DNA from: Verrucomicrobiota bacterium
GTDB taxonomy: Bacteria; Verrucomicrobiota; Verrucomicrobiia; Opitutales; Opitutaceae
Reading direction: 5' to 3'
Assembly: GCA_016235555.1 (NCBI GenBank)
Contig: JACRKC010000005.1
Span: 1 to 64,000, forward strand
DNA: 64,000 nt
A program made the translations under genes and the position numbers. This document shows, piece by piece, positions 1 to 64,000 of this stretch. How positions within the stretch are numbered: position 1 is the first letter of the stretch; each line of letters starts with the position of its first letter. The notes beneath the pieces are model-generated. The model worked only from the letters and a program-made list of their open reading frames with translations. It was not told the origin of the DNA and searched no databases.

Positions 1-138
1 GGGAGCGCACCCGTCTCGGGTGCTGGTGCCGGCGTCTCGCCGACACCTCCGAAATCCTCGGCGAGACGCCGAGGACGGCCCGCGGGACGCGGGCGCTCCC
101 CGAACCACCGCGTGTCACTCAATTGTGCGAGCCTCAGT
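1..138. repeat. Palindromic repeat family D, copy 1 (cut by window edge)
   Basis: Outer stem GGGAGCGCACCCGTCTCGGG pairs with GACGCGGGCGCTCCC. Inside is a second hairpin built from GGCGTCTCGCC and its partner. It is followed by the tail GCGTGTCACTCAATTGTG. The same element recurs at 14460-14640 and, without the inner hairpin, at 41471-41606. Positions 139-251 hold no gene that I can support. Confidence 0.85.
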
Positions 139-251
139 AATAGATGACAAATTCGCCTGGGCATTTCGCCCGCCAGCGGACTCCTCCCGTCCGCGCCGAG
201 CCCCTTCTTCAACGCCCGCCGCCCCGCACCGGGGCCAAATAGTATCACGCC

Positions 252-1160
252 TCAATAGCGCTTTCGCTCCGTGGATTTCGGATCGGTCACAAGGTCACCA
301 CTGTTGAGCTTCCCGTCCCACGCACTCGCGCGGAAAGTGCCGCCGGCATCGTAATACTTTTTCGCGGTGTCGACGGTGTTCACCATCACGCCCGGTTCAT
401 CCAGCTTGAGCGCGCCGGCGATGAGGCCGTCCGGTGTGATGAACCGGCTCTCCCAACTGCGCGACGCGGAACTGTTGTTGATCGAAATGAACATCGCGTG
501 GTCCGCGGCGCGGGCCTGCGCCGTCGGCGGCATGATCTTCGGATGGATGGAGCCCTCCTTTTGCCGGGCGTTGTAGAACGAGTGGAACATCACCTTCACG
601 CCGAGCCGGCCATACTCGCGATACAGCTCGGGAAACCGGATGTCGTAACAAATCAGCAGACCGCACCGCACCCCCTTCACCTCGAACGTCACGAAGTGAT
701 CGCCCGGTGTATAATGCCTCAGATCGCCCGTCGTGCAGAAGCGCTTGTCGTAGCGGTCGACCACCGCCCCGGACGCATCGATCACATAGAGCGAGTTGTG
801 CGGTTTGTGCTCGCCGCTCAGGCGGTGCGCCGCGCCCAGGACCACCCACACGCGCAGTTCGCGGGCGAGCGCGCGGACCTGCTCCAACTCCGCGCGTTGC
901 TGCGCCCACGGGAAACCGTCCAGCGATTTTACATCCACACCGGCATAACCGCACAGCGCCGCCTCCGGGAAATGGACGATTTCCGCCCCCGCGGCCTGCG
1001 CCTCGGTCATCTGGCGCCGGATCCACTGCCCGTTGGCGACGACGTCGGCCGATACCGGAAACTGGCACGTGCCGACGCGCAACTCGGCCGCGAGGCCGGC
1101 GGCGCAGGACCCCAGCAGGATCAGCATCAACCAACTCGTTCGATCGGCGATTCTCGTCAT
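252..1160 (-). CDS. Carbon-nitrogen hydrolase (nitrilase superfamily), exported
   Basis: A 302-residue protein hydrolysing a carbon-nitrogen bond (amide or nitrile type); the substrate is unknown. The nitrilase triad is visible: Glu66 in HFPEAALCGY, Lys139 in YDKRF and Cys171 in LICYDIRFPE. This is the spacing expected for the family. Residues 9-25 form a hydrophobic signal peptide ending LAAE, with a possible lipobox-like LLGSC at 15-19, so the enzyme probably acts outside the cytoplasm, which is less common for nitrilases. It stands alone: upstream is a 470 bp repeat-rich spacer. The family call is firm; the specific reaction is not. Confidence 0.88.
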   Translation of the reverse strand: MTRIADRTSWLMLILLGSCAAGLAAELRVGTCQFPVSADVVANGQWIRRQMTEAQAAGAEIVHFPEAALCGYAGVDVKSLDGFPWAQQRAELEQVRALARELRVWVVLGAAHRLSGEHKPHNSLYVIDASGAVVDRYDKRFCTTGDLRHYTPGDHFVTFEVKGVRCGLLICYDIRFPELYREYGRLGVKVMFHSFYNARQKEGSIHPKIMPPTAQARAADHAMFISINNSSASRSWESRFITPDGLIAGALKLDEPGVMVNTVDTAKKYYDAGGTFRASAWDGKLNSGDLVTDPKSTERKRY

Positions 1161-1292
1161 GGGAACATGGGGTTGGGGGGACGGTGCGCGGACAGGAACG
1201 ACCGCGTTTCACGCCCAGACCCAACTACGGGCGGGACGATCCTGCAAGACCAACGCCGGAGGGCGCATCTCACTTTCTTGCCGCGAGCCGAA

Positions 1293-1378
1293 CGGTGGGC
1301 CGGCCGCTCCGCGGGCGGCCAAGGGCGAGTGAGAATCGAAGCGTTCTGGCCGTGCGCGGAGCAGCGCCCGGCCCACCC
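1293..1378. repeat. Intergenic inverted repeat (GGTGGGCCGG type)
   Basis: GGTGGGCCGGCCGCTCC on the left pairs imperfectly with the reverse complement of GGAGCAGCGCCCGGCCCACC on the right. It lies between the divergently transcribed nitrilase and PHP genes, next to the larger repeat at 1426. Confidence 0.7.
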
Positions 1379-1425
1379 CGCGGGACAGCGCTTCGCAGGA
1401 AACTGAGGTGCGCCCAAACGCCGGC

Positions 1426-1566
1426 GGGTGTGACTCAAACTGAGGTCAGTTTCCGAATGGCTTGGCTGTAGCGGCGGTCCATGACCGCCGGCGTTGCGCC
1501 AAGGGTATTCGTTCGGCGGTCATAGACCGCCGCTACAGAGCGCTGACCTCAGTTTGAGTTGCACCC
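1426..1566. repeat. MITE-like 141 bp repeat, family C copy 1
   Basis: The ends are near-perfect inverted repeats of about 24 bp (GGGTGTGACTCAAACTGAGG at the left; reverse complement GGGTGCAACTCAAACTGAGG at the right). Inside are GTAGCGGCGGTC hairpin arms and an asymmetric centre GCGCCAAGGGTATTCG. A 141 bp copy in the opposite orientation lies at 60266-60406. No transposase is encoded. Confidence 0.9.
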
Positions 1567-1635
1567 AACGCCGCCCCCACCGCGAATGAACCCTTGCACG
1601 GCCCGGCCCGGGCGCAAATCTCGGCGGTTTCACTG

Positions 1636-2457
1636 ATGCCGTCCGCGCCCATTCTCTACGAATCACACTGCCACACGCCGCTCTGCAAACACGCCCGGGG
1701 CGAACCGGCCGACTACGCCGCCGTCGCCGAAAAGCGCGGCCTGAAGGGCCTCATCGTCACCTGCCATTGTCCCCTGCCCGACGGCATCTCCGCCGGCGTG
1801 CGCATGGCCCCGGAGGAATACGACCGCTACATCGCGATGGTCGCGGAGGCCCGTGCCGCGTTCGCCGGGCGGGTCGATGTGCGGCTCGGCCTCGAAAGCG
1901 ACTATTACCCCGGCGTCGAGCCGTGGCTCGAAAAACTCCACGCCCGCGCGCCGCTGCACCACGTGCTCGGCTCGGTGCACCCGCAGGTGCCCGACTACCG
2001 CGACCGCTATTTCACGGGCGACTGGTTTGCCTACCAGCAGCTCTATTTCGACCACGTGGCCGCCGCCGCCGAGACCGGGCTCTACGACACGATGGCCCAT
2101 CCCGACCTCATCAAGAACGAGTCGCCGTCGGAGTGGCGTTTCCTCCGCATCGAGCCGTTCATCGAGCGCGCCCTCGACCGCATCGCCGCGACCGGTGTCG
2201 CGATGGAGATCAACACCAGCGGCCTGCACAAAGCCATCCCCGAGATGAATCCCGGCCTCGCGATGCTCCAGCACATGCAACGGCGCGGCATCCCGGTTGT
2301 CATCGGCGCGGACGCCCATCGCCCCGAACGCGTCGGCGCCGACTACCACACCGCGCTGCGCCACCTCGAAGCCGCCGGCTATCGCGAAGTCAGTTTCTTC
2401 CTCGACCGCCAGCGCCAGAGCGTGCCGATCGCCGCGGCGAAGGCGTCGCTGCGCTAG
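1636..2457 (+). CDS. PHP-domain phosphatase, histidinol-phosphatase (HisK/HisJ) type
   Basis: A 273-residue soluble PHP-family hydrolase. The trinuclear metal-site motifs are present: SHCH at residues 10-13 at the start, GSVHP in the middle, MAHPDLIK, and GADAHRPE near the C terminus. This pattern and length match histidinol-phosphate phosphatase (late histidine biosynthesis). No other his genes are nearby, so a role on another phosphoester cannot be excluded. The ATG at 1636 is chosen because the upstream TTG at 1594 adds only 14 unconserved residues and would sit close to the repeat. The stop codon is the first base set of the next palindrome. Confidence 0.85.
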   Translation: MPSAPILYESHCHTPLCKHARGEPADYAAVAEKRGLKGLIVTCHCPLPDGISAGVRMAPEEYDRYIAMVAEARAAFAGRVDVRLGLESDYYPGVEPWLEKLHARAPLHHVLGSVHPQVPDYRDRYFTGDWFAYQQLYFDHVAAAAETGLYDTMAHPDLIKNESPSEWRFLRIEPFIERALDRIAATGVAMEINTSGLHKAIPEMNPGLAMLQHMQRRGIPVVIGADAHRPERVGADYHTALRHLEAAGYREVSFFLDRQRQSVPIAAAKASLR

Positions 2458-2597
2458 GGCAGCGACACAAAAGAAACACGACGTTGCGAAGCCTGGTAGC
2501 TGCGAGCTTGAGCTAGTGTTTTCCGGGCTCGCCACTCGCGCACGCTCGCAGCTACCCGGCGTTGCGCTATGCCGTTTTCTTCCGGGGCGCTGCCCTA
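2455..2597. repeat. Convergent-gene palindrome (terminator-like)
   Basis: The ends CTAGGGCAGCG and CGCTGCCCTAG are exact inverted repeats and contain the stop codons of both flanking convergent genes. Nested inside are GGTAGCTGCGAGC and GCTCGCAGCTACC. It probably works as a bidirectional termination or stabilising structure, and it shares the modular nested design of the other repeats. Confidence 0.75.
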
Positions 2598-3815
2598 GGC
2601 GTCGAAACCCGGCACCTTCAGGCGCTCGCCATCCTTGAGCGCTGATTGGTGCGCGACGAGACCGGGCGCCGTGTAGGCCACCGCTTCGTAAACATCCACC
2701 GCCGGTCGCCGGCCCTGCACGATCGCGTCGATGAATTCGTGCGTGATGAACGTGTGCGAGCCCTCGTGCCCGCTGTTGTGGCGGAGCGGTGCAGGCAGCC
2801 GGTCGGTCTTCCACCACTCCGGCACCGCGTAGTTTTCGAAGCCGGGCAGTTGCCGTTCGAAGCCGCCGCTGTCTTTCTCCGTCTGCTTGCCCGCGCGCAC
2901 AATCACCGCGCCGACGCCGTTCGGATCGGGAAAGAAGAAACTCATCTTGTCGCCGTAAAACCGCGCGCGTTCGCCTCCACGGTGGGCTCCGCGCCACCAC
3001 ACCTGCACCTGCATGGGGTGACCGCGATTGGTGCGGAAGTGCGCCGTCTCGTTCCAGAACGGATTGCGGTAAACATTGCCTTTGAGCTGCGGATCCTCGT
3101 CGCCCCAGCCCGTGCAAGTGACTTCCGTCAGTCGCTCACCCGTGATGCTGATGAGGTGCGCGGTGCAATGCGTCGGGTAGTGCATCGGCGGCAGCCCGTG
3201 CCGCCACGTGGGTTTCCCGCCTTCGAACCAGAGCGACTCGAGCCCCGCGTGATGATACATCGACTCCGTGCAGTAGATTGTTCCGAACTTCCCTGCGCGG
3301 TGGAACTCCCGTGCCGAGATCGTCGGCTGCTGCCAGTGGCTCGTCTCCGCCATCATGTAGGTGAGGCCGCTCGCCTTCACCGCGTCGATGAGCACGCGAC
3401 ATTCTTCGAGGCTCGCCGCCGCGGGCACGGCGCACAGCACGTGTTTGCCCGCCTTGAGCGACTGCACGACGTGGCGCACGTGGTCCGGCACCGGCGTCGC
3501 CAGAAACACCGCCTCGATCCGCGGATCGCGCAGCAACTCCTCCAGCGAGTCGTAGGCCTTGGCGCATTGGTAGACCTTCTGGAGCGCCGCGCGGCGTTCC
3601 GGCCGCAAGTCGCTCACGGCCTCGACCGTGCAGTTCGGATGCTCGTGAAACTGAAACGTCGCGCCAAACCGCCCGCCCACGATGCCCATGCGCACCTTGC
3701 GTCCGCTTGCGGGTTCACCTGCAAAGGCGAAGCGCGGCGAGAGCGCAACGGCGGCGGCGGAGCCGGCCAGTCTTAGGAAATGACGGCGCGAGGAAGGGGG
3801 AAGACGTGGGGGCAT
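2595..3815 (-). CDS. Gfo/Idh/MocA-family oxidoreductase, Tat-exported
   Basis: A 406-residue NAD(P)-dependent oxidoreductase of the Gfo/Idh/MocA superfamily. The N terminus has a twin-arginine signal (SRRHFLRLAG, residues 9-18) followed by an alanine-rich hydrophobic stretch ending FAFAG, so it is probably exported folded with its cofactor. The Rossmann start RMGIVGGRFG follows, then LATPVPDHVRHV and KHVLCAVPAA, where the usual E-K-P is replaced by A-V-P, so the catalytic lysine of the family appears missing. Such Tat-exported versions are common in Verrucomicrobia and Planctomycetes and are usually tied to carbohydrate use. The substrate is unknown. Confidence 0.85.
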   Translation of the reverse strand: MPPRLPPSSRRHFLRLAGSAAAVALSPRFAFAGEPASGRKVRMGIVGGRFGATFQFHEHPNCTVEAVSDLRPERRAALQKVYQCAKAYDSLEELLRDPRIEAVFLATPVPDHVRHVVQSLKAGKHVLCAVPAAASLEECRVLIDAVKASGLTYMMAETSHWQQPTISAREFHRAGKFGTIYCTESMYHHAGLESLWFEGGKPTWRHGLPPMHYPTHCTAHLISITGERLTEVTCTGWGDEDPQLKGNVYRNPFWNETAHFRTNRGHPMQVQVWWRGAHRGGERARFYGDKMSFFFPDPNGVGAVIVRAGKQTEKDSGGFERQLPGFENYAVPEWWKTDRLPAPLRHNSGHEGSHTFITHEFIDAIVQGRRPAVDVYEAVAYTAPGLVAHQSALKDGERLKVPGFDA

Positions 3816-3878
3816 ACGTTCGTTGGAGCGGCCTTGCTCTAGCAGTCGCCGCTCCCCCCGAACAAGCCAATCCGCGCC

Positions 3879-6035
3879 TCAATGTCCCAGTCGTGACACC
3901 ATCGCGTAGATGATCAGCACGAGCAGCACGAGACCGGTGCCGAAGAAGATGAAGCCCATCGTCTTTGCGATGTTCTTGCGCCCCTCCCAGTCGTCGGCCC
4001 TCACGCGGTAGAGGTCGAGTTTGCCGGCGGCGAGCAGGCGGTCATACCAGCGCTTCCGCTCGTGGAGCATCTCCGTTTTCGAGATGCGGCCCGAGAAGAT
4101 CACGGTGTCCATCGGGAATTTCTCGATGCGGAAATGGGTGTTGAAGAAGTGGAATGAGAAGATGAACCCCGCCGCGAGCAGCGCCTCGTCGGAGTGGACC
4201 ACCATCGCGATGTTGATCACCCAACCGGGGAGGAACGCCGTGAAGAACTTCGGGAACCACAGGATCAGGCCCGAGAAGCCGATGATCGCGATGCCCCAGA
4301 ACACGGCGAAATAATCGAAGCGCTCCCAGTAGGTCCAGCGGTCGAATTGCGGCCGCGGACCCTTGCCGAAGAACCATTTCTGGTGGTCGATGAAATCGCG
4401 CCAGTCCTGGAACGACGGCACCATCGAGTCGGGGCCGAACACCACGCCCCACACGCGCCCGAGCGAGAATCGGCCGGTGGCGGGATCGCGCAGGTTGTGG
4501 CGTTGCCTCCAGAAATGCGGAATCAGGCTCCCCACGTGCAGCACGAAATACAGGAACGTCACGACCGCCGCGTAGTGGTGCAGCGTGCGCGCGACCTCGG
4601 CGCTGCCGAGCAGGCGGAACATCGTCTTCGCCCAGTCGGTGTAGTAGAACTTCAGCGGCATGCCGGTGATGACGAGGGCGAGGAAGCTCGTGACCATCAT
4701 CAGGTGCAGCGTGCGCTCGAACGGCGTGAACCGCGTGAACACATCGTCATCGACGTGCGCCTGGATCTTCGCCTCGCGAAACGCCTTCGAGTCGTGCGTG
4801 TAGAGGTAGATCGAGCGCACGAGCCAGAACACCGTGTGCAGGCCGAAGAACGCGAACACGCTCACGAGCAGCGTGGTCATGAAGATGAAAACCTTGTTGA
4901 GCACCGGGTAGTTGACCTTGTCGAGGGGGTTGGCGTGCGGCGCGTATTCGGTGAACCTGGCGTTCACGCCCGGGTGGCACTGCGCGCAGGTGCCGACGAT
5001 CTTGTCCTTGTGCAGGCGCGAGCGCTTGTCGCTCACGGGGAAGACGTCGTGATGCCCGTGGCAGTCGTAGCACGCGGCGACATCGGACGCGACGTTGGGC
5101 CGGCCGAGCGCCATCGCCTTGCCGTGATACGTTTCGCGGTAGTGCTCGAGCCGGTCTTCGTGGCATTTGCCGCAACTCTGGTCGCTGTTGCCCTTGAAGT
5201 GCGCGGTCGCCGGTTTCTCGATATCGTGCGCACTGTGGCAGTCGGTGCACACGGGGCCTTTCTTGTCGCCCTTGGCGAGCAACTGGCCGTGGACGCTCTG
5301 CTTGTAGGTGTCCTCGATCCCGACGTGGCAGGCGCCGCAGGACTTGGCGATGTTCGCGTGGTTGGTGTGCGAGTCCTTGTCGATGCTGCGCTTGATGTCA
5401 TGCACGCCGTGGCAATCGTTGCACGAGGGCGCGACGATGAGGCCCATTTTCACGAGCGCCTTGCCGTGGATGCTGTCGAGGTAGTGGCCCGCCGCCTTCT
5501 GCTGGCCCATGCGGTAGTCCTTCGCGAGCTTGGGGTCGTCGTGGCAGGTGCCGCAGGTCTTCGGGAGGTTGAGCTTGAAGACGGGCGAGTCGGACTGCTT
5601 GACCGGCACCATGTCGTGCGTGCCGTGGCAGCTGCTGCACTTCGCGGCGTCGGACGCGCCGAGCTTGTGGCTCATGCCATGGATGCTCGCGGCGAACTGT
5701 GCATTGGCTTTTTCGTGACACGAGCCGCACCGCGCCGGCGGGAGCTTCGAGGGATGCTCGGGATCCTTGATCGCATCGTGGCAGTCGACGCAGTTGAGTT
5801 TGCCGTGGACGGACTTCGCGAACAGCTCCGGCCGCACGCCGATCCAGACCGGCGGCTCGCCCTTCTTCTTCGGCTTAAACTCCGCCTCGTGGCAATCCAT
5901 GCACTCCTTGTTCGGGATGGGTTTCTTCGCGGCGGCAGGGGTGGCGTCGGCGGCCCGGAGACCGCTTGCGGCCCAAAACAGCAGGGCGAAGACAGCGATC
6001 CCGTGCCGGAAGGAGGAGCGGCAAAAAGCGTTCAT
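3879..6035 (-). CDS. Undecahaem c-type cytochrome fused to a b-type cytochrome membrane module
   Basis: A 718-residue protein. After a signal peptide (residues 11-29), eleven CXXCH haem-c motifs start near residues 45, 82, 103, 133, 161, 205, 233, 263, 288, 322 and 350. From about residue 383 on there is a multi-pass membrane module with conserved histidines (for example H400, H444, H488, H500), resembling the FdnI/HydC-type dihaem cytochrome b. The layout recalls Geobacter CbcL, a quinol-oxidising inner-membrane cytochrome. I infer quinol oxidation with transfer to a periplasmic haem wire, or the reverse. The start at 6035 is chosen because GGGGGA lies 9 bases upstream and the signal peptide follows. 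The NapC-like gene is just upstream in the same direction. Confidence 0.88.
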   Translation of the reverse strand: MNAFCRSSFRHGIAVFALLFWAASGLRAADATPAAAKKPIPNKECMDCHEAEFKPKKKGEPPVWIGVRPELFAKSVHGKLNCVDCHDAIKDPEHPSKLPPARCGSCHEKANAQFAASIHGMSHKLGASDAAKCSSCHGTHDMVPVKQSDSPVFKLNLPKTCGTCHDDPKLAKDYRMGQQKAAGHYLDSIHGKALVKMGLIVAPSCNDCHGVHDIKRSIDKDSHTNHANIAKSCGACHVGIEDTYKQSVHGQLLAKGDKKGPVCTDCHSAHDIEKPATAHFKGNSDQSCGKCHEDRLEHYRETYHGKAMALGRPNVASDVAACYDCHGHHDVFPVSDKRSRLHKDKIVGTCAQCHPGVNARFTEYAPHANPLDKVNYPVLNKVFIFMTTLLVSVFAFFGLHTVFWLVRSIYLYTHDSKAFREAKIQAHVDDDVFTRFTPFERTLHLMMVTSFLALVITGMPLKFYYTDWAKTMFRLLGSAEVARTLHHYAAVVTFLYFVLHVGSLIPHFWRQRHNLRDPATGRFSLGRVWGVVFGPDSMVPSFQDWRDFIDHQKWFFGKGPRPQFDRWTYWERFDYFAVFWGIAIIGFSGLILWFPKFFTAFLPGWVINIAMVVHSDEALLAAGFIFSFHFFNTHFRIEKFPMDTVIFSGRISKTEMLHERKRWYDRLLAAGKLDLYRVRADDWEGRKNIAKTMGFIFFGTGLVLLVLIIYAMVSRLGH

Positions 6036-6128
6036 AACCGTTTCCCCCATCATGCGGCCCAAAGCCGCGCACCGGCTACGCAGGCGTTGCGCGTTCGTGC
6101 GCAACGGTTGGCAATAACCGTCTTCAGT

Positions 6129-6210
6129 GGTGGGCGGGCACGTCCCCGTGCCCGCATGACGATCGCGGCCCGACCAAACCCATGCGGGCGCAGGGACGCG
6201 CCCGCCCACC
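6129..6210. repeat. Intergenic palindrome between the two multihaem genes
   Basis: GGTGGGCGGGCACGTCCCCG pairs with the reverse complement of a right arm ending CGCGCCCGCCCACC, with ATGCGGGC and GCCCGCAT inside. It fills the 183 bp gap within the cytochrome operon and may modulate mRNA stability or read-through between the two genes. Confidence 0.7.
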
Positions 6211-6218
6211 CGCGAGCG

Positions 6219-7736
6219 TTACTTCTGGATGCCGCCGTTGTGGCAGTCGGCGCAGGTCAGATCCGGATCGAGCTCGCCGCCCGGATGCGCGAATTTCAGG
6301 CCCTTGGCCGAGAGGGTTTCGAGTTCGGCGCCCCGGCCCTGCGAGATGATCGTGTGGCACGTCGTGCAGTCGCTGGCGCGCACCGTCTCGCCGGCCGACG
6401 ACTTGTGCTTGTCGTCGTGGCAGCGGAAGCAGCCGGGCCAGTCCTTGTGGCCGATGTTGTTCGGATACACGCGCCAGTCAGCCTTCCGCTCGGGGAAGAT
6501 GGTGGTCGCGAAAATCTCCTGCACCTTCGTGATCGACGCGGGCAGGACGGCGGCAAACTCCGCGTCCGCGTATTTGCCCTTCATGAATTCGGCGATCTTC
6601 GCCGGGGCGTCGGCGGCGGTCAGGTCCTTCTGCGTCATCGCCTGCACGGCGACGCGCTTGATGTTGGGCAGCTTGGTGCTGATCGCGCCGGACGCCATCG
6701 CGCGCTCGACGGAGTCGTTGGCCGTCGGGAAGGTGTGGGCGGGGCGGTTGTGGCAGTCCATGCAGTCCATCACGCGGAGGCCGGCGGCCGGCGGATCGGA
6801 CTTGAACTTCTCGGTGCGGAAGGTGCGCGATGTGCCATCCTTCATGTTGGTGACGCGCATCCAGGGAATGTCCTGCCGTTTGTCATCCGTCGCGTAATAC
6901 TCGACGCGGTTGTCGGGATTGACGTGCCAGTGGATGCCGCCCGCGGGGCCGCCCGGCGCGCTGGTGTTCACGTGCATGAGGATGCGCGCCGTGTAGGGCG
7001 TGTTCTTCTTGTCCGACGCGAAATGCAGGTAGTTCACATCGATGTTGCCGTGGAATTTCTCCGGCCAGTGGCACTTCTCGCAGATGTCCTGCGCCGGGCG
7101 GAGGTTTTTGATGGGGGTCTCGATCGGGCGCTTGTAGTTGTCCAGCGTGTAGGCGATCAGCTGGTGGGTGCCGTTGATCTTGGCCTTCACAAACCACTCG
7201 GCGCCGGAGCCGATGTGGCATTCCACGCAGTCGACGCGTGCGTGCGCGCCACGTTTGTAGGTGATGAGTTCGGGGTTCATCGCCTTGTGGCAGACCTCGC
7301 CACAGAACTGCGTCGATTCGGAATAGTGGTAAGTCTGGTAGCTGCCGAACGCGCTCAGGAGCAGAAACATGACGCCGCCGCCCGCGAAGATGAAGATGTA
7401 GCGGCGCTGCTTCAGGTCGCCGAAATCGATCTGCCAGCGGTCGGGCCGGTCGCCCGCGTGCTTGAGGGCGTAGCGCCGCTGCGCCCAGGCGCCGAACAGC
7501 ACCATCGCGATTCCGCCGATCAGGAAGATCGGGACGACGACGTAGGTCAGGATGCCGAGGTAGGGATTCTTCTCCCGCTGCGAGAAGTCCATCCACACCA
7601 GAAAGGCAAACGAGACGAGCGCGCCGGCGGAGAACACCGCACCGATGGCGCTGATCCAGTTGTTGAAATGCGACCGCGGCTTGCGCGGGACGCTGGTGGC
7701 ACCCGAATCGGGCGCGGGATTGGACGGTGGTTGCAT
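6219..7736 (-). CDS. NapC/NirT-like membrane-anchored heptahaem cytochrome c
   Basis: A 505-residue protein with three predicted membrane helices near residues 30-49, 63-82 and 113-131. A NapC-type haem domain follows: CGEVCH (145-150, a CX3CH variant), CVECHIGSGA (170) and CEKCHWPEKF (219) with the typical RPIETP and NLRPA motifs between. Four more CXXCH sites (CMDCH, CFRCH, CTTCH, CADCH) lie in the C-terminal half, giving seven haems. NapC/NirT proteins take electrons from menaquinol and pass them to periplasmic partners, here plausibly the eleven-haem protein encoded downstream. The ATG at 7736 is preferred to a TTG at 7787, which would overlap the terminator stem. Confidence 0.88.
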   Translation of the reverse strand: MQPPSNPAPDSGATSVPRKPRSHFNNWISAIGAVFSAGALVSFAFLVWMDFSQREKNPYLGILTYVVVPIFLIGGIAMVLFGAWAQRRYALKHAGDRPDRWQIDFGDLKQRRYIFIFAGGGVMFLLLSAFGSYQTYHYSESTQFCGEVCHKAMNPELITYKRGAHARVDCVECHIGSGAEWFVKAKINGTHQLIAYTLDNYKRPIETPIKNLRPAQDICEKCHWPEKFHGNIDVNYLHFASDKKNTPYTARILMHVNTSAPGGPAGGIHWHVNPDNRVEYYATDDKRQDIPWMRVTNMKDGTSRTFRTEKFKSDPPAAGLRVMDCMDCHNRPAHTFPTANDSVERAMASGAISTKLPNIKRVAVQAMTQKDLTAADAPAKIAEFMKGKYADAEFAAVLPASITKVQEIFATTIFPERKADWRVYPNNIGHKDWPGCFRCHDDKHKSSAGETVRASDCTTCHTIISQGRGAELETLSAKGLKFAHPGGELDPDLTCADCHNGGIQK

Positions 7737-7760
7737 GGGCGGAAGCGCGACGGCGGGCAG

Positions 7761-7798
7761 AAAAAAAGACAGGCGCGGGCGGGTCAACCGCCCGCGCC
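7761..7798 (-). terminator. Rho-independent terminator after the small cytochrome c gene
   Basis: A perfect 11 bp stem (GGCGCGGGCGG with CCGCCCGCGCC) and five-base loop are followed on the minus strand by TGTC and seven T. It separates the class I cytochrome gene from the NapC-like gene, so the latter may need its own promoter or read-through. Confidence 0.9.
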
Positions 7799-7827
7799 AG
7801 CAGACAAGTAATATCGGGAAAAGGGCC

Positions 7828-8166
7828 TCAGCCCTTGAACTTGCGGATATACGCGACGAAATCCTTGATCTCGGCGGCGCTGAGTTCGCCCTTGAAGGCC
7901 TTCATCTTTTCTTTGCCATCCTTGTCGAACACCCCCTCGGTCGTCACTTTGATGATGTCCTCATCCTTCATCTTCGCCTGCACGGCCGCGTCGGTGTAGT
8001 CCTTCAAATTGAGTTTTTTGCCGACCTTGGTCTGGCCCTTGCCGTCGGCCCCATGGCATTTCGCGCACAGGTTCTCCCAGTTTTCCGCGGCGGGAGCAGC
8101 CGAGCTGAGGGCGGCGGCGAGCACGAAGGCGGCGCCAGCGGCGAGAAGTTTGGTGGTCGATTTCAT
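7828..8166 (-). CDS. Small class I cytochrome c
   Basis: A 112-residue protein with a signal peptide (residues 1-27, ending APAAE) and one CAKCH haem site (34-38). The C-terminal region contains methionines (EKMKAF) that could give the axial ligand. It is a soluble periplasmic electron carrier, probably serving either the multihaem pair downstream or the cbb3 oxidase further along the window. The gene is divergent from hypF. A CCCGCAAATATTTC motif just upstream of the start resembles motifs before three other redox genes in the window. Confidence 0.88.
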   Translation of the reverse strand: MKSTTKLLAAGAAFVLAAALSSAAPAAENWENLCAKCHGADGKGQTKVGKKLNLKDYTDAAVQAKMKDEDIIKVTTEGVFDKDGKEKMKAFKGELSAAEIKDFVAYIRKFKG

Positions 8167-8175
8167 AGGTAGGAA

Positions 8176-8189
8176 GAAATATTTGCGGG
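8176..8189 (-). promoter_or_regulatory. Candidate operator, CCGCAA-type palindrome (site 1)
   Basis: CCCGCAAATATTTC on the minus strand, 10-23 bases upstream of the cytochrome c start. It is similar to 10530-10544, 15017-15030 and 19897-19911. This is a tentative shared motif only; I cannot assign a regulator. Confidence 0.3.
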
Positions 8190-8427
8190 CGGGAGTCGGA
8201 GGTGTGGCGTTGTGCAAAACAGTATGTCGGAAGCGACGCGCCGCGGGCTGCGCATCGCTTGCCAACATGCGTGCAAAGCTTGTTTTTTGAAGCCAAATTC
8301 TGCGCGGCCTCCCCTCCGCCCCGACCTCCGCCGCCGGTGTGCGCCCGTTGTGAATCGCTGCGCGTCGGTTGTGTTTTCGATGGTGTGCGCTCGACCGCGC
8401 CGGAGGCGGCGCATTACTGCGGGGACC

Positions 8428-10461
8428 ATGCGCATCATCGGTGGGCCGGCCGCCCCGCTTCTCGCCGGCAACCCCTTCGCGGCGGACCTGGCGCCCTGCC
8501 CCCAGTGCCGGCGCGAACTCGCCGATCCGCGCGACCGCCGGCACGGTCACGCGTTCGTAACCTGCGCGCGGTGCGGCCCGCGCTTCGCCACCCTGCACGC
8601 CTTTCCCGGCCGGCGGGAGCAGACCACGATGGCGGCATTTGCGCTGTGCCCGGACTGTCAGCGCGACTGCGCCGACGCCGCCGGCCGCCGGCACCAGGCC
8701 GCGGCGCTGGCCTGCCCGCGCTGCGGCCCGCGGATCGTGCTCACCGATCCCGAGGGGGCCGTCCTCGCCGAACGCGAGTCCGCCATCTACGTGGCCTCGC
8801 GGCTGCTGGGCGACGGCCGCATCGTCGCCGTGAAGGGCCTCGCCGGGTATCAGTTGTTCGCCGACGCGACCTGCGTGCACGCGGTCGGGACCCTGCGCCG
8901 CCGCCTGCACCGCGACGGCGAGCCGCTGGCGGTGATGTTTCGCGACCTCGCTGCGCTGCGCCCGTGCGCCGAGCTCACGCCCCCGGCGGCGCGACAGCTC
9001 CAGTCGCCGGCGGCCCCGATCGTGATCGTGCCACGCCGCAACGGCAGCGCGCTCGCCCCGGACGTGGCCCCGGGCCATCCTTGGGTCGGCGCCGTGCTGC
9101 CGCCTTCCCCTCTGCACGTCCTGCTGTGTCAGGCGGTGGGCCGGCCGCTCGTCGTCACCGGCGCGCGGCTGGCGTCGGCCCCGCCGGCCGTCACCGCCAC
9201 CGAGGCGCATGCCCGTCTGCTCGGGATTGCGGACGCGTTCCTCGAGGACGACCTCGCCCTCGCCCACCCGATGAGCGCGTCGATCGTGCGGCTGACCGCC
9301 CGCGGTCCGCTCGTGCTGCGCCGCGCCCGCGGCCTGGCTCCGGCCGAATTCGCCCTGCCGGCGCCGCTCGCCGGCCGGTGGCTGTGCGCCGGCGGCCAGC
9401 GCAACAGCACCCTGGCGATCGCCGAGGGAGACCGGATCATGCTCGGGCCGCACCTCGGCGACCTGGGGAGCGACCGCGCGCTCGACAACTACCAGCGCAC
9501 CCTGGTCACGTTGCAGAGCTGGCGCGGTGGCAAACTCACCGGCATCGCCTGCGACAACGACCCGGACTCCGCCGCCGGGCGCTTCGCGCGCACGCTCCAG
9601 GTGCCGCGGCTCGCGATCCAGCACCACCTGGCGCACGCCTTGTCCTGCCTGCTGGAAAATCGCCGCGGCGCCGACGACGTGCTGGCGGTCGTCTGGGACG
9701 GCGGTGGCCGCGGGCACGACGACACGGTGTGGGGTGGCGAATTCATCCGTTTCACGAAAGGCACCGCCCGGCGTTTCGCGCGGCTGCGACGCTTCCGGCT
9801 GCCCGGCGGCCCGGCCAGTTGGCGCGAGCCGCGCCGCGCGCTCCTCGGTTTGTTGCACGCGATGGGCGACGCCCATTTCGGCCCGTTCGCCCATGAGTTC
9901 GGCCTCGCCGCGAGCGACGCCTCGGTGCTGCACGCGGCGCTCGCATGCGGATCCGACGCACCGCTCACCTCGAGCTGCGGCCGCCTGTTCGACGCCGTGG
10001 GGGCGCTGCTCCAGTTGCGCGATCGCAACGCATACGACGACCAGACCGCGCTCGCCACCGAGGCGATCGCGACGGGCGGGCGCGGCGCCCATCTCGTGCT
10101 GCCGTTCCCCGCCCGCGACGCGCACGACGGCGCCGTTTGCGAACTCGACTGGGGCCCGATGATCGAGGCGATGGTGACGCATCGCGCCCTGAGCCGCGAC
10201 GCCGCGTCGCTGTCGGCCGCTTTCCACCGCGCGCTGGCGCATGGCATCGTCGAAATCGCCCGGCGGGCCGGCTGCGCGGCCGTGGCGCTGTCCGGCGGCT
10301 GCTTTCAAAATGTGCTGCTGCTCGACCTCACGGTGGCGGCGCTGCAGGCGGCCGGCTTCGAGGTCCTCGTGCACCACGAAATTCCGCCCAACGACGGCGG
10401 ACTGGCCGCGGGTCAGGCGTTGGGCGCGTTGTGGGGCCTCAGCACCGTCGAGCCGGCGTGA
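8428..10461 (+). CDS. hypF: HypF-type carbamoyltransferase lacking the acylphosphatase domain
   Basis: A 677-residue protein that in HypF activates carbamoyl phosphate and passes the carbamoyl group to HypE for the cyanide ligands of [NiFe] hydrogenase. Visible in order: two zinc fingers (CPQC...CARCGPRF and CPDC...CPRCGPR), a YrdC-like domain (residues about 120-290), and a Kae1-like domain with HHLAHALS, WDGGGRGHDDTVWGGEF, ALSGGCFQN and NDGGLAAGQ. The usual first 90 residues, the acylphosphatase domain with its GVGFRP motif, are missing: GGGGA and ATG at 8428 lead straight into the zinc fingers. No other hyp or hydrogenase gene is in the window. Confidence 0.85.
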   Translation: MRIIGGPAAPLLAGNPFAADLAPCPQCRRELADPRDRRHGHAFVTCARCGPRFATLHAFPGRREQTTMAAFALCPDCQRDCADAAGRRHQAAALACPRCGPRIVLTDPEGAVLAERESAIYVASRLLGDGRIVAVKGLAGYQLFADATCVHAVGTLRRRLHRDGEPLAVMFRDLAALRPCAELTPPAARQLQSPAAPIVIVPRRNGSALAPDVAPGHPWVGAVLPPSPLHVLLCQAVGRPLVVTGARLASAPPAVTATEAHARLLGIADAFLEDDLALAHPMSASIVRLTARGPLVLRRARGLAPAEFALPAPLAGRWLCAGGQRNSTLAIAEGDRIMLGPHLGDLGSDRALDNYQRTLVTLQSWRGGKLTGIACDNDPDSAAGRFARTLQVPRLAIQHHLAHALSCLLENRRGADDVLAVVWDGGGRGHDDTVWGGEFIRFTKGTARRFARLRRFRLPGGPASWREPRRALLGLLHAMGDAHFGPFAHEFGLAASDASVLHAALACGSDAPLTSSCGRLFDAVGALLQLRDRNAYDDQTALATEAIATGGRGAHLVLPFPARDAHDGAVCELDWGPMIEAMVTHRALSRDAASLSAAFHRALAHGIVEIARRAGCAAVALSGGCFQNVLLLDLTVAALQAAGFEVLVHHEIPPNDGGLAAGQALGALWGLSTVEPA

Positions 10462-10529
10462 CCCAGCCCGCCGGTTTTTTCCGCGGAACCGCGGTTCGCG
10501 ATTGCCGCTCGCAAGGATTGATCGAACAT

Positions 10530-10544
10530 CCGCAAGATTTGCGG
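10530..10544. promoter_or_regulatory. Candidate operator, CCGCAA-type palindrome (site 2)
   Basis: CCGCAAGATTTGCGG, an inverted repeat about 86 bases upstream of the lipoprotein-resB-ccsA operon. A second hairpin, GCATTTCGCAAGAAATGC, lies at 10589-10606. Their function is inferred from position and similarity to the other sites only. Confidence 0.35.
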
Positions 10545-10630
10545 AGCCCATCCAACGCCCTTGTGGCACCGTAGAAATCAGCCTAATCGCATTTCGCAAG
10601 AAATGCACCCTTCGCCAACGTCCCTGACCC

Positions 10631-11320
10631 ATGATTGCTCCCACACATCTCCGCCTGTTGCTGTCGCTGCTCGCCACCGCTCCGTTGTGGCTGGCTTCCT
10701 GCCGCGACCCGAAGGTTCAGAGCTACCGCGTCGCCAAGGACGCCCAGCCGCCGCCCCCGCCCGCGGCTCCGGCCACCTCGGGTAACCTCCCGGCGGATCA
10801 TCCGCCCATCACTCCGGGCGCCGCGGCGCCGGCCGGCACCCCGATGGCGGGCGGCGGCGCCATGGCCAATACCGCCGTGCCCACCGCCACCGGCGCCAAC
10901 CTCACGTGGACCGCACCGGCGCACTGGCAGGCGAAAGCCGGCAGCTCGATGCGCAAGGGCACCTACGTGATGAGCGGCGACGGCGGTGCGACGGCCGAAC
11001 TCGCGATCACCGCCTTTCCCGGCGATGTCGGCGGCGAGGTCGCCAACGTCAACCGTTGGCGCGGCCAGATTCAGCTCGCTCCCGTCTCCGCAGCCGAGGC
11101 CGGCGCCGCCCTGCAGCGCCTGAGCGTCAACGGCCTCACCATCGCCGTGCTCGACATCGCCAACCCCGGGCTCAATCCGCCCGTCCGCATGCTCGGCGCC
11201 ATGGTGCCATTCGCCAACTCGACGTGGTTCTTCAAGCTCACCGGCGCCGACACCCTCGTCGCCAAAGAGAAACCCGCGTTCCTCGCATTCATCCAGACCG
11301 TCAAAGCCGCCACGCCCTGA
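10631..11320 (+). CDS. Predicted lipoprotein of the cytochrome c maturation operon
   Basis: A 229-residue protein of unknown function. Residues 7-24 form a lipoprotein signal peptide with the lipobox LASC, so Cys24 is probably lipidated. A proline/alanine-rich linker (residues about 38-85) leads to a C-terminal domain of about 140 residues beginning LTWTAPAHWQ. It has no cysteines and no motif that I recognise. It lies 28 bases upstream of resB and is probably co-transcribed, which suggests a role in cytochrome c maturation or the same respiratory response, but the sequence gives no proof. Confidence 0.75.
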   Translation: MIAPTHLRLLLSLLATAPLWLASCRDPKVQSYRVAKDAQPPPPPAAPATSGNLPADHPPITPGAAAPAGTPMAGGGAMANTAVPTATGANLTWTAPAHWQAKAGSSMRKGTYVMSGDGGATAELAITAFPGDVGGEVANVNRWRGQIQLAPVSAAEAGAALQRLSVNGLTIAVLDIANPGLNPPVRMLGAMVPFANSTWFFKLTGADTLVAKEKPAFLAFIQTVKAATP

Positions 11321-11348
11321 TCCGCCACCCGCGCGTTTCCCATCAATC

Positions 11349-12512
11349 ATGAAAGATCTCCTGACCTCGCTCCGCGACTTTTTCGTGTCGCTCAAGCTCA
11401 CCGTGGCCCTGCTCGTGTTCGGCATGATCCTCGTGTTCGCCGGCACGCTCGACCAGGTGAACCTCGGCATCTGGGCGACGCAGGAGAAATACTTCCGCTC
11501 GTTCATCGTCTACACGCGCGTGGGGGACTTCGCCGTGCCGGTCTTCCCCGGCGGCTATCTCATCGGCGGCCTGCTGCTCATCAACCTCGTCGCGGCGCAC
11601 GTTTATCGCTTCACCTTCACGTGGCGGAAGTCCGGCATCCAGCTCGCCCACGCCGGCCTCATCCTCCTGCTCATCGGGGAACTGCTCAGCGGACTCTGGC
11701 AGAAGGATTTCGCGATGCGGCTCACCGAGAGCGAGTCGAAGAACTACGCCGAGGCCTTCCGCGAAAACGAACTCGCGATCATCGATGCGACCGACGACAA
11801 GTTCGACGAGGTCGTCGCGATCCCCGAACCGCTGCTCGCGAAAAAGTCGCCGATCCAGCACCCGAAGCTGCCGTTCCGCGTCGTCCCGAAGACGTATTAT
11901 CCCAACTCGGTGCTCTCGGCGCGCAAGGCCGACAGCCCGGTCGCGGCCGAAGCCACCGCCGGCTTCGGCGAACGCATCCTCGCCGCGCCGCAGCCGATGA
12001 CCTACAAGACCGACGAGCGCAACCTGCCCACCGCCTTCGTCGAGCTGGCCGCCCCCGACAAATCCCTCGGCACCTATCTCGTCTCCCTGCACCTCGTGAT
12101 GCCACAGGAATTCGAATACGGCGGCCGGAAATGGAAGCTCATCCTGCGCACCGCGCGCATCTACCAGCCGTTCTCCCTCACCCTGCTCAAGTTCAACCAC
12201 GACCGCTACGCCGGCACCGACATCCCCAAGAATTTCTCCAGCCGCCTGAAACTTCAGACCCCCGACGGCCGTGACGACCGCGAAGTTCTCATCTACATGA
12301 ACAACCCGCTGCGCTACGCCGGCCTCACGTTCTACCAGTCCGGTTACGAGGGCGAGCGCACCACCATCCTTCAGGTCGTGCACAATCCCTCGTGGCTCGT
12401 CCCCTACGTCGCCTGCACGCTCATGACGCTCGGCCTGGCGATCCAGTTCGGCATTCACCTGCTCGGCTTCGCCGGCCGCCGCGCGCCCCAAGCCGCCACC
12501 GCCACGGCCTGA
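11349..12512 (+). CDS. resB: ResB-like cytochrome c biogenesis protein
   Basis: A 387-residue membrane protein of the system II (Ccs) haem-delivery pathway. Three hydrophobic segments lie in the first 120 residues (about 14-33, 68-84 and 97-117), then a long periplasmic domain, and a final helix near residues 350-375 (VPYVACTLMTLGLAIQFGIHL). This is the ResB topology. With CcsA it forms the haem handling and apocytochrome ligation complex that would mature the many c-type cytochromes encoded nearby. The ccsA start follows after 23 bases. Confidence 0.85.
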   Translation: MKDLLTSLRDFFVSLKLTVALLVFGMILVFAGTLDQVNLGIWATQEKYFRSFIVYTRVGDFAVPVFPGGYLIGGLLLINLVAAHVYRFTFTWRKSGIQLAHAGLILLLIGELLSGLWQKDFAMRLTESESKNYAEAFRENELAIIDATDDKFDEVVAIPEPLLAKKSPIQHPKLPFRVVPKTYYPNSVLSARKADSPVAAEATAGFGERILAAPQPMTYKTDERNLPTAFVELAAPDKSLGTYLVSLHLVMPQEFEYGGRKWKLILRTARIYQPFSLTLLKFNHDRYAGTDIPKNFSSRLKLQTPDGRDDREVLIYMNNPLRYAGLTFYQSGYEGERTTILQVVHNPSWLVPYVACTLMTLGLAIQFGIHLLGFAGRRAPQAATATA

Positions 12513-12535
12513 CGCCCGCGCCCCCCCCGGACCAC

Positions 12536-14386
12536 ATGAAAAACTATTTCGCTCCCGCCACCATCCTTCTGGCCCTCATCGCCGTCGCCGCCACGCTGCG
12601 CCCGACGCGCAACACGACCGCTTACGACACCACCGGCTTCAGCCGCCTGCCCGTGCTCGTCAACGGCCGCGTCAAACCGCTCGACACCGTCGCGCGCACT
12701 TCCCTGCTCATGTTGCAAGGCCGCCAGCGCGTCACCACGCCCGACCGCCGCAGCATCGCCCCCGCCGAGTGGCTGCTCGACGTGATGTTCGTGCCCGCGG
12801 TGGCCGACGAATACCAGCACTTCGAGATCGTCCACCCCGACGTGCTCGCGCTCATGAACCTCACGGCCGCCGACGGCGCCGGCGGCAAGCGTTTCTCCTT
12901 CCACCAGCTCACCAAGGGCCTCGCCGAGCTCGATCGCCAGGCGAAGCTCGCCTATGACACCGAGAGCGCCGTCCGCACGCCCTTCCAGCGCGCCACGATC
13001 CAGCTCCGCGACGGCGTGATCCTCTACCAGCGCCTGCAAAACACCCTCAACGCCGCGAGCAGCGCCGACTTTCTCGATCAGCTCGCCCGCTTCGACAAAA
13101 CCCTCGCCACCGGCCTCGCCGCCACCAAGGCCCACGGCGGCACCAACCCCGGCGCCTCCCCCGAGGCCAGGCTCCTCCTCGAACTGAGCGCGAGCTTCGG
13201 CACGCTCGACTCCGTCGCCTACTTTCGTGCGGTCCCGCCACCCAACGGCGCCGACACCCACGCCTGGCAGACCGCCGGGACCGCGTGGTCCGCCAGCTTG
13301 AATTCCGGAAAAATCGCTCCCGCCGCCCTCGCCTATGCCAACCTCGGTCGCGCCTGGCAGCTGCACCAGCCCGAGGCGTTCAACAAAACCGTCGCCGATT
13401 TCCGCGCCTCGCTCGAATCCACGATGGCGGGCGCCCTCCGCCGCTGCGACGTCGAGGGGCGCTTCAACTCCGCGCAACCGTTCTACACGAGCACCCTGCT
13501 CTACGTCGCGGCGTTTCTGCTCGCGGTGGCCTCGTGGCTGAAGTGGCCCGGGGAACTTGGCCGCGCCGCGTTCTGGCTCGTCGGCATCGCGTTTCTCCTC
13601 GAGACCACCGGCATCGGCGCGCGCATGTGGCTCGAATCCCGTCCGCCCGTCACCAACCTCTACTCCTCCGCGCTCTTCGTCGGTTGGGGCGCTGTCGCCC
13701 TCTGCCTCGTGCTCGAATACGTCTACAAGAACGCGATCGGCAGCGTCGCCGCCGGCCTCATCGGCTTCGCCACCCTCGTGATTGCGCACCATCTCGCCCT
13801 CGGCGGCGACACGATGGAGATGATGCGCGCCGTGCTCGACTCCAACTTCTGGCTCGCCACGCATGTCGTCACCGTGACGGTCGGCTACTCCGCCACCTTC
13901 CTCGCCGGTTTCCTCGCCCTCATCTACGTGCTGCGCGGCACCCTCACCCGTTCCCTCAGCCAGCCCACCGCCGACGCGCTCGCGAAGATGATCTACGGCA
14001 TCGTGTGCTTCGCGACGCTCTTCAGTTTCGTCGGCACCGTGCTCGGCGGCATCTGGGCCGATCAATCCTGGGGCCGCTTCTGGGGCTGGGATCCGAAGGA
14101 AAACGGCGCCCTCCTCATCGTGATCTGGAACGCAGTGATCCTCCATGCGCGCTGGGGTGGGTTGATCAAACAACGCGGCCTCGCGGTGCTCTCGATCTTC
14201 GGCAACATTGTGACGGCTTGGAGCTGGTTTGGCGTCAACATGCTCGGCGTCGGCCTGCACAGCTACGGCTTCATGGACGCCGCGTTCTGGTGGCTCGTGC
14301 TGTTCGTCGCGAGCCAGCTCGCCGTGATCGCGATCGCCGCCCTCCCGACGGAAAAGTGGCGGAGCTTCCGCGCCACGGCGGCGTAA
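12536..14386 (+). CDS. ccsA: CcsA/ResC-like cytochrome c biogenesis protein, long form
   Basis: A 616-residue integral membrane protein, the haem-exporting partner of ResB. The C-terminal half has the family's tryptophan-rich haem-binding segment WGRFWGWDPKENGAL, flanking conserved histidines (for example IAHHLALGG) and about eight helices. The N-terminal ~330 residues, including a signal-like helix at residues 4-20, are an extension with few recognisable motifs; similar long forms are known in Bacteroidetes and Verrucomicrobia. The start at 12536 is preferred to the upstream in-frame start at 12392, which would overlap resB by 120 bases. Confidence 0.87.
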   Translation: MKNYFAPATILLALIAVAATLRPTRNTTAYDTTGFSRLPVLVNGRVKPLDTVARTSLLMLQGRQRVTTPDRRSIAPAEWLLDVMFVPAVADEYQHFEIVHPDVLALMNLTAADGAGGKRFSFHQLTKGLAELDRQAKLAYDTESAVRTPFQRATIQLRDGVILYQRLQNTLNAASSADFLDQLARFDKTLATGLAATKAHGGTNPGASPEARLLLELSASFGTLDSVAYFRAVPPPNGADTHAWQTAGTAWSASLNSGKIAPAALAYANLGRAWQLHQPEAFNKTVADFRASLESTMAGALRRCDVEGRFNSAQPFYTSTLLYVAAFLLAVASWLKWPGELGRAAFWLVGIAFLLETTGIGARMWLESRPPVTNLYSSALFVGWGAVALCLVLEYVYKNAIGSVAAGLIGFATLVIAHHLALGGDTMEMMRAVLDSNFWLATHVVTVTVGYSATFLAGFLALIYVLRGTLTRSLSQPTADALAKMIYGIVCFATLFSFVGTVLGGIWADQSWGRFWGWDPKENGALLIVIWNAVILHARWGGLIKQRGLAVLSIFGNIVTAWSWFGVNMLGVGLHSYGFMDAAFWWLVLFVASQLAVIAIAALPTEKWRSFRATAA

Positions 14387-14398
14387 GTTGCTGCCCAC

Positions 14399-14430
14399 GG
14401 TGGAGCGCGTTGCCCTCAACGCGTTTCGCC
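14399..14430. repeat. Family B repeat, single arm
   Basis: GGTGGAGCGCGTTGCCCTCA followed by ACGCG. This is the left arm of the element seen complete at 14782, 19263 and 32653. It lies 13 bases after the ccsA stop. Confidence 0.65.
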
Positions 14431-14459
14431 TCCCGGAGGGCATCGCTCAAAGGGTTCGA

Positions 14460-14640
14460 CTTGCTGAGTCTGGCGAAACAACGCGACCAAGCGTTCGGCG
14501 GTTCGGGGAGCGCACCCGTCTCGGGTGCTCGTGTCGGCGTCTCGCCGACATCTCCGAAGTCCTCGGCGGGACGCCGCGGATAGCCCGCGGGACGCGGGCG
14601 CTCCCCGAACCACCGCGTGTCACTCAATTGTCCGAACCGG
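14460..14640. repeat. Palindromic repeat family D, copy 2 (full)
   Basis: The lead-in GCTGAGTCTGGCGAAACAAC is followed by GTTCGGCGGTTCGGGGAGCG, the outer arms (GCACCCGTCTCGGGTGC and CCCGCGGGACGCGGGCGC), an inner GTCGGCGTCTCGCCGAC hairpin and the tail CGTGTCACTCAATTGTCCGA. Compare 1-138 and 41471-41606. Confidence 0.88.
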
Positions 14641-14655
14641 AGCACAGGCAGGAGC

Positions 14656-14779
14656 GGGTGTAATACCAACGTCACCTTGTTTTTTGACTGTAGGCCCGGC
14701 CGGTGCCGGGCTGCCCGCCCGGCGGGCGGGCCTGCAACGGAAAGTCTGAAAGCTACGGGATGCTGGTAAAATTACACCC
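14656..14779. repeat. Palindromic repeat family F, copy 1
   Basis: The terminal inverted repeats are GGGTGTAATACCAACGTC and, reverse-complemented, GGGTGTAATTTTACCAGC. Inside are TTTTTTGACTGTAGGCCCGG and a strong GCCCGCC/GGCGGGC hairpin. A second copy lies at 39389-39498 and a distant relative at 53497-53630. Confidence 0.8.
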
Positions 14780-14781
14780 AC

Positions 14782-14897
14782 GGTGGAGCGTGTTGCCCTC
14801 AACGCGCTTTTGGTGGGAGGGGCTTTACGCCCCGACGAGTCGCGGGGTAAACCTGCTCCCACCTTCAAACCAGCGCGTTGGGGCAACACACTCCACC
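14782..14897. repeat. Family B repeat with a second palindrome nested inside
   Basis: The outer arms are GGTGGAGCGTGTTGCCCTCA and the complement of TTGGGGCAACACACTCCACC. Between them lies an independent palindrome starting GGTGGGAGGGGCTTTACGCC and ending GTAAACCTGCTCCCACC. One element appears inserted into the loop of another. Confidence 0.85.
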
Positions 14898-15016
14898 GCC
14901 GCACGGCGCCGTTGCGAAAAAGCGCGCGTTCAACTGCACGTTTCCGGCCTGGCCGCCTCGCGCGGGATGCGAGTGAAATATGCCCGCCCCCTTCGCTCCG
15001 CCGGCCGGCTGCAAGC

Positions 15017-15030
15017 CCGCAAAAACTGCG
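15017..15030 (+). promoter_or_regulatory. Candidate operator, CCGCAA-type palindrome (site 3)
   Basis: CCGCAAAAACTGCG, 70 bases upstream of the hemN start. It is a weaker match to the motif before the cytochrome c, resB and ccoNO units. Confidence 0.25.
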
Positions 15031-15099
15031 CCCCTCCCGCCAATCGATGCGCAGCCAGTCCGGGGCGGTTGTGCGATGCTCTGGCCGTTCCACCGTCCC

Positions 15100-16500
15100 A
15101 TGATCCTCCCCACCGAAACCCTCTCGGCGCCGCCCGGTCTGCTCGACCTGGACTTGATCCGCAAATATTCCGTCGCGGGTCCGCGCTACACTTCCTATCC
15201 GCCCGCCAACCACTTCACGGCGGAAACCGCGACGCTCGCCCTCGACGAGGCGATCGCGGAAGACAACCGCGCCGGCGGTCCGATCTCCCTCTATTTTCAT
15301 CTGCCGTTCTGCGAGACGCGCTGCTGGTATTGCGGCTGCCACACCGTCATCACGCGCCGCCGCGCCTCCGCCAGTGAGTATCTGGACGACCTCGCGCGCG
15401 AGATGCGCCTCACCGCCGCGAAGCTCGACCGCGCCCGCCCGGTCACACAGATCCACCTCGGCGGCGGCACGCCGACCTTCTTCCCGCCCGACGAACTCCG
15501 CCGTCTCGGTGCGCTCATCCGCGAGCATTTCACCGTCGCCGCCGATTGCGAATTCAGCGTCGAGATCGATCCCCGCCGGGTCACCGAAGAGCATGTCATC
15601 GCCCTGCAGGAGATCGGCGCCAACCGCGCTTCGCTCGGCGTGCAGGACACCGATCCGCGTGTGCAGCTGGCGATCCACCGCTTCCAGCCGAATTCACAAA
15701 ACATCCGCGCGTTCGAGTGGCTGCGGGCCCACGGCTTCACGTCGATCAACGTCGATCTGATCTACGGCCTGCCGCTCCAGACCCCGGATTCGTTTGCCCG
15801 CACCATCGTCGACGTGCTCGGCCTCGGTCCCGACCGCCTCTCGGTCTTCAGCTACGCGCACATTCCGTGGATCAAGCCCTCGCAACGCATCTTCGAGGAT
15901 CGCGAGCAACTGCCCGGCCCCGAGCTGAAGCTCGCGATGTTCGCCCTCGCGCACGAGAAGTTCACCGCCGCGGGCTACGTCGACATCGGCCTCGATCACT
16001 TCGCGCGACCCGACGATGCCCTCGCCATCGCCCAGCGCGCCGGCACGCTCCACCGCAATTTCCAAGGCTACAGCACCCGCGCGGACGCCTCGCTCTACAG
16101 CTTCGGCATCTCGTCGATCTCGTCGACCGCCGACACCTACCGCCAGAACCACAAGACCCTCGAGGAATGGCGCGCCGCCCTCGACGCCGGCCAGCTGCCG
16201 GTCGAACGCGGGATGCGCCTCACGCCCGAGGATCAGGCGCGCCGCACGATCATCATGCGCATCATGTGCGACCGGCGGATCGATTTTGCAAAACTCTCGA
16301 AACTCATCGGCACCGACTTCGTCTCCATGTATGCGGGCGAACTCGCCAGCCTCGCCGAACTCATCGCGGACGGCCTCCTCACCCCGGTTGACGGGGGACT
16401 CGAGGTCACGCCGCGCGGGGTCCCGCTCCTCCGCGTGATCGCGATGAAATTCGACGCGTATTTCGTGACGGCCGCCCGCCGCCACGCGCAAACCATCTAA
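15100..16500 (+). CDS. hemN: Oxygen-independent coproporphyrinogen III oxidase
   Basis: A 466-residue radical-SAM enzyme that decarboxylates coproporphyrinogen III to protoporphyrinogen IX without oxygen. The iron-sulfur site CETRCWYCGC (Cys71, Cys75, Cys78, with the extra Cys80 typical of HemN) and the conserved KYSVAGPRYTSYPPA opening (residues 22-36) identify true HemN rather than HemW. GGGTPTFFPP and EIDPR motifs follow. It supplies haem under low oxygen, in keeping with the cbb3 oxidase and cytochrome genes around it. ATG at 15100 is preferred; an in-frame ATG at 15076 would add eight residues. Confidence 0.93.
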   Translation: MILPTETLSAPPGLLDLDLIRKYSVAGPRYTSYPPANHFTAETATLALDEAIAEDNRAGGPISLYFHLPFCETRCWYCGCHTVITRRRASASEYLDDLAREMRLTAAKLDRARPVTQIHLGGGTPTFFPPDELRRLGALIREHFTVAADCEFSVEIDPRRVTEEHVIALQEIGANRASLGVQDTDPRVQLAIHRFQPNSQNIRAFEWLRAHGFTSINVDLIYGLPLQTPDSFARTIVDVLGLGPDRLSVFSYAHIPWIKPSQRIFEDREQLPGPELKLAMFALAHEKFTAAGYVDIGLDHFARPDDALAIAQRAGTLHRNFQGYSTRADASLYSFGISSISSTADTYRQNHKTLEEWRAALDAGQLPVERGMRLTPEDQARRTIIMRIMCDRRIDFAKLSKLIGTDFVSMYAGELASLAELIADGLLTPVDGGLEVTPRGVPLLRVIAMKFDAYFVTAARRHAQTI

Positions 16501-16524
16501 CTCCGCCAACCAGCCAACCATCAC

Positions 16525-16728
16525 TTTGGGTCAGTGGGAACACAGGGCGCCGGCGAAAGCCGGCGCCCACCCTCCCGCCAGCCGCAGCCAGCACGAAAAT
16601 TTTGGGTCAGTGGGAACACTGGGAGCGTCGGTGAAAGCCGGCGCTCCCTTCCCCGCCCGGAGCACCGAAACCAATTTGGGTCAGTGGGAACACAGGGCGC
16701 CGACGAAAGTCGGCGCCGCTTTTTTTTG
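16525..16728 (+). repeat. Family E terminator repeat, three tandem copies
   Basis: Each unit starts TTTGGGTCAGTGGGAACAC (16525, 16601, 16675; period about 75) and carries a hairpin such as GGGCGCCGGC-GAAA-GCCGGCGCC. The units are separated by unrelated spacers. A fourth copy, inverted, lies at 28505-28560 after the uspA gene. The tag plus hairpin appears to be a mobile or propagated terminator module. Confidence 0.88.
16696..16727 (+). terminator. Rho-independent terminator (third family E copy)
   Basis: Stem GGCGCCGAC with GTCGGCGCC, GAAA tetraloop, then GC and eight T. It is the only one of the three tandem copies with a strong T run and probably ends hemN transcription. Confidence 0.85.
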
Positions 16729-16851
16729 CCCGCCGGCGGCGGCCCTGATCGGGCGCCGCAAAAAATGCGCACAACAAGGCAGGGCGCGCGCTGATTCCGG
16801 GCTTTGCTCAACCCGGCCGGCCCGCATCATGTTCGCTGCACCATTTTCATC

Positions 16852-18147
16852 ATGAATATCGACTGGAAATCCCGCGCTGTCGCCGCCGCCGAGGCCGTCT
16901 CGTTCGTGCGCAGCGGAACCAATCTCTTCGTGCATGGCGCCTGCGCCACACCCGCCCCGCTGCTGGAGGCGCTGTGCGAACGCCATGATCTCGCCGACGT
17001 GAAGCTCTACCACCTTCACACCGCGGGCCCCGCCCCGTGGACCGCCGCCGGCCGCGAAGCGGAATACCGGTCCGTCTCGCTCTTCACGGGCGCCCCGCTG
17101 CGCGAGCCCGTGGCCGCCGGCCGCGCCGACTTCGTGCCCATCTTCCTCTCCGACATCCCCGGTCTGTTCCTCTCCGGTTCCGTGGCCCTCGACGTCGCGT
17201 TTCTCCAGGTTTCCCCGCCCGACAAACACGGGATGTGCTCCCTCGGCACCTCGTGCGACGCCGCCAAGGCCGCTTCCGAGATGGCCCGCATCGTGATCGC
17301 AGAAATCAACGAGCAGATGCCGCGCACCCATGGCAACAACGTGCTGCCCTTCGATCGCATCCACGCCTTCGTCGCGACCAACCGCCCGCTGCACGAGCAT
17401 CATCCCGAGCCCGAGACGCCCGTCGAAGCGCGCATCGGCGAACTCGTCGCCGATCTCGTCGAGGACGGCTCCACGCTGCAAATGGGCATCGGCGGCATCC
17501 CCGACGCCACGCTCGCCCGTCTCCACAACAAGCGCGACCTCGGCATCCACACCGAGATGTTTTCGGACCGGGTGGTCGATCTCTACGAGTCCGGCGCCAT
17601 CACCAACCGCCACAAGACCGTCGGCATGGGCCGCATCGTGACGAGCTTCATCAACGGCACGAAACGTCTCTTCGACTTCGTCCACGACAATCCCATGGTC
17701 TCGTTCTACCCGTGCGACTGGACGAACGACACCTCCGTCATCCGGAAAAATCCGAAGGTCGTCGCCATCAACTCCGCGATCCAGATCGACCTCACCGGCC
17801 AGGTGTGCGCCGATTCGATCGGCCACCGCATCTTCTCCGGCATCGGCGGCCAGATGGATTTCATCCGCGGCGCCGCGCTCTCGAAGGGCGGCAAGCCCAT
17901 CATCGCCCTGCCCTCCACCGCCGCCGGCGGCAAGGTCTCGCGCCTCGTCGTCCAGCTCAACGCCGGCGCCGGGGTCGTCACGACCCGCGGCCACGTGCAC
18001 TGGGTCGTCACCGAATACGGCGCGGTGAACCTCCACGGCCGCTCGCTCCGCGAGCGCGCCGATGCGCTGATCTCCATCGCGCATCCGGATTTCCGCGCCG
18101 GCCTGCGCAAGGACCTCGCCCAGGCGCGGCATTTCCCGGCCAAATAA
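16852..18147 (+). CDS. Acetyl-CoA hydrolase / CoA-transferase (Cat1/Ach1 family)
   Basis: A 431-residue cytoplasmic enzyme of the acetyl-CoA hydrolase/transferase family, which moves CoA between carboxylic acids (acetate, succinate, 4-hydroxybutyrate or propionate types). The family marks are present: GIGGIPDA before the catalytic Glu235 in HTEMFSD, ESGAITNRHK, and the C-terminal block QMDFIRGA...GGKPIIALPSTA...VVTEYGAVNL. The exact acyl substrates cannot be told from sequence alone. ATG at 16852 is used; the upstream TTG at 16804 would add only 16 unconserved residues. The gene lies alone between hemN and a PocR-AraC regulator, which may control it. Confidence 0.88.
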   Translation: MNIDWKSRAVAAAEAVSFVRSGTNLFVHGACATPAPLLEALCERHDLADVKLYHLHTAGPAPWTAAGREAEYRSVSLFTGAPLREPVAAGRADFVPIFLSDIPGLFLSGSVALDVAFLQVSPPDKHGMCSLGTSCDAAKAASEMARIVIAEINEQMPRTHGNNVLPFDRIHAFVATNRPLHEHHPEPETPVEARIGELVADLVEDGSTLQMGIGGIPDATLARLHNKRDLGIHTEMFSDRVVDLYESGAITNRHKTVGMGRIVTSFINGTKRLFDFVHDNPMVSFYPCDWTNDTSVIRKNPKVVAINSAIQIDLTGQVCADSIGHRIFSGIGGQMDFIRGAALSKGGKPIIALPSTAAGGKVSRLVVQLNAGAGVVTTRGHVHWVVTEYGAVNLHGRSLRERADALISIAHPDFRAGLRKDLAQARHFPAK

Positions 18148-18341
18148 CGCGGACTCCCGCCGCGCCGCCCCGGCCGCGCCGGCGCCACGCCCGCGCGGCC
18201 TTCGCGCGCTTATGGGCGCGATTAACTCCCTGAGTAAACGGCGCCTTATCGCGGCCAGAGTTGCGCTGCTGAATCACGCTCCGGCGCCCGCGGGTGCGAT
18301 TCGCCGTTGCACCGCGCATTTTTTGCCCTCACTTTTCCGGC

Positions 18342-19256
18342 GTGATTTCGGCCGAAAAACTACCCGCCCAACAGAGCCGCGCCGTGGTCGCGCAGCTGAA
18401 ACGGTCGCAGATTTACCGCGACTACGAGCAGGCGTTTCGCGAAACCACCGGCCTCCCCATCGCGCTGCGCCCGATCGAGGCGTTTGACCTCCCGCATCAC
18501 GGCGACCCGAAGGAAAATCCGTTTTGTGCGCTCATGTCGCGCAGCAATCACTCCTGCGCCGCCTGCCTGCAGCTCCAGAAACGCGTCGAGGAGGAGGCCC
18601 GCCTCGAGCCGAAGACCCTCAAGTGTTTTGCCGGCCTGTGCGACTCCGCCGTGCCGGTGCGCGTCGGCGAGAACCTCGTGGCCTTTCTCCAGACGGGGCA
18701 GATCATGCTCCACCAGCCGAAAAAGACCGAGTTCACCAAGGCCACGCGCTCGCTGTTCAGCTGGGGCACCGAAGTCGACATGAAGCGCCTCGAGGAGGCG
18801 TATTTCCAGACCCGGGTCGTCAACCGGAAGCAGCACGAGTCGATCATCCGTCTGCTCACGATCTTCGCGCAGCACCTCTCCAGCCTCAGCAACCAGCTCA
18901 TGGTGCAGGAGGCCACCGCCGAGTCCCCCGCGGTCGCCAAGGCCCGCGTCTTCATCGCCGAACATCAGAGCGAGGAGTTGTCGCTCTCCCAGGTCGCCTC
19001 GGCGGTCAACATGAGCGCCTTCTATTTCTGCAAGACCTTCAAGAAGGCCACGGGCATGACGTTCACCGAATATCTCGCCCGCGTGCGCGTCGAGAAGGTG
19101 AAGAATCTTCTGCTCAATCCGCACAAGCGCGTGAGCGAGGCCGCCTACGAGGCCGGGTTCCAGTCGCTCTCGCAGTTCAACCGCGTGTTCCGCCGCATCG
19201 CCGGCGAGTCGCCGTCGGTCTACCGCGAGCGCATCCACGGTCCGAACCACAGTTGA
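18342..19256 (+). CDS. AraC-family regulator with PocR sensory domain
   Basis: A 304-residue transcription regulator. The N-terminal ~160 residues match a PocR ligand-binding domain, with the conserved cysteine pattern NPFCALM...CAAC...KCFAGLCD and the motif VPVRVGENLVAFLQTGQI. The C-terminal ~100 residues are an AraC double helix-turn-helix (SLSQVASAVNMSAFYFCKTFKKATG, then VSEAAYEAGFQSLSQFNRVFRR). PocR domains bind small organic ligands or redox/metal cues. No ATG fits: GTG at 18342 is chosen because VISAEKLPAQQ starts the conserved region; GTG at 18294 is the alternative. It may control the CoA-transferase gene upstream or the cbb3 cluster downstream. Confidence 0.85.
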   Translation: MISAEKLPAQQSRAVVAQLKRSQIYRDYEQAFRETTGLPIALRPIEAFDLPHHGDPKENPFCALMSRSNHSCAACLQLQKRVEEEARLEPKTLKCFAGLCDSAVPVRVGENLVAFLQTGQIMLHQPKKTEFTKATRSLFSWGTEVDMKRLEEAYFQTRVVNRKQHESIIRLLTIFAQHLSSLSNQLMVQEATAESPAVAKARVFIAEHQSEELSLSQVASAVNMSAFYFCKTFKKATGMTFTEYLARVRVEKVKNLLLNPHKRVSEAAYEAGFQSLSQFNRVFRRIAGESPSVYRERIHGPNHS

Positions 19257-19262
19257 CCGGGA

Positions 19263-19337
19263 GGTGGAGCGCGTTGCCCCCAACGCGCTGAGGCGTTTCG
19301 TCCGCCCCAACCAGCGCGTTGGTCTCAACGCGCCACC
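19263..19337. repeat. Family B repeat, full copy
   Basis: GGTGGAGCGCGTTGCCCCCA with ACGCGCTG on the left and CCAGCGCGTTGGTCTCAACG with CGCCACC on the right. It fills the gap between the convergent AraC gene and the next minus-strand gene, so it may act as their shared terminator. Confidence 0.85.
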
Positions 19338-19346
19338 CCGCGAGCC

Positions 19347-19811
19347 TCAGTGCGCGTGCACGTGCGCCGGACTTGGCGTCGGGCACGGCTGCGTCCGATA
19401 CTGGCAGATCGAGCAGAACGACTCGATTTCGCGCCGCGAGATTTCTCGCATCACGAGCTTCAACGTCGAGAAGGCGTTGTCGCGATTGTCCGGATCGAGG
19501 CCCGGCGTCTCGGCCTGCACCAGCACCAGCGCCTCTTCGAGCGCCTGGCAGCCCGCCGCGAAGTAGACCAGCAGCGGATTGCGTCCGCACGGGCACTCCG
19601 GCCGGTGGTCCGCGGCCGGGGCATGCCGGCGCTTCGCCGGGGCATGCCGCAGCGCGTTGAACACCTCGTCGAGGGTCCAGTCGATCATGAACACCAGCGC
19701 ATCCGGATTCGCCAGCGGGGTGTTGACGCGCTCGATGCGCAGCAAGACTTCCCACCGCGCATGGATCTCGCGACGGCGGGTAATCAGGGCGCGCACGAAC
19801 TCGTCTTGCAT
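19347..19811 (-). CDS. Hypothetical protein with cysteine motifs
   Basis: A 154-residue protein that I do not recognise. It has no signal peptide or membrane segment. Visible features are an amphipathic N-terminal half (RALITRRREIHARWEVLLRI), a CPCGR motif followed by a helix with another cysteine, and CSICQYR near the C terminus before a histidine-rich tail (HVHAH). The four or more cysteines could bind metal or an iron-sulfur cluster. It is divergent from the cbb3 cluster. ATG at 19811 is chosen; a TTG at 19925 would extend it by 38 weakly coding residues. Codon usage fits a real gene. Confidence 0.6.
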   Translation of the reverse strand: MQDEFVRALITRRREIHARWEVLLRIERVNTPLANPDALVFMIDWTLDEVFNALRHAPAKRRHAPAADHRPECPCGRNPLLVYFAAGCQALEEALVLVQAETPGLDPDNRDNAFSTLKLVMREISRREIESFCSICQYRTQPCPTPSPAHVHAH

Positions 19812-19896
19812 GGGCCGCAGTGTGCCGGGTTTGCGCACGATCTGCTCCGCCGCCGTTGCCGATTTCGGCGCATTATTTGCCGTGGTTGCTTCTGGA

Positions 19897-19911
19897 CCCC
19901 GCAAAATTTGC
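19897..19911. promoter_or_regulatory. Candidate operator, CCGCAA-type palindrome (site 4)
   Basis: CCCCGCAAAATTTGC contains the perfect 11 bp palindrome GCAAAATTTGC, about 95 bases before the small gene that opens the cbb3 cluster. It resembles the sites before resB (10530) and the small cytochrome (8176). No classical FNR box was found here. Confidence 0.35.
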
Positions 19912-20005
19912 ACAGCGGCGGACAAGCCCTGCGGAGCCGGAAGCCGGCGCGCCCGCTACATTGGGCGTGGCAATTTCGCCGCCACGAATCCAACCTGTTT
20001 CCACC

Positions 20006-20170
20006 ATGGCCGTCGTTCCCCTTACGCTTACGATCAGTCTCTGCCTGGTCTTCACCTTCGTCGTGTTTTTCCTCCGCGAACACGCCCGCGGACGCCTGAG
20101 CAGCGCCGAGCGCGACTCGCTCCTGCCTCTCGCGGAGGAAACCCGGCACCTGCACCAGCCCAAGCGTTGA
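20006..20170 (+). CDS. Small single-pass membrane protein, possibly CcoS-like
   Basis: A 54-residue protein with one hydrophobic helix at about residues 4-23 (LTLTISLCLVFTFVVFFL) and a charged C-terminal tail (REHARGRLSSAERDSLLPLAEE). It is 105 bases upstream of ccoNO in the same direction. Size, topology and place suggest a cbb3 oxidase accessory protein; the tail vaguely recalls the DDL..PA.LPL pattern of CcoS, but the typical CcoS sequence is not clear. Function is inferred only from context. Confidence 0.55.
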   Translation: MAVVPLTLTISLCLVFTFVVFFLREHARGRLSSAERDSLLPLAEETRHLHQPKR

Positions 20171-20275
20171 GGCGCGTCCTGCCCGGCGCCGCCGGCTCCC
20201 CTTTTTCCCGCCGGCCGGTCTCCGCCGCCGGCCTTCCGTATTACCTCCCCCTCAGCCGCATCCCGTCCCTCACCC

Positions 20276-22612
20276 ATGTCTGATCGAAAAATCACCGTCG
20301 AATTCAACGACCAGATCGTCCGGCAATTCCTGCTCGCGAGCGTCCTTTGGGCCGCCGTCGGCATGCTGGTCGGTGTGCTCGTTGCCTCCCAACTCAACTT
20401 CTGGCAGCTCAACTTCCAGACCGCCTGGCTCTCGTTCGGCCGCCTGCGCCCGCTGCACACCAACGCCGTGATCTTCGCGTTCGTGGGCAACATGATGTTC
20501 GCCGGCGTCTACTACTCGACGCAGCGCCTCGTGAAGGCCCGCCTCGCGAGTGATTTCCTGTCCAAGCTCCACTTCTGGGGCTGGCAGCTCATCATCGTCG
20601 CCGCCGCGATCACGCTCCCGCTCGGCCTCACCCGCGGCAAGGAATACGCGGAACTCATCTGGCCCATCAACATCGCCGTCGCGCTCATCTGGGTCGTCTT
20701 CGCGGTGAACTTCTTCTGGACGCTCGCCAAGCGCCACGAGCCCAGCCTCTACGTCGCCATCTGGTTCTACATCGCGACGATCATCACCGTGGCGATGCTC
20801 TACATCGTCAATCACCTCTCGATCCCGACCAGCCTGCTCCACAGTTACCCGGTCTTCGCCGGCGTGCAGGACGCGCTCGTGCAGTGGTGGTATGGGCACA
20901 ACGCCGTGGCGTTCTTCCTCACCACGCCGATCCTCGGCATCATGTATTACTTCATCCCGAAGGCCGCCGAGCGCCCGGTGTATTCCTACCGCCTCTCGGT
21001 CGTGCACTTCTGGTCCCTCGTCTTCGTCTACATCTGGGCCGGCCCGCACCACCTCCTCAACACCGCGCTCCCCGGCTGGCTGCAGACGCTCGGCATGACC
21101 TTCTCGCTCATGCTCTGGGCGCCCTCCTGGGGCGGCATGTTGAACGGCCTGCTCACCCTCCGCGGCCGGTGGGACCTTCTCCGCACCGATCCGGTGATCA
21201 AGTTCATGGCCGCCGCCGTGACCTTCTACGGCATGGCCACGTTCGAGGGGCCGTTGCTCTCGATCAAATCCGTCAACGCCCTCGGTCACTACACCGACTG
21301 GATCATCGGCCATGTGCACGCCGGCGCGCTCGGCTGGAACGGCTTCATGGCCGCCGGCATGATCTACTGGCTCGTTCCGCGGCTCTGGAACAAGCCGCTC
21401 TACTCCACCTCGCTCGCCAACCTCCACTTCTGGCTCGGGACCGTCGGCATCCTCCTCTACGTCGCCGCCATGTGGACCAGCGGCATCACGCAAGGCGTGA
21501 TGCTCGGCGCCACGACCGACAACGGCACCGTCCTCGCCTACCCCAACTTCCTCGACACCCTCAACACCATCCGCCCGCTCATGCTCATGCGCGTGGTCGG
21601 CGGCGGACTGTTCCTCGTCGGCTGGCTCCTCCTCGTCTATAATCTCTGGCAGACGCTCCGCGGCGCGCAGCCGGTGAACGGCTCCGTCGAGTTCTACGCC
21701 GACAGCCACGAGGCCGAGGGCGACACCAGGCTCACGCTCATCGGCGCGATCCTCAATCCGCCCGTGCTCTTTTCGGTGCTCGGCACCGGCTTCGCCTGCG
21801 CCTGGATGTTCGGGGCCAATCTCGTGAGCATCGCCGGCCTCGTCGGCACCATCCTCTGCGCCATCCTCGCCTACGCCCACTGGGAGTCGCGCGGCCAGGC
21901 GTGGGGCGCGTGGTATGACAAGCTCCTCGTCAACTCCCTGCCCTTCACGATCCTCACCTTCATCGCGGTCGTCGCCGGTGGCCTGATCCAGATCATCCCG
22001 ACGGTCATCGCCCACCGCGCCGCCACCGTCGAGGATCGCCGTCAAATCCCCTACTCGCCGCTCGAACTCGCCGGCCGCGACATCTACGTGCGCGAAGGCT
22101 GCTACACCTGCCACTCGCAGATGATCCGCACGCTCGTCCCGGATGTGCTCCGCTACGGCCGCCTCGGCGTCACCGCCGACTATTCGCGCCTCGGCGAATC
22201 CATCTACGACCATCCGTTCCAGTGGGGCTCCAAGCGCAACGGCCCCGACCTCGCCCACGTCGGCGGCAAATACAACCACGTCTGGCACCTCCGTCACATG
22301 GAGAACCCGCGCCAAATCTCGGTCGGTTCCAACATGCCGTCCTACCCGTGGCTGCTCACCAGCGACACCGACGTCGCCGCCCTCCCCGGCAAGCTCTCCG
22401 TGCAACGCACGCTCGGCACCCCGTATCCGGACTGGACACCCGCGCAGATCGGCAAGCTCGTCAACGACCAGGCCAAGGAGATCTCGGCCGACCTCAAGGC
22501 CAGCGGCGCCTACGTCGCCCCGGAGAAGGAGATCGTCGCCCTCATCGCCTACCTCCAGCACCTCGGCAAATACGAAACCGTCGCCCCGGCGAAACCCGTC
22601 GCTGCGAAATAA
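20276..22612 (+). CDS. ccoNO: cbb3-type cytochrome c oxidase, fused subunits I and II (CcoNO)
   Basis: A 778-residue fusion of the catalytic subunit CcoN (about residues 1-470, twelve-helix haem-copper oxidase core) and the monohaem subunit CcoO. Haem and copper ligand motifs are present: RPLHTNAVIF, WWYGHNAVAFFL, GPHHLLNTALPGW and GHVHAGALGWNG. The CcoO part has a membrane anchor near residue 560 and one haem-c site CYTCH (609-613), followed by SQMIRTLVPDVLRYG and the ligand methionine in SNMPSYPWL. The complex reduces oxygen with high affinity at the cell membrane. CcoN-CcoO fusions are known from several phyla including Bacteroidetes. It is followed at once by ccoQ and ccoP. Confidence 0.95.
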   Translation: MSDRKITVEFNDQIVRQFLLASVLWAAVGMLVGVLVASQLNFWQLNFQTAWLSFGRLRPLHTNAVIFAFVGNMMFAGVYYSTQRLVKARLASDFLSKLHFWGWQLIIVAAAITLPLGLTRGKEYAELIWPINIAVALIWVVFAVNFFWTLAKRHEPSLYVAIWFYIATIITVAMLYIVNHLSIPTSLLHSYPVFAGVQDALVQWWYGHNAVAFFLTTPILGIMYYFIPKAAERPVYSYRLSVVHFWSLVFVYIWAGPHHLLNTALPGWLQTLGMTFSLMLWAPSWGGMLNGLLTLRGRWDLLRTDPVIKFMAAAVTFYGMATFEGPLLSIKSVNALGHYTDWIIGHVHAGALGWNGFMAAGMIYWLVPRLWNKPLYSTSLANLHFWLGTVGILLYVAAMWTSGITQGVMLGATTDNGTVLAYPNFLDTLNTIRPLMLMRVVGGGLFLVGWLLLVYNLWQTLRGAQPVNGSVEFYADSHEAEGDTRLTLIGAILNPPVLFSVLGTGFACAWMFGANLVSIAGLVGTILCAILAYAHWESRGQAWGAWYDKLLVNSLPFTILTFIAVVAGGLIQIIPTVIAHRAATVEDRRQIPYSPLELAGRDIYVREGCYTCHSQMIRTLVPDVLRYGRLGVTADYSRLGESIYDHPFQWGSKRNGPDLAHVGGKYNHVWHLRHMENPRQISVGSNMPSYPWLLTSDTDVAALPGKLSVQRTLGTPYPDWTPAQIGKLVNDQAKEISADLKASGAYVAPEKEIVALIAYLQHLGKYETVAPAKPVAAK

Positions 22613-22624
22613 TCCCCCTCCCCC

Positions 22625-22816
22625 ATGTTCCGCCGCCTCCTCCTCGAAGACGCCGCCGCGTGGTTCACGCTCACGGCCTTCATCACCGCCGCCACGATCT
22701 ACGCCGCGTTCACTTGGCGCGCCGTGCGCATGAAGCGCCCGCAAGCCGATCGTTTTGCCCAGCTCCCCTTCGAAACCGCCACGCCCGCCGCCCGCCATGA
22801 CACCGACGCCTCCTAA
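22625..22816 (+). CDS. ccoQ: CcoQ-like small cbb3 oxidase subunit
   Basis: A 63-residue protein with one membrane helix (residues 12-31, WFTLTAFITAATIYAAFTW) and a basic, proline-containing tail. Its place between ccoNO (12 bases away) and ccoP (overlap of 20 bases) identifies it as the CcoQ component, which stabilises the association of CcoP with the catalytic core. Sequence similarity in this family is low, so the call rests on size, topology and position. Confidence 0.75.
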   Translation: MFRRLLLEDAAAWFTLTAFITAATIYAAFTWRAVRMKRPQADRFAQLPFETATPAARHDTDAS

Positions 22817-23402
22817 CCAAATTCCGGAGGACGCCCTGCGTCCGCACACCTACGACGGCATCCAGGAATACGACAAACGCCTCCCCAACTGGTGGCTCTA
22901 CACGCTCTACGTGACCATCGTGTTCTGGGTCGGCTACTGGGCCTACTACGAGTGGTTCCGCGTCGGCCTGAACGGCCCCCAGGCGGTCGAAAAAGCCATG
23001 GCCAGAATCGAGGCCGACAAACTCGCCGCCAACGCCGCCAACAAACTCGACGACGCCTCGCTCTGGAAAATGAGCCAGAACGCCGCCTTCACCGCCGCGG
23101 GCAAGGCCACCTTCGACACCACGTGCGCCGCCTGCCACTTCACGTCCATGCGCGGCAAGAGCGAAAACCCGGCCGCCATCGGCCCCGACCTCACCGACAC
23201 CAAGTGGATCCACGGCGGCAAGCCCACCGAGATCTACGACCTCATCACCAAGGGCGTGCTCGCCAAAGGCATGCCCACGTGGGGGCCCGTCCTCGGCGCC
23301 AAGAAAATCACGGAAGTCACCGCCTACATCCTCAGCAAGCACCAGGAGGGCGAGCCCATCGTCCTCGAAGCGCCTGCTCCCGCCGCCGCGCCGCCCAAGT
23401 AA
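22797..23402 (+). CDS. ccoP: cbb3 oxidase subunit III (CcoP), monohaem form
   Basis: A 201-residue membrane-anchored cytochrome c passing electrons to CcoNO. It begins with the CcoP/FixP N-terminal signature (YDGIQEYDKRLPNWWLYTLY, residues 19-38) and a helix at 33-51. Only one haem-c motif is present, CAACH at 110-114; the standard protein has two and is about 290-300 residues, so one cytochrome domain is missing. The ATG at 22797 overlaps the end of ccoQ. Shortened monohaem CcoP forms occur in some lineages, but this alters the electron entry route. Confidence 0.9.
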   Translation: MTPTPPNQIPEDALRPHTYDGIQEYDKRLPNWWLYTLYVTIVFWVGYWAYYEWFRVGLNGPQAVEKAMARIEADKLAANAANKLDDASLWKMSQNAAFTAAGKATFDTTCAACHFTSMRGKSENPAAIGPDLTDTKWIHGGKPTEIYDLITKGVLAKGMPTWGPVLGAKKITEVTAYILSKHQEGEPIVLEAPAPAAAPPK

Positions 23403-23465
23403 GGCGGTGCGCGTTCGCCCCGACGCGACCGTTGCGCTTGGCCGCGTGTCTGCGACACTGTTCCC

Positions 23466-24932
23466 ATGTCCGCGCACACCGCCAATCTCCCCACCCGCGA
23501 GTCGGTCACGACCATCCGACCGGATGGCTCCCGCCCGTTCATGTATCCCGCCGAGTCGCGGGGCCGCTACACGCGGGCGCGGCGGATCGCGGCCTTTGTC
23601 CTCCTCGTCGTCTACCTCGCGCTGCCGTGGATCAAGATCAACGGCTACCCGGCGGTCTTCCTCGATGTGGCGGAGCGGCGCTTCCACCTGTTCGGCATCA
23701 CGCTCGCCGCCCAGGACATGTGGCTGCTGTTTTTTGTCATCACGGGCATCGGGTTTTCCCTGTTCTTCGTCACCGCGCTCCTCGGCCGCATCTGGTGCGG
23801 CTGGGCCTGTCCGCAGACGGTCTTCCTCGAACACGTCTACCGCCCGCTCGAAGCCCTGATCGAGGGCGACGCCGTCAAACGCCGCGCCCTCGACGCCGCG
23901 CCCTGGGGACCGGAGAAGATCGCCCGGCGCACCGCCAAACACGCGGTCTTCATCCTCGTTTCCGCCTTCTTCACGCATCTCTTCCTCGCCTACTTCGTTT
24001 CGCTGCCCGAAGTCTGGTCGATGGTGCGCGCCGCGCCCAGCGAACACTGGGCCACGTTCGTGTTCATGATGGCCTACACCGGCCTCACCTACTTTGTCTT
24101 CGCGTGGTTCCGCGAACAGGTCTGCATCGTCATCTGCCCCTACGGCCGCATCCAGTCCGCCCTCACCGACGACCACACCGTCACGATCAGCTACGACGCG
24201 CGGCGCGGTGAACCGCGCATGAGCGTCGCCGAGGCCAGGCGCTGGACCACCGCCGCCGCGGGCAAACCCGGCGATTGCGTCGATTGCCTGCGCTGCATCC
24301 ACGTCTGCCCCACCGGCATCGACATCCGCCAGGGCATGCAACTGGAGTGCGTCGGCTGCACCGCCTGCATCGATGCGTGCGACGACGTGATGACGCGCCT
24401 CAAGCGGCCCATGGGGCTGATCCGCTACGCTTCGCAAAACAACCTCGCCGGCCGCCCCACGCGCTGGGTCCGCCCCCGCACCATCCTCTACTGCATCCTC
24501 CTGTTCGTCGGCATCGGCGTCGCCTCCTGGGCCCTTTCAACGGTCAAACCCGCCAGCTTCCTCGTCACCCGCATGACGGGCGCCCCCTACATCGTCGACG
24601 AGACCTCCGTGCGAAATCAGTATTTCGTCCGGCTGGTCAACAAGCGCAACACCACGGAGCGCTTCGTGCTGAAGCTCAAGGACGCGCCCGCCGATGCCCA
24701 GCGCACCGGCTTCGACGGCCCGGTCGTAGTCGGCCCCCTGGGCGAAGTGGTGCAGCCGCTCGTGTTGCAGCAGCCGCGCGCGTCCTACACCGGACCGTTC
24801 CACTTCGAAGTGCGCGTCGAGGACGCCGCGGGCCGGTTCCACCTCGAACGCAAAGTCGATTTCCTCGGGCCCGAAGCCCGCCTGCTGCGCGAGGACGACG
24901 AGGAGCGGAGGAAAAATGCCCCCGGAAAATAA
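23466..24932 (+). CDS. ccoG: cbb3 oxidase accessory protein CcoG (FixG), polyferredoxin
   Basis: A 488-residue membrane protein needed for cbb3 oxidase biogenesis, thought to reduce copper for delivery to the catalytic subunit. Several helices lie in the first half, including GRIWCGWACPQTVFLEH (about residue 110-126) with a conserved cysteine pair. Two 4Fe-4S motifs follow: CVDCLRCIHVCPTG and CVGCTACIDACD (about residues 276-307). A C-terminal immunoglobulin-like domain (IG_FixG/DUF4981 type) completes it. It has the full family length and lies 63 bases after ccoP. Confidence 0.93.
   Translation: MSAHTANLPTRESVTTIRPDGSRPFMYPAESRGRYTRARRIAAFVLLVVYLALPWIKINGYPAVFLDVAERRFHLFGITLAAQDMWLLFFVITGIGFSLFFVTALLGRIWCGWACPQTVFLEHVYRPLEALIEGDAVKRRALDAAPWGPEKIARRTAKHAVFILVSAFFTHLFLAYFVSLPEVWSMVRAAPSEHWATFVFMMAYTGLTYFVFAWFREQVCIVICPYGRIQSALTDDHTVTISYDARRGEPRMSVAEARRWTTAAAGKPGDCVDCLRCIHVCPTGIDIRQGMQLECVGCTACIDACDDVMTRLKRPMGLIRYASQNNLAGRPTRWVRPRTILYCILLFVGIGVASWALSTVKPASFLVTRMTGAPYIVDETSVRNQYFVRLVNKRNTTERFVLKLKDAPADAQRTGFDGPVVVGPLGEVVQPLVLQQPRASYTGPFHFEVRVEDAAGRFHLERKVDFLGPEARLLREDDEERRKNAPGK
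24907..24911 (+). promoter_or_regulatory. Shine-Dalgarno sequence for the small FixH-position ORF
   Basis: GGAGG, four bases before the ATG at 24916, inside the end of ccoG. It is one of the few strong ribosome binding sites in the window and is the main support for the short overlapping gene. Confidence 0.7.
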
Positions 24933-25083
24933 CCCGACCGCCGCCCGCCCCTCCCGCCTCTGGGTCTGGGTGCTCGGCGCTTTCCTCCTGCAAGCCGCCG
25001 CTTGGACGGCGTGGCTCGTCATCGCCTCGAAAAACAAAGTGGCCGAGGTGCCCCTCGTGACTTCCGGAGGTGGCGCGCGTTGA
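24916..25083 (+). CDS. Short membrane protein at the ccoH/fixH position
   Basis: A 55-residue ORF overlapping ccoG by 17 bases and preceded by a strong GGAGG. It has one helix (about residues 15-37, LWVWVLGAFLLQAAAWTAWLVI). In cbb3 clusters this slot usually holds CcoH/FixH (about 150 residues), also an N-terminal single-helix protein, so this may be a remnant or a minimal form. The last residues GGGAR and the TGA stop come from the left arm of the family B repeat at 25069, so repeat insertion may have truncated it. Confidence 0.6.
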   Translation: MPPENNPTAARPSRLWVWVLGAFLLQAAAWTAWLVIASKNKVAEVPLVTSGGGAR

Positions 25084-25141
25084 TCCCAACGCGCTGTTGG
25101 ATTCCCGCCGCGAAACGCCCGTCGGGATCAACCCGCCGCGC
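25069..25141. repeat. Family B repeat overlapping a stop codon
   Basis: GGTGGCGCGCGTTGATCCCA followed by ACGCGC on the left; GTCGGGATCAACCCGCCGCG on the right. The stop TGA of the preceding small ORF lies in GCGTTGATCCC. The element ends 19 bases before the next start. Confidence 0.8.
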
Positions 25142-25159
25142 TCGCCCACGAACCCCAAA

Positions 25160-25855
25160 ATGGAATTCGCCGCGATCAACTCCCCTGGCGCCGCCCTCGT
25201 CGCCGGCGCTGTCACGAGCCTCCATTGCGCCGGCATGTGCGGCCCGCTCGCCTGCGCCCTCATGCCGGTCAAGGGCGACCGCACCGACGGACAGACCGTG
25301 AGCACGGTCTATCACCTCTCCCGGCTGACCGGCTACGCGGTGCTCGGCGCCCTCGCCGGCGGGCTCGGCCGTCTGCCGCTCACGTGGGTTTCACAGTCGG
25401 TGCTGCGCTGGCTGCCCTGGGTGTTCGTGGTCTTCTTTCTCGCGCTCGCCCTGCGTTGGGACCGGTTCCTGCCGAAACTCGCCGCGCTCACCCGCGTCAC
25501 GTGGAAACTCCAGGGCTGGATGCGCGGCCGCTCGCGCGTCGAGGCCGCCGCGGCGATGGGCTTCGCCACGCCGCTGCTGCCGTGCGGCCCGCTGTATTTC
25601 CTCGTCGCGCTGGCGTTGATGTCCGGCTCCGCGCTGCGCGGCGTGGAGTTCATGCTCGCCTTCGGCCTCGGCACCGTGCCGCTGCTCTGGCTCGCCCAGA
25701 CCCAGTTCCATTGGGTCCGCCAGAAACTCTCGCCGCTCTGGCTCGAGCGCACCCGCATCGCCCTCGCACTGATGTCCGCGGTCCTCATCGGCTGGCGCCT
25801 GCGCGCCACGCTCGGCTTCGCGGGACCCGATCCGTCGACCTTTATCTGCCACTAG
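25160..25855 (+). CDS. UreH/TauE-SafE-like membrane protein of the cbb3 cluster
   Basis: A 231-residue membrane protein with about six helices. The start AGAVTSLHCAGMCGPLACAL (residues 13-32) carries the HCAGMCGP motif typical of the UreH-like/TauE-SafE transporters found in cytochrome oxidase clusters; FATPLLPCGPLYFLVALALM repeats the pattern halfway. These proteins are thought to move copper or another metal for oxidase assembly (CcoA/UreH-type role), but this is by context. ATG at 25160 is used; the upstream extension is translated family B repeat. The stop abuts the ccoI start. Confidence 0.82.
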   Translation: MEFAAINSPGAALVAGAVTSLHCAGMCGPLACALMPVKGDRTDGQTVSTVYHLSRLTGYAVLGALAGGLGRLPLTWVSQSVLRWLPWVFVVFFLALALRWDRFLPKLAALTRVTWKLQGWMRGRSRVEAAAAMGFATPLLPCGPLYFLVALALMSGSALRGVEFMLAFGLGTVPLLWLAQTQFHWVRQKLSPLWLERTRIALALMSAVLIGWRLRATLGFAGPDPSTFICH

Positions 25856-25856
25856 G

Positions 25857-28298
25857 ATGAGCCCCGCCGTTCTCCCCGCCTCCCCGCCCACCGCGCGGGC
25901 GAAACTCACCTGCCGCCATTGCGGTGCGCCGCTCATCGACCCCCGGATGCGTGAGACCGGCTTCTGCTGCGCCGGCTGCTCCTACGTTTTTCGCCTGGTG
26001 CATGAGCACGGCCTCGCCGGCTACTACAACATCAAGGACGAAATCACCACGCCGGCCGACGCCGCGGTCTTTCAGCCCCGCGACTATGCGTGGCTCGAAG
26101 CCGCCCAGTGCGAAGTCGAAGGTGGGGTCCGCTCTCCGAGCGGGCCTGAGTGCCAGGGTCCGTTGGGTGCACCAACTCAGGCCGGCTCGGAGAGCCGGCC
26201 CTCCCACAAGATCCCCGAACTCACCCTCGACGTCCAGGGCATCTCCTGCGCCGGCTGCGTCTGGCTGATCGAACGCATCTTCCAGCAGATCCCCGGCGCC
26301 CGCGCCATCGTCGTGAATCCGCAATACGGCACCATGCGCCTGCGCTGGGTGCGCGGACAATTCTCCGCCGCCGACTTCGCCCGCAAGCTCCAGGCCTTCG
26401 GCTACCTGGCCGGGCCCGCCGGCGAAACCGTCGCGGAACCGGAGAGCCGCGGCCTCGTGAAACGCATCGGCCTCTGCGCGGCGTTCGCGATGAACATCAT
26501 GCTCTTCGCGTTCCCCGCGTATTTCGGCATGGAGCCCACGTTCGAATACGCCCGGCTCTTCAACCTCCTCACCCTCGCGTTCGGCACGCTCAGTTTCCTC
26601 GTCGGTGGCACCTATTTTCTCGGCCGCGCCGTCCGCGCCCTCCGCGAGGGCGCCATGCACATCGACCTGCCCATCGCGATCGGCATCCTCGGCGCCTACC
26701 TCGGCTCGCTCTACGGCTGGATCGCCGGCGAGGAGCGCTTCGTCTATTTCGATTTCGTCGGCACCTTCATCCTCCTGATGCTCGTCGGCCGCTGGGCCCA
26801 GGTCGCCGCGGTCGAGCGCAACCGCCGCCGCCTCCTCAGCCAGCAGCCGAAACCACAACGCGTGCGCCTCGCCACCGGCGACACCATCCCGCCCGAACAA
26901 CTCGTGGCCGGCCAGATCATGCAACTCCCCGCCGGACAGACCGTGCCGGTCGAGTCACGCCTGCTGGCTGACGAAGCCGCGTTCTCGCTCATGTCGATCA
27001 ACGGCGAATCGGAGCCGCGCATCTTCCGCGCCGGCCAGCGCGTGCCCGCCGGCGCCGTCGCCGTGAGCCGGGGCGAATGGCGGCTCGCGGCCCTCCAGCC
27101 GTGGTCGGACTCGTTGCTCGCCCAGCTTCTGCAACTCGGCGAGCGCGCCGACGAACGCCACGTCCTGCTCGAGAAAATTGTCCGCGGCTACCTCATCGGC
27201 ATCATCGCCGTCGCCGCGCTCTCCGGCGTGGGCTGGTGGCTGGCCGGCGCCGATGCCCCGCGCACCTGGGCCATTGTGACCGCCGTGCTCGTCGTCTCCT
27301 GCCCCTGCGCCATCGGTCTCGCGTTTCCGCTCGCCGACGAGATGGCCACGATCGCCCTGCGCCGCCGCGGCGTGTTCGTGCGCGATGGAAATTTGTTCAC
27401 CAAGCTCGCCCAGGTGCGGAAGCTCGTCTTCGACAAGACCGGCACGCTCACGCTGGAAACGCCCGTGCTGCAAAATCCCGAGGCCCTCCACGCCCTCGGC
27501 CCCGAAGCACGCGCCGCGCTGCTCGCCCTCGTCCAGGACAACCCCCACCCGGTGTCCCAATGTCTCCTCGAAAACCTGCTCGGCGAGGACAAGGTTTCGC
27601 CGCTGCCCGGCGCCGTCCATGAGACGATCGGCTTCGGCGTGGAGCTCGGTCCCTGGTCGCTCGGCCGCGGGGGCTGGCACGACGCTCACGGCGCGTGGAA
27701 CGAAACGGTGCTGGCCCGCGCCGGTGTCGTCCACGCGTGCTTCCGTTTCGCCGACACGGCGCGCACCGACGCCCGCGCGGAACTCGGCGCGCTCGAATCG
27801 CGCGGGTTCCAGACCTTCATCCTCAGCGGCGACAGCCGCGAGAAGGTGGTATCGCTCGCCACTTCGCTGGGGTTGCCGCCCAGCCGCGCCTTCGGCGAAT
27901 TCTCGCCCCAGGCCAAGGCCGATTGGCTCGACACGCACGCGGCTGACGACGCCCTCATGCTCGGCGACGGGGCCAACGACAGCCTCGCGTTCGATCGCGC
28001 ACTCTGCCGGGGCACGCCCGTGATTCATCGCGGCGTGCTCGAGCAAAAGGCGGACTTTTACTACCTCGGCCGCGGTATCGGCGGCCTGCGCGCCCTCTTC
28101 GACATCGATGTGATCCGGCGCCGCACGCAGGTGGCCATCCTCGTCTTCTCGGTCGTGTATAACTTGCTCGCGGTCGGTCTGGCCGTCGCCGGGCACATGA
28201 GCCCGCTCCTCGCTGCGATCCTGATGCCGATCAACTCGCTGCTCACGCTCGCGCTCGTGACCGGCGGGATGCGCCCCGCCTTCCGCCGCACCGCGTAG
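25857..28298 (+). CDS. ccoI: Copper-exporting P1B-type ATPase for cbb3 oxidase (CcoI/FixI)
   Basis: An 813-residue P-type ATPase supplying copper for the CcoN active site. In order: an N-terminal cysteine cluster (CRHCG, CCAGC at residues 19-41), a heavy-metal-associated domain with GISCAGC (about 128-134), membrane helices, the actuator loop NGESEP in place of the usual TGES, the transport motif SCPCAIGL, the phosphorylation site DKTGTLT and the hinge GDGANDS. Residues 89-117 (GGVRSPSGPECQGPL...SESRPSH) are the in-frame translation of a palindromic repeat and sit in the linker between the cysteine cluster and the HMA domain. Start ATG at 25857 overlaps nothing and follows the preceding stop by one base. 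Confidence 0.93.
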   Translation: MSPAVLPASPPTARAKLTCRHCGAPLIDPRMRETGFCCAGCSYVFRLVHEHGLAGYYNIKDEITTPADAAVFQPRDYAWLEAAQCEVEGGVRSPSGPECQGPLGAPTQAGSESRPSHKIPELTLDVQGISCAGCVWLIERIFQQIPGARAIVVNPQYGTMRLRWVRGQFSAADFARKLQAFGYLAGPAGETVAEPESRGLVKRIGLCAAFAMNIMLFAFPAYFGMEPTFEYARLFNLLTLAFGTLSFLVGGTYFLGRAVRALREGAMHIDLPIAIGILGAYLGSLYGWIAGEERFVYFDFVGTFILLMLVGRWAQVAAVERNRRRLLSQQPKPQRVRLATGDTIPPEQLVAGQIMQLPAGQTVPVESRLLADEAAFSLMSINGESEPRIFRAGQRVPAGAVAVSRGEWRLAALQPWSDSLLAQLLQLGERADERHVLLEKIVRGYLIGIIAVAALSGVGWWLAGADAPRTWAIVTAVLVVSCPCAIGLAFPLADEMATIALRRRGVFVRDGNLFTKLAQVRKLVFDKTGTLTLETPVLQNPEALHALGPEARAALLALVQDNPHPVSQCLLENLLGEDKVSPLPGAVHETIGFGVELGPWSLGRGGWHDAHGAWNETVLARAGVVHACFRFADTARTDARAELGALESRGFQTFILSGDSREKVVSLATSLGLPPSRAFGEFSPQAKADWLDTHAADDALMLGDGANDSLAFDRALCRGTPVIHRGVLEQKADFYYLGRGIGGLRALFDIDVIRRRTQVAILVFSVVYNLLAVGLAVAGHMSPLLAAILMPINSLLTLALVTGGMRPAFRRTA
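26121..26207 (+). repeat. In-frame coding palindromic repeat (family A) inside ccoI
   Basis: An 87 bp (29-codon) imperfect palindrome: left arm GTCCGCTCTCCGAGCGGGCC, right arm GGCCGGCTCGGAGAGCCGGC. It begins exactly at a codon boundary and keeps the frame. Related elements in the same reading frame occur in two other genes (43361-43464 and 45923-46005). Confidence 0.88.
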
Positions 28299-28504
28299 CG
28301 ACCGAGCAGCGGTGTTAGAGGCGGTCATCCACTTTTGTCCAAGAAGACGCACGGGCTCCGAGGTAGGACAGGTCTGTGACCTGCCCTTTCGCGCGGTGCG
28401 TGTGCGCTGGGCAGGTCACAGACCTGCCCTACTCCCAGCCGCTGCTCCGCGGAAAGTTCCTGACAGCCTCCAGGCCGGCCTCATGTCGGCCGCCACCCGC
28501 GGGT
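28299..28504. other. Spacer after ccoI
   Basis: No gene seen. It holds the family G palindrome (28361-28437) and leads into the family E terminator of the convergent uspA gene. Confidence 0.7.
28361..28437. repeat. Family G palindrome (GGTCTGTGACC type)
   Basis: GGTAGGACAGGTCTGTGACC and the complement of GGCAGGTCACAGACCTGCCC form long arms around a 20-base loop. A single arm of the same family (GGTAGGGAGGGTCTGTGACC) starts at the glnS stop codon (51724). Confidence 0.85.
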
Positions 28505-28540
28505 AAAAAACAAAAGGGCGCGGGCTTTCGCCCGCGCCCT
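28505..28540 (-). terminator. Rho-independent terminator of uspA (family E repeat)
   Basis: An 11 bp stem AGGGCGCGGGC/GCCCGCGCCCT with a GAAA loop on the minus strand, then TTTTGTTTTTT. It is preceded by the family tag TTTGGGTCAGTGGGAACGC (28541-28560), the same tag as in the tandem copies at 16525. Confidence 0.9.
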
Positions 28541-28563
28541 GCGTTCCCACTGACCCAAATTGG

Positions 28564-29022
28564 TTATTTTCTCTTCGCCGCCTTCACCTTCTGCGGTGGC
28601 ACGATCACGACGGGGCACTTCGCCCGCATCAGGACGCCGTGCGTCGTGCTGCCGACCAGCAGATCGTAGACGGCGGTGTGCCCGTGCGAGCCCATCACGA
28701 TGTAATCCGCGGCACATTTCTGGGCTTGCTCGACGATGTGGGCGACCGGCGCGCCGTTCACCTGGACGATCTCCGTCGGAATCGATTGCGCCTTCAGCCG
28801 GTCCTCGATCCTCGCGAGATTCTTGGCGGCGGCCTTCTCGCCGGCCGCCGTGATCTCCGAGAGGTTCTCCATCATCGGGGCATATTCACTGGTGATCACC
28901 GGGGGCTGGATCACGGTCAGCAGCACCACCCGGCCTTGGAAAGAACTCGCTAGCGCGGCGGCCTCCGCGACCACCGCCTCACTCACACCGCTGAAATCGA
29001 TGGGGGCGAGGACCGTTTTCAC
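28564..29022 (-). CDS. Universal stress protein (UspA family)
   Basis: A 152-residue cytoplasmic protein of the UspA family. The ATP-binding signature GSHGHTAVYDLLVGSTTHG (about residues 111-129; G-2X-G-9X-G-S/T) is intact, and the fold starts with the typical VLAPIDFSGVSEAV. It is a nucleotide-binding stress or metabolic-state protein; such genes often sit next to respiratory clusters and respond to low oxygen. It ends at a family E terminator and is divergent from the HDOD gene. Confidence 0.9.
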   Translation of the reverse strand: MKTVLAPIDFSGVSEAVVAEAAALASSFQGRVVLLTVIQPPVITSEYAPMMENLSEITAAGEKAAAKNLARIEDRLKAQSIPTEIVQVNGAPVAHIVEQAQKCAADYIVMGSHGHTAVYDLLVGSTTHGVLMRAKCPVVIVPPQKVKAAKRK

Positions 29023-29230
29023 GGGCAGACTCTACACCGAACGGCCGCCGTCTGCGCCGCAACCATTGCTCTAGTTTGCGCAATTCTTGGCGAAGCGCAT
29101 CGGCGCGGGACATACGCACGAGCGCCGCGCCCCGGTCCACCGCCCTGCGTAGTCGCCCGGCTTCATCACGCCGCCTCCGCGCCGAACAACACCGTCTCAC
29201 CACTCAAGGGTGGTCGTGATTGCCCAAAGT

Positions 29231-29257
29231 CCCGGCCGTCGTTTCCCGACGGCCGGG
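29231..29257. other. Strong intergenic hairpin
   Basis: CCCGGCCGTCG and CGACGGCCGGG form a perfect 11 bp stem with a five-base loop, 58 bases before the HDOD start. It has no T run. It could be an operator, a leader structure or part of a repeat. Confidence 0.5.
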
Positions 29258-29314
29258 CGCGGGCAGCGGGATTCCCCTCAACCGCCGCCCCGTTGTGCCG
29301 ATCGGTCCAAGGCA

Positions 29315-30157
29315 ATGGTTTTGTCAAAATTTTCCGACGCCGAGGTTTTTCAAGTCGCCCAGGAACTGCCGGCCGCACCGCGGTTGCTGGTCGAACTCGG
29401 CCAGTTGATTCGCCACCCCGACACCGACTCGACCGAGATCACGGCACTGCTGCGCCAGGATCCCTCGCTCGTCTCGCGGCTCATTCGCATGGCCAACAGC
29501 GCCGTGTATGCCCGCGCCGAACCCGCGGGCTCGATCGAGGAGGCGCTGGCCTGCATCGGCTTCCACGAAGTGCACCGGCTCGTCGGCGTCGTCGCCGCGC
29601 ACCAGCTCTCCGGCGAGCGCCTCGAACCCTACGGCATCGACGCCGGCCGCCTCCGCCAGAACTCGCTCTTTGTCGCCGTGCTGATGGAGGAGTTTGCCCG
29701 CTACGCCGGCGAGGACTCGCGCAGCTGCTACACCGTCGGCCTGCTCCGCTCGCTCGGCAAGATGGCCCTCGGCCGCCTCGCCGATCCCGACGCGCCGCTC
29801 GTCCCGTTTCGCGCGAGTGGTGAACTCGCGCTCGACACGTGGGAGCAGCGCAGCTGGGGCACGACCAACTGCGAAATCGCCGAGCGCATCCTGCTGCACT
29901 GGCGCCTGCCTCACGACACCGTGGTCGCCATCCGGCACCACTATCACCCGGGCCGGCTGCACAATCCGATCATCCACCTGTTGAACCTCGCCGCCGGGGC
30001 CGCCGAGCACCGCTGCTTCGGCCTGCCGGGCGAGGAAAACTTCTGGCAGTTCCTTCCGGACAATTTCGCCAAGGCCGGTCTCACCGCGCGCGATCTTCAG
30101 ACCGCGGGCGAACGCGCCCAGCGCACGTTCCAACGCCTGCACTCCGTGGTGGGTTGA
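29315..30157 (+). CDS. HDOD-domain signalling protein
   Basis: A 280-residue cytoplasmic protein with an HDOD domain over most of its length (LPAAPRLLVELGQLI...LLRQDPSLVSRLIRMANSAVY...CIGFHEVHRLVG). HDOD proteins resemble HD phosphohydrolases without the HD metal residues and act as adaptors in signalling, motility or cell-cycle control. No receiver or GGDEF domain is attached. The ATG at 29315 has AAGG upstream and starts the conserved region; the longer ORF start at 29210 adds proline/arginine-rich sequence with no conservation. Confidence 0.82.
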   Translation: MVLSKFSDAEVFQVAQELPAAPRLLVELGQLIRHPDTDSTEITALLRQDPSLVSRLIRMANSAVYARAEPAGSIEEALACIGFHEVHRLVGVVAAHQLSGERLEPYGIDAGRLRQNSLFVAVLMEEFARYAGEDSRSCYTVGLLRSLGKMALGRLADPDAPLVPFRASGELALDTWEQRSWGTTNCEIAERILLHWRLPHDTVVAIRHHYHPGRLHNPIIHLLNLAAGAAEHRCFGLPGEENFWQFLPDNFAKAGLTARDLQTAGERAQRTFQRLHSVVG

Positions 30158-30187
30158 ACCGTCGCACCCCGGTGCGAGGTCCGCCGC

Positions 30188-30205
30188 CGGTCGAACGTTC
30201 GACCG
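30188..30205. promoter_or_regulatory. Perfect 18 bp palindrome, candidate operator
   Basis: CGGTCGAACGTTCGACCG, between the HDOD gene and the bicupin gene. It is flanked by CGCACCCCGGTGCG and by TGACTGGCCAGTC-like short palindromes. Its nature is unknown; it could bind a dimeric regulator. Confidence 0.35.
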
Positions 30206-30321
30206 ACGCCACGCTGGCTCCGCCGGCCCGCGCTCGGATTCTGACTGGCCAGTCCGGATGGCACTTGCCTCGGCCAGCCGGCCGCGGAGCGTGACCCCTG
30301 CGGACTCCCCGCCCCCGCCCC

Positions 30322-31185
30322 ATGAACCCCCTCCGCCTCCCCCGCGCGATCTGTCTGCCTCTCGCCCTCATGCTCCCCTTGCCTGCATTCGCCGCCAACG
30401 CGACCGGCGTCGCCCCCGCCGCCCCACTCGGCTCCAAGGTCTGGGCGTGGGACAATCTCGTGGTCAAGCCCACCCCCAACGGTCTGCGCCGCGACGTCGT
30501 CGATCAGCCCACCGCCACGCTGGCCCGATTCGAGAGCCACGTCACCACCCTCCATCCCGGCAGGATGTCGCACGCCCCGCACCAGCACGCGCAGGAGGAA
30601 TTCATCCTCCTCAAGGAAGGCACGCTCGACGTGCACATCAACGGCCAGGTCACCCGCGCGGACACCGGCTCGATCCTCTTCTTCGCCTCGAACGACCTGC
30701 ACAACGTCACCAACGTCGGCGACACACCGGCGACTTACCTTGTGTTCAATTTCGCCACCGCCGCCACCAAGACCGCGCCTGCCGAGGGCGTCGCCGCCGC
30801 CAGACTCCCCGGTAAACTGCCGTCGCAGATTTTCCATTGGAATAAACTCGCATTCAAACCCGGCCCCAAGGGCGGCCGCCGCGAGATCGTCAACTCCCCC
30901 ACCTGCACCTGCGCCAATCTCGAGGGGCACATCACCACGCTCAAGGCCGGCGAGACCCCGCACGCCGCCCATCAGCACCCCGACGAGGAGCTCGTCATCG
31001 TGAAGGACGGCACGATGGAGTGCACCGTCGACGGCATCACGCAGCGCGGCGGCCCCGGCTCGATCTTTTTCTACGGCTCCAATGCGATGCACGGCATGAA
31101 GAACGTCGGCCACACCGAGGCGACCTACTACGTGTTCCGCGTGATCACGGAGGCGACGCCCCAGCCGCCCGCGAAGAAAACCTGA
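30322..31185 (+). CDS. Exported bicupin protein
   Basis: A 287-residue protein with a signal peptide (residues 8-24, ending AFAA) and two cupin domains. The metal-binding histidine motifs are HAPHQHAQEEFILLKEG (about residues 93-109) in the first and HAAHQHPDEELVIVKDG in the second, each followed by the second cupin motif with NDLHNV or NAMHGM. Cupins bind a divalent metal and act as dioxygenases, isomerases or sugar-binding proteins. The next genes are a GPH sugar transporter and a xylosidase, so a carbohydrate role is possible; the actual substrate is not known. Confidence 0.83.
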   Translation: MNPLRLPRAICLPLALMLPLPAFAANATGVAPAAPLGSKVWAWDNLVVKPTPNGLRRDVVDQPTATLARFESHVTTLHPGRMSHAPHQHAQEEFILLKEGTLDVHINGQVTRADTGSILFFASNDLHNVTNVGDTPATYLVFNFATAATKTAPAEGVAAARLPGKLPSQIFHWNKLAFKPGPKGGRREIVNSPTCTCANLEGHITTLKAGETPHAAHQHPDEELVIVKDGTMECTVDGITQRGGPGSIFFYGSNAMHGMKNVGHTEATYYVFRVITEATPQPPAKKT

Positions 31186-31279
31186 ACGCTCCTTTCACGA
31201 TCTCGCAGCCGCCCGACGTCAGGAGGCTGGAGAACTCGCGAAACCGAAACCCAGCCTCGTCACTCCAGCTGCCCCTGCG

Positions 31280-32716
31280 ATGTCGCAACCCTCCCCGAAA
31301 GACGGCCTCAAAACCTCCGAATACGTCGGCTACGCCCTCGGCGACACGGCCTCGAACTTCTTTTTCCAGACGTTCAACATTTTCCTCACCTACTACTACG
31401 TGGATGTGTGGGGCATCCCGGCGACCGCGCTGCTCTGGATGATGCCGATCGTCCGCCTCATCGGCGCCTTCGACGATCCCATCATGGGCCTCGTCGCCGA
31501 TCGCACCAACACGCGCTGGGGCAAATTCCGGCCGTATCTCCTCTGGGGCTCGATTCCCTACGGCCTCTGCGGCTACCTGATGTTCGCCGGCCCGAATCTC
31601 AGCCCCGACGGCAAACTCGTCTACGCCTACATCACCTATGCGCTCATGCTCACGAGCTACACGGTGATCAACGTGCCCTACTCGTCGCTGCTCGGCGTGA
31701 TCAGCCCGTCGTCGGGCACGCGCACCGTGGCATCGAGCTTCCGGTTCGTGGGCGCGTTTGGCGGCGCGTTTCTCATTTCACTCGGCGTGCGGCCGCTCGT
31801 GAAACACCTCGGCGGCGGCAATGAGATGCAGGGCTTCCAGCTCACGATGGCGATCTTCGCCGCCGTGTCGGTCGTGATGTTCTGGATTTGTTTCGCCACC
31901 ACGAAGGAACGGGTGACGCCACCGCCCGGGCAGCAGACCGATGTCCGCGAGGAACTGCGCGAACTCTTCCGCAACTGGCCGTGGGTGATGCTGCTCATCA
32001 CGTCGATTTTCTCCACCACCTTCGGCGCGCTGCGCTCCGGCAGCACGCTCTTCTATTTCAAATACGTCGTCGGCGACAGCGGCGCCCCGATCCTCTTCGG
32101 CCAGCTCGACCGCGCCACCGTCTTTCTCTCCACCGGCGCGCTCGGTCTCGTGCTCGGCACCGCCTGCCTCGGCCCCATCGCGCGCAAAATCGACAAGAAA
32201 CACTACGCCGCCATCCTCAGCGCGATCACCGGCGTGTGCTTCGCGGCGTTCTTCTTTGTGCCGAAGGACGCCTACGCCCTCCAGCTCACGCTCAACGCCA
32301 TCGCGCAATTCGCCGCCGGCCCCACTTCCGCGCTCACGTGGGCGCTCTACGGCGATGTGGCCGACTACGGCGAATGGAAATTCGGCCGCCGCTCCACCGG
32401 CCTCGTCTACTCCGCGTCACTCTTCGCCATCAAGACCGGCATCGTCGTGGGCGGCTTCCTCCTGCCGTTCTTCCTCGATCGATTCGGCTTCGTGCGCAAC
32501 GCCACGCAGACGGCCACCGCCGTGCTCGGCATCACGCTCGCATTCTCCCTCGTGCCCGCCGTGTTTGCGCTGCTCAAGGCCGGCGCGCTGCTCATCTACC
32601 CGCTCGACCAAAAACGCGTCGCCGAAATCGAGCGCGATCTCGCCGTCCGGCGGGCGGAGCGCGTTGACCCCAACGCGCTTTCGGGAGATTCGCCGGCGCC
32701 CAAACCCGCGCGTTGA
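31280..32716 (+). CDS. GPH-family (MFS) glycoside/sugar:cation symporter
   Basis: A 478-residue twelve-helix inner-membrane transporter of the glycoside-pentoside-hexuronide:cation symporter family. Marks include the opening YVGYALGDTASNFFFQTFNIFLTYYY, the loop DDPIMGLVADRTNTRWGKFRPYLLWG, and DYGEWKFGRRSTGLVYSAS in the second half. It lies 19 bases before a GH43 glycosidase, which suggests import of xylosides or arabino-xylo-oligosaccharides that are then cut in the cytoplasm. The last 21 residues (RAERVDPNAL...PAPKPAR) are translation of the family B repeat at 32653, and the stop codon lies in the repeat's right arm. Confidence 0.9.
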   Translation: MSQPSPKDGLKTSEYVGYALGDTASNFFFQTFNIFLTYYYVDVWGIPATALLWMMPIVRLIGAFDDPIMGLVADRTNTRWGKFRPYLLWGSIPYGLCGYLMFAGPNLSPDGKLVYAYITYALMLTSYTVINVPYSSLLGVISPSSGTRTVASSFRFVGAFGGAFLISLGVRPLVKHLGGGNEMQGFQLTMAIFAAVSVVMFWICFATTKERVTPPPGQQTDVREELRELFRNWPWVMLLITSIFSTTFGALRSGSTLFYFKYVVGDSGAPILFGQLDRATVFLSTGALGLVLGTACLGPIARKIDKKHYAAILSAITGVCFAAFFFVPKDAYALQLTLNAIAQFAAGPTSALTWALYGDVADYGEWKFGRRSTGLVYSASLFAIKTGIVVGGFLLPFFLDRFGFVRNATQTATAVLGITLAFSLVPAVFALLKAGALLIYPLDQKRVAEIERDLAVRRAERVDPNALSGDSPAPKPAR

Positions 32717-32733
32717 GGTCAACGCACTCCACC
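32653..32733. repeat. Family B repeat spanning a gene end
   Basis: GGCGGAGCGCGTTGACCCCA plus ACGCGCTTT on the left; CCGCGCGTTGAGGTCAACGC plus ACTCCACC on the right. It encodes the symporter C terminus and its TGA stop, and ends two bases before the GTG start of the xylosidase. Confidence 0.88.
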
Positions 32734-32735
32734 TC

Positions 32736-34373
32736 GTGACGATCCGCAATCCCATCCTCCCGGGCTTCAATCCCGACCCGTCCATCGTCCGCGTCGGCGA
32801 CGATTACTACATCGCGACCTCGACGTTCGAGTGGTTCCCCGGCGTCCAGATCCACCACTCGCGCGACCTCGTGCACTGGCGCCTCCTCACCCGCCCGCTC
32901 CGCCGCCCGAGCCAGCTCAACCTGCTCGGCGATCCCGATTCGTGCGGCGTCTGGGCGCCGTGCCTCAGCTACGCCGACGGCCTGTTCTGGCTCATCTACA
33001 CCGACGTGAAACGCTACGGCCGCACGACCGTCGGCGGCGCGAGCGGCGCCTCGTTGCGCGATTTTCACAACTACCTCGTCACCTGCCCGACCATCGACGG
33101 CGAGTGGAGCGATCCGGTCTACCTTAACAGCAGCGGCTTCGACCCGTCGCTGTTTCACGACGACGACGGCAAAAAATACCTGCTCAACCAACTCTGGGAT
33201 CACCGGCCCGGGAAGAATCGTTTCAACGGCATCGTGCTCCAGGAATACTCCGCCGCCGAACGCCGTCTGGTCGGCGAACGGAAAAATATATTCGCCGGCA
33301 CCGCCATCGGCTTCACCGAGGGGCCGCACGTCCATAAACGCGGCGGCTGGTATCACCTGCTCACCGCCGAGGGCGGCACCGGCTGGGGCCACGCCGTCAC
33401 CATGGCGCGCTCCCGCTCGCTCGCCGGGCCCTACGAACTGCACCCCGACACCCATGTGCTCACGTCGCGCCACCGCCCCGACGTCGAACTCCAGCGTGCC
33501 GGCCACGCCGACCTTGTAGAGACGCCAGGCGGCGAGACCTATCTGGTCTTCCTGTGCGGCCGCCCGCTGCGCAACCGCGGCCGCTGCACGCTCGGCCGCG
33601 AGACCGCGATTCAGAAAATGCAGTGGGGCGCCGATGGCTGGCTCCGCACCGCCGACGGCACCGGGCTCCCCGCCACCGAAGTCGCCGCACCCGCCCTGCC
33701 CGCGCATCCCTTCCCCGCCACACCCGCGCGCGAGCACTTCGATTCGCCGAGCCTGCCGCTTCCGTTCCAGTGGCTCCGGACGCCATCTCCCGGCGAGATT
33801 TTCTCGCTCACTGCGCGCCCCGGCCACCTCCGTCTCTTCGGCCGCGAGACCATCGGCAGCCAGTTCACGCAGTCGCTCGTCGCGCGCCGCCAGCAAGCCC
33901 ACTGCTACAGCGCTTCGACCGTGATCGAGTTCGAGCCGCGGCACTACCAGCAGTCGGCCGGCCTCGTCTGCTACTACAACAGCGCAAAGTTCCACTACCT
34001 CCACGTCTCGCACGACGAGACGGCCGGCAAACACCTGCGCGTGATGACCTGCACGCCCGACTCGCCCCAGACCGACTCATTCACGCCGCCCGTCCCGCTT
34101 CCCGCCGACGCACGCGTCGAACTGCGCGTGGAGGTCGACAGCGAACGCCTCCTCTTCGCCTACCGGGTGGCCGGCCGTGATACCGCGTGGCATTGGCTGC
34201 CGTCGCAATTCGACGCCAGCATTCTCTCCGACGAAGCCACCGTCCCCGGCGCCCCGAATTTCACCGGCGCCTTCGTCGGAGTCGCCTGCCAGGACACCTC
34301 GGGCGCCGCCCTTTGCGCCGACTTTGACTGGTTCGAATATCGCGAGCGCCCGTTCCGCACGGCCCCCGAATAG
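32736..34373 (+). CDS. Glycoside hydrolase family 43 beta-xylosidase/alpha-arabinofuranosidase
   Basis: A 545-residue glycosidase. The five-bladed GH43 domain opens VTIRNPILPGFNPDPSIVRV with the catalytic base Asp14; the pKa-modulating Asp is in SSGFDPSLFHDDDG and the acid Glu in GFTEGPHVHK. A C-terminal concanavalin-like beta-xylosidase domain (QSAGLVCYYNSAKFHYLHVS onwards) completes it. No signal peptide is present, so it acts on imported oligosaccharides together with the symporter encoded just upstream. No ATG is available at the conserved start, so GTG at 32736 is used. Family length and domain order match XynB-type enzymes. Confidence 0.9.
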   Translation: MTIRNPILPGFNPDPSIVRVGDDYYIATSTFEWFPGVQIHHSRDLVHWRLLTRPLRRPSQLNLLGDPDSCGVWAPCLSYADGLFWLIYTDVKRYGRTTVGGASGASLRDFHNYLVTCPTIDGEWSDPVYLNSSGFDPSLFHDDDGKKYLLNQLWDHRPGKNRFNGIVLQEYSAAERRLVGERKNIFAGTAIGFTEGPHVHKRGGWYHLLTAEGGTGWGHAVTMARSRSLAGPYELHPDTHVLTSRHRPDVELQRAGHADLVETPGGETYLVFLCGRPLRNRGRCTLGRETAIQKMQWGADGWLRTADGTGLPATEVAAPALPAHPFPATPAREHFDSPSLPLPFQWLRTPSPGEIFSLTARPGHLRLFGRETIGSQFTQSLVARRQQAHCYSASTVIEFEPRHYQQSAGLVCYYNSAKFHYLHVSHDETAGKHLRVMTCTPDSPQTDSFTPPVPLPADARVELRVEVDSERLLFAYRVAGRDTAWHWLPSQFDASILSDEATVPGAPNFTGAFVGVACQDTSGAALCADFDWFEYRERPFRTAPE

Positions 34374-34380
34374 CGCCAAC

Positions 34381-34408
34381 AAAAAACCCCGGCTTCGTGC
34401 CGGGGTTT
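34381..34408 (-). terminator. Rho-independent terminator between convergent genes
   Basis: Stem AACCCCGGC/GCCGGGGTT with a five-base loop. On the minus strand it is followed by a run of T (positions 34386-34381), so it mainly serves the EF-hand gene; it could also stop transcripts from the xylosidase side. Confidence 0.85.
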
Positions 34409-34431
34409 CGAAAGGAGCGCGGGACGAAGTC

Positions 34432-34686
34432 TTATTTCTTCTCTTCGGCCTTCTTCTTCTTCTCAGCCTTGGCCTTGGCGACATCGGCATCCAGCGCGGC
34501 CTTCTCGTCGGGGTCGAGTTTGCCGTTGCCGTTCTTGTCATACTTCTTGAGGTCGGCCGCTTCCTTGGCCTTCTTCTTGGCAGCCTTCTCGGCGTCGTCC
34601 GCAGCACGAACGGCCGGAACGGTGAACATGCCGGCGACCGCAAAGAGGCAGGCAAGGAGGGTAATCTTGGAGGTTGGTTTTTTCAT
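34432..34686 (-). CDS. Small exported EF-hand protein
   Basis: An 84-residue protein with a signal peptide (residues 1-28, ending VRAAD), one canonical EF-hand calcium loop DKNGNGKLDPDE (residues 50-61) and a lysine/alanine/glutamate-rich tail likely to form a long helix. It probably binds calcium in the periplasm. Similar short EF-hand proteins are common in Verrucomicrobia and Planctomycetes; no function is known. It is a single gene with its own terminator. Confidence 0.82.
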   Translation of the reverse strand: MKKPTSKITLLACLFAVAGMFTVPAVRAADDAEKAAKKKAKEAADLKKYDKNGNGKLDPDEKAALDADVAKAKAEKKKKAEEKK

Positions 34687-34738
34687 AGGGCGCGCAGGTT
34701 CTCTCCCGACCGCCTCGGAAAATCCAGCCTGATTTTTA

Positions 34739-35539
34739 TTAGATCAACGCAACCAATTGGTCCCTCACCTGTTCCAAACGTTTGTAGACCGCCAGATCGT
34801 CCGGCATCGTCGCCAAAGCCCGCCGCAAGCCGGCCGCGGCGACCCGATCTTGGGCCACGACATCCAACCGGTGTAACGCGATCCGAATCCCGAAAACGAT
34901 GCCCCCGCTCCGCGGCAGCGCCAGCAACGCCTGATGCTCGACGCGCAGCCACAGCCGATCGAGCGACACCGGTGGCACCGGCGGCGGGATCGCGCGGCTC
35001 GGATGGAGGTTCAGTTCCGGTGTCGCGGTCAGCCCCCAATTGTCGCGCAGATACGCCAGCCCGGGCTTCAGGCGTCCCAGAAACTGCTGAATCGGCGAGC
35101 CGAGGGCGGCGTTTAATCCCGGCACCACACCATGGATCGTCTCAAGCGTTTGCCCGAGTTTCTCGGTCAACGCCCAGCCGGTCGGAAAAACCAGCACCCC
35201 GCCGCGCAATCGGACGGCGCCGGTCGCATCGGCTGAGAGGAAAAGCAGGTCGGGCTCGAACGCACCGCCGACCGCCCCGAGCCGCATCGTCCCCTGCGCG
35301 CCGGCCACCGGCCGGTCGCCCCAGCCGGCCGCCAGCTCGACAAACTCCGCGAGCAGCGGCTCCGCTTCCGGTCCCATCGCCGCGTATCGGCCCGGGTCGC
35401 CCGCCAACCACCGGCGTCGTTCCGCCAGGATGCCACCCGTCTTGTCCTGCGCAGAAAAAAACTCGCGCGGCTCGCCGCGCCGCAACGTGAGGTGAAAGCG
35501 GTGGTCTTCCGCTGGAAACAACTCCGCCAGCGCATTCAC
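34739..35539 (-). CDS. DUF3445 family protein (haem-dependent oxidative N-demethylase-like)
   Basis: A 266-residue soluble protein. The conserved patterns PELNLHPSRA and LRVEHQALLALPRSGGIVFGIRI match the DUF3445 family, whose studied fungal/bacterial members (HODM) are haem-dependent oxidative N-demethylases acting on small methylamines. Whether this one binds haem cannot be read directly. Its start overlaps the stop of the M16 peptidase gene upstream by four bases, so the two are translationally coupled. It is the last gene of this minus-strand group. Confidence 0.72.
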   Translation of the reverse strand: MNALAELFPAEDHRFHLTLRRGEPREFFSAQDKTGGILAERRRWLAGDPGRYAAMGPEAEPLLAEFVELAAGWGDRPVAGAQGTMRLGAVGGAFEPDLLFLSADATGAVRLRGGVLVFPTGWALTEKLGQTLETIHGVVPGLNAALGSPIQQFLGRLKPGLAYLRDNWGLTATPELNLHPSRAIPPPVPPVSLDRLWLRVEHQALLALPRSGGIVFGIRIALHRLDVVAQDRVAAAGLRRALATMPDDLAVYKRLEQVRDQLVALI

Positions 35540-38112
35540 GGCCGCACCACCAGCCGGGTGCGGTGCGTGCGCCGGAAGTGACGGTTCGCAAACGCCGCGA
35601 GATCGCCGATCGTCACGGCCTCGATGCGTCCGTCGTAGTTCTTCCAGTCGTTCACCGGCTGGCCTTGGAGCGCGTTAAGCCCGGCCTGCATCGCCCGCGC
35701 CGAGTTGGTTTGCAGCGCCTGCCGGCGGCCCGCCTTGAGGCGGGCCTGACAACGCGCCAGCTCCGCCGGCTCGACGCCACCGAGTTGGACGCGCGTGATC
35801 TCGGCGTCGACTTCGGCGAGCACTTCCGCCTCCCGTCCCGGCTGCGTGCCCGCGTAAAAATAGAACATCCCGGCATCCAGCCCTGTCACCCGCCCCGAGC
35901 GCACGAAATACGCCAGCCCTTTTTCCTCGCGCACCCGCTCAAACAGCCGCGACGCCATGCCGCTGAAAATCTCATCCGCCACCTCGCCGACGTAAAAATC
36001 CGCCGAGTGCACCTTGGGGCCCGGAAACGCATCGACGACGACCGCCTGCTCCCGCGGCTGGCGCTCGGCGAATTCTCCGGGATTCGCCGGCAGGGCGTGG
36101 GCCACGTCCGGGCCCCGGCCGAATTTCGGCACCACGCCCCGGGGAACTTTCGCGAGCAGGGCCTTGAGCTTCGGCGCGAGCTTCGCCGGATCGAAATCGC
36201 CGGCCACCGCGAGCACGACGTTTTCCCCGACGCAGAGTTGACGCCACAGCGCCGCCAAATCGGCGGGCGTGAGCGCCTTCACACCGGCCTCATCGCCGTG
36301 ATCATCGAGACCGAGGGCGTGCGCCCCGAAGAATTTGGCCCGCGCGAGTTTTCGCGTGAGCGTCACGACATCGTCGGCGTCCTGCTGGAGGGCCGCCAGC
36401 TGCGCGTCCCGCTCGATCGCGAACGTCGCCGCCTTGAAGGCCGGCGCCAGCAACGCCTCACCGGCGGCTTCAATGGCGCGGGCCGCGTCGGGTGGCAGCA
36501 CTTCGACGGCGAAGCCGAGACTGTTGTTGCCCGAAAACGGGTAAAACGAGCCGCCGACCTCCTCGATCTGCCGCGCGACGGCCGCCGCACTCCGCCGCCG
36601 CGTGTCCTTCGTCAGCAACGTCGCGAGCAGCGCCGTGGCGCCGCGCCTGGCCGGATCCTCGTAGAGCGGTCCACCCTGCACGATCAGGCGGAAATGAAGA
36701 TTGGGCAACCGGGCATCACGCTGCAAAAGGAGGCGCGCCCCGTTGGGCAGCCTGGTTTCGGTAAAATCGGGCTGCTCGCCACCCGGCGCCTTCACGCTCG
36801 CCACCGGCGTCGCGGCGGCCGTCGGATTCAGCGATATCGCCGTCAGCCGCGCCGGCGTGACATACGCCTGCAAGACCCGCCGCAAATCCGCCGGAGTCAC
36901 CGCACGCAGGCACTCGAAATAGGACCGGCTGTAGTCGAGGTCGCCCACGACGACCTCCGCCGCACCGAGGCGCGACGCCTGCCCGCTCATGGTCTTGCGG
37001 GTGTTGATCTCGCCGACGACGAGCTGGCGCAACGCCTTCTTGAGCTGGGCGGTGGTGAACCCGCGGTGCCCGCACCGCGCCAGCGTCTGCTCGATCGCCC
37101 GGGCCGCCGCTTCACGCTTCGCGGCGTCCGCCGTGAAACTCACACAAAACAGCCCGCTCGAGCCCGGATTCCATGCGGACGCATCGATGCTGTGGACCAA
37201 CCCGGTCTTCTCACGGATTTCCTGCCAGAGCACGGAACTGTCGCCATGGCCCAGGATCGTCGCCAGCAGATCGAGCACCGGCGCGTCGTCGTGGGCCAGA
37301 CCGGGAATCGGCCACGCCTGCACCGCCCGGGTCAGTTCAACCTCTTCGAACCGATGCGAGGCCCGCGGCGCCAGTTGCGCGGGCTCCGCGGGCACCAGCA
37401 CCGGTGCCAGGCGCACCCGCGGGGCGGTCCCGAAGTGTTGCGCCACGACCGCGCGGGTTTGCTCCACATCGACGTCACCCACGACGACAACCACGAGGTT
37501 GTTCGGCACGTAGCGCGCCGTGTAGTAGTCGAGCAGGTCCTCGCGCGTGACCGCCGCGAACACCTCCCGGTGTCCGATGATGGGTTGGCGGAACGGGTGC
37601 TCGCGAAACGCCGTCGAGAACAACGCATCCCACAGGCGGCTGTCGGGATCGTCACGCGTCATCGCGATTTCCCGCAGAATCACTTCCTTTTCCTTCGTGC
37701 ACTCGTCCGCCGGCAGCGTCGAGTTGAGCACCGCATCGGCGAGGATATCGATCGCGACCGCGGTGTGCTCGCTCGGCAGGTCGATGTAGTAGACCGTCCG
37801 GTCGAACGTCGTGTAAGCGTTGATGTAGCCGCCGTGGGCCTGGACCGTGGCGGAGATTTCGCGACCCGCCCGGCGCGACGTGCCCTTGAACAGCATGTGC
37901 TCCAGATAGTGCGAAAGGCCGGCGCCGAGAAACTCACCCTCATGGATGCTGCCCGTTTTGACCCACACCTGCACCGAGGCCAGGGCCGCGGAGCGATCGG
38001 CCTTGATCAGCAGCGTCAGTCCGTTGGGCAGCACCGTGCGGTCGACGGACTCGCGCCAGAACGGATCGAGCAAATGGATGTCAGCGGCGGCAGGAACGGA
38101 GGGTTTCGGCAT
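35536..38112 (-). CDS. M16-family zinc metallopeptidase, double domain
   Basis: An 858-residue peptidase made of two M16 halves. The first half has the inverted zinc motif HYLEH (His68, Glu71, His72) with a downstream Glu in KEKEVILREIAM, so it is catalytically complete. The second half (from about residue 450, LPNGARLLLQRDARLPNLHFRL) lacks HXXEH and acts structurally, as in pitrilysin-like and processing-peptidase-like proteins. No clear signal peptide is seen. It degrades small proteins or peptides. ATG at 38112 is used; a TTG at 38151 would add 13 residues. Confidence 0.9.
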   Translation of the reverse strand: MPKPSVPAAADIHLLDPFWRESVDRTVLPNGLTLLIKADRSAALASVQVWVKTGSIHEGEFLGAGLSHYLEHMLFKGTSRRAGREISATVQAHGGYINAYTTFDRTVYYIDLPSEHTAVAIDILADAVLNSTLPADECTKEKEVILREIAMTRDDPDSRLWDALFSTAFREHPFRQPIIGHREVFAAVTREDLLDYYTARYVPNNLVVVVVGDVDVEQTRAVVAQHFGTAPRVRLAPVLVPAEPAQLAPRASHRFEEVELTRAVQAWPIPGLAHDDAPVLDLLATILGHGDSSVLWQEIREKTGLVHSIDASAWNPGSSGLFCVSFTADAAKREAAARAIEQTLARCGHRGFTTAQLKKALRQLVVGEINTRKTMSGQASRLGAAEVVVGDLDYSRSYFECLRAVTPADLRRVLQAYVTPARLTAISLNPTAAATPVASVKAPGGEQPDFTETRLPNGARLLLQRDARLPNLHFRLIVQGGPLYEDPARRGATALLATLLTKDTRRRSAAAVARQIEEVGGSFYPFSGNNSLGFAVEVLPPDAARAIEAAGEALLAPAFKAATFAIERDAQLAALQQDADDVVTLTRKLARAKFFGAHALGLDDHGDEAGVKALTPADLAALWRQLCVGENVVLAVAGDFDPAKLAPKLKALLAKVPRGVVPKFGRGPDVAHALPANPGEFAERQPREQAVVVDAFPGPKVHSADFYVGEVADEIFSGMASRLFERVREEKGLAYFVRSGRVTGLDAGMFYFYAGTQPGREAEVLAEVDAEITRVQLGGVEPAELARCQARLKAGRRQALQTNSARAMQAGLNALQGQPVNDWKNYDGRIEAVTIGDLAAFANRHFRRTHRTRLVVRP

Positions 38113-38166
38113 GAAGGAAATGCGCTGCGACGACCGATCGGCGGCGGTCAACCGGGGACACCTCGG

Positions 38167-38613
38167 CTAGGCGGCCCCAAACGCCTCGGCGGCGGGCGGG
38201 CCCGAGCGGCGCACGCGGCGCGTGGGCTGAAATGGTTTCACGAACGCCTCGTCGAAAGAATAGATGTCAGCGAAGTCCTCCCGCCGGTCGTTCTCCGTCT
38301 TCGAGAAGACATTGTATTCGATGAGATTGAAGACGATGTCGCCGAAGTCGCGGCAGCGCTGCACGCCCCAGGAATCGAGCACGGTCTTGGACAGCGGACC
38401 ATACTGGTCGAGGGCGTAGGCCCGGAGACCTTGCAGCAGTTCCGGACCGGAAACATGGCGGGATTTCTCCGCCCGGGCGGCATCGCGTTTCTTCAGCTCC
38501 TTGACCGTGTGGTCGAGCCCCAGCCGCACGAAATCATAGGCCTTCCGGTCGAAGCGGGTGTCCTCTTTGCAGATGAGCGTGACGATTTCGGTGAAATCCG
38601 GGTCTTGTTGCAT
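38167..38613 (-). CDS. Minf_1886 family protein (Verrucomicrobia/Planctomycetes-restricted)
   Basis: A 148-residue soluble protein of the Minf_1886 family (TIGR04138 type), so far known only from Verrucomicrobia and Planctomycetes. The conserved parts are the start FTEIVTLICKEDTRFDRKAYDF, LQGLRAYALDQYG, WGVQRCRDFGDIVFNLIE and the DFADIYSFDEAF end. The function is unknown. It lies 54 bases upstream of the M16 peptidase in the same direction and may be co-transcribed. It is useful as a lineage marker. Confidence 0.85.
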   Translation of the reverse strand: MQQDPDFTEIVTLICKEDTRFDRKAYDFVRLGLDHTVKELKKRDAARAEKSRHVSGPELLQGLRAYALDQYGPLSKTVLDSWGVQRCRDFGDIVFNLIEYNVFSKTENDRREDFADIYSFDEAFVKPFQPTRRVRRSGPPAAEAFGAA

Positions 38614-38730
38614 GGCGGAGCAGCGCGCACGTTGGTGAATCTCCCCGCCCGGCGCAACGTTCGGCTCAACTTTGCCCGGCCTTGTCGGGCAAACCCCCTA
38701 AAGACTATTTACTGGCAAAACGCCCCTCGC

Positions 38731-38746
38731 GTAACAGAGTCGTTAC
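38731..38746. promoter_or_regulatory. Inverted repeat before the Fur-family gene
   Basis: GTAACAGAGTCGTTAC: five-base arms with a six-base spacer, ten bases before the ATG. Fur, Zur and PerR regulators bind AT-rich palindromes and often repress their own genes, so this is a candidate autoregulatory operator. Confidence 0.4.
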
Positions 38747-38755
38747 ACCCCCCCA

Positions 38756-39295
38756 ATGATCGCATCGACTCAGACCAATCATCCGCTGGCTGGCGCCAGA
38801 CCAGGGACGAAGGCGCCAACCGCGATTGACTTGGCCACGGCAAAACTCAAAGCGGCGGGCCTGCGCATCACGCGGCCGCGCCTCACGATTCTCGCAGCAC
38901 TCAACCGGCGTTCGCAACCGACCAGCATCGAGGATTTGCACGAAAGCCTCGGCGGTCGCGGCCAGGGCTGCGATTTGGTGACGGTTTATCGCTGCATGGC
39001 CGCGTTCGAAGAGATCGGCCTGGTGCGGCGCGCATTCCTGCACAACGGCACCGCCCTCTACGAAATCAATCTCGGCCAGCCCGCGCGCTACCACATCGTG
39101 TGCAAGTCCACCAACCGGGTGGAGGACCTCGACGCCGAGACGTCGGCCGAACTCAACGAGACGCTCCAGAAGATCGAAATCAAGCTCCGTGCCCGCGGCT
39201 ACGAAGGCGTGGGCCACATCGTGGAGTTCTTCGGCGTCGCTCCGTCAGGCGGCCGGCTCGATCCGCAGCACACCGCCCTGCCAGCCGTCCGCTGA
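38756..39295 (+). CDS. Fur-family transcription regulator, atypical metal site
   Basis: A 179-residue regulator with the Fur winged-helix domain (LKAAGLRITRPRLTILAAL, then DLVTVYRCMAAFEEIGLVRR) and a short dimerisation domain. The usual HHHHLVCxxC metal region is reduced to YHIVCKSTNRVEDL: the histidine cluster and second cysteine are gone, as are the C-terminal CXXC cysteines. It may sense a different metal or peroxide, or act without a structural zinc. Which subfamily it belongs to (Fur, Zur, PerR) cannot be told. Divergent from the Minf_1886 gene. Confidence 0.83.
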   Translation: MIASTQTNHPLAGARPGTKAPTAIDLATAKLKAAGLRITRPRLTILAALNRRSQPTSIEDLHESLGGRGQGCDLVTVYRCMAAFEEIGLVRRAFLHNGTALYEINLGQPARYHIVCKSTNRVEDLDAETSAELNETLQKIEIKLRARGYEGVGHIVEFFGVAPSGGRLDPQHTALPAVR

Positions 39296-39691
39296 ACGGG
39301 CGCGACGGCGGCAGCGGGTTGGTCCGGCCGCGGCTTGCACGCCACCGGGCGTGGCCCGTGCGAGGAGTGGTTTCGACCGCGCTCCGGCCATGCCGCTGTC
39401 ACTTTGCTTTTGGACTGTAGACCCGGCGGTGTCGGGGCTGCCCGCCCAGCGGGCGGGCCTGCAATGGAAAATCTGTAAGCTATGGGACGTTGGCATTGCC
39501 GCCCGGACGGTCTGTCTGGCCGGCGGGCAACCCCGGCAGCCTCGCCTCCACCTTGTGGACGGCGCCTCAGAGGGCGTCGAAAAGGCAGGGCCCGCCCCCC
39601 GGGCGGGCCGAACGCCGCGCCGCGACCCGAGCAGAACGGCCGGCCCGGAGGTCCGGCCCTCCTACCTTCGAACAACCTTTTTCGACGCCCC
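39296..39691. other. Repeat-filled spacer between fur-like gene and sulfatase
   Basis: No gene is supported. The gap holds a family F copy (39389-39498) followed directly by a family I palindrome (39566-39697) that runs into the last codons of the sulfatase gene. Confidence 0.7.
39389..39498. repeat. Palindromic repeat family F, copy 2
   Basis: CTTTTGGACTGTAGACCCGG and GGGCGGGCCTGCAATGGAAA followed by ATCTGTAAGCTATGGGACG match the copy at 14656-14779. The extreme ends differ (ATGCCGCTGTC and GACGTTGGCAT), so only the interior is well kept. Confidence 0.75.
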
Positions 39692-39697
39692 TCAGGG
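39566..39697. repeat. Family I palindrome with CGTCGAAAAAGG ends
   Basis: The ends CTCAGAGGGCGTCGAAAAGG and the complement of CCTTTTTCGACGCCCCTCAG are inverted repeats. Inside is another palindrome rich in GGCCC. The sulfatase stop codon (39692-39694) lies in the right end. Related elements: 61512-61635, and a single end at 43338-43360. Confidence 0.8.
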
Positions 39698-41266
39698 CGC
39701 GCCGCGCCGGCCGGGGCCGGCGATGATGGTGTCGAGCCGCTGTTTCAACCCGGCCGCTCTCTCCGGAAATTCGGCGATCACATTTTTTGTCTCCGCCGGA
39801 TCGGCGCGCAGATTGAACAGTTGCGGCGCGGGGATGCGGCTTTCCGCAAATCGCGTGTCGTTGGGATTGGCGCCGCTGCCGATCCCGGACGCCGGCCCGC
39901 TCTGGGTGGCCGGCACATATTTCCAAGCCCCGGAGCGGAGCGACAGGGTGTTGCCGATACCGTGCAGCACCGTGTGATCGCGCAGATCGGCGGTCGTTTC
40001 GCCGAGCAAGACCGGCGAGAGGTCCAGGCTGTCCGGCGCCGAGTCCGCCGCGAACTTCGCGCCCGTGAGCCGGGCCACCGTCGCGTAGAGGTCGACGAGG
40101 CCGAACATCTGGTCGGACACGCGCGGCCGGATCCGCGCCGGCCAGCGGGCGATCAGCGGCACGCGGCAGCCGCCTTCATAGACGAGATATTTCCAGCCGC
40201 GCAGTCCGCCGGCCGGGCGGTGATCCTTCACGTCCTCGCGCGAGCGATCGAAATAGCCGTCGAAGAGCACGGGGCCGTTGTCGCTTGTGAACACGACCAG
40301 CGTGTTCTCCGCGAGGCCGAGACGGTCGAGGGTGCGGAGCAGTTCGCCGGTGGCCCAGTCCAGCTGCTGGATGACATCTCCGCGCACGCCCACCTCGCTG
40401 GTGCCCGCGAACGGCGGCTCGGCCACCCGCGGGACATGCGGTTCGAACAATCCCACATAGAGAAAGAACGGCTGGGCGCGATGGGCCTCGAGAAACGCGA
40501 CCGACTGGCGCACGACCGTGGAGGTGAGCTCCTCATCCTTGAAGCGCGCGGCCCGCCCGCCCTTCATGAAGCCGATGCGGCTGATGCCGTTGACGATGGT
40601 TCCCGCGTGCTGCCGATCGGCACCGACTTTCAGCAAGTCCGGACGATCGACGCCGGTGGGCTCCACGCCAAAATCCCGTTGATAGCTGACGGAGATCGGA
40701 TCGGCCGGATCGAGTCCGACCACGCGATCGTTTTCGATCCAGACCGGGGGCACGCGGTCGACCGTGGCCGGGATGATGTGGCTGTGGGAAAAACCGATTT
40801 CGCGCGGACCGGGTGCGATGCGACCGTTGAAATCCACGGGCGTGCGACCATCGCCGAGGCCGAGGTGCCACTTGCCGATCGCGCCGGTGAAATATCCGGC
40901 ATTCTTCAACGCTTGCGGCAACGTCAGGCGACCCGGCTCGATGCACAGCGGGGCGTCACCATCGAGAATCGAAGTCGGCCTGGCCGTCTGGCGCCACGCG
41001 TATTCGCCCGTGAAAAGCGAATAGCGCGTGGGCGTGCAGGTGGACGACGGCGCGTAACCCGCCGTGAAGCGCACGCCGGCGGCGGCGAGGCGGTCGACGT
41101 TGGGCGTCTTGACCCGCGTCGCGCCATAGCAGCCGAGATCGCCATGGCCGAGATCGTCGGCCACGATCACAAGAAGGTTGGGCCGCGATTCGGCGGCGCC
41201 GGCAAATCCCGCAGCGACCGCGACTGCGAGGGTGGCAATGATGCGACGGAATGATGACGCCTTCAT
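39692..41266 (-). CDS. Formylglycine-dependent sulfatase
   Basis: A 524-residue arylsulfatase-type enzyme with a signal peptide (residues 8-25, ending AGAAE). The conserved metal site DDLGHGDLGCYG (residues 37-48) and the maturation motif CTPTR (Cys77-Arg81) are intact, so Cys77 should be converted to formylglycine by a sulfatase-modifying enzyme or anSME, not encoded here. It removes sulfate esters, probably from algal or animal polysaccharides, in the periplasm. ATG at 41266 is chosen for the signal peptide. It lies downstream of the planctomycete-like operon, separated by 436 bp of repeats. Confidence 0.92.
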   Translation of the reverse strand: MKASSFRRIIATLAVAVAAGFAGAAESRPNLLVIVADDLGHGDLGCYGATRVKTPNVDRLAAAGVRFTAGYAPSSTCTPTRYSLFTGEYAWRQTARPTSILDGDAPLCIEPGRLTLPQALKNAGYFTGAIGKWHLGLGDGRTPVDFNGRIAPGPREIGFSHSHIIPATVDRVPPVWIENDRVVGLDPADPISVSYQRDFGVEPTGVDRPDLLKVGADRQHAGTIVNGISRIGFMKGGRAARFKDEELTSTVVRQSVAFLEAHRAQPFFLYVGLFEPHVPRVAEPPFAGTSEVGVRGDVIQQLDWATGELLRTLDRLGLAENTLVVFTSDNGPVLFDGYFDRSREDVKDHRPAGGLRGWKYLVYEGGCRVPLIARWPARIRPRVSDQMFGLVDLYATVARLTGAKFAADSAPDSLDLSPVLLGETTADLRDHTVLHGIGNTLSLRSGAWKYVPATQSGPASGIGSGANPNDTRFAESRIPAPQLFNLRADPAETKNVIAEFPERAAGLKQRLDTIIAGPGRRGAP

Positions 41267-41702
41267 GGGTGAGGCCGGCATCGTTACCAGACCACGACCG
41301 CCTTGGCCACACTCCACCTGCGCCCGGACGGCACGAGCCGGAGGCATGCGTTGAGGCTCCGAACGTTGACCCTGAATCGGGCGGCAGACCAATCGCCCGG
41401 GAATCCCTGCTCCCCTTTCCGGTGACTGGATTGGAATCAGTGTTCATCAGTGACAATCAGCGGTTCAACCGCCGGTTCCGCTGAGTCTCGCAAAAATAGG
41501 GTGACAAAGAGTTCGGCGGTTCGGGGAGCGCACCCGTCTCGGGTGCCCGCGGGACGCGGGCACTCCCCGAGCCATCGCGTGTCACTCAATCGTGCGAGCC
41601 TCAGTCGGGTGACCCCGGTGTTCCCGGCGACCGGGTAACCGCGAATCTGCCAGCGCGTGACCTCGCCCCGGGCACCGGCGCAACCGAACGGCGCCGCCAC
41701 AC
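41267..41702. other. Spacer between the operon and the sulfatase gene
   Basis: A 436 bp gap with no gene that I can support. It holds the shortened family D repeat (41471-41606) and a CCCGGTG...CACCGGG type hairpin near 41612-41640. Confidence 0.65.
41471..41606. repeat. Palindromic repeat family D, copy 3 (inner hairpin deleted)
   Basis: It has the same lead-in (GCTGAGTCTCGCAAAA), GTTCGGCGGTTCGGGGAGCG, outer arms and CGTGTCACTCAATCGTGCGA tail as the other copies. The sequence passes directly from CTCGGGTGC to CCGCGGGACGCGGGC, so the inner module of about 50 bp is absent. Confidence 0.85.
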
Positions 41703-43496
41703 CTACCGCGCCGAGACCTTCCGCGTCCCGGGCTTGTTTTTCGCCTGCTTGAGCGCGTCGGTCCAGATCGCGAGGGCGGCCTTGGCGGCCGCCAGCTTGG
41801 ACTGAGCCGCGCCCACCGCAGCCCTGGCCTCGGCTTGCTTTTTCGCCTCGGCGTCGCCGCGCGACTCAAGCGCCACAAGCGCGGCCGTCGTCTTGTCCAA
41901 CTCCTGCTGCAACGCGACGAGGCGCAGCGCGCCTTGCCTGACTCGCTCGGCGAGCGACGGCGGATTGGCGTCCAACTGGCCGGTGACTTTGCCGGTCTTT
42001 GTTTCCCAGACGTAGACTTTCCCCTGCCAGTCGCTCCCGAGCACCAGCCTCCCGTCGTCTGTGAACGTCACCCGGTTTGGCAGATCCCCGGAGAAGGCGA
42101 GCGACTGCAGGTTTCGACCGGACACATCCCAGATGACAACCTTGTTGTCGCGTCCGCTCGAAACGATGCGACCGTCGTGGGCGAAACGCGCGGCGAGAGC
42201 CCCGCCGGGATGCGCATTGACGCTGCGGAGCGCGCTGCCGTCGGCGGCCTTCCAGAGCTTGAGCGCGCCATCCTCCCCCGCGGATACGAACATCTCGGAG
42301 TCATCGCGCCAGCTGATTGCCGTGACCGCGCCGCGGTGGCCCGGCAGCGTAAACACCTCCTGGCCGGCGTCGGCGTCCCACACCACGATGCCGCCATTCC
42401 GATCGGCGGTCGCGAGGTATTTGCCGTCCGGCGAAAACTCGAGCGCGGTCACCCAGTCGGTGTGCTTTTTCAGGCGAAACTCGAGGGCGCCGCTCCTGGT
42501 GCGGTAGATTTTGACGATCTTGTCCGGCCCGCCGAGCGCGATCCACTGCTGATCCGAGCTGAGGTCGGCCGCGAGCACGGAGTCGTATTGATCGCCGATG
42601 GTGATGATGCGCTCGCCCGTGGCGACGTCCCACACGGCCGCGGCGCCGGATTTTCCGCCCCGGCCTCCACCCGCGACGAGCAACTGGCCGTTGCGACTGA
42701 ATTTCACGTCGCAGACCAGGCCCTCGGGGAACGGCAGCACCCCGGCAAACTCGAAATCGCTGGTGCGGTAAAAAACGATCTGGCGCGTCCCTGACAACGC
42801 CACAACGGGCGCCCACGGGCTGCTCGCCACCGCGCTCAAGGCCGAGCCCCGCTCACCGAGAACCACGGGCTCCAAAGCCAGTGTCGCCGGCATGACGGGC
42901 GGGCCCGCCGGCCGGCCGACCGACGCATTTTTCAACGAGAGATCGGCCGCGGGCCGGGCGGCCGCCAGCGCCTTGCTGTTTACGCCCTGGAGCAGACCGC
43001 CCTCGATCCACGCGCGGACAATGCCGACGTCGCGCTCGGAAAGTTTCGCGTTGGGCGGCATGGTGGGTTCATCCGCATGGGTGATGGACTTGAACAGCTG
43101 GCTGCCGACGGCATCGCCGGGAGTCAGGCCGGCACCGCTCCCGCCGCCCTTGAGCGCGGCTGAGAACGACGTGAGATCGAGGTCGCCCTTCAGTTTGTCG
43201 GGGTTGTGGCACTTGAGGCAGTTATCCCGGAAGATCGGAAACACGTCGTCCTCGTAGGTGACGCGTTTCGAGTCGGCGGCGGGAGCGGTGGTCGCGAGGG
43301 CGATGGCGGCGAAGGTTAATCCAAGAAATTCACCACGAGCCTTGCGAAGGCATCGAAAAAGGTCGGGACGGCTCTCCGAGCCGGCCTGGGTATGCGGCCT
43401 CGCTCGCGTTGGCGCTCTGAAATCCACGCCGGAACTCGGGACGCCGCGGAGAGGCGTCCCTACCTTCACGCGATTTCTGCTCAAGGGGATTTTCAC
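41703..43496 (-). CDS. Planctomycete-type cytochrome c domain with WD40 repeats
   Basis: A 597-residue exported protein. A planctomycete-cytochrome domain with one haem site CLKCH lies in YEDDVFPIFRDNCLKCHNPDKLKGDLD (about residues 80-106); then a seven-bladed WD40-type propeller (about 190-510) and a C-terminal coiled coil rich in alanine and lysine. Residues 12-45 (VGTPLRGVPSS...TQAGSESRPDL) are the in-frame translation of a palindromic repeat lying between the start codon and the hydrophobic signal segment (LGLTFAAIALATTAPAA). It is the last gene of the operon, three bases after the DUF1549 gene. Function unknown, possibly polymer degradation or electron transfer at the cell surface. Confidence 0.85.
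   Translation of the reverse strand: MKIPLSRNRVKVGTPLRGVPSSGVDFRAPTRARPHTQAGSESRPDLFRCLRKARGEFLGLTFAAIALATTAPAADSKRVTYEDDVFPIFRDNCLKCHNPDKLKGDLDLTSFSAALKGGGSGAGLTPGDAVGSQLFKSITHADEPTMPPNAKLSERDVGIVRAWIEGGLLQGVNSKALAAARPAADLSLKNASVGRPAGPPVMPATLALEPVVLGERGSALSAVASSPWAPVVALSGTRQIVFYRTSDFEFAGVLPFPEGLVCDVKFSRNGQLLVAGGGRGGKSGAAAVWDVATGERIITIGDQYDSVLAADLSSDQQWIALGGPDKIVKIYRTRSGALEFRLKKHTDWVTALEFSPDGKYLATADRNGGIVVWDADAGQEVFTLPGHRGAVTAISWRDDSEMFVSAGEDGALKLWKAADGSALRSVNAHPGGALAARFAHDGRIVSSGRDNKVVIWDVSGRNLQSLAFSGDLPNRVTFTDDGRLVLGSDWQGKVYVWETKTGKVTGQLDANPPSLAERVRQGALRLVALQQELDKTTAALVALESRGDAEAKKQAEARAAVGAAQSKLAAAKAALAIWTDALKQAKNKPGTRKVSAR
43361..43464 (-). repeat. In-frame coding palindromic repeat (family A) near the WD40 gene start
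   Basis: GGTAGGGACGCCTCTCCGCG and GGCCGGCTCGGAGAGCCGTC are the arms on the coding strand. It is translated as residues 12-45 in the same frame as the ccoI copy; TQAGSESRP is identical in both. A single family I end (GCATCGAAAAAGG) follows directly. Confidence 0.88.
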
Positions 43497-43499
43497 GGC

Positions 43500-46034
43500 T
43501 CAATGATTGAACACAAATTCCTTCGCGTTGAGCAGCGACCAGAAGAGGTCGTTCAACACGACTTCGTCCTTCCTCCCCTCACCGAAGAAGGACGAGAGCT
43601 GCTCGGTTTCGACGGTCGTCGGGAACCGCGCCAGCACCCGCAGATACAGTTCCTCGATGATCTCGTCCCGCGTGCGCCCCTCTTTTTGGAGCCGGCGCAC
43701 GAGTCCGCCGTTCGTGAGCTTGGCGTTCACCGCGGTGCCGTTGAGCAGATGCAGCGCCTGCGAGAGATTCGGCTCCATGCGCACCTCGCACGAGCACGGC
43801 GTCTCGCGCGTGGCGCGACCAAACGTGGTCAGGAAGTAGTTGCTCGTGCGCCCGTCGGCGATTTCGACGGCCCGGGCGCCCAGCGGGAGCCCGCGCAACT
43901 TCTCCGCATCCCCCGTGATATCGCTGAGCGCGTCGAGCAGGACCTCCGCCCGGATGCGCCGCACGCTGCTGCGGGAGAAATTTCGCTCGTCGTTGGCGTT
44001 CGTCTCGTTGGCGAGGGCCGAGGCCTGGTAGGTGCGCGAGGTGCAGATGTCGCGGATGAGCCGCCGGAAATCGTAGCGATATTCGATCAGGTGCGTGGCG
44101 AGCGCTTCGAGCAGTTCCGGATTCGAAGCCGGATTGCTCACGCGCACATCGTCCACCGGATCGACGATGCCCCGGCCGAAACACTGCGCCCAGATGATGT
44201 TCGCCAGGTTCCTGGCAAAATACCGATTGCCGGGCGCGAGCAACCAGTCCGCCAGCACCGCCCGGCGATCGGCCCCCTTGGCGATCTCGGGCTGGGCGCC
44301 ACCGAGAAACCTGGGCGCCACGTCCTTGCCGCCGACCGGATGCTTGACCCCGCCGCTGCCGCTGTTGAAGACCACGGTCTCGCGCGGATCCTCGCCGGCT
44401 TTGCGCCCCACCTGGGCGAAGAAACCCGCGAAACCATAATAGTCGTTCATCGTCCAGCGATCGAACGGGTGATTGTGACACTGCGCACACTGCAAGCGCA
44501 CACCGAGGAACGCCTGCGCGACATTCTCGGTCATCTTCAGCGTGTCGCGCTCCACCTTGTAGAAGTTTGCCGCGGGTGTGGCGAAACTCGGTCCCGTGGC
44601 GGTGAGCAGCGTGCGCACCATCTGGTCGGCCGGCACGTTGCGCGCGATCTGGTCGTCCAGCCACTCGAAGTATTGCAGCGCGGATTTTCCGCTCATCTGC
44701 AGCTGCTGGTCGGCGCTGCGAATCTGCAGCAACTCGGCCCATTTCATCACCCACACCTCGGCAAACTCCTTCCGTGCGAGCAACTCGTCCACGATCGCGG
44801 CGCGTTTGCCGGCGGACTTGTCCGCGAGGAACTTCCGCACGGCGGCCGGCGCCGGCAGCGTGCCGGTGATATCGAGGCAAACCCGGCGGAGAAACGTCGC
44901 GTCGCCGCACACGGCGGCGGGCGCGATGCGGAGTTTTCGGAGTTTGGCATCCACCAGCGCATCGACGTAGTTGTGCTGCGCGACCTGGGGCCACGTAAAC
45001 TTCAGGCCCTGCGGGATGGCGAGCACCTGCACCCCGGCGATGAGCCCCTCGAAGCGGGCCGTGATGAACGCCTCGCCGCGCGCGACCGCAGTGGCCCGGC
45101 CCAGCTCGCTGACTGCGACCGCCGCATCGTTGCTCGTCATGAACGCCGCGAGCGCCGTCACGTCCCGATCGGTGCCGTCGGCGTAGACGGCGCGGACGTT
45201 GAGTTGCTGGGTCTCACCCCTGCCCTCCAGCACGGCCTGCAGCGGATTCATTTCGAGGCGGACGACCTTCGCCGCAGCCGCGGCATCCTTGCTCGCGCCC
45301 GCCTTCAGCCAGGCGAGCAGCGTGCGATGGAATTCACTCCCGGCCTTGACGCGCTCGCCGCCCGTGTGGGGCACCCGATTGGTGGCCTTCTCGAGCACGA
45401 GGCTTTCCTCCGGCACGGTGAGATTGATGCGCCGCCCGATCACTTCGCGCGTGAGACGAAAATGGTCGCCGTCCGGATCGTAGCCGAAGAGCGAGAGGTG
45501 GAAGCCATCCTTGCCGCGCGACGACCCGTGGCAGGCGCCCGAATTGCAACCCGCCTTGGTCAGAATGGGCATCACGTCTTTCGTAAAACTGACCGGTTCG
45601 GCGACCTTGGCGCCCTCGACCTTCACCGGGACGGCCAGTGCCTTGCCCGCAAACTTCACCCGCAGCTCCGTCCGCCCGTCCGCGACCGGCACGACCACGC
45701 CGCGCTCGAGCTTCGCGATCGACCGGTGAGCAACCGTGAAGCCCGCTTTGTCCGTCACATCCCGCGTGACGCCGTCATCGTAGATCGCCTGCACGACGAG
45801 CGACTGGCGGTCCTGCGCGGTCTGGAGGTTCACGTCGGCGGGAAAAACCTTCACGTCGACGAGCGCGGGTTTGGCGAAGGCAAACGCAGGCAGAGTGAAA
45901 GCAGCGAGGAACGCGGCCCTTAGGTAGGGGCCGATCTCCGAGCGGCCCTGGGTTGATGGGTGCGCACGCTGGAACTCAGGCCCGCCCGGAGGTCGGGCCC
46001 TACCCACGGAAGAGTTGCTCACGCGCTCAGTCAT
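43500..46034 (-). CDS. DUF1549/DUF1553 (PSCyt2-PSD1) protein with haem sites
   Basis: An 844-residue exported protein. In order: an Ig-like/BIG2 domain, a cytochrome-like region with GCNSGACHGSSRGKDGF (a CX4CH site), a second BIG2-like domain, the DUF1549 domain (RVCLDITGTLPAPAAVRKFL, then LQCAQCHNHPFDRW with CXXCH), and the DUF1553 domain (NRYFARNLANIIWAQCFGRG, IRDICTSRTYQASALANETN). Residues 10-38 (VGRARPPGGPEFQRAHP...GPYL) are a translated palindromic repeat sitting before the signal-peptide core (AAFLAAFTLPAFAFA). Start ATG at 46034 overlaps the upstream stop by eight bases, so the genes are translationally coupled. Common in Planctomycetes/Verrucomicrobia; role unproven. Confidence 0.87.
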   Translation of the reverse strand: MTERVSNSSVGRARPPGGPEFQRAHPSTQGRSEIGPYLRAAFLAAFTLPAFAFAKPALVDVKVFPADVNLQTAQDRQSLVVQAIYDDGVTRDVTDKAGFTVAHRSIAKLERGVVVPVADGRTELRVKFAGKALAVPVKVEGAKVAEPVSFTKDVMPILTKAGCNSGACHGSSRGKDGFHLSLFGYDPDGDHFRLTREVIGRRINLTVPEESLVLEKATNRVPHTGGERVKAGSEFHRTLLAWLKAGASKDAAAAAKVVRLEMNPLQAVLEGRGETQQLNVRAVYADGTDRDVTALAAFMTSNDAAVAVSELGRATAVARGEAFITARFEGLIAGVQVLAIPQGLKFTWPQVAQHNYVDALVDAKLRKLRIAPAAVCGDATFLRRVCLDITGTLPAPAAVRKFLADKSAGKRAAIVDELLARKEFAEVWVMKWAELLQIRSADQQLQMSGKSALQYFEWLDDQIARNVPADQMVRTLLTATGPSFATPAANFYKVERDTLKMTENVAQAFLGVRLQCAQCHNHPFDRWTMNDYYGFAGFFAQVGRKAGEDPRETVVFNSGSGGVKHPVGGKDVAPRFLGGAQPEIAKGADRRAVLADWLLAPGNRYFARNLANIIWAQCFGRGIVDPVDDVRVSNPASNPELLEALATHLIEYRYDFRRLIRDICTSRTYQASALANETNANDERNFSRSSVRRIRAEVLLDALSDITGDAEKLRGLPLGARAVEIADGRTSNYFLTTFGRATRETPCSCEVRMEPNLSQALHLLNGTAVNAKLTNGGLVRRLQKEGRTRDEIIEELYLRVLARFPTTVETEQLSSFFGEGRKDEVVLNDLFWSLLNAKEFVFNH
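45923..46005 (-). repeat. In-frame coding palindromic repeat (family A) near the DUF1549 gene start
   Basis: GGTAGGGCCCGACCTCCGGG and AGGGCCGCTCGGAGATCGGC are the arms on the coding strand. It encodes residues 10-38 without disturbing the frame. The loop has CTGAGTTCCAGCGTG, also seen in changed form in the other two copies. Confidence 0.86.
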
Positions 46035-48426
46035 TCGATTTGGCCACCGCTGTCGCGGGCGATGTGGGCGCAGCCGCTCCCGCCGCCGCGACCGCCTTCG
46101 TCTTCGGCGCATCGATGCGCAGCACACTGCCCGGGGCGAGCGTGTGCGAGACCGGCTCACCCGTTTCCGTGACGACCACGTTGCAGGACACGTTCTTGAA
46201 ATTTCCCGTCGGACTCCTGTCGGTGGTCACCACCTCAAAGACCGCCTCGTTGCTGTCCTTGGTGATCGCGATCTCCCTGGCGGTCACGCCGTCGGGCAGA
46301 CCGACGAGCCGTGCGATCGCGGTGCCCTCGAATGCTCTCTTTTGCTCCAGCACACACGTGAGCTTCGCAGTCTTGCCGCGCTCGACCTTGGTCAGGGCGA
46401 TCTTGCCGAGGAGATAAGGCGCCGCGATTTCGAGCGGTGCGAGCTGCGTGGAGACGTAGGCCGTGCCGCCCTTCACGGTCGCACCGGCGACGACAGCGAT
46501 CTTCCACGCGCGAGTTTCGGCCTTCGGCCCGGCGTTGAGTTTGTAGACCATCTCGCTCGCGCCTTTCGGGAGTGTGACATCCGGCTGCGCGCTCACGCCG
46601 GGCGGATTCCACAGCATCTTCAACGTAATCGCTTCGTCGAAGCCCTCCTTCTTCTCGGCCACGATCTTAAGCGCCATTTCGCCGCCCTGCACCAGCGGGA
46701 CCTTCGGCTCGACGATGCGAACCGTGAACGGAACCTCCTCCACGACCGCAGCCGCGATCTGGTCCACCTCCGATTGCACGTAAACCGTGTCGTTCTGGAT
46801 GCGCACCCACTCGACCTTGTGCCGAAAACGCGTCGCGAGGCCGGCGGCTTTGGCCGCGTCCACCGCCTTCGCTGAGGGCCTCAATAGTCGGCCCGCGATG
46901 GGCGCGGTCGCGTCGGCTTCGAACACGACCGGCCCGGCCGACAGACTGCCCGGCACGGCATCCGCGTGCATCGTGATGCCGGCGGGCAGGCCGTCGAATT
47001 CCACGCGGAAGTCGCCGCTAAACGCGTCCCGGTTGGCGTTGAGTAAAATGGCGAAGCGGTTGCCGCGCGGCACGGCGAGCGATTTGCGGGTCTCGTTGTC
47101 GTAACGCGCGGTGTCGGGAATCGACAGAGTAAGGGCCGGCCCCACGGGGGAGATTTCCACCCGATAGGCGAACAGCGGTCCGCCGCGCCCGAGCTGGTCC
47201 GCCACTTTCACCGTGTAGTCGCCATCCTCCGGGATGCGCACGCGCAGGGCGCTGTCGGGATGGCCGGCAGCGTCGTCGTTATTGCCGAGAACGGCGCCCT
47301 TCGATCCCAGCACCGTCAGCACGGGGTCGAGCGGCGAGCCGAGCCGGCGGGCGAACACCTCGATATTGAGATTCTGGTCCTTCTTCGCTTTGAACCGGAA
47401 AAACGCCGTCATGCCCCGGTTCGCCAGCACGCCGTCGAACGCCAGCGGTGCGGGCAGGTTCAGCACCGGCGCATTCGCGGGTGTCGTGCCCGCCTCGATG
47501 GCGCCGGCATCGGGCAGGTCGGTCACTCGCACCCAATTCGGCGACACCCCGCCGCCGTCGCGCAAGGTCACGACCGGCGATTTCTCGGCTTTCTCCGCCG
47601 GAAACGTGATCGACTCCTTCCACTCCCCCGCCGGATCGCCGACAAAGCGCGCCTCAACTGTCTCACCCGCTTTGCCTCCCAGCGGCAGCGCCAGCGCCGG
47701 CCTCGGGTGGTCGCTCACATGGAGCCGGTAGAAGTGGCCGTTGCCCGCGTAGGCCACGTCGCGCAACTGGATGAAATATCTTCCGTCAGCCGGCGCGAGC
47801 AGGGACACGAAACCATCGTGTCCGAGCAGTGGCGAGTCGTCGCTGCGCGCGAGTTCACGGCCGTCGGCGCCCGCGACCATGATGATCGGATCGAACATCG
47901 TCCGACCGAGCCGCGCCCCCTCCACCTCGACGACGAGACGTTGCCCCTGCCTGGCCTCCACGACGAAGCAGTCCACGTCCTCATTGCCATTCGTGCCCTG
48001 CACGGTCGAGTTGAGTGCGACCGCCTGCGCCTTGGCGGGCGTGTTGTTGGGCTCTCGTTCATCAACCGATGGGAACGGCCCGACAAAAAAGATGCGCAGC
48101 GCCGAGAGTCCGCTCGTGGTCCGCAGGCGGAAGGCGTGTTCACCAAGACGGCAGTCCGGCGCGATTTTGAATACCGTCTTCGCCTCGGCAGTCGTGGCCG
48201 ACACGAGCTTTTCCACCGTGATGCCCGGGCTGTAGAAGAGCACATCCTGCGCGTCGGCGAGTCGATCGCCCTTCAGCGTGACTGCGACCTCCGTGCCGCG
48301 CTGCCCGCCGGCGGGCACGACCGAGGCCAGGTTGGGCGCAACGGCCCGGGCGGCCGCGACGCCCAACGCCAACCAACCGGAGAACACCGCCAGCCGCCGC
48401 CAACCTTGCGCACGCACACGACTCAT
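46027..48426 (-). CDS. Exported PPC-domain protein of the planctomycete-like operon
   Basis: A 799-residue protein with a signal peptide (residues 10-29). An IPT/TIG-like domain comes first (LASVVPAGGQRGTEVAVTLKG), then two bacterial pre-peptidase C-terminal (PPC) domains, marked by EREPNNTPAKAQAV...VDCFVVEARQGQRLVVEVE (about residues 125-180) and GYF-like IQLRDVAYAGNGHFYRLHV. The second half is a series of beta-rich domains. It probably binds carbohydrate or protein outside the cell and works with the DUF1501 and DUF1549/1553 proteins encoded on either side at spacings of 3 and -8 bases. Confidence 0.83.
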   Translation of the reverse strand: MSRVRAQGWRRLAVFSGWLALGVAAARAVAPNLASVVPAGGQRGTEVAVTLKGDRLADAQDVLFYSPGITVEKLVSATTAEAKTVFKIAPDCRLGEHAFRLRTTSGLSALRIFFVGPFPSVDEREPNNTPAKAQAVALNSTVQGTNGNEDVDCFVVEARQGQRLVVEVEGARLGRTMFDPIIMVAGADGRELARSDDSPLLGHDGFVSLLAPADGRYFIQLRDVAYAGNGHFYRLHVSDHPRPALALPLGGKAGETVEARFVGDPAGEWKESITFPAEKAEKSPVVTLRDGGGVSPNWVRVTDLPDAGAIEAGTTPANAPVLNLPAPLAFDGVLANRGMTAFFRFKAKKDQNLNIEVFARRLGSPLDPVLTVLGSKGAVLGNNDDAAGHPDSALRVRIPEDGDYTVKVADQLGRGGPLFAYRVEISPVGPALTLSIPDTARYDNETRKSLAVPRGNRFAILLNANRDAFSGDFRVEFDGLPAGITMHADAVPGSLSAGPVVFEADATAPIAGRLLRPSAKAVDAAKAAGLATRFRHKVEWVRIQNDTVYVQSEVDQIAAAVVEEVPFTVRIVEPKVPLVQGGEMALKIVAEKKEGFDEAITLKMLWNPPGVSAQPDVTLPKGASEMVYKLNAGPKAETRAWKIAVVAGATVKGGTAYVSTQLAPLEIAAPYLLGKIALTKVERGKTAKLTCVLEQKRAFEGTAIARLVGLPDGVTAREIAITKDSNEAVFEVVTTDRSPTGNFKNVSCNVVVTETGEPVSHTLAPGSVLRIDAPKTKAVAAAGAAAPTSPATAVAKSND

Positions 48427-48429
48427 GGC

Positions 48430-49749
48430 TCAGGCGAGCAGCTCCTTGACCACCCGGCCGTCCTTCACAATCGACTGCGGGCGTCCGCCGGGCGACATCA
48501 GCTTCTTCTCCGGATCGATGCCGATCTGATTGAAAATCGTCGCGGCATAGTCCTCGACCCTGAGCGGATTGTCTTCGGGCTCGGCCCCGGTCGCATCGGA
48601 CGCGCCGTAGATCTGCCCGCGCTTCACGCCACCGCCGGCGAGCGCGATGGAAAACACCTTGGGCCAGTGATCGCGGCCGGCGGTGCCGTTGACCTTCGGC
48701 GTGCGGCCGAACTCGGTGTTGACGATGACGAGTGTCGAATCGAGCAGGCCACGCTCATCCAGATCGCGGATCAACGCCGCGTAGGCCTTGTCGAAATTCG
48801 GCATCTGGTTCGAGTTGGCGCGCTTGATGTTGTCGTGATGATCCCAGCTCCCGTAGGTGAGCGACACGAACCGCACGCCGGCTTCCACGAGCCGCCGCGC
48901 CAGCAGCATCCGCTGGCCGGCGGCGTTCCGACCGTAGGTCTCGCGGACTTTTGACGGCTCCGCCTTGATATCGAAAGCCGCGCGCGCCTTTTCCGAACTG
49001 ATCATCGCGTAGGCGCGCTGGTAGAAGGAATCCATGCCGTCGAGCACGTCGGATTTTTCCAGCGCGCTGAAATGCGCGTCGACCACCGCGCGCATTTCGC
49101 GACGCTGCTCGAAGCGCTTCGGATCGACGCCGCCGGGCAACGTCAGGTCGCGCACGGAAAAACTGTCGGTCGCCGGATCGCTGCCGAGGGCGAACGGCCC
49201 ATAGGCCGCCCCGAGGTAGCCGGTGCCCTCGTAGGGCGTGACCTGGTTGGGCACGAGGATGTAGGGCGGCAGGTCGGCCCGCGGCCCCAACTCGTGCGCG
49301 ACCACGCTGCCGATGCTCGGGTATTGGAGCGCGGGGCTGGGCCGGTAGCCGGTGAACATCGCGTGCGTGCCGCGCTCGTGCGCCGCCTCGCCGTGCGTCA
49401 TCGAACGGATGACCGTGATCTTGTCGGCGATCTTCGCCGTTTCCTTCAGGTTCTCGGAAAAGTAGACGCCCGGCAGACTCGTTTTGATGCCTTCCATCGG
49501 CCCGCGGTATTCGATCGGCGCCGTGAGTTTCGGATCGAACGACTCCTGGTGCGACATGCCACCCGGCAGGTAGATATTGATCACCGATTTCGCCTTCGCC
49601 GCGACCGGCAATTTCCGGGTCGCCCCAGCCGCGCAGAGTGGCGGCCGAAAAAGATCACTCATCGTCAGTCCCACCGTGCCGAGTAAACCGACGTAGAGGA
49701 ACTCGCGGCGCGACGGCTGCCACGGAGGGTGGGCGTGGGGACGATTCAT
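48430..49749 (-). CDS. DUF1501 family protein, Tat-exported
   Basis: A 439-residue protein of the DUF1501 family, related to the alkaline-phosphatase/sulfatase fold. The N terminus PSRREFLYVGLLG (about residues 12-24) is a twin-arginine-type signal. Family motifs are SVINIYLPGGMSHQESFDPK, IRSMTHGEAAHERGTHAMFTGY, and VNTEFGRTPKVNGTAGRDHWP near the C terminus. It opens the four-gene operon (DUF1501, PPC, DUF1549/1553, cytochrome-WD40). ATG at 49749 follows a long repeat-free leader shared with the divergent glnS. The reaction is unknown. Confidence 0.88.
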   Translation of the reverse strand: MNRPHAHPPWQPSRREFLYVGLLGTVGLTMSDLFRPPLCAAGATRKLPVAAKAKSVINIYLPGGMSHQESFDPKLTAPIEYRGPMEGIKTSLPGVYFSENLKETAKIADKITVIRSMTHGEAAHERGTHAMFTGYRPSPALQYPSIGSVVAHELGPRADLPPYILVPNQVTPYEGTGYLGAAYGPFALGSDPATDSFSVRDLTLPGGVDPKRFEQRREMRAVVDAHFSALEKSDVLDGMDSFYQRAYAMISSEKARAAFDIKAEPSKVRETYGRNAAGQRMLLARRLVEAGVRFVSLTYGSWDHHDNIKRANSNQMPNFDKAYAALIRDLDERGLLDSTLVIVNTEFGRTPKVNGTAGRDHWPKVFSIALAGGGVKRGQIYGASDATGAEPEDNPLRVEDYAATIFNQIGIDPEKKLMSPGGRPQSIVKDGRVVKELLA

Positions 49750-49928
49750 GGGAACAGCGGGGAACTGGCTCAGCCGGTGGGGGGAACACTCCCTCCGCCT
49801 GATCGGGCATGTGACGACAACATCTGGCGCCGGTTTCCGCTCCCCGACAAGTTGATAAACAATTCGGCCGCCGGCCCGCCCAACTGCGTCGTTGCCTCGC
49901 GCCCGGTCGCCGCGCAATTTGACGCCTT

Positions 49929-51728
49929 ATGTCCGTTGAGCCAACCGACTCGAACGCCGCCACCACGCCACCCGCTGCCCCCAGCGACTTCGTCCGCGAC
50001 ATCGTCGCGCAACACGTCGCCGAACAGCGCTACCCGCGGATCGTCACGCGCTTCCCGCCCGAGCCCAACGGCTACCTCCACATCGGCCACGCCAAGTCCA
50101 TCTGCCTGAATTTCGGCCTCGCCCGGGAAAACAACGGCGTGTGCCACCTGCGCTTCGACGACACCAACCCCGCCAAGGAGGACATCGAATTCGTGGAGTC
50201 CATCACCGCCGACGTGCGCTGGCTCGTCGCCGGCTGGGCCGACCACTGTCTCGGTTTCAAGCCCAAGGGCACCCACCCCGCCCTCGCCACGCATAACGGC
50301 CAACCCGATTTCTACCTCGCGTCCGTCCCGCCGGACGCGCCCCACGCCGAGCCCTTTTTCGCCAGCGACTACTTCGACGCCCTGCACGCCTACGCCGTCG
50401 AGCTGATCAAGCGCGGCCGGGCCTACGTCTGCGACCTCTCGCCCAAGGAGACCGAGGAATATCGCGGCGCGCCCGACAAACCCGGTCGCGAATCGCCCTA
50501 CCGCCACCGCTCCGTCGCCGAGAATCTCGATCTCTTCGCCCGCATGACCGCGGGCGAATTCCCCGACGGCGCGCGCACGCTCCGCGCCAAAATCGACATG
50601 GCCTCGCCCAACGTCTGGCTGCGCGATCCCCTGCTCTACCGTATCCGCCACCTCCCGCACTATCATGCCGGCGACAAGTGGTGCGTCTACCCCCTCTACG
50701 ACTACGCGCACTGCCTCAGCGACTACCTCGAGGGTGTCAGCCACAGCGTCTGCTCGCTCGAGTTCGTCCCGCACCGCGCGCTCTACGACTGGATTCTCGA
50801 AAACCTCGGTCTGCCGCGCCCGCTCCCGCGCCAATACGAATTCGCGAAACTCGTCCCCACCTACACGCTCCTCAGCAAGCGCAACATCCTCCGTCTCGTG
50901 CAGGAGAAAGTCGTCGCCGGCTGGGACGACCCGCGCCTGCCCACTCTGTCCGGCCTCCGCCGCCGCGGCATCCCCGCCAGCGCCATCCGCAAGTTCGTCA
51001 TCGGCGTCGGCGTCACGACGTTCAACAGCGTGACCGACATCGCCGTCTTCGAGCACGCCGTCCGCGAGGAACTCAACGCCTCCGCGGCCCGCCGCCTCGC
51101 CGTCCTCAAGCCGATCAAGCTCGTCCTTACCAACCTCGCCGCCGGCGAGACCGTCGAGTGCCTCGCCACCAACGATCCACAGAGCGAGCAGCCCACCACG
51201 CGCAAGATCGCGCTCACCCGCGAGGTGTTCATCGAGAGCGACGACTTCGCCGAAGTGCCGCCGCCGAAATATTTCCGCCTCAAACCCGGCGGCGAGGTGC
51301 GCCTGAAATACGCCTGCATCATCAAGCTCGATGAAATCGTGAAGGACGCCACCGGCGCGATCACCGAACTGCGCTGCACCGCGCAACTCGACACGCGCTC
51401 CGGCCAGCCCAACGCCGACAAGAAAGTGAAGGGCACCATCCACTGGGTCAGCGCCACGCAATGTCTCGACGCCGAGGTGCGCCTCTACGACCGCCTCTTC
51501 AACGTCGCCGAACCCGGCGCGGAGGACGACTTCATGAAGGTGGTGAATCCTCACTCGCTCGACGTCGTCACCGCCAAGCTCGAGCCGTCTCTCGCCGCCG
51601 CGACACCGGCCGATCGCTTCCAGTTCGAACGCCTCGGCTACTTCGCCCTCGATCCAGTCGACAGCCAGCCCGGCAAACTCGTCTTCAATCGCACCATTTC
51701 ACTGAAAGACACTTGGTCAAAGCGGTAG
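49929..51728 (+). CDS. glnS: Glutaminyl-tRNA synthetase, with insertion
   Basis: A 599-residue class I synthetase charging tRNA-Gln directly. The HIGH motif (PPEPNGYLHIGHAKSI, about residues 43-58) and the KMSKS equivalent LLSKR are present, with the GlnRS-specific RFDDTNPAKEDIEFVESI and two anticodon-binding beta-barrels at the C terminus. Between VRWLVAGWADHCLGFKPKGTH and FASDYFDALHAYAVEL there are about 35 extra residues relative to the E. coli enzyme, which is consistent with the longer total length (554 in E. coli). The stop codon TAG is supplied by the first bases of a family G repeat arm. Confidence 0.94.
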   Translation: MSVEPTDSNAATTPPAAPSDFVRDIVAQHVAEQRYPRIVTRFPPEPNGYLHIGHAKSICLNFGLARENNGVCHLRFDDTNPAKEDIEFVESITADVRWLVAGWADHCLGFKPKGTHPALATHNGQPDFYLASVPPDAPHAEPFFASDYFDALHAYAVELIKRGRAYVCDLSPKETEEYRGAPDKPGRESPYRHRSVAENLDLFARMTAGEFPDGARTLRAKIDMASPNVWLRDPLLYRIRHLPHYHAGDKWCVYPLYDYAHCLSDYLEGVSHSVCSLEFVPHRALYDWILENLGLPRPLPRQYEFAKLVPTYTLLSKRNILRLVQEKVVAGWDDPRLPTLSGLRRRGIPASAIRKFVIGVGVTTFNSVTDIAVFEHAVREELNASAARRLAVLKPIKLVLTNLAAGETVECLATNDPQSEQPTTRKIALTREVFIESDDFAEVPPPKYFRLKPGGEVRLKYACIIKLDEIVKDATGAITELRCTAQLDTRSGQPNADKKVKGTIHWVSATQCLDAEVRLYDRLFNVAEPGAEDDFMKVVNPHSLDVVTAKLEPSLAAATPADRFQFERLGYFALDPVDSQPGKLVFNRTISLKDTWSKR

Positions 51729-51760
51729 GGAGGGTCTGTGACCCGCCCTGGCTTGGCCAC
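51724..51760. repeat. Family G repeat, single arm at the glnS stop
   Basis: GGTAGGGAGGGTCTGTGACC followed by CGCCC, the left arm of the element at 28361. The glnS stop TAG is inside GGTAGGG. The right arm is missing. Confidence 0.65.
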
Positions 51761-51781
51761 CCCCTTTCCGCCTCGCCGCCT

Positions 51782-52456
51782 ATGGACGATCCACTTTCCA
51801 TCCTCTCCGCGCCCGAAGCCCGCGTGCTCGGCGCGTTGATCGAAAAAGCGATCACGACACCCGACTACTACCCGCTCTCGCTCAACGCGCTCACCAACGC
51901 CTGCAACCAACTCTCGAACCGCGAGCCGGTCGTCGCCTACGACGAGACGACCGTGGTTCGTGCGCTCGACAGCCTGCGCGACAAGCGTCTCGCCTCCCTC
52001 TACGCCGGCGCCGAGAGCCGCGTCGCCCGCTACAAGCACACGATCACCGACGCCATCCTGCTCACGCCCGCCGAGGTCGCGCTGCTCTGCGTGCTGCTGC
52101 TCCGCGGCCCCCAGACGCTCGGTGAACTGCGCACGCGCACCGAGCGGCTGTTCAAATTCGACACCTTGCCCGAGGTCGAAGAGGCCCTCAACGCCCTCGC
52201 CACCCGCGCCCCCCAACCGCTCGTCGCCAAACTCCCCCGCGCGCCCGGCACCAAGGAGTCGCGCTACGCCCACCTGCTCTGCGGTCCGGTCGATGCCGCG
52301 TCGCCCGAGACGCCTGTCGCTCCCGTGTCTGGGCCGGTCGTGGCGCAGGTCGCGGATGATCGTGTCGTGGCCCTCGAACAGGAACTCGCCGCGCTTCGCG
52401 CCGAACTCGCCGGCCTCCGCGCGGACTTCGCGGCCTTCCGCCGCCAGTTCGACTAA
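51782..52456 (+). CDS. YceH family (DUF480) protein
   Basis: A 224-residue cytoplasmic protein of the YceH/DUF480 family: two winged-helix domains starting with the conserved LSAPEARVLGALIEKAITTPDYYPLSLNAL and continuing LTPAEVALLCVLLLRGPQTLGELR, LPRAPGTKESRYAHLL. The C terminus is a coiled coil (ALEQELAALRAELAGLRADF). The function is unknown; a DNA-binding role is likely from the fold. Start ATG at 51782 begins the conserved region. It lies between glnS and an ion channel gene on the same strand. Confidence 0.88.
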   Translation: MDDPLSILSAPEARVLGALIEKAITTPDYYPLSLNALTNACNQLSNREPVVAYDETTVVRALDSLRDKRLASLYAGAESRVARYKHTITDAILLTPAEVALLCVLLLRGPQTLGELRTRTERLFKFDTLPEVEEALNALATRAPQPLVAKLPRAPGTKESRYAHLLCGPVDAASPETPVAPVSGPVVAQVADDRVVALEQELAALRAELAGLRADFAAFRRQFD

Positions 52457-52468
52457 CCCCGGCCTCCC

Positions 52469-53227
52469 ATGCTTCGGAAATTCCGCCTTATCGCGATCCT
52501 GCTCCTCATCAGCCTGCTCGGCCCCACCTGGGTGTTCTGGATGGCGGAGCACGGAAACAACCCCCGGATCGAGACCTTTGGCGACGTGCTCTGGTGGTGG
52601 TTCGTCAGCTCCACCACGGTCGGCTACGGCGACATCGCACCCGTCACCGTCTACGGCCGCCTCGCCGGCGTCGTCACCATCGTGATCGGCGTTTATTGCT
52701 ACACCAATTTCATCACCATCACCGCCGATTCGCTCCACGGCCTGACCAACCAGCATCGTCTCGGCACCGCACAGGTCACGGCCCGCGACCACGTGATCAT
52801 CTGCGAATACACGGCCTTCGCCGACGAGTTGATCCAGGCTTTGCCGCACTATCCGGAGCTGGCGCGCCGGGAGGTCGTGATCGTCACGGATCTCGTGCAG
52901 GTGCAACCCTACCCGCAGCACCATTTCGTCCGCGGCGTGCCCATCAGTCCCGCGGCCCAGCGGCAGGCCGCGATCGAGTTCGCCGCATTCATCTTCGTTT
53001 TCGCCAACATCCGCTTCGTCGATCCCGATCTCAAGACGCTGCACACCGCCGCCCGCGTGCGGCAGCTGGCGCCCAAGGCGAAGATATTCGTCGAGCTCAA
53101 CGATCCGGCGCATGAGCTGGCGCGGCACCTCGGCGACAACGTCGCCATCCTGTCGAGCCGGGAAATGCTCGGCTCCGTGATGCGCGACCGCACCATCGAC
53201 CTGTCGGCGCATATCGCGCGGGTCTGA
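52469..53227 (+). CDS. Potassium channel protein with TrkA-N-type domain
   Basis: A 252-residue two-helix ion channel subunit. The first helix (residues 7-25) and second (about 64-85) flank the pore with the selectivity filter TTVGYGD (residues 49-55). The C-terminal ~150 residues are an RCK/TrkA-N-like Rossmann domain beginning RDHVIICEYTAFADELI, where the usual GxGxxG loop is replaced by CEYTAF, so nucleotide binding may be altered. It forms a tetrameric K+ channel in the inner membrane. It begins 12 bases after the yceH stop and is probably co-transcribed. Confidence 0.88.
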   Translation: MLRKFRLIAILLLISLLGPTWVFWMAEHGNNPRIETFGDVLWWWFVSSTTVGYGDIAPVTVYGRLAGVVTIVIGVYCYTNFITITADSLHGLTNQHRLGTAQVTARDHVIICEYTAFADELIQALPHYPELARREVVIVTDLVQVQPYPQHHFVRGVPISPAAQRQAAIEFAAFIFVFANIRFVDPDLKTLHTAARVRQLAPKAKIFVELNDPAHELARHLGDNVAILSSREMLGSVMRDRTIDLSAHIARV

Positions 53228-53807
53228 GCGTCGCCAAGGAAACCCTGATTTGATCGGGCCTTTGTCCCCCGCCAACCGCAGGTGAGGCACGGCGGTTGCC
53301 GCGCTGGTGGCATGATCCACCAAACCAGTTTTGCCCACGCGGAGTTCGCCGCCAAGAAGAAGACCACCCGCCGCGAAGCGTTCCTCACCCGCACGGAGGC
53401 AGTCACTCCATGGGCAGGCTCCTGGCGGTCATCGCACTCTGCCACCCCACGGGCGCGCGGCCGGCCGCCGCCCGGCCCGGAACGCATGCTGCGGGTCTAA
53501 TACCAAGGGCGGTTGATATTTGGAGGTGAGCCGTAGGTCGGGCCTTACGCCCGACCCCCGTCCGCCTGTAGCGCATGTCTATCTTCGCAACCGAAAAATC
53601 CAAAATTCCTGTGACGTTGGTATAAGATATCGGGGCCCGGCGAAGAACGGGCATCAACTCCACACCCTCGTTGGTCTGGCCAACGTGCTCATCGCGCCGC
53701 GAGCACGCGCGGCGCGCGTGAGCCCCGGGGCGCCCGCGGCCGCTGCCCACCCGGAAAACCGCCGGTTTGGCATTGTTCAGCGCTTCCCTGAAAAACGGTC
53801 CGCGCAC
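53228..53807. other. Spacer between the K+ channel gene and tRNA-Thr
   Basis: A 580 bp region without a gene that I can support. It holds the family F-like element at 53497-53630; the rest shows weak inverted repeats only. Confidence 0.65.
53497..53630. repeat. Element related to family F
   Basis: The ends TAATACCAAGG and the complement of GTGACGTTGGTATAAG (matching TAATACCAACGTCAC at 14660) bound a GTAGGTCGGGCCTTACGCCC hairpin. The ends match family F, the interior does not. Confidence 0.55.
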
Positions 53808-53883
53808 TGGAGCCAACAGTCGGAATTGAACCGACGACCCACGCTTTACGAAAGCGTTGCTCTACCAGCTGAGCTATGTTGGC
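53808..53883 (-). tRNA. tRNA-Thr (anticodon CGT)
   Basis: A 76-base cloverleaf on the minus strand. Acceptor GCCAACA/TGTTGGC, D-arm GCTCAGCTGGTAGAGC, anticodon arm ACGCT-TTCGTAA-AGCGT with anticodon CGT (reads ACG), T-arm GTCGG-TTCAATT-CCGAC, discriminator T, and an encoded CCA. The acceptor, anticodon and T stems pair perfectly. An insertion sequence starts 158 bases upstream. Confidence 0.95.
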
Positions 53884-54041
53884 GCTCGTGGAAATAGCGG
53901 AAGAAACCGGCCGACCCATTGAGAGCAAGCTTCAATTGCGCAATCTCTTGATCTCTCGATCGCCACCCGACGGGCGGCCGGTTCCTGGTCGATCAGGTCG
54001 TTCCGGCCGGACGCCTCGTCGAACCGCCTCGGCCAGCGCCC

Positions 54042-55543
54042 GGGCGCACATCAGTTATTGGATGGGCCGATTGGTGCTGAGTGGGGAAAGAGCAGATGCC
54101 AACGGCCGTTGCGACGGAACGTCTCCAAGCACAGGAGTGCTTCGTCGCCGGATTGGGTCCAGAACTGGCCCGGACGCTTGAAGCGGCATTGATACTGGCG
54201 GCAGGTCGACTCCATGGCGCCGCTGCCGAGCGGTTCGCCCCGCGCTTTCGCGGTGCCGTAGTCGAGGCGCGCGCGATTTGTTTTCAGATACTCGATTTCA
54301 CGGTCGAGCTGCGCCCCTGCCTCGCCTTCCAGGCGCGGGCGCAGCTCCTCGAGTTGCGTGATGACCGCGCAACCGTCGTCGGCTTTGAGCTTGGCCAGGA
54401 GCGGCTCGACCCAAGCACGCGCGGCGCTCGCGTCGTCGGGGTGCAGCGTGCGCGCCACCGTCCAGAGGTGTTCGCTCACGTGATAGAAGTCCACGCGCTG
54501 GCGCGCGCCGGGGAAGCGATCACCGGCGAGCTTCCAGATCCACACCGCCCCGTCGGCCACGATGAGCACTTCGTTGGTCCGCCCAAGTCCACGCCGGCTT
54601 GCTTCCGCCCAGAGCTGTTCCCGCAACGCCTCGATGCCGCCGCGGGTCATCACGTAACCGCGGCTCAAGATCGTGGCGCGCCCACTCGCGGTCTCCCCGC
54701 GGTGCCCAAGCCGAAAACAGGTGCCGCCGTAAACCCAGTGCCAGCGTGGCGGCTCCTCGCCCTGCGCGCGCTTCTGCGCACTGTGGCCCCAATCGTCTCG
54801 CTCCCGGATGTTCCACGCATCCAGCTCGATCACCAGCGTGAACGGCTCCAGCGCCAGCTGCATTTGCAGGTCGCGGTCCTGCTGGACGCGCCCTGCCGGC
54901 CCGCTCATTGGCTGGTCCAGGCTCGCACGTTTTTCCTGCGCGCGCCGGCCTTGCTGGCGTGCCTGCCGGCCCAGTGTCGCCGCGGAGATCTTCGTGCCCA
55001 CCAGCCGTTCCACCACTTGCTCCGCTTCCGCCGCGGGCATCTTGCTCACCGTCAACGCGGCGATTTCCTGCACCGCGGGCGACTGCGTGCCTTCGGGCGG
55101 CAGGCCCAGCGCCACATCGGCGGGAAACCGCCACTTGTGGCAGCGCCGGCAATAGCCCCGCGCCCGCGCCACGCGAATCTCGCCAAAACGCGTCTGAATC
55201 GTCGTGCCGTGGCCGCCGCTGCTGCGATGCAGCGGCTGCCTGCACACCGGGCAACGCGGCGGCACCGCCGCCGCCTTGGCTTGCGCGGCTTTCTCCAGCA
55301 TCTGCCGCAGCAACTCGTGCCCGCCGCTCAACAACCGCTCTTCCAGGTGCCCCAGATTCTCCTCGGCACAGTGCACGCACCGCTGCATCCGCTCCGCCAG
55401 CCCCAGCCATTGGGCCTCACCGTCTTCGGGCAAAAGCGCGACCGCTGCCGCGGCCGCACTCGACTCCTCCATCGCCAATGTCGACGTCGTCATGCGCCTC
55501 AGCTTACTGGAGGCCCCGCCTGCTCAAAAGCTGATTTGCGCCC
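54042..55543 (-). mobile_element. ISKra4-type insertion sequence
   Basis: The terminal inverted repeats are visible: GGGCGCACATCAGTTATTG at the left and, reverse-complemented, GGGCGCAAATCAGCTTTTG at the right. The single ORF reads leftwards and its stop codon lies in the left repeat. A CCCG flanking both ends could be a short target duplication if the ends are GGCGCA. It lies between tRNA-Thr and the membrane TPR gene and appears intact. Confidence 0.85.
54051..55493 (-). CDS. ISKra4-family transposase
   Basis: A 480-residue transposase. A zinc-finger region lies in the N-terminal third (CPVCRQPL, then CRRCHKWRFP, about residues 81-127); then LVIELDAWNIRERDDWG, LIVADGAVWIWKLAGDRFPGARQRVDFYHVSEHLW and the C-terminal LGSGAMESTCRQYQCRFKRPGQFW, all characteristic of ISKra4 transposases, with DDE-type acidic residues. 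Complete and apparently functional, with intact terminal repeats around it. The long plus-strand frame over the same region is antisense and not real. Confidence 0.88.
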   Translation of the reverse strand: MTTSTLAMEESSAAAAAVALLPEDGEAQWLGLAERMQRCVHCAEENLGHLEERLLSGGHELLRQMLEKAAQAKAAAVPPRCPVCRQPLHRSSGGHGTTIQTRFGEIRVARARGYCRRCHKWRFPADVALGLPPEGTQSPAVQEIAALTVSKMPAAEAEQVVERLVGTKISAATLGRQARQQGRRAQEKRASLDQPMSGPAGRVQQDRDLQMQLALEPFTLVIELDAWNIRERDDWGHSAQKRAQGEEPPRWHWVYGGTCFRLGHRGETASGRATILSRGYVMTRGGIEALREQLWAEASRRGLGRTNEVLIVADGAVWIWKLAGDRFPGARQRVDFYHVSEHLWTVARTLHPDDASAARAWVEPLLAKLKADDGCAVITQLEELRPRLEGEAGAQLDREIEYLKTNRARLDYGTAKARGEPLGSGAMESTCRQYQCRFKRPGQFWTQSGDEALLCLETFRRNGRWHLLFPHSAPIGPSNN

Positions 55544-55610
55544 CCGGCGCCCTCGACGTCATCTCCGGGCTTTCCTCAGCCCGGCGTTTGCGCGACACGT
55601 AGAGCAAGTC

Positions 55611-57862
55611 ATGGTTCATCCCCCCGCCAGTCAGCTCAAAGCCCGCATCTGGCTGGGCGCCTTGCTGCTGGCGGCCGCGCTTGGCGCGGCTTACGCGCGG
55701 ACGCTCGGCGTCCCGTTGCTGCTCGATGATATCGGGAGCATCGGCGAGAACGCCTCCATCCGTTCCCTCTGGCCATTGTGGCCCGTGCTCGATCCTCCCG
55801 CCGAATACTGCACCGCCGGGCGGCCTCTCCTCAGCCTGAGTTTCGCCCTCAACTACGCGGTCGGCGGCCGCGCGGTCTTCGGCTATCACCTGGTCAACCT
55901 GCTGATCCACCTCGGTGCCACCTGGCTGCTCTTCGGTTTGGTGCGGCGCTTGTTGGCCGCCCGGCGGACCCCGGCCGGTCCGCATTTCCATGCGGAACCG
56001 CTCGCCGGCGGCATCGCCCTGCTCTGGGCGTTGCATCCGCTGCACACCGGCACGGTGACCTATCTTTCCCAGCGGGCGGAATCGCTCATGGGCCTGTGCT
56101 ATCTCGCCACCGGCTATTGCCTGGTGCGGGCAGCGAGTTCGGTGCGGCACGCTCGCGCCTGGCAGGGGCTTTCAGTGCTGGCATGCTGGCTGGGCATGAC
56201 GGCCAAAGAGCCGATGGTAACCGCACCGTTTCTGATCTTTGTTTTCGACTGGGCGCTCGTCGCCGGCTCCCTCGCCGAAATCCGCCGCCGGCGCACCGGA
56301 TACCATGCGGGCCTCGCCGCCTCGTGGCTCCTGCTCGCCGCCTTGATGGCGACCTCCGACTTGGGATCGCGTGGCGTCGGCGCCGGGTTCGGCGGACTCA
56401 CCCCCGGCCAATACCTGGCCATCGAAACCGGGGTCGTCGCCGACTACCTCGCGCTGGTTCTCTGGCCGGCGTCCCTGGTTTTCGACTACGGTCCGGATGG
56501 CTGGCTGGCACTCGCCTTCCCCTCCGGGCGCACTGGGTTGGTCCTCGCCGCCGTTCTGGCCGGAGCGATCACGCTCTGGCGCCGCGGGTCGCGCCACTGG
56601 TGGTTCATCGCCGGCTACTTTGTGCTGCTGTCGCCAACTTCGAGTGTGGTGCCGGTCGCGCTCCAGCCGATGGCGGAAAGCAGACTGTATCTCCCGTCGA
56701 TCATGGTGGTCGCGCCGCTGGTGTTGTTCGCCCATCGCCTGGTGGGCCGGCGCGTCGTCGGCCTGCTCGTGGCCGGCGCACTCGCCGGCGGAGCCCTGAC
56801 CTTCCTCCGCAACGAAACCTACCGGGATCCGGCCGCACTCTGGCGTGACACCGTGGCCCAGCGCCCCGGGAACTCGCGCGCCCATGCGCAGCTGGCGCTT
56901 CATCTGGCCGGCGCACCCGGCCGGTCGGCCGAGGCGGAACAACACTACCTTGCGGCCCTTCGTCTCAATCCGACCGATCTCCCGACACAGATCAACTACG
57001 CCAACCTGCTCGCCCGCCTGCCCGGCCGGCGCCCGGATGCGATCGCGCGCCACGAGGCCGTCCTCCAAGCCGTCCCGGATCAGGCGCTGGCCCACAACGG
57101 CCTCGGCCTCCTGCTCGCCGAGATTCCGGGCCGTGAGGCCGACGCGATCCGGCACTACGAAGCCGCGCTCCGGTCGAACCCCGCCGATGCGGCCGTGCAC
57201 AACAACCTCGGCCTGCTGCTGGCGAAAATGCCCGGGCGTGAAACCGACGCGGTGCGGCACTTCGAATCCGCCCGGCACAGCGATCCCCATTTCGCCGCCC
57301 CGCACAACAACCTCGCCAATCTGCTGGTGCGACTGCCCGGTCAGGCCGCCGCGGCGATCCGACACTACGAGTCCGCCTTGCGCCTCGATCCCGCCTATGC
57401 CGCCGCCCACATCAATCTCGGCCTGCTGCTCGCGGCCACGCCCGGGCGCGAGCCGGAGGCCGAGCGCCATTTTCGCGCCGCACTCACCCTCGAGCCGATG
57501 CACCCGGAGACCCACTACAATCTAGCCAACCTGCTTTCCGCGGCCCCGGCCCGCCACCAGGAAGCGATCGCTCACTACGAGACGGCGCTGCGCCTGGCCC
57601 CTGCGCATGCCGCCGCTCACAACAACTATGGTCTGCTCCTGCTGCGGCAACCGGGCCAGCAGGCCGCGGCGATGAGCCGGTTCGAAGCCGCGGTCCGATC
57701 CGACCCCGCGCTGCCCGATGCCCATTACAACCTCGGAGTGATGCTGGCCGGCGTGCCCGGGCGACGGGCCGACGCCCTCGTGCACATCACGACGGCCCTG
57801 CGTCTGCGCCCCGGCTTCCCGGCGGCCCAGGACGCCCTGCGCCAACTGCAACCACCGCCGGA

Positions 57863-57866
<4 letters not shown>
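55611..57866 (+). CDS. TMTC-like multi-pass membrane protein with TPR repeats
   Basis: A 751-residue protein. The first ~390 residues form about ten membrane helices with features of the TMTC/DUF1736 type: PLLLDD near residue 35 in an acidic loop, YCTAGRPLLSLSFALNYAVGG and GYHLVNLLIHLG, and HPLHTGTVTYLSQRAESL. The C-terminal ~350 residues hold about nine TPR-like repeats with a period of about 35 and a recurrent PGR turn between the two helices (LPGR, IPGR, MPGR, LPGQ, TPGR). TMTC relatives in animals transfer mannose to proteins; by analogy this may be a lipid-linked glycosyltransferase, but the bacterial members are not characterised. ATG at 55611. Confidence 0.8.
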
Positions 57867-59089
<1,223 letters not shown>

Positions 59090-59219
59090 TTTCGCTCCCG
59101 CCAACGGCCGCGGGAGAACGTCGTGAAATGTAATCTTTTTAGTTGCATTTCAATAAAACCCGCCTTTCGTGCCTCCCCGTTAGTTCAACATCAAAGCATC
59201 CACCCGTCTTTTTCTCCCA

Positions 59220-59807
59220 ATGAAAACCAACCGCTCACTCCTCCTCGCCGCCGCGCTCGCGCTCGGCGCGTTCAACTCCGCGTCCGCCGCGGTCGAAACC
59301 TACGTGATCGACCCCGTCCACTCCTCGGTCGGGTTCAGCATCCGCCACTTCGTCAGCAAGGTGCCCGGCACCTTCACCAAGTTCGCCGGCACGATCGCCG
59401 TCGACCGCGCCAACCTCGAGCGCAGCCGGGTCGAGGCCACGATCGACGTCGGCTCGGTCAACACCGCCAACGAAAAACGCGACGCCCACCTCAAGTCGCC
59501 CGACTTCTTCGATTCCGCCAGATTCACCGGCATCGCCTTCAAGAGCACCGCGTGGAAGCAGACCGGCGACAACACCTTCGCCGTCACCGGCGACCTCACG
59601 CTCCACGGCGTCACCAAGTCCGTCGTGCTGAAGGTCAACCTGCTCGGCTTCGGCCCCGGCATGCAGGGCGCCCAGCTCTCCGGCTGGGAGGCGACCACCA
59701 CGCTCAAAAAGTCCGACTTCGGGATGGGCGGCCCGGCCATGCTCTCCGCCGCGCTCGGCGACGAGGTCGCCATCACCATCGCGATCGAAGCCGCGATGAA
59801 AAAATAA
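59220..59807 (+). CDS. YceI-family periplasmic lipid-binding protein
   Basis: A 195-residue protein with a signal peptide (residues 1-23, ending ASAA) and a single YceI lipocalin-like domain (YVIDPVHSSVGFSIRHFVSKVPGTF to the C terminus, with GDLTLHGVTKSV). YceI proteins bind isoprenoid or amide-type lipids in the periplasm and are often induced by stress or high pH. The gene is a single unit: a spacer relatively rich in A+T lies upstream (59128-59200) and a strong terminator follows. Confidence 0.92.
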   Translation: MKTNRSLLLAAALALGAFNSASAAVETYVIDPVHSSVGFSIRHFVSKVPGTFTKFAGTIAVDRANLERSRVEATIDVGSVNTANEKRDAHLKSPDFFDSARFTGIAFKSTAWKQTGDNTFAVTGDLTLHGVTKSVVLKVNLLGFGPGMQGAQLSGWEATTTLKKSDFGMGGPAMLSAALGDEVAITIAIEAAMKK

Positions 59808-59835
59808 CCGCCGCCGCCTGTTTTCTTCCTTTGCC

Positions 59836-59866
59836 AAAGACGGCCCGCTCGGGCCGTCTTTCTTTT
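59836..59866 (+). terminator. Rho-independent terminator of the YceI gene
   Basis: Stem AAAGACGGCCC/GGGCCGTCTTT with a GCTC loop, followed by CTTTT. It ends eleven bases before the next start. Confidence 0.9.
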
Positions 59867-59877
59867 GCGCGAACCGC

Positions 59878-60240
59878 ATGACCGCCGACGAACTCCAGAC
59901 CTTGATCGAAGACGCCACCGCCGACTACGCGCTCGGCGAGACCGAGGTCGCGCTGGCCAAGCTCGCCCGCGCCACCGCCGCCGCCCCCGACTCGTTCGAG
60001 GCCTGGCATGCGCAGGCCGAGATTCATTTTTCGCTCCGCCGGCTCGACGCCGCCCTCGCCGCCGCGGAGCACGCCCACCGCCTCCGCCCCGCCGATCTCT
60101 TCATCAACACCACCCTCTCCCGCATCTGGATGGAGCGCGGCGACAAGGCCCGCGCCGAGCACTTCGGCGCGCAGGCCAAGATCGCCAGCTGGAAGGACCA
60201 GCTCAAAAAACCGGCTCCGCCCGCCCCGCCCGCTCCCTGA
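59878..60240 (+). CDS. Small TPR-like protein
   Basis: A 120-residue soluble protein built of about three tetratricopeptide-type helix pairs (LIEDATADYALGETEVALAKL, FEAWHAQAEIHFSLRRLDAAL, INTTLSRIWMERGDKARAEHF) and ending in a proline/alanine tail (PAPPAPPAP). It is probably a protein-interaction module. No partner can be named; it is isolated between a terminator and a MITE-like repeat. Confidence 0.78.
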   Translation: MTADELQTLIEDATADYALGETEVALAKLARATAAAPDSFEAWHAQAEIHFSLRRLDAALAAAEHAHRLRPADLFINTTLSRIWMERGDKARAEHFGAQAKIASWKDQLKKPAPPAPPAP

Positions 60241-60265
60241 CCGCCCGCGGCGCTCCCGCCCACCG

Positions 60266-60406
60266 GGGTGTGACTCAAACTGAAGTCAGCGATTTGTAGC
60301 GGCGGTCTATGACCGCCGAACGAATGCCCTTGGCGCAACGTCGGCGGTCATAGACCGCCGCTACAGCCGAGCCATTCGAAAACTGACCTCAGTTTGAGTT
60401 GCACCC
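60266..60406. repeat. MITE-like 141 bp repeat, family C copy 2 (inverted)
   Basis: The reverse complement of this element matches 1426-1566 nearly base for base, including the asymmetric centre GCGCCAAGGGCATTCG and the length of 141 bp. The terminal inverted repeats (ACTCAAACTGAGGTCAG) are well kept. Confidence 0.92.
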
Positions 60407-60476
60407 CGCACACCGCTTGCACAGAACCGCCCGTTGACACCGCTCGCGCGCCACCCGTAACGTCCCCGTCCCACCT

Positions 60477-61457
60477 ATGGAAAGCCCGGCCTATGTGTTG
60501 GAGTTTGAGAAGCCGCTCCGCGAACTTGCCAAGCAACTCGATGAACTGCGCCAGCGGTCCATCGAGACCAACGTCGATTTGCACGACGAGATCGGAGCGA
60601 TCGAAAAGAAGATCGAGACCACGCGGCGCGAGATCTACTCGAACCTCTCCCCCTGGCAGAAAGTCCAGGTGGCCCGCCACCCCCGCCGCCCCTACGCCCT
60701 CGATTACGTCAAACTCATCTGCGAGGACTTCAGCGAACTCCACGGCGACCGCCAGTATCGCGACGACCAGGCGCTCATCGGCGGCACCGCGTTTTTCGAC
60801 GATGAGGCCGTCATGGTCATCGCGCAGCAAAAAGGCCGCGACCCGAAGGAGCGCATTCTGCGCAATTTCGGCATGCCCCAGCCCGAGGGATACCGCAAGG
60901 CCCTCCGCCTGATGCGCCTCGCCGAGAAATTCGGCCTGCCGGTCCTCACCTTCGTCGACACGCCCGGCGCCTTCCCCGGCATCGAGTCCGAAGCGCGCCA
61001 CGTCTCCGAAGCCATCGCCGTCAACCTCCGCGAGATGGCCATGCTCCGCACGCCCACCATTTCCGTCGTCGTCGGCGAAGGCGGCTCCGGCGGCGCGCTC
61101 GGCATCGGCGTCACCGACCGCGTGCTCATTTTCGAAAACAGCTACTACTCCGTCATTTCTCCCGAGGGTTGCGCCGCCATTCTTTGGAAAGACGGCGCCA
61201 AAGCCCCGCTGGCGGCCGATGCGCTCAAGCTCAGCGCCGATCACCTCGAAAAACTCGGTGTCGTCGACGAGGTGATCGCCGAGCCCCCGGGTGGTGCGCA
61301 CAACGATCCCGCGCAAGCTGCCGCCGCGCTCAAATACGCGCTGCACAAACACCTCAACGACCTCCGCGCGCTCAACACGCCGAAGCTCCTCGACACCCGC
61401 TACGACCGCTACCGCCACCTCGGCGTCTACGAAGAGTCCGGCGCCGTGCGGAGCTGA
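60477..61457 (+). CDS. accA: Acetyl-CoA carboxylase carboxyltransferase subunit alpha
   Basis: A 326-residue subunit of the carboxyltransferase half of acetyl-CoA carboxylase, which makes malonyl-CoA for fatty-acid synthesis. Family marks: N-terminal helical region (LEFEKPLRELAKQLDELRQ), WQKVQVARHPRRPYALDYV, FGMPQPEGYRKALRLMRLAEKF, FVDTPGAFPGIESEARHVSEAIA and GEGGSGGALGIGVTDRVLI with the oxyanion glycines, then SPEGCAAILWKD. The length is normal. The beta subunit gene is not in the window. The promoter must lie between the MITE-like repeat and the ATG, only 70 bases. Confidence 0.95.
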   Translation: MESPAYVLEFEKPLRELAKQLDELRQRSIETNVDLHDEIGAIEKKIETTRREIYSNLSPWQKVQVARHPRRPYALDYVKLICEDFSELHGDRQYRDDQALIGGTAFFDDEAVMVIAQQKGRDPKERILRNFGMPQPEGYRKALRLMRLAEKFGLPVLTFVDTPGAFPGIESEARHVSEAIAVNLREMAMLRTPTISVVVGEGGSGGALGIGVTDRVLIFENSYYSVISPEGCAAILWKDGAKAPLAADALKLSADHLEKLGVVDEVIAEPPGGAHNDPAQAAAALKYALHKHLNDLRALNTPKLLDTRYDRYRHLGVYEESGAVRS

Positions 61458-61484
61458 CCGCGCCCGCGCGCTCTCTAATCGTAG

Positions 61485-61504
61485 CCCGCTTCGTGAGAAG
61501 CGGG
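61485..61504 (+). terminator. Terminator-like hairpin after accA
   Basis: CCCGCTTC-GTGA-GAAGCGGG, 28 bases after the stop. No T run follows; a family I repeat starts a few bases later, and the two may act together between the convergent genes. Confidence 0.5.
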
Positions 61505-61511
61505 ATCTCTC

Positions 61512-61635
61512 AGGAGGCATCGAAAAAGGTCGCTCAGCAAGGTAGCGGAAGCCGTGAGGCTTTCGCCGCTTCGAAAGAGACGCTCACGCGTTCCGCTACA
61601 GGACCGCGCAGTCACGAGGCTTTTTCGACGCGCTC
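61512..61635. repeat. Family I palindrome, second copy
   Basis: The ends AGGAGGCATCGAAAAAGG and the complement of GGCTTTTTCGACGCGCTC, with an inner GTAGCGGAA...TTCCGCTAC palindrome. It ends at the base before the stop codon of the convergent phosphoesterase gene. Confidence 0.75.
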
Positions 61636-62418
61636 TTACTTCCGCACCGTCACCAGCTCGATCTTCTTCGCGTTCGCGGTCGAGGCCTCGATCTCGATCA
61701 GCGCCGCCGAGAGCCGCACGTCTTCCGTCGCCACGTCGAACCGTCGCGGCATGCCATCAAGAAAACGCTCCACCACCGGCTTCACCTCGCGACCGAGCAC
61801 GCTCGCATACGGTCCCGTCATGCCCACGTCGCACATGAAGGCCGTGCCCTTCGGCAGCACGATCGCGTCGGCCGTCGGCACGTGCGTGTGCGTGCCGAGC
61901 ACCGCGGTCACCCGCCCGTCGAGATGCCAGCCGAGCGCCTGCTTCTCCGACGTGGCCTCCGCGTGGATCTCCACGATGATCGCGTCGCATTGCGCGCGCA
62001 GTTGCTCGATCATCCGGTCCGCGCACAGAAACGGACACTCCGCCTTCATCCCCATGAACGTCCGGCCGAGCACCGTGAACACCGCCACGCGAAACCCGCG
62101 CGCCTCGATGATGAGGTGGTCCCACCCCGGATTCGACTTCGGCAGGTTCGCCGGCCGGCACACGCGCTCGATCTGCGTGATCTCCGTTTCCCAGCCGCGC
62201 TGGTCCCACACGTGATCGCCCAGCGTGATCGCATCCACGCCGCCCTCGAGCAACGACCGCGCGATGCCGCCGGTGATGCCCGCACCCGCGGCGGCGTTCT
62301 CTCCGTTGGCGATCACGAAATCGACCGCCTGCTCGCGACGCAGCCGCGGCACGCGATCCGCGACGATCTCGCGCCCCGGCCGGCCCACGATGTCGCCGAT
62401 GAAAAGCAGCTTGAGCAT
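61636..62418 (-). CDS. YmdB-like metallophosphoesterase (TIGR00282)
   Basis: A 260-residue phosphodiesterase of the YmdB family, which cleaves 2',3'-cyclic nucleotides and affects RNA turnover and biofilm state in Bacillus. Metal-binding motifs: [38 protein letters not shown], and [26 protein letters not shown] is strongly conserved. The usual GNHTWD is GDHVWD here, replacing a metal-ligand/catalytic Asn by Asp. ATG at 62418 begins the conserved MLKLLFIGD. Divergent from the SGNH esterase. Confidence 0.88.
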
Positions 62419-62503
62419 GCCGCCACGCTGCGCGCGCCCGCGACGAGGCGCCAATCATTTTTCGCGCCTTGCCGCGCCCGGCGTTCTGCGGCTTAACCCC
62501 GCC

Positions 62504-63649
62504 ATGCATCTCACCCCGCACCTCGCTCTCGCTGCCTTCGTTTCCGGCCTCGCGTTCGCCGCTCAACCGGCAGCCAAAGCGCCGGACGTCGCGAAAATGG
62601 ACCCGGCCATGGCCGTGAACAAAGCCGCCGCCGAAAATCTCGACTGGCACGATGTCACGCAGTGGGGCGTCGAGGGGCGCGAGTGGATCGACGAGGAACG
62701 CGCGCGCTGGTTCGATCGGTTTCCGGCCGCCGCGGAAAAGTCCGTCACCTCCAACGTCTGGAATCTCAGCCGCGACAGCGCCGGCATGATGGTGCGGTTC
62801 AAGACCGACGCCACCGCCATCCACGTTCACTACAAACTCCGCAAATCCAACCTCGGCATGCCGCACATGCCCGCCACCGGCGTGAGCGGCGTCGATCTCT
62901 ATGCGCGCGCCCCCGACGGCAAATGGCGCTGGGTGCAGGTCACGAAACCCGCCACGCAGGAAGTCCGCGCCGAGATCATCAAGGATCTCGCCCCCGGCTA
63001 CCGCGAATACGCCGCCTACCTCCCGCTCTACAACGGCGTCGAGTCGCTCGCGATCGGCGTGCCCCAGGGCGCGAAATTCGAGGGCCTCGCCCCGCGCCCG
63101 AAGCCCATCGTCTTCTACGGCACCTCCATCACGCACGGCGCGTGCGCGTCGCGGCCCGGCATGGTTCACACCGCGATCCTCGGCCGCCGCTTCGATGCGC
63201 CGGTCGTCAACCTCGGCTTCTCCGGCAACGGCCGCATGGACGCCGCCGTGGGCGACTACCTCGTGAAAATCGACGCCGCCGTCTACGTGATCGACTGCCT
63301 GCCCAACATGCAGCCCGCGCAGGTCCGCGAAAAATGCATCCCGCTCGTCAAACAACTCCGCGCCGCCAAACCCACCACGCCCATCGTGCTCGTCGAGGAC
63401 CGCCGCTTCACCAACGACTGGATCACGCCCGCGAAGCAAAAATTCCACACCGACAACCACGCCGCGCTGCGCGAGGCGTTCGACACCCTGCAAAAGGAAG
63501 GCGTGAAAAACCTCTTCTACGTTCCCGGCGACGCGCTCTACGGCACCGACACCGAGGGCGCCACCGACGCCTCGCACGCGAGCGACCTCGGCTTCATGCG
63601 CCAGGCCGACGTGATGGAGCCCGTGCTCCGCGCCGCGCTGAAGCGCTAA
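62504..63649 (+). CDS. Exported SGNH/GDSL-type hydrolase with N-terminal beta domain
   Basis: A 381-residue protein with a signal peptide (residues 1-20, ending AFAA). An N-terminal beta domain of about 150 residues (the SsfX3_N-like region ending GVESLAIGVPQGA) comes first, then the SGNH hydrolase: block I FYGTSITHG with nucleophile Ser208, block III-like GFSGNGRMD, and block V DASHASDLG with Asp355 and His358. It is likely a carbohydrate or small-ester esterase in the periplasm, fitting the polysaccharide-degrading genes elsewhere in the window. The natural substrate is not known. Confidence 0.85.
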   Translation: MHLTPHLALAAFVSGLAFAAQPAAKAPDVAKMDPAMAVNKAAAENLDWHDVTQWGVEGREWIDEERARWFDRFPAAAEKSVTSNVWNLSRDSAGMMVRFKTDATAIHVHYKLRKSNLGMPHMPATGVSGVDLYARAPDGKWRWVQVTKPATQEVRAEIIKDLAPGYREYAAYLPLYNGVESLAIGVPQGAKFEGLAPRPKPIVFYGTSITHGACASRPGMVHTAILGRRFDAPVVNLGFSGNGRMDAAVGDYLVKIDAAVYVIDCLPNMQPAQVREKCIPLVKQLRAAKPTTPIVLVEDRRFTNDWITPAKQKFHTDNHAALREAFDTLQKEGVKNLFYVPGDALYGTDTEGATDASHASDLGFMRQADVMEPVLRAALKR

Positions 63650-63711
63650 CCGTGGTCGTGGACGAGGCGTCCCGCCTCGTGTTTGTCGACCCGCAGCCAC
63701 CCAGTAAACAT

Positions 63712-63731
63712 CCCCGGAGCAAACTCCGGGG
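63712..63731 (+). terminator. Terminator-like hairpin after the SGNH gene
   Basis: CCCCGGAG-CAAA-CTCCGGGG, 63 bases after the stop, followed by CATTTGATC. No T run; weak evidence for termination. Confidence 0.45.
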
Positions 63732-63776
63732 CATTTGATCAAACCTCCATGTTCCGCTCCCAACCTCGCCGGTTTT

Positions 63777-63836
63777 GTGGCACGGGTCTCCTGACCCGTG
63801 CTCCACTTCGCCCCGGGTCAGGAGACCCGTGCCACC
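63777..63836. repeat. Palindrome family J (GTGGCACGGGTC type)
   Basis: GTGGCACGGGTCTCCTGACC with CGTG on the left and CGGGTCAGGAGACCCGTGCC with ACC on the right. Arms of about 22 bp with GGTC-based inner symmetry, like the other repeats; only one copy is in the window. Confidence 0.8.
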
Positions 63837-63882
63837 GCCCAACCAACGCGAAGCACGCTTCGCGGTCTCGGACCCACCGCGA

Positions 63883-64000
63883 ATGAACGTCGCTGGCCGT
63901 CCCACGCGCACCATCTGGCCGTCCGCCGACGGCATCGCCGTCGAAATCATCGACCAGACGCGCCTGCCGCACGCGTTCGTCACCGCGCGCCTCGCCACCC
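63883..64000 (+). CDS. mtnA: S-methyl-5-thioribose-1-phosphate isomerase, partial
   Basis: The first 39 codons of a gene running off the right edge. RTIWPSADGIAVEIIDQTRLPH matches the conserved start of MtnA (eIF2B-like), the methionine salvage enzyme turning methylthioribose-1-phosphate into methylthioribulose-1-phosphate. ATG at 63883. The frame is open to the edge. The catalytic Cys and Asp lie outside the window, so the call rests on the N-terminal motif. Confidence 0.75.
   Translation, partial: MNVAGRPTRTIWPSADGIAVEIIDQTRLPHAFVTARLAT

Follow-up and report, generated by a model that had tools for sequence, protein, structure and literature searches.

When an imperfect palindrome is found in frame within the gene for a copper pump, the question arises whether it is a segment which the protein was selected to contain, or a mobile element which the protein tolerates. 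Such a locus is present in a Verrucomicrobiota bacterium of the family Opitutaceae (assembly GCA_016235555.1). The stretch of DNA which was analysed, here called the window, comprises 64,000 nucleotides (contig JACRKC010000005.1, positions 1 to 64,000 of the forward strand). The features considered are:

25857–28298, + strand: host gene, CcoI-type copper P1B ATPase of 813 amino acids (PF12156, HMA and E1-E2 ATPase), from the open reading frame and domain matches.
26121–26207, no strand assigned: REPIN, an inverted pair of GTAG-type REP units forming CcoI residues 89–117, from the frame, the fold and a gene-finder break at 26119–26204.
26121–26156, + strand: left REP unit with tag GGTGG (a variant of GGTAG), stem-loop and CTGAG tail; 52.4 bits with covariance model R1, whose alignment includes this unit.
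26170–26205, - strand: right REP unit, inverted, with the tag variant GGGAG, stem-loop and CTGAG tail; 54.7 bits with the same model, in whose alignment it is likewise included.
43361–43464, ORF on the - strand: second copy, a pair (43361–43390 and ~43439–43463) at the N-terminus of a PSCyt1/WD40 ORF, read in the frame GTA GGG.
45923–46004, ORF on the - strand: third copy, a pair at the N-terminus of a PSCyt2/PSD1 ORF, read in the frame GGT AGG.

The gene name ccoI, given by the first-pass annotation, agrees with the domains found, and the palindrome does begin on a codon boundary, as had been claimed: base 26121 is the first of codon 89 and base 26207 the last of codon 117. The 87 bp are thus read in frame as CcoI residues 89–117, and the peptides SGPECQ and TQAGSESRP both occur in the translation. 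The insert is located between the PF12156 match and the HMA match, with 88 codons before and 696 codons after it in the same open frame and with conserved domains on both sides. As DNA it folds with -31.6 kcal/mol (z -5.25 against shuffled sequences), and a codon-usage gene finder seeded with the codons of ccoI treated 26119–26204 as a non-coding break within the gene. The tags of the two units are the variants GTGG and GGAG, not exact GTAG. In AlphaFold models, pLDDT was below 50 for CcoI residues 91–116, as it was for residues 268–279 of UvrA, which also lie within an inserted stretch (see below); this would fit disordered linkers, although low values are to be expected for any insert without aligned counterparts (33 and 30 sequences for the CcoI and UvrA models, respectively).

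With CcoI as query, matches at E ≤ 0.001 were obtained in 51 of 57 genomes, other P-type ATPases included. All comparison genomes are from genera other than that of the source. At the place of the insert the source CcoI has 38 residues, while 56 of 74 orthologue rows have 11–16 and the other 18 have 17–38 (five of the 74 rows are repeats of the same sequence). The net excess of the source protein is therefore about 24 residues; the expectation that orthologues should lack exactly these ~29 residues held as regards absence or much shorter length in the 56 rows, but not as regards the exact number. The ccoI linker of one locus (L238) holds a single unit (GTAGGTCAGGTC) of a family similar to CAGGTC-tgt-GACCTG; an inverted hairpin pair of the latter, a further family, is found at ~28362–28432, just 3' of the source ccoI, its right unit being GTAG-tagged.

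An 11-base core of the unit was found at 121 places in the 8.03-Mb genome, versus 7 for the reversed control, which is far above chance and bears out the prediction of further copies beyond the window. Within the window, with one mismatch allowed, the core shows no excess (6 places versus 3.6 expected, a number reached in 17 of 100 shuffles). The consensus of 60 aligned units is GGTAGGGCCGGCTCTCCGAGCCGGCCTGAGTT, with the layout GGTAGGG-stem-TCC-stem-CTGAGTT, i.e., a GTAG-type tag before a palindromic stem-loop in the size range of 20–40 bp. The stem is preserved, with 98.7% of cells paired and compensatory changes on both sides in five of nine pairs, and its covariation score was equalled by none of 500 shuffles. 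A search for whole elements yielded 84 places; eight with a best unit score below 20 were dropped, and the remaining 76, a subset of all genomic copies, were examined. Inverted (head-to-head) pairs make up 57 of them and single units 19. Outside confirmed gene interiors lie 59 of the 76 (some of these may be N-terminal), even though coding sequence is called over about 85% of the window. High copy number, a mostly extragenic position and inverted doublets which fold as one hairpin are thus combined here, and the anatomy of the family is that of GTAG REPs and REPINs. A covariance model of the REP unit gave matches in 24 of 57 genomes searched: at least 121 in the source genome itself, 57 in G023, 41 in G031 and 32 each in G024 and G030. 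Among the plasmids of PLSDB, no match to the element was found.

That the insert is an ordinary linker of CcoI, selected as such and palindromic by chance, is hardly credible and was rejected: the in-frame, stop-free position at a domain boundary and the 18 longer orthologue linkers would suit it, but it is contradicted by the copy number, by the prevalence of elements outside gene interiors and by the short linkers of most orthologues.

How many copies share the situation of the ccoI element was determined across the genome. The same coding frame was present on both sides of 24 elements; seven were dropped, namely five weak single matches (among the eight with low scores), L128 with a stop just upstream, and L174 with a very short frame beside a RAYT gene. 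This left 17 of the 76 in frame inside ORFs, with same-frame coding sequence on both sides and no stop. The host genes, according to family matches, are ccoI, uvrA, a UvrA-like gene, rlmD, hrpA (twice), nuoG, and genes for a Rad3-like helicase, a MutM/Fpg-type glycosylase, a DUF7133 protein, a GH43 enzyme, an AcrB-type pump, a UPF0261 protein, an SNF2 helicase, a solute-binding protein, an ABC-F-like protein and a proline/aldehyde dehydrogenase. Between two Pfam matches lie 11 of the 17 insertions (for rlmD one of the two matches is under the cut-off), five are inside or at the edge of a Pfam model, and one follows the only match. The source HrpA contains a third REPIN, of another family (GTAGGTCGGGC), at codons ~262–285 (L103:1179-3081); it resembles hairpins beside RAYT-like genes on contigs C59 and C69.

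In the consensus unit, the stops TAG (in the tag) and TGA (in the tail) both fall in one frame, and the two stop-free frames allow translation to continue through an element inserted in a gene. Of the intragenic elements, 16 have a left unit which could be scored; eight of these use one open frame and eight the other. The avoidance of the stop-bearing frame follows from the requirement for an open frame and carries no evidential weight. The earlier claim of one common frame for the family was therefore too strong. It had been made for the three copies in the window, where it applies in part: the element at 45923–46004 is read as GGT AGG, like that in ccoI, but the element at 43361–43464, of the same family, is read as GTA GGG.

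Both of these elements are situated at the extreme N-termini of their ORFs and were called non-coding by the gene finder. In both minus-strand ORFs no in-frame ATG, GTG or TTG occurs between the element and a hydrophobic, signal-peptide-like segment; judged from this absence of a start codon, both are probably translated ahead of that segment. It could be argued that the copies in the window act as RNA hairpins with a regulatory role, their reading frame being incidental. REPs are thought often to act as RNA elements, according to the accessible text of PMC3733652, and two of the three window copies adjoin gene starts. The ccoI element, by contrast, is enclosed by same-frame codons for conserved domains on both sides, and is necessarily translated if a full-length pump is made; from the open frame and these domains, we infer its translation, and an RNA role with an incidental frame appears very improbable.

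Other repeats are present in the window. At 1468–1536 and 60296–60364 another GTAG REPIN family was seen (GTAGCGGCGGTC stem), lying within a 141-bp inverted repeat (1426–1566 and 60266–60406). A repeat of ~110–170 bp occurs in three copies (1–138, 14476–14643 and 41494–41605), at least two of which have inverted repeats inside. The sequence GGGTCAGTGGGAACA occurs three times with a spacing of ~75 bp at 16522–16717, and in an inverted copy at 28507–28565, after ccoI, with a short hairpin beside each.

The genome contains ten Y1_Tnp places. One of these, at C139:44385-44615 in a frame of 145 residues, matched NF047646, the NCBI model of REP-associated tyrosine transposase, with 108.5 bits (cut-off 80). 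REP pairs of the family of the ccoI insert flank this RAYT gene, one lying ~70 bp ahead of the matched domain and the other ~160 bp behind it (L174:1906-2015 and 2476-2572), i.e., a cognate RAYT stands between REPs of its own family. Several other Y1_Tnp loci have GTAG-tagged or related hairpins, which differ in sequence; at the Y1_Tnp loci L168 and L170 the script put out no hairpin. Target-site duplications were not detected in the 57 pairs: none shares four or more flanking bases, and one shares three (0.47 expected). A MITE of the DDE type was rejected for this reason. With HUH enzymes the absence of target-site duplications is expected. The base before the tag is A in 47% of 103 distinct flanks, a weak preference. 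According to the accessible part of PMC8266576, TnpA-REP enzymes cut REP DNA in single-stranded form; the E. coli enzyme depends crucially on GTAG, while other TnpA-REP enzymes are less strict about it.

The explanation which we consider highly probable is that the ccoI insert results from RAYT-driven insertion of a REPIN, and that such insertions persist only where the linker is flexible and the frame stays open, being purged elsewhere. Two inverted GTAG-type REP units can fold, as single-stranded DNA, into one long hairpin, and a RAYT (a tyrosine transposase of the HUH type, whose gene lies at another place in the genome) would spread the REPIN from this single-stranded form; for the ccoI element this was most likely the RAYT of C139. 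The majority of insertions within genes would be lost. Those which survive would be nearly neutral and would add ~20–30 residues, mostly in linkers or surface loops, as in CcoI between the N-terminal metal-binding domain and HMA. In some of the same loops unrelated REP families would have landed independently in different genera, owing to the tolerance of these loops for inserts across the family.

The last point was examined for seven of the 16 host genes (eight of the 17 sites), and every tested gene is reported. GTAG hairpins in orthologues were detected by a simple script. At the sites occupied in the source genome lay 23 of 41, versus 30 of 150 for seven permuted tags; the 18 outside the tested sites are in many cases chance-like. 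The overall Fisher p of 1.8e-5 for the excess at the same site serves as a guide only, pairs being counted twice and related genomes not being independent. For the individual genes the hairpins at the site were:

CcoI: GTAG 5 of 12, permuted tags 4 of 59, p 0.005; four loci with a GTAG hairpin.
UvrA: GTAG 6 of 8, permuted tags 1 of 17, p 0.001; three loci.
NuoG: GTAG 3 of 4, permuted tags 6 of 21, p 0.12; two loci.
HrpA: GTAG 4 of 5, permuted tags 9 of 17, p 0.36; three loci.
SNF2: GTAG 2 of 2, permuted tags 3 of 8; two loci.
Rad3-like: GTAG 1 of 5, permuted tags 1 of 13; one locus.
RlmD: GTAG 2 of 5, permuted tags 6 of 15; two loci.

Taken gene by gene, the excess is clear for CcoI and UvrA only. 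SNF2, Rad3-like and RlmD, when pooled, showed no excess (5 of 12 versus 10 of 36, p 0.48), and some of the hairpins counted there are weak. In all seven genes at least one GTAG hairpin of another genus occurs in the same loop, and recurrence may extend to genes other than UvrA and CcoI. Outside the source genome, clear inverted pairs were found in UvrA (three genera), in NuoG (G024, of the same family as in the source) and at HrpA site 1 (G031, of another family). HrpA site 1 of other genera also has long linkers (L369, L364 and L360); that of L369 is repetitive (RPEARSQRPEARSQ), and these could perhaps be translated tandem repeats.

UvrA was surveyed in 252 genomes, 235 of them with a match; 30 loci, one from the source genome, were read as sequence, and those beyond the 30 were judged by match pattern, among the matches listed. 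The same UvrA loop is filled in three other genera as well (G017, G003 and G024), where a GTAG pair from an unrelated family follows VLAQK; in the nearest relative, G025, it is empty. On a UvrA tree built without the insert columns the four carriers require four changes, and the starred branches force three. At the CcoI site, GTAG hairpins of several families are present in 4 of 75 orthologue rows, with degraded pieces in G023; here the carrier label requires five changes on the tree, and 66 of 500 shuffles were as low. In UvrA of G002 (L213) a GTAG pair (CACAGACA stem) was seen at a different site, codons ~474–487 in query numbering; at the same numbers, model confidence is low in UvrA of the source genome.

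Such a pattern could stem from one old insertion in the ancestor of the family, whose sequence was later replaced through exchange between REP families and which was lost on many occasions. HrpA site 2, with the same family in the three genera G000, G023 and G031 (in G031 by peptide), could be one old insertion with losses, and the CcoI insert of G023 begins with a piece of the G000 family. For UvrA, however, a single clade of carriers was rejected (p-AU 0.0002), and congeners of carriers (G066 beside G017, G197 beside G003) are empty by match pattern, among the matches listed. Stem sequences within one loop, moreover, differ between genera. As a general account of the inserts which share a loop, a single ancestral insertion is therefore rather improbable.

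Recurrence might also reflect the choice of target site by the RAYT, that is, a hot spot in the DNA, and not selection for tolerated sites. The CcoI inserts of G000, G023 and L281 share their starting codon, with GAA or GAG ahead of GGT, and the enrichment of A directly before the tag would be in line with such a choice. Against it, the UvrA insertion points are spread over ~10 codons with differing host DNA around them, and neither a target motif beyond the weak preference for A nor a duplication was found in the source genome. Long non-palindromic stretches are present as well in the tested loops of other genera, and this favours structural tolerance over a DNA target. A hot spot is accordingly considered unlikely, and repeated REPIN insertion into loops which tolerate it is the preferred reading.

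To some extent these elements are known already. The first-pass annotation was aware of no description; GTAG REPs, REP dimers, their association with RAYTs and intragenic REPs were described in 2013 by Di Nocera and co-workers (PMC3733652), in whose accessible text the intragenic GTAG REPs are most numerous in Opitutus terrae. The elements reported there agree with the present ones in the GTAG tag and stem-loop, dimers, association with RAYTs, and in-frame dimers encoding 20–30 residues; the hosts given in that text include both uvrA genes, RNA helicases and DNA ligase. The present elements belong to a different genome, and their hosts also include CcoI, NuoG, RlmD and a MutM-type enzyme, the comparison being one of genomes and host genes. 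In-frame GTAG REPINs in Opitutaceae are thus known in kind. The REPINs of Bertels and Rainey (2011, PMC3116915) were defined in Pseudomonas fluorescens SBW25, from its extragenic space; as far as the accessible text goes, these share with the present elements the inverted REP doublets forming a hairpin, conserved ends, a variable spacer and the link to RAYTs, but are extragenic, whereas 17 of 76 are in frame inside genes here.

The resemblance to the palindromic elements of Rickettsia, to which the ccoI insert had been compared, extends to palindromes in frame in many unrelated proteins, as indicated by the accessible text of PMC3733652. According to the same text, the Rickettsia sequences end in CGTC, and CGTC repeats are apparently without a dedicated transposase; the present family has a GTAG tag and a RAYT of its own. 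Membership in the Rickettsia elements was rejected because of the tag, and the tie to them has to be replaced by GTAG-type REPINs. The broader proposal stands: a protein of a phylum not related to Rickettsia contains, in frame, a mobile palindromic element which has many genomic copies and is missing from most orthologues.

In the accessible text of PMC3733652, the only gene mentioned with REPs at about the same site is recB, in two Xanthomonas species; where other genes share a functional category, their REPs lie at different sites. Apart from recB, no description of recurrence in the same loop was found in the openly licensed literature searched; the part without a precedent there is the repeated occupation of one loop by unrelated REP families across genera.

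It is conceivable, though decidedly improbable, that RAYT-mobilised hairpins serve Opitutaceae as a permanent supply of new coding sequence, with unrelated REP families accepted time and again by the same loops at domain boundaries, and some inserts kept because the added linker or the strong mRNA hairpin helps, e.g., by delaying translation between two domains so that the upstream one can fold in the meantime. What the results provide is another Opitutaceae genome in which REPINs, usually called extragenic, can become protein sequence in core enzymes, with a REP family tied to one RAYT. The loops of UvrA and CcoI, occupied by unrelated REP families, are natural replicates of insertion tolerance. 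If this should prove general, a map could be obtained of where core enzymes accept 20–30 extra residues, and it could be asked whether such inserts are neutral, purged or kept.
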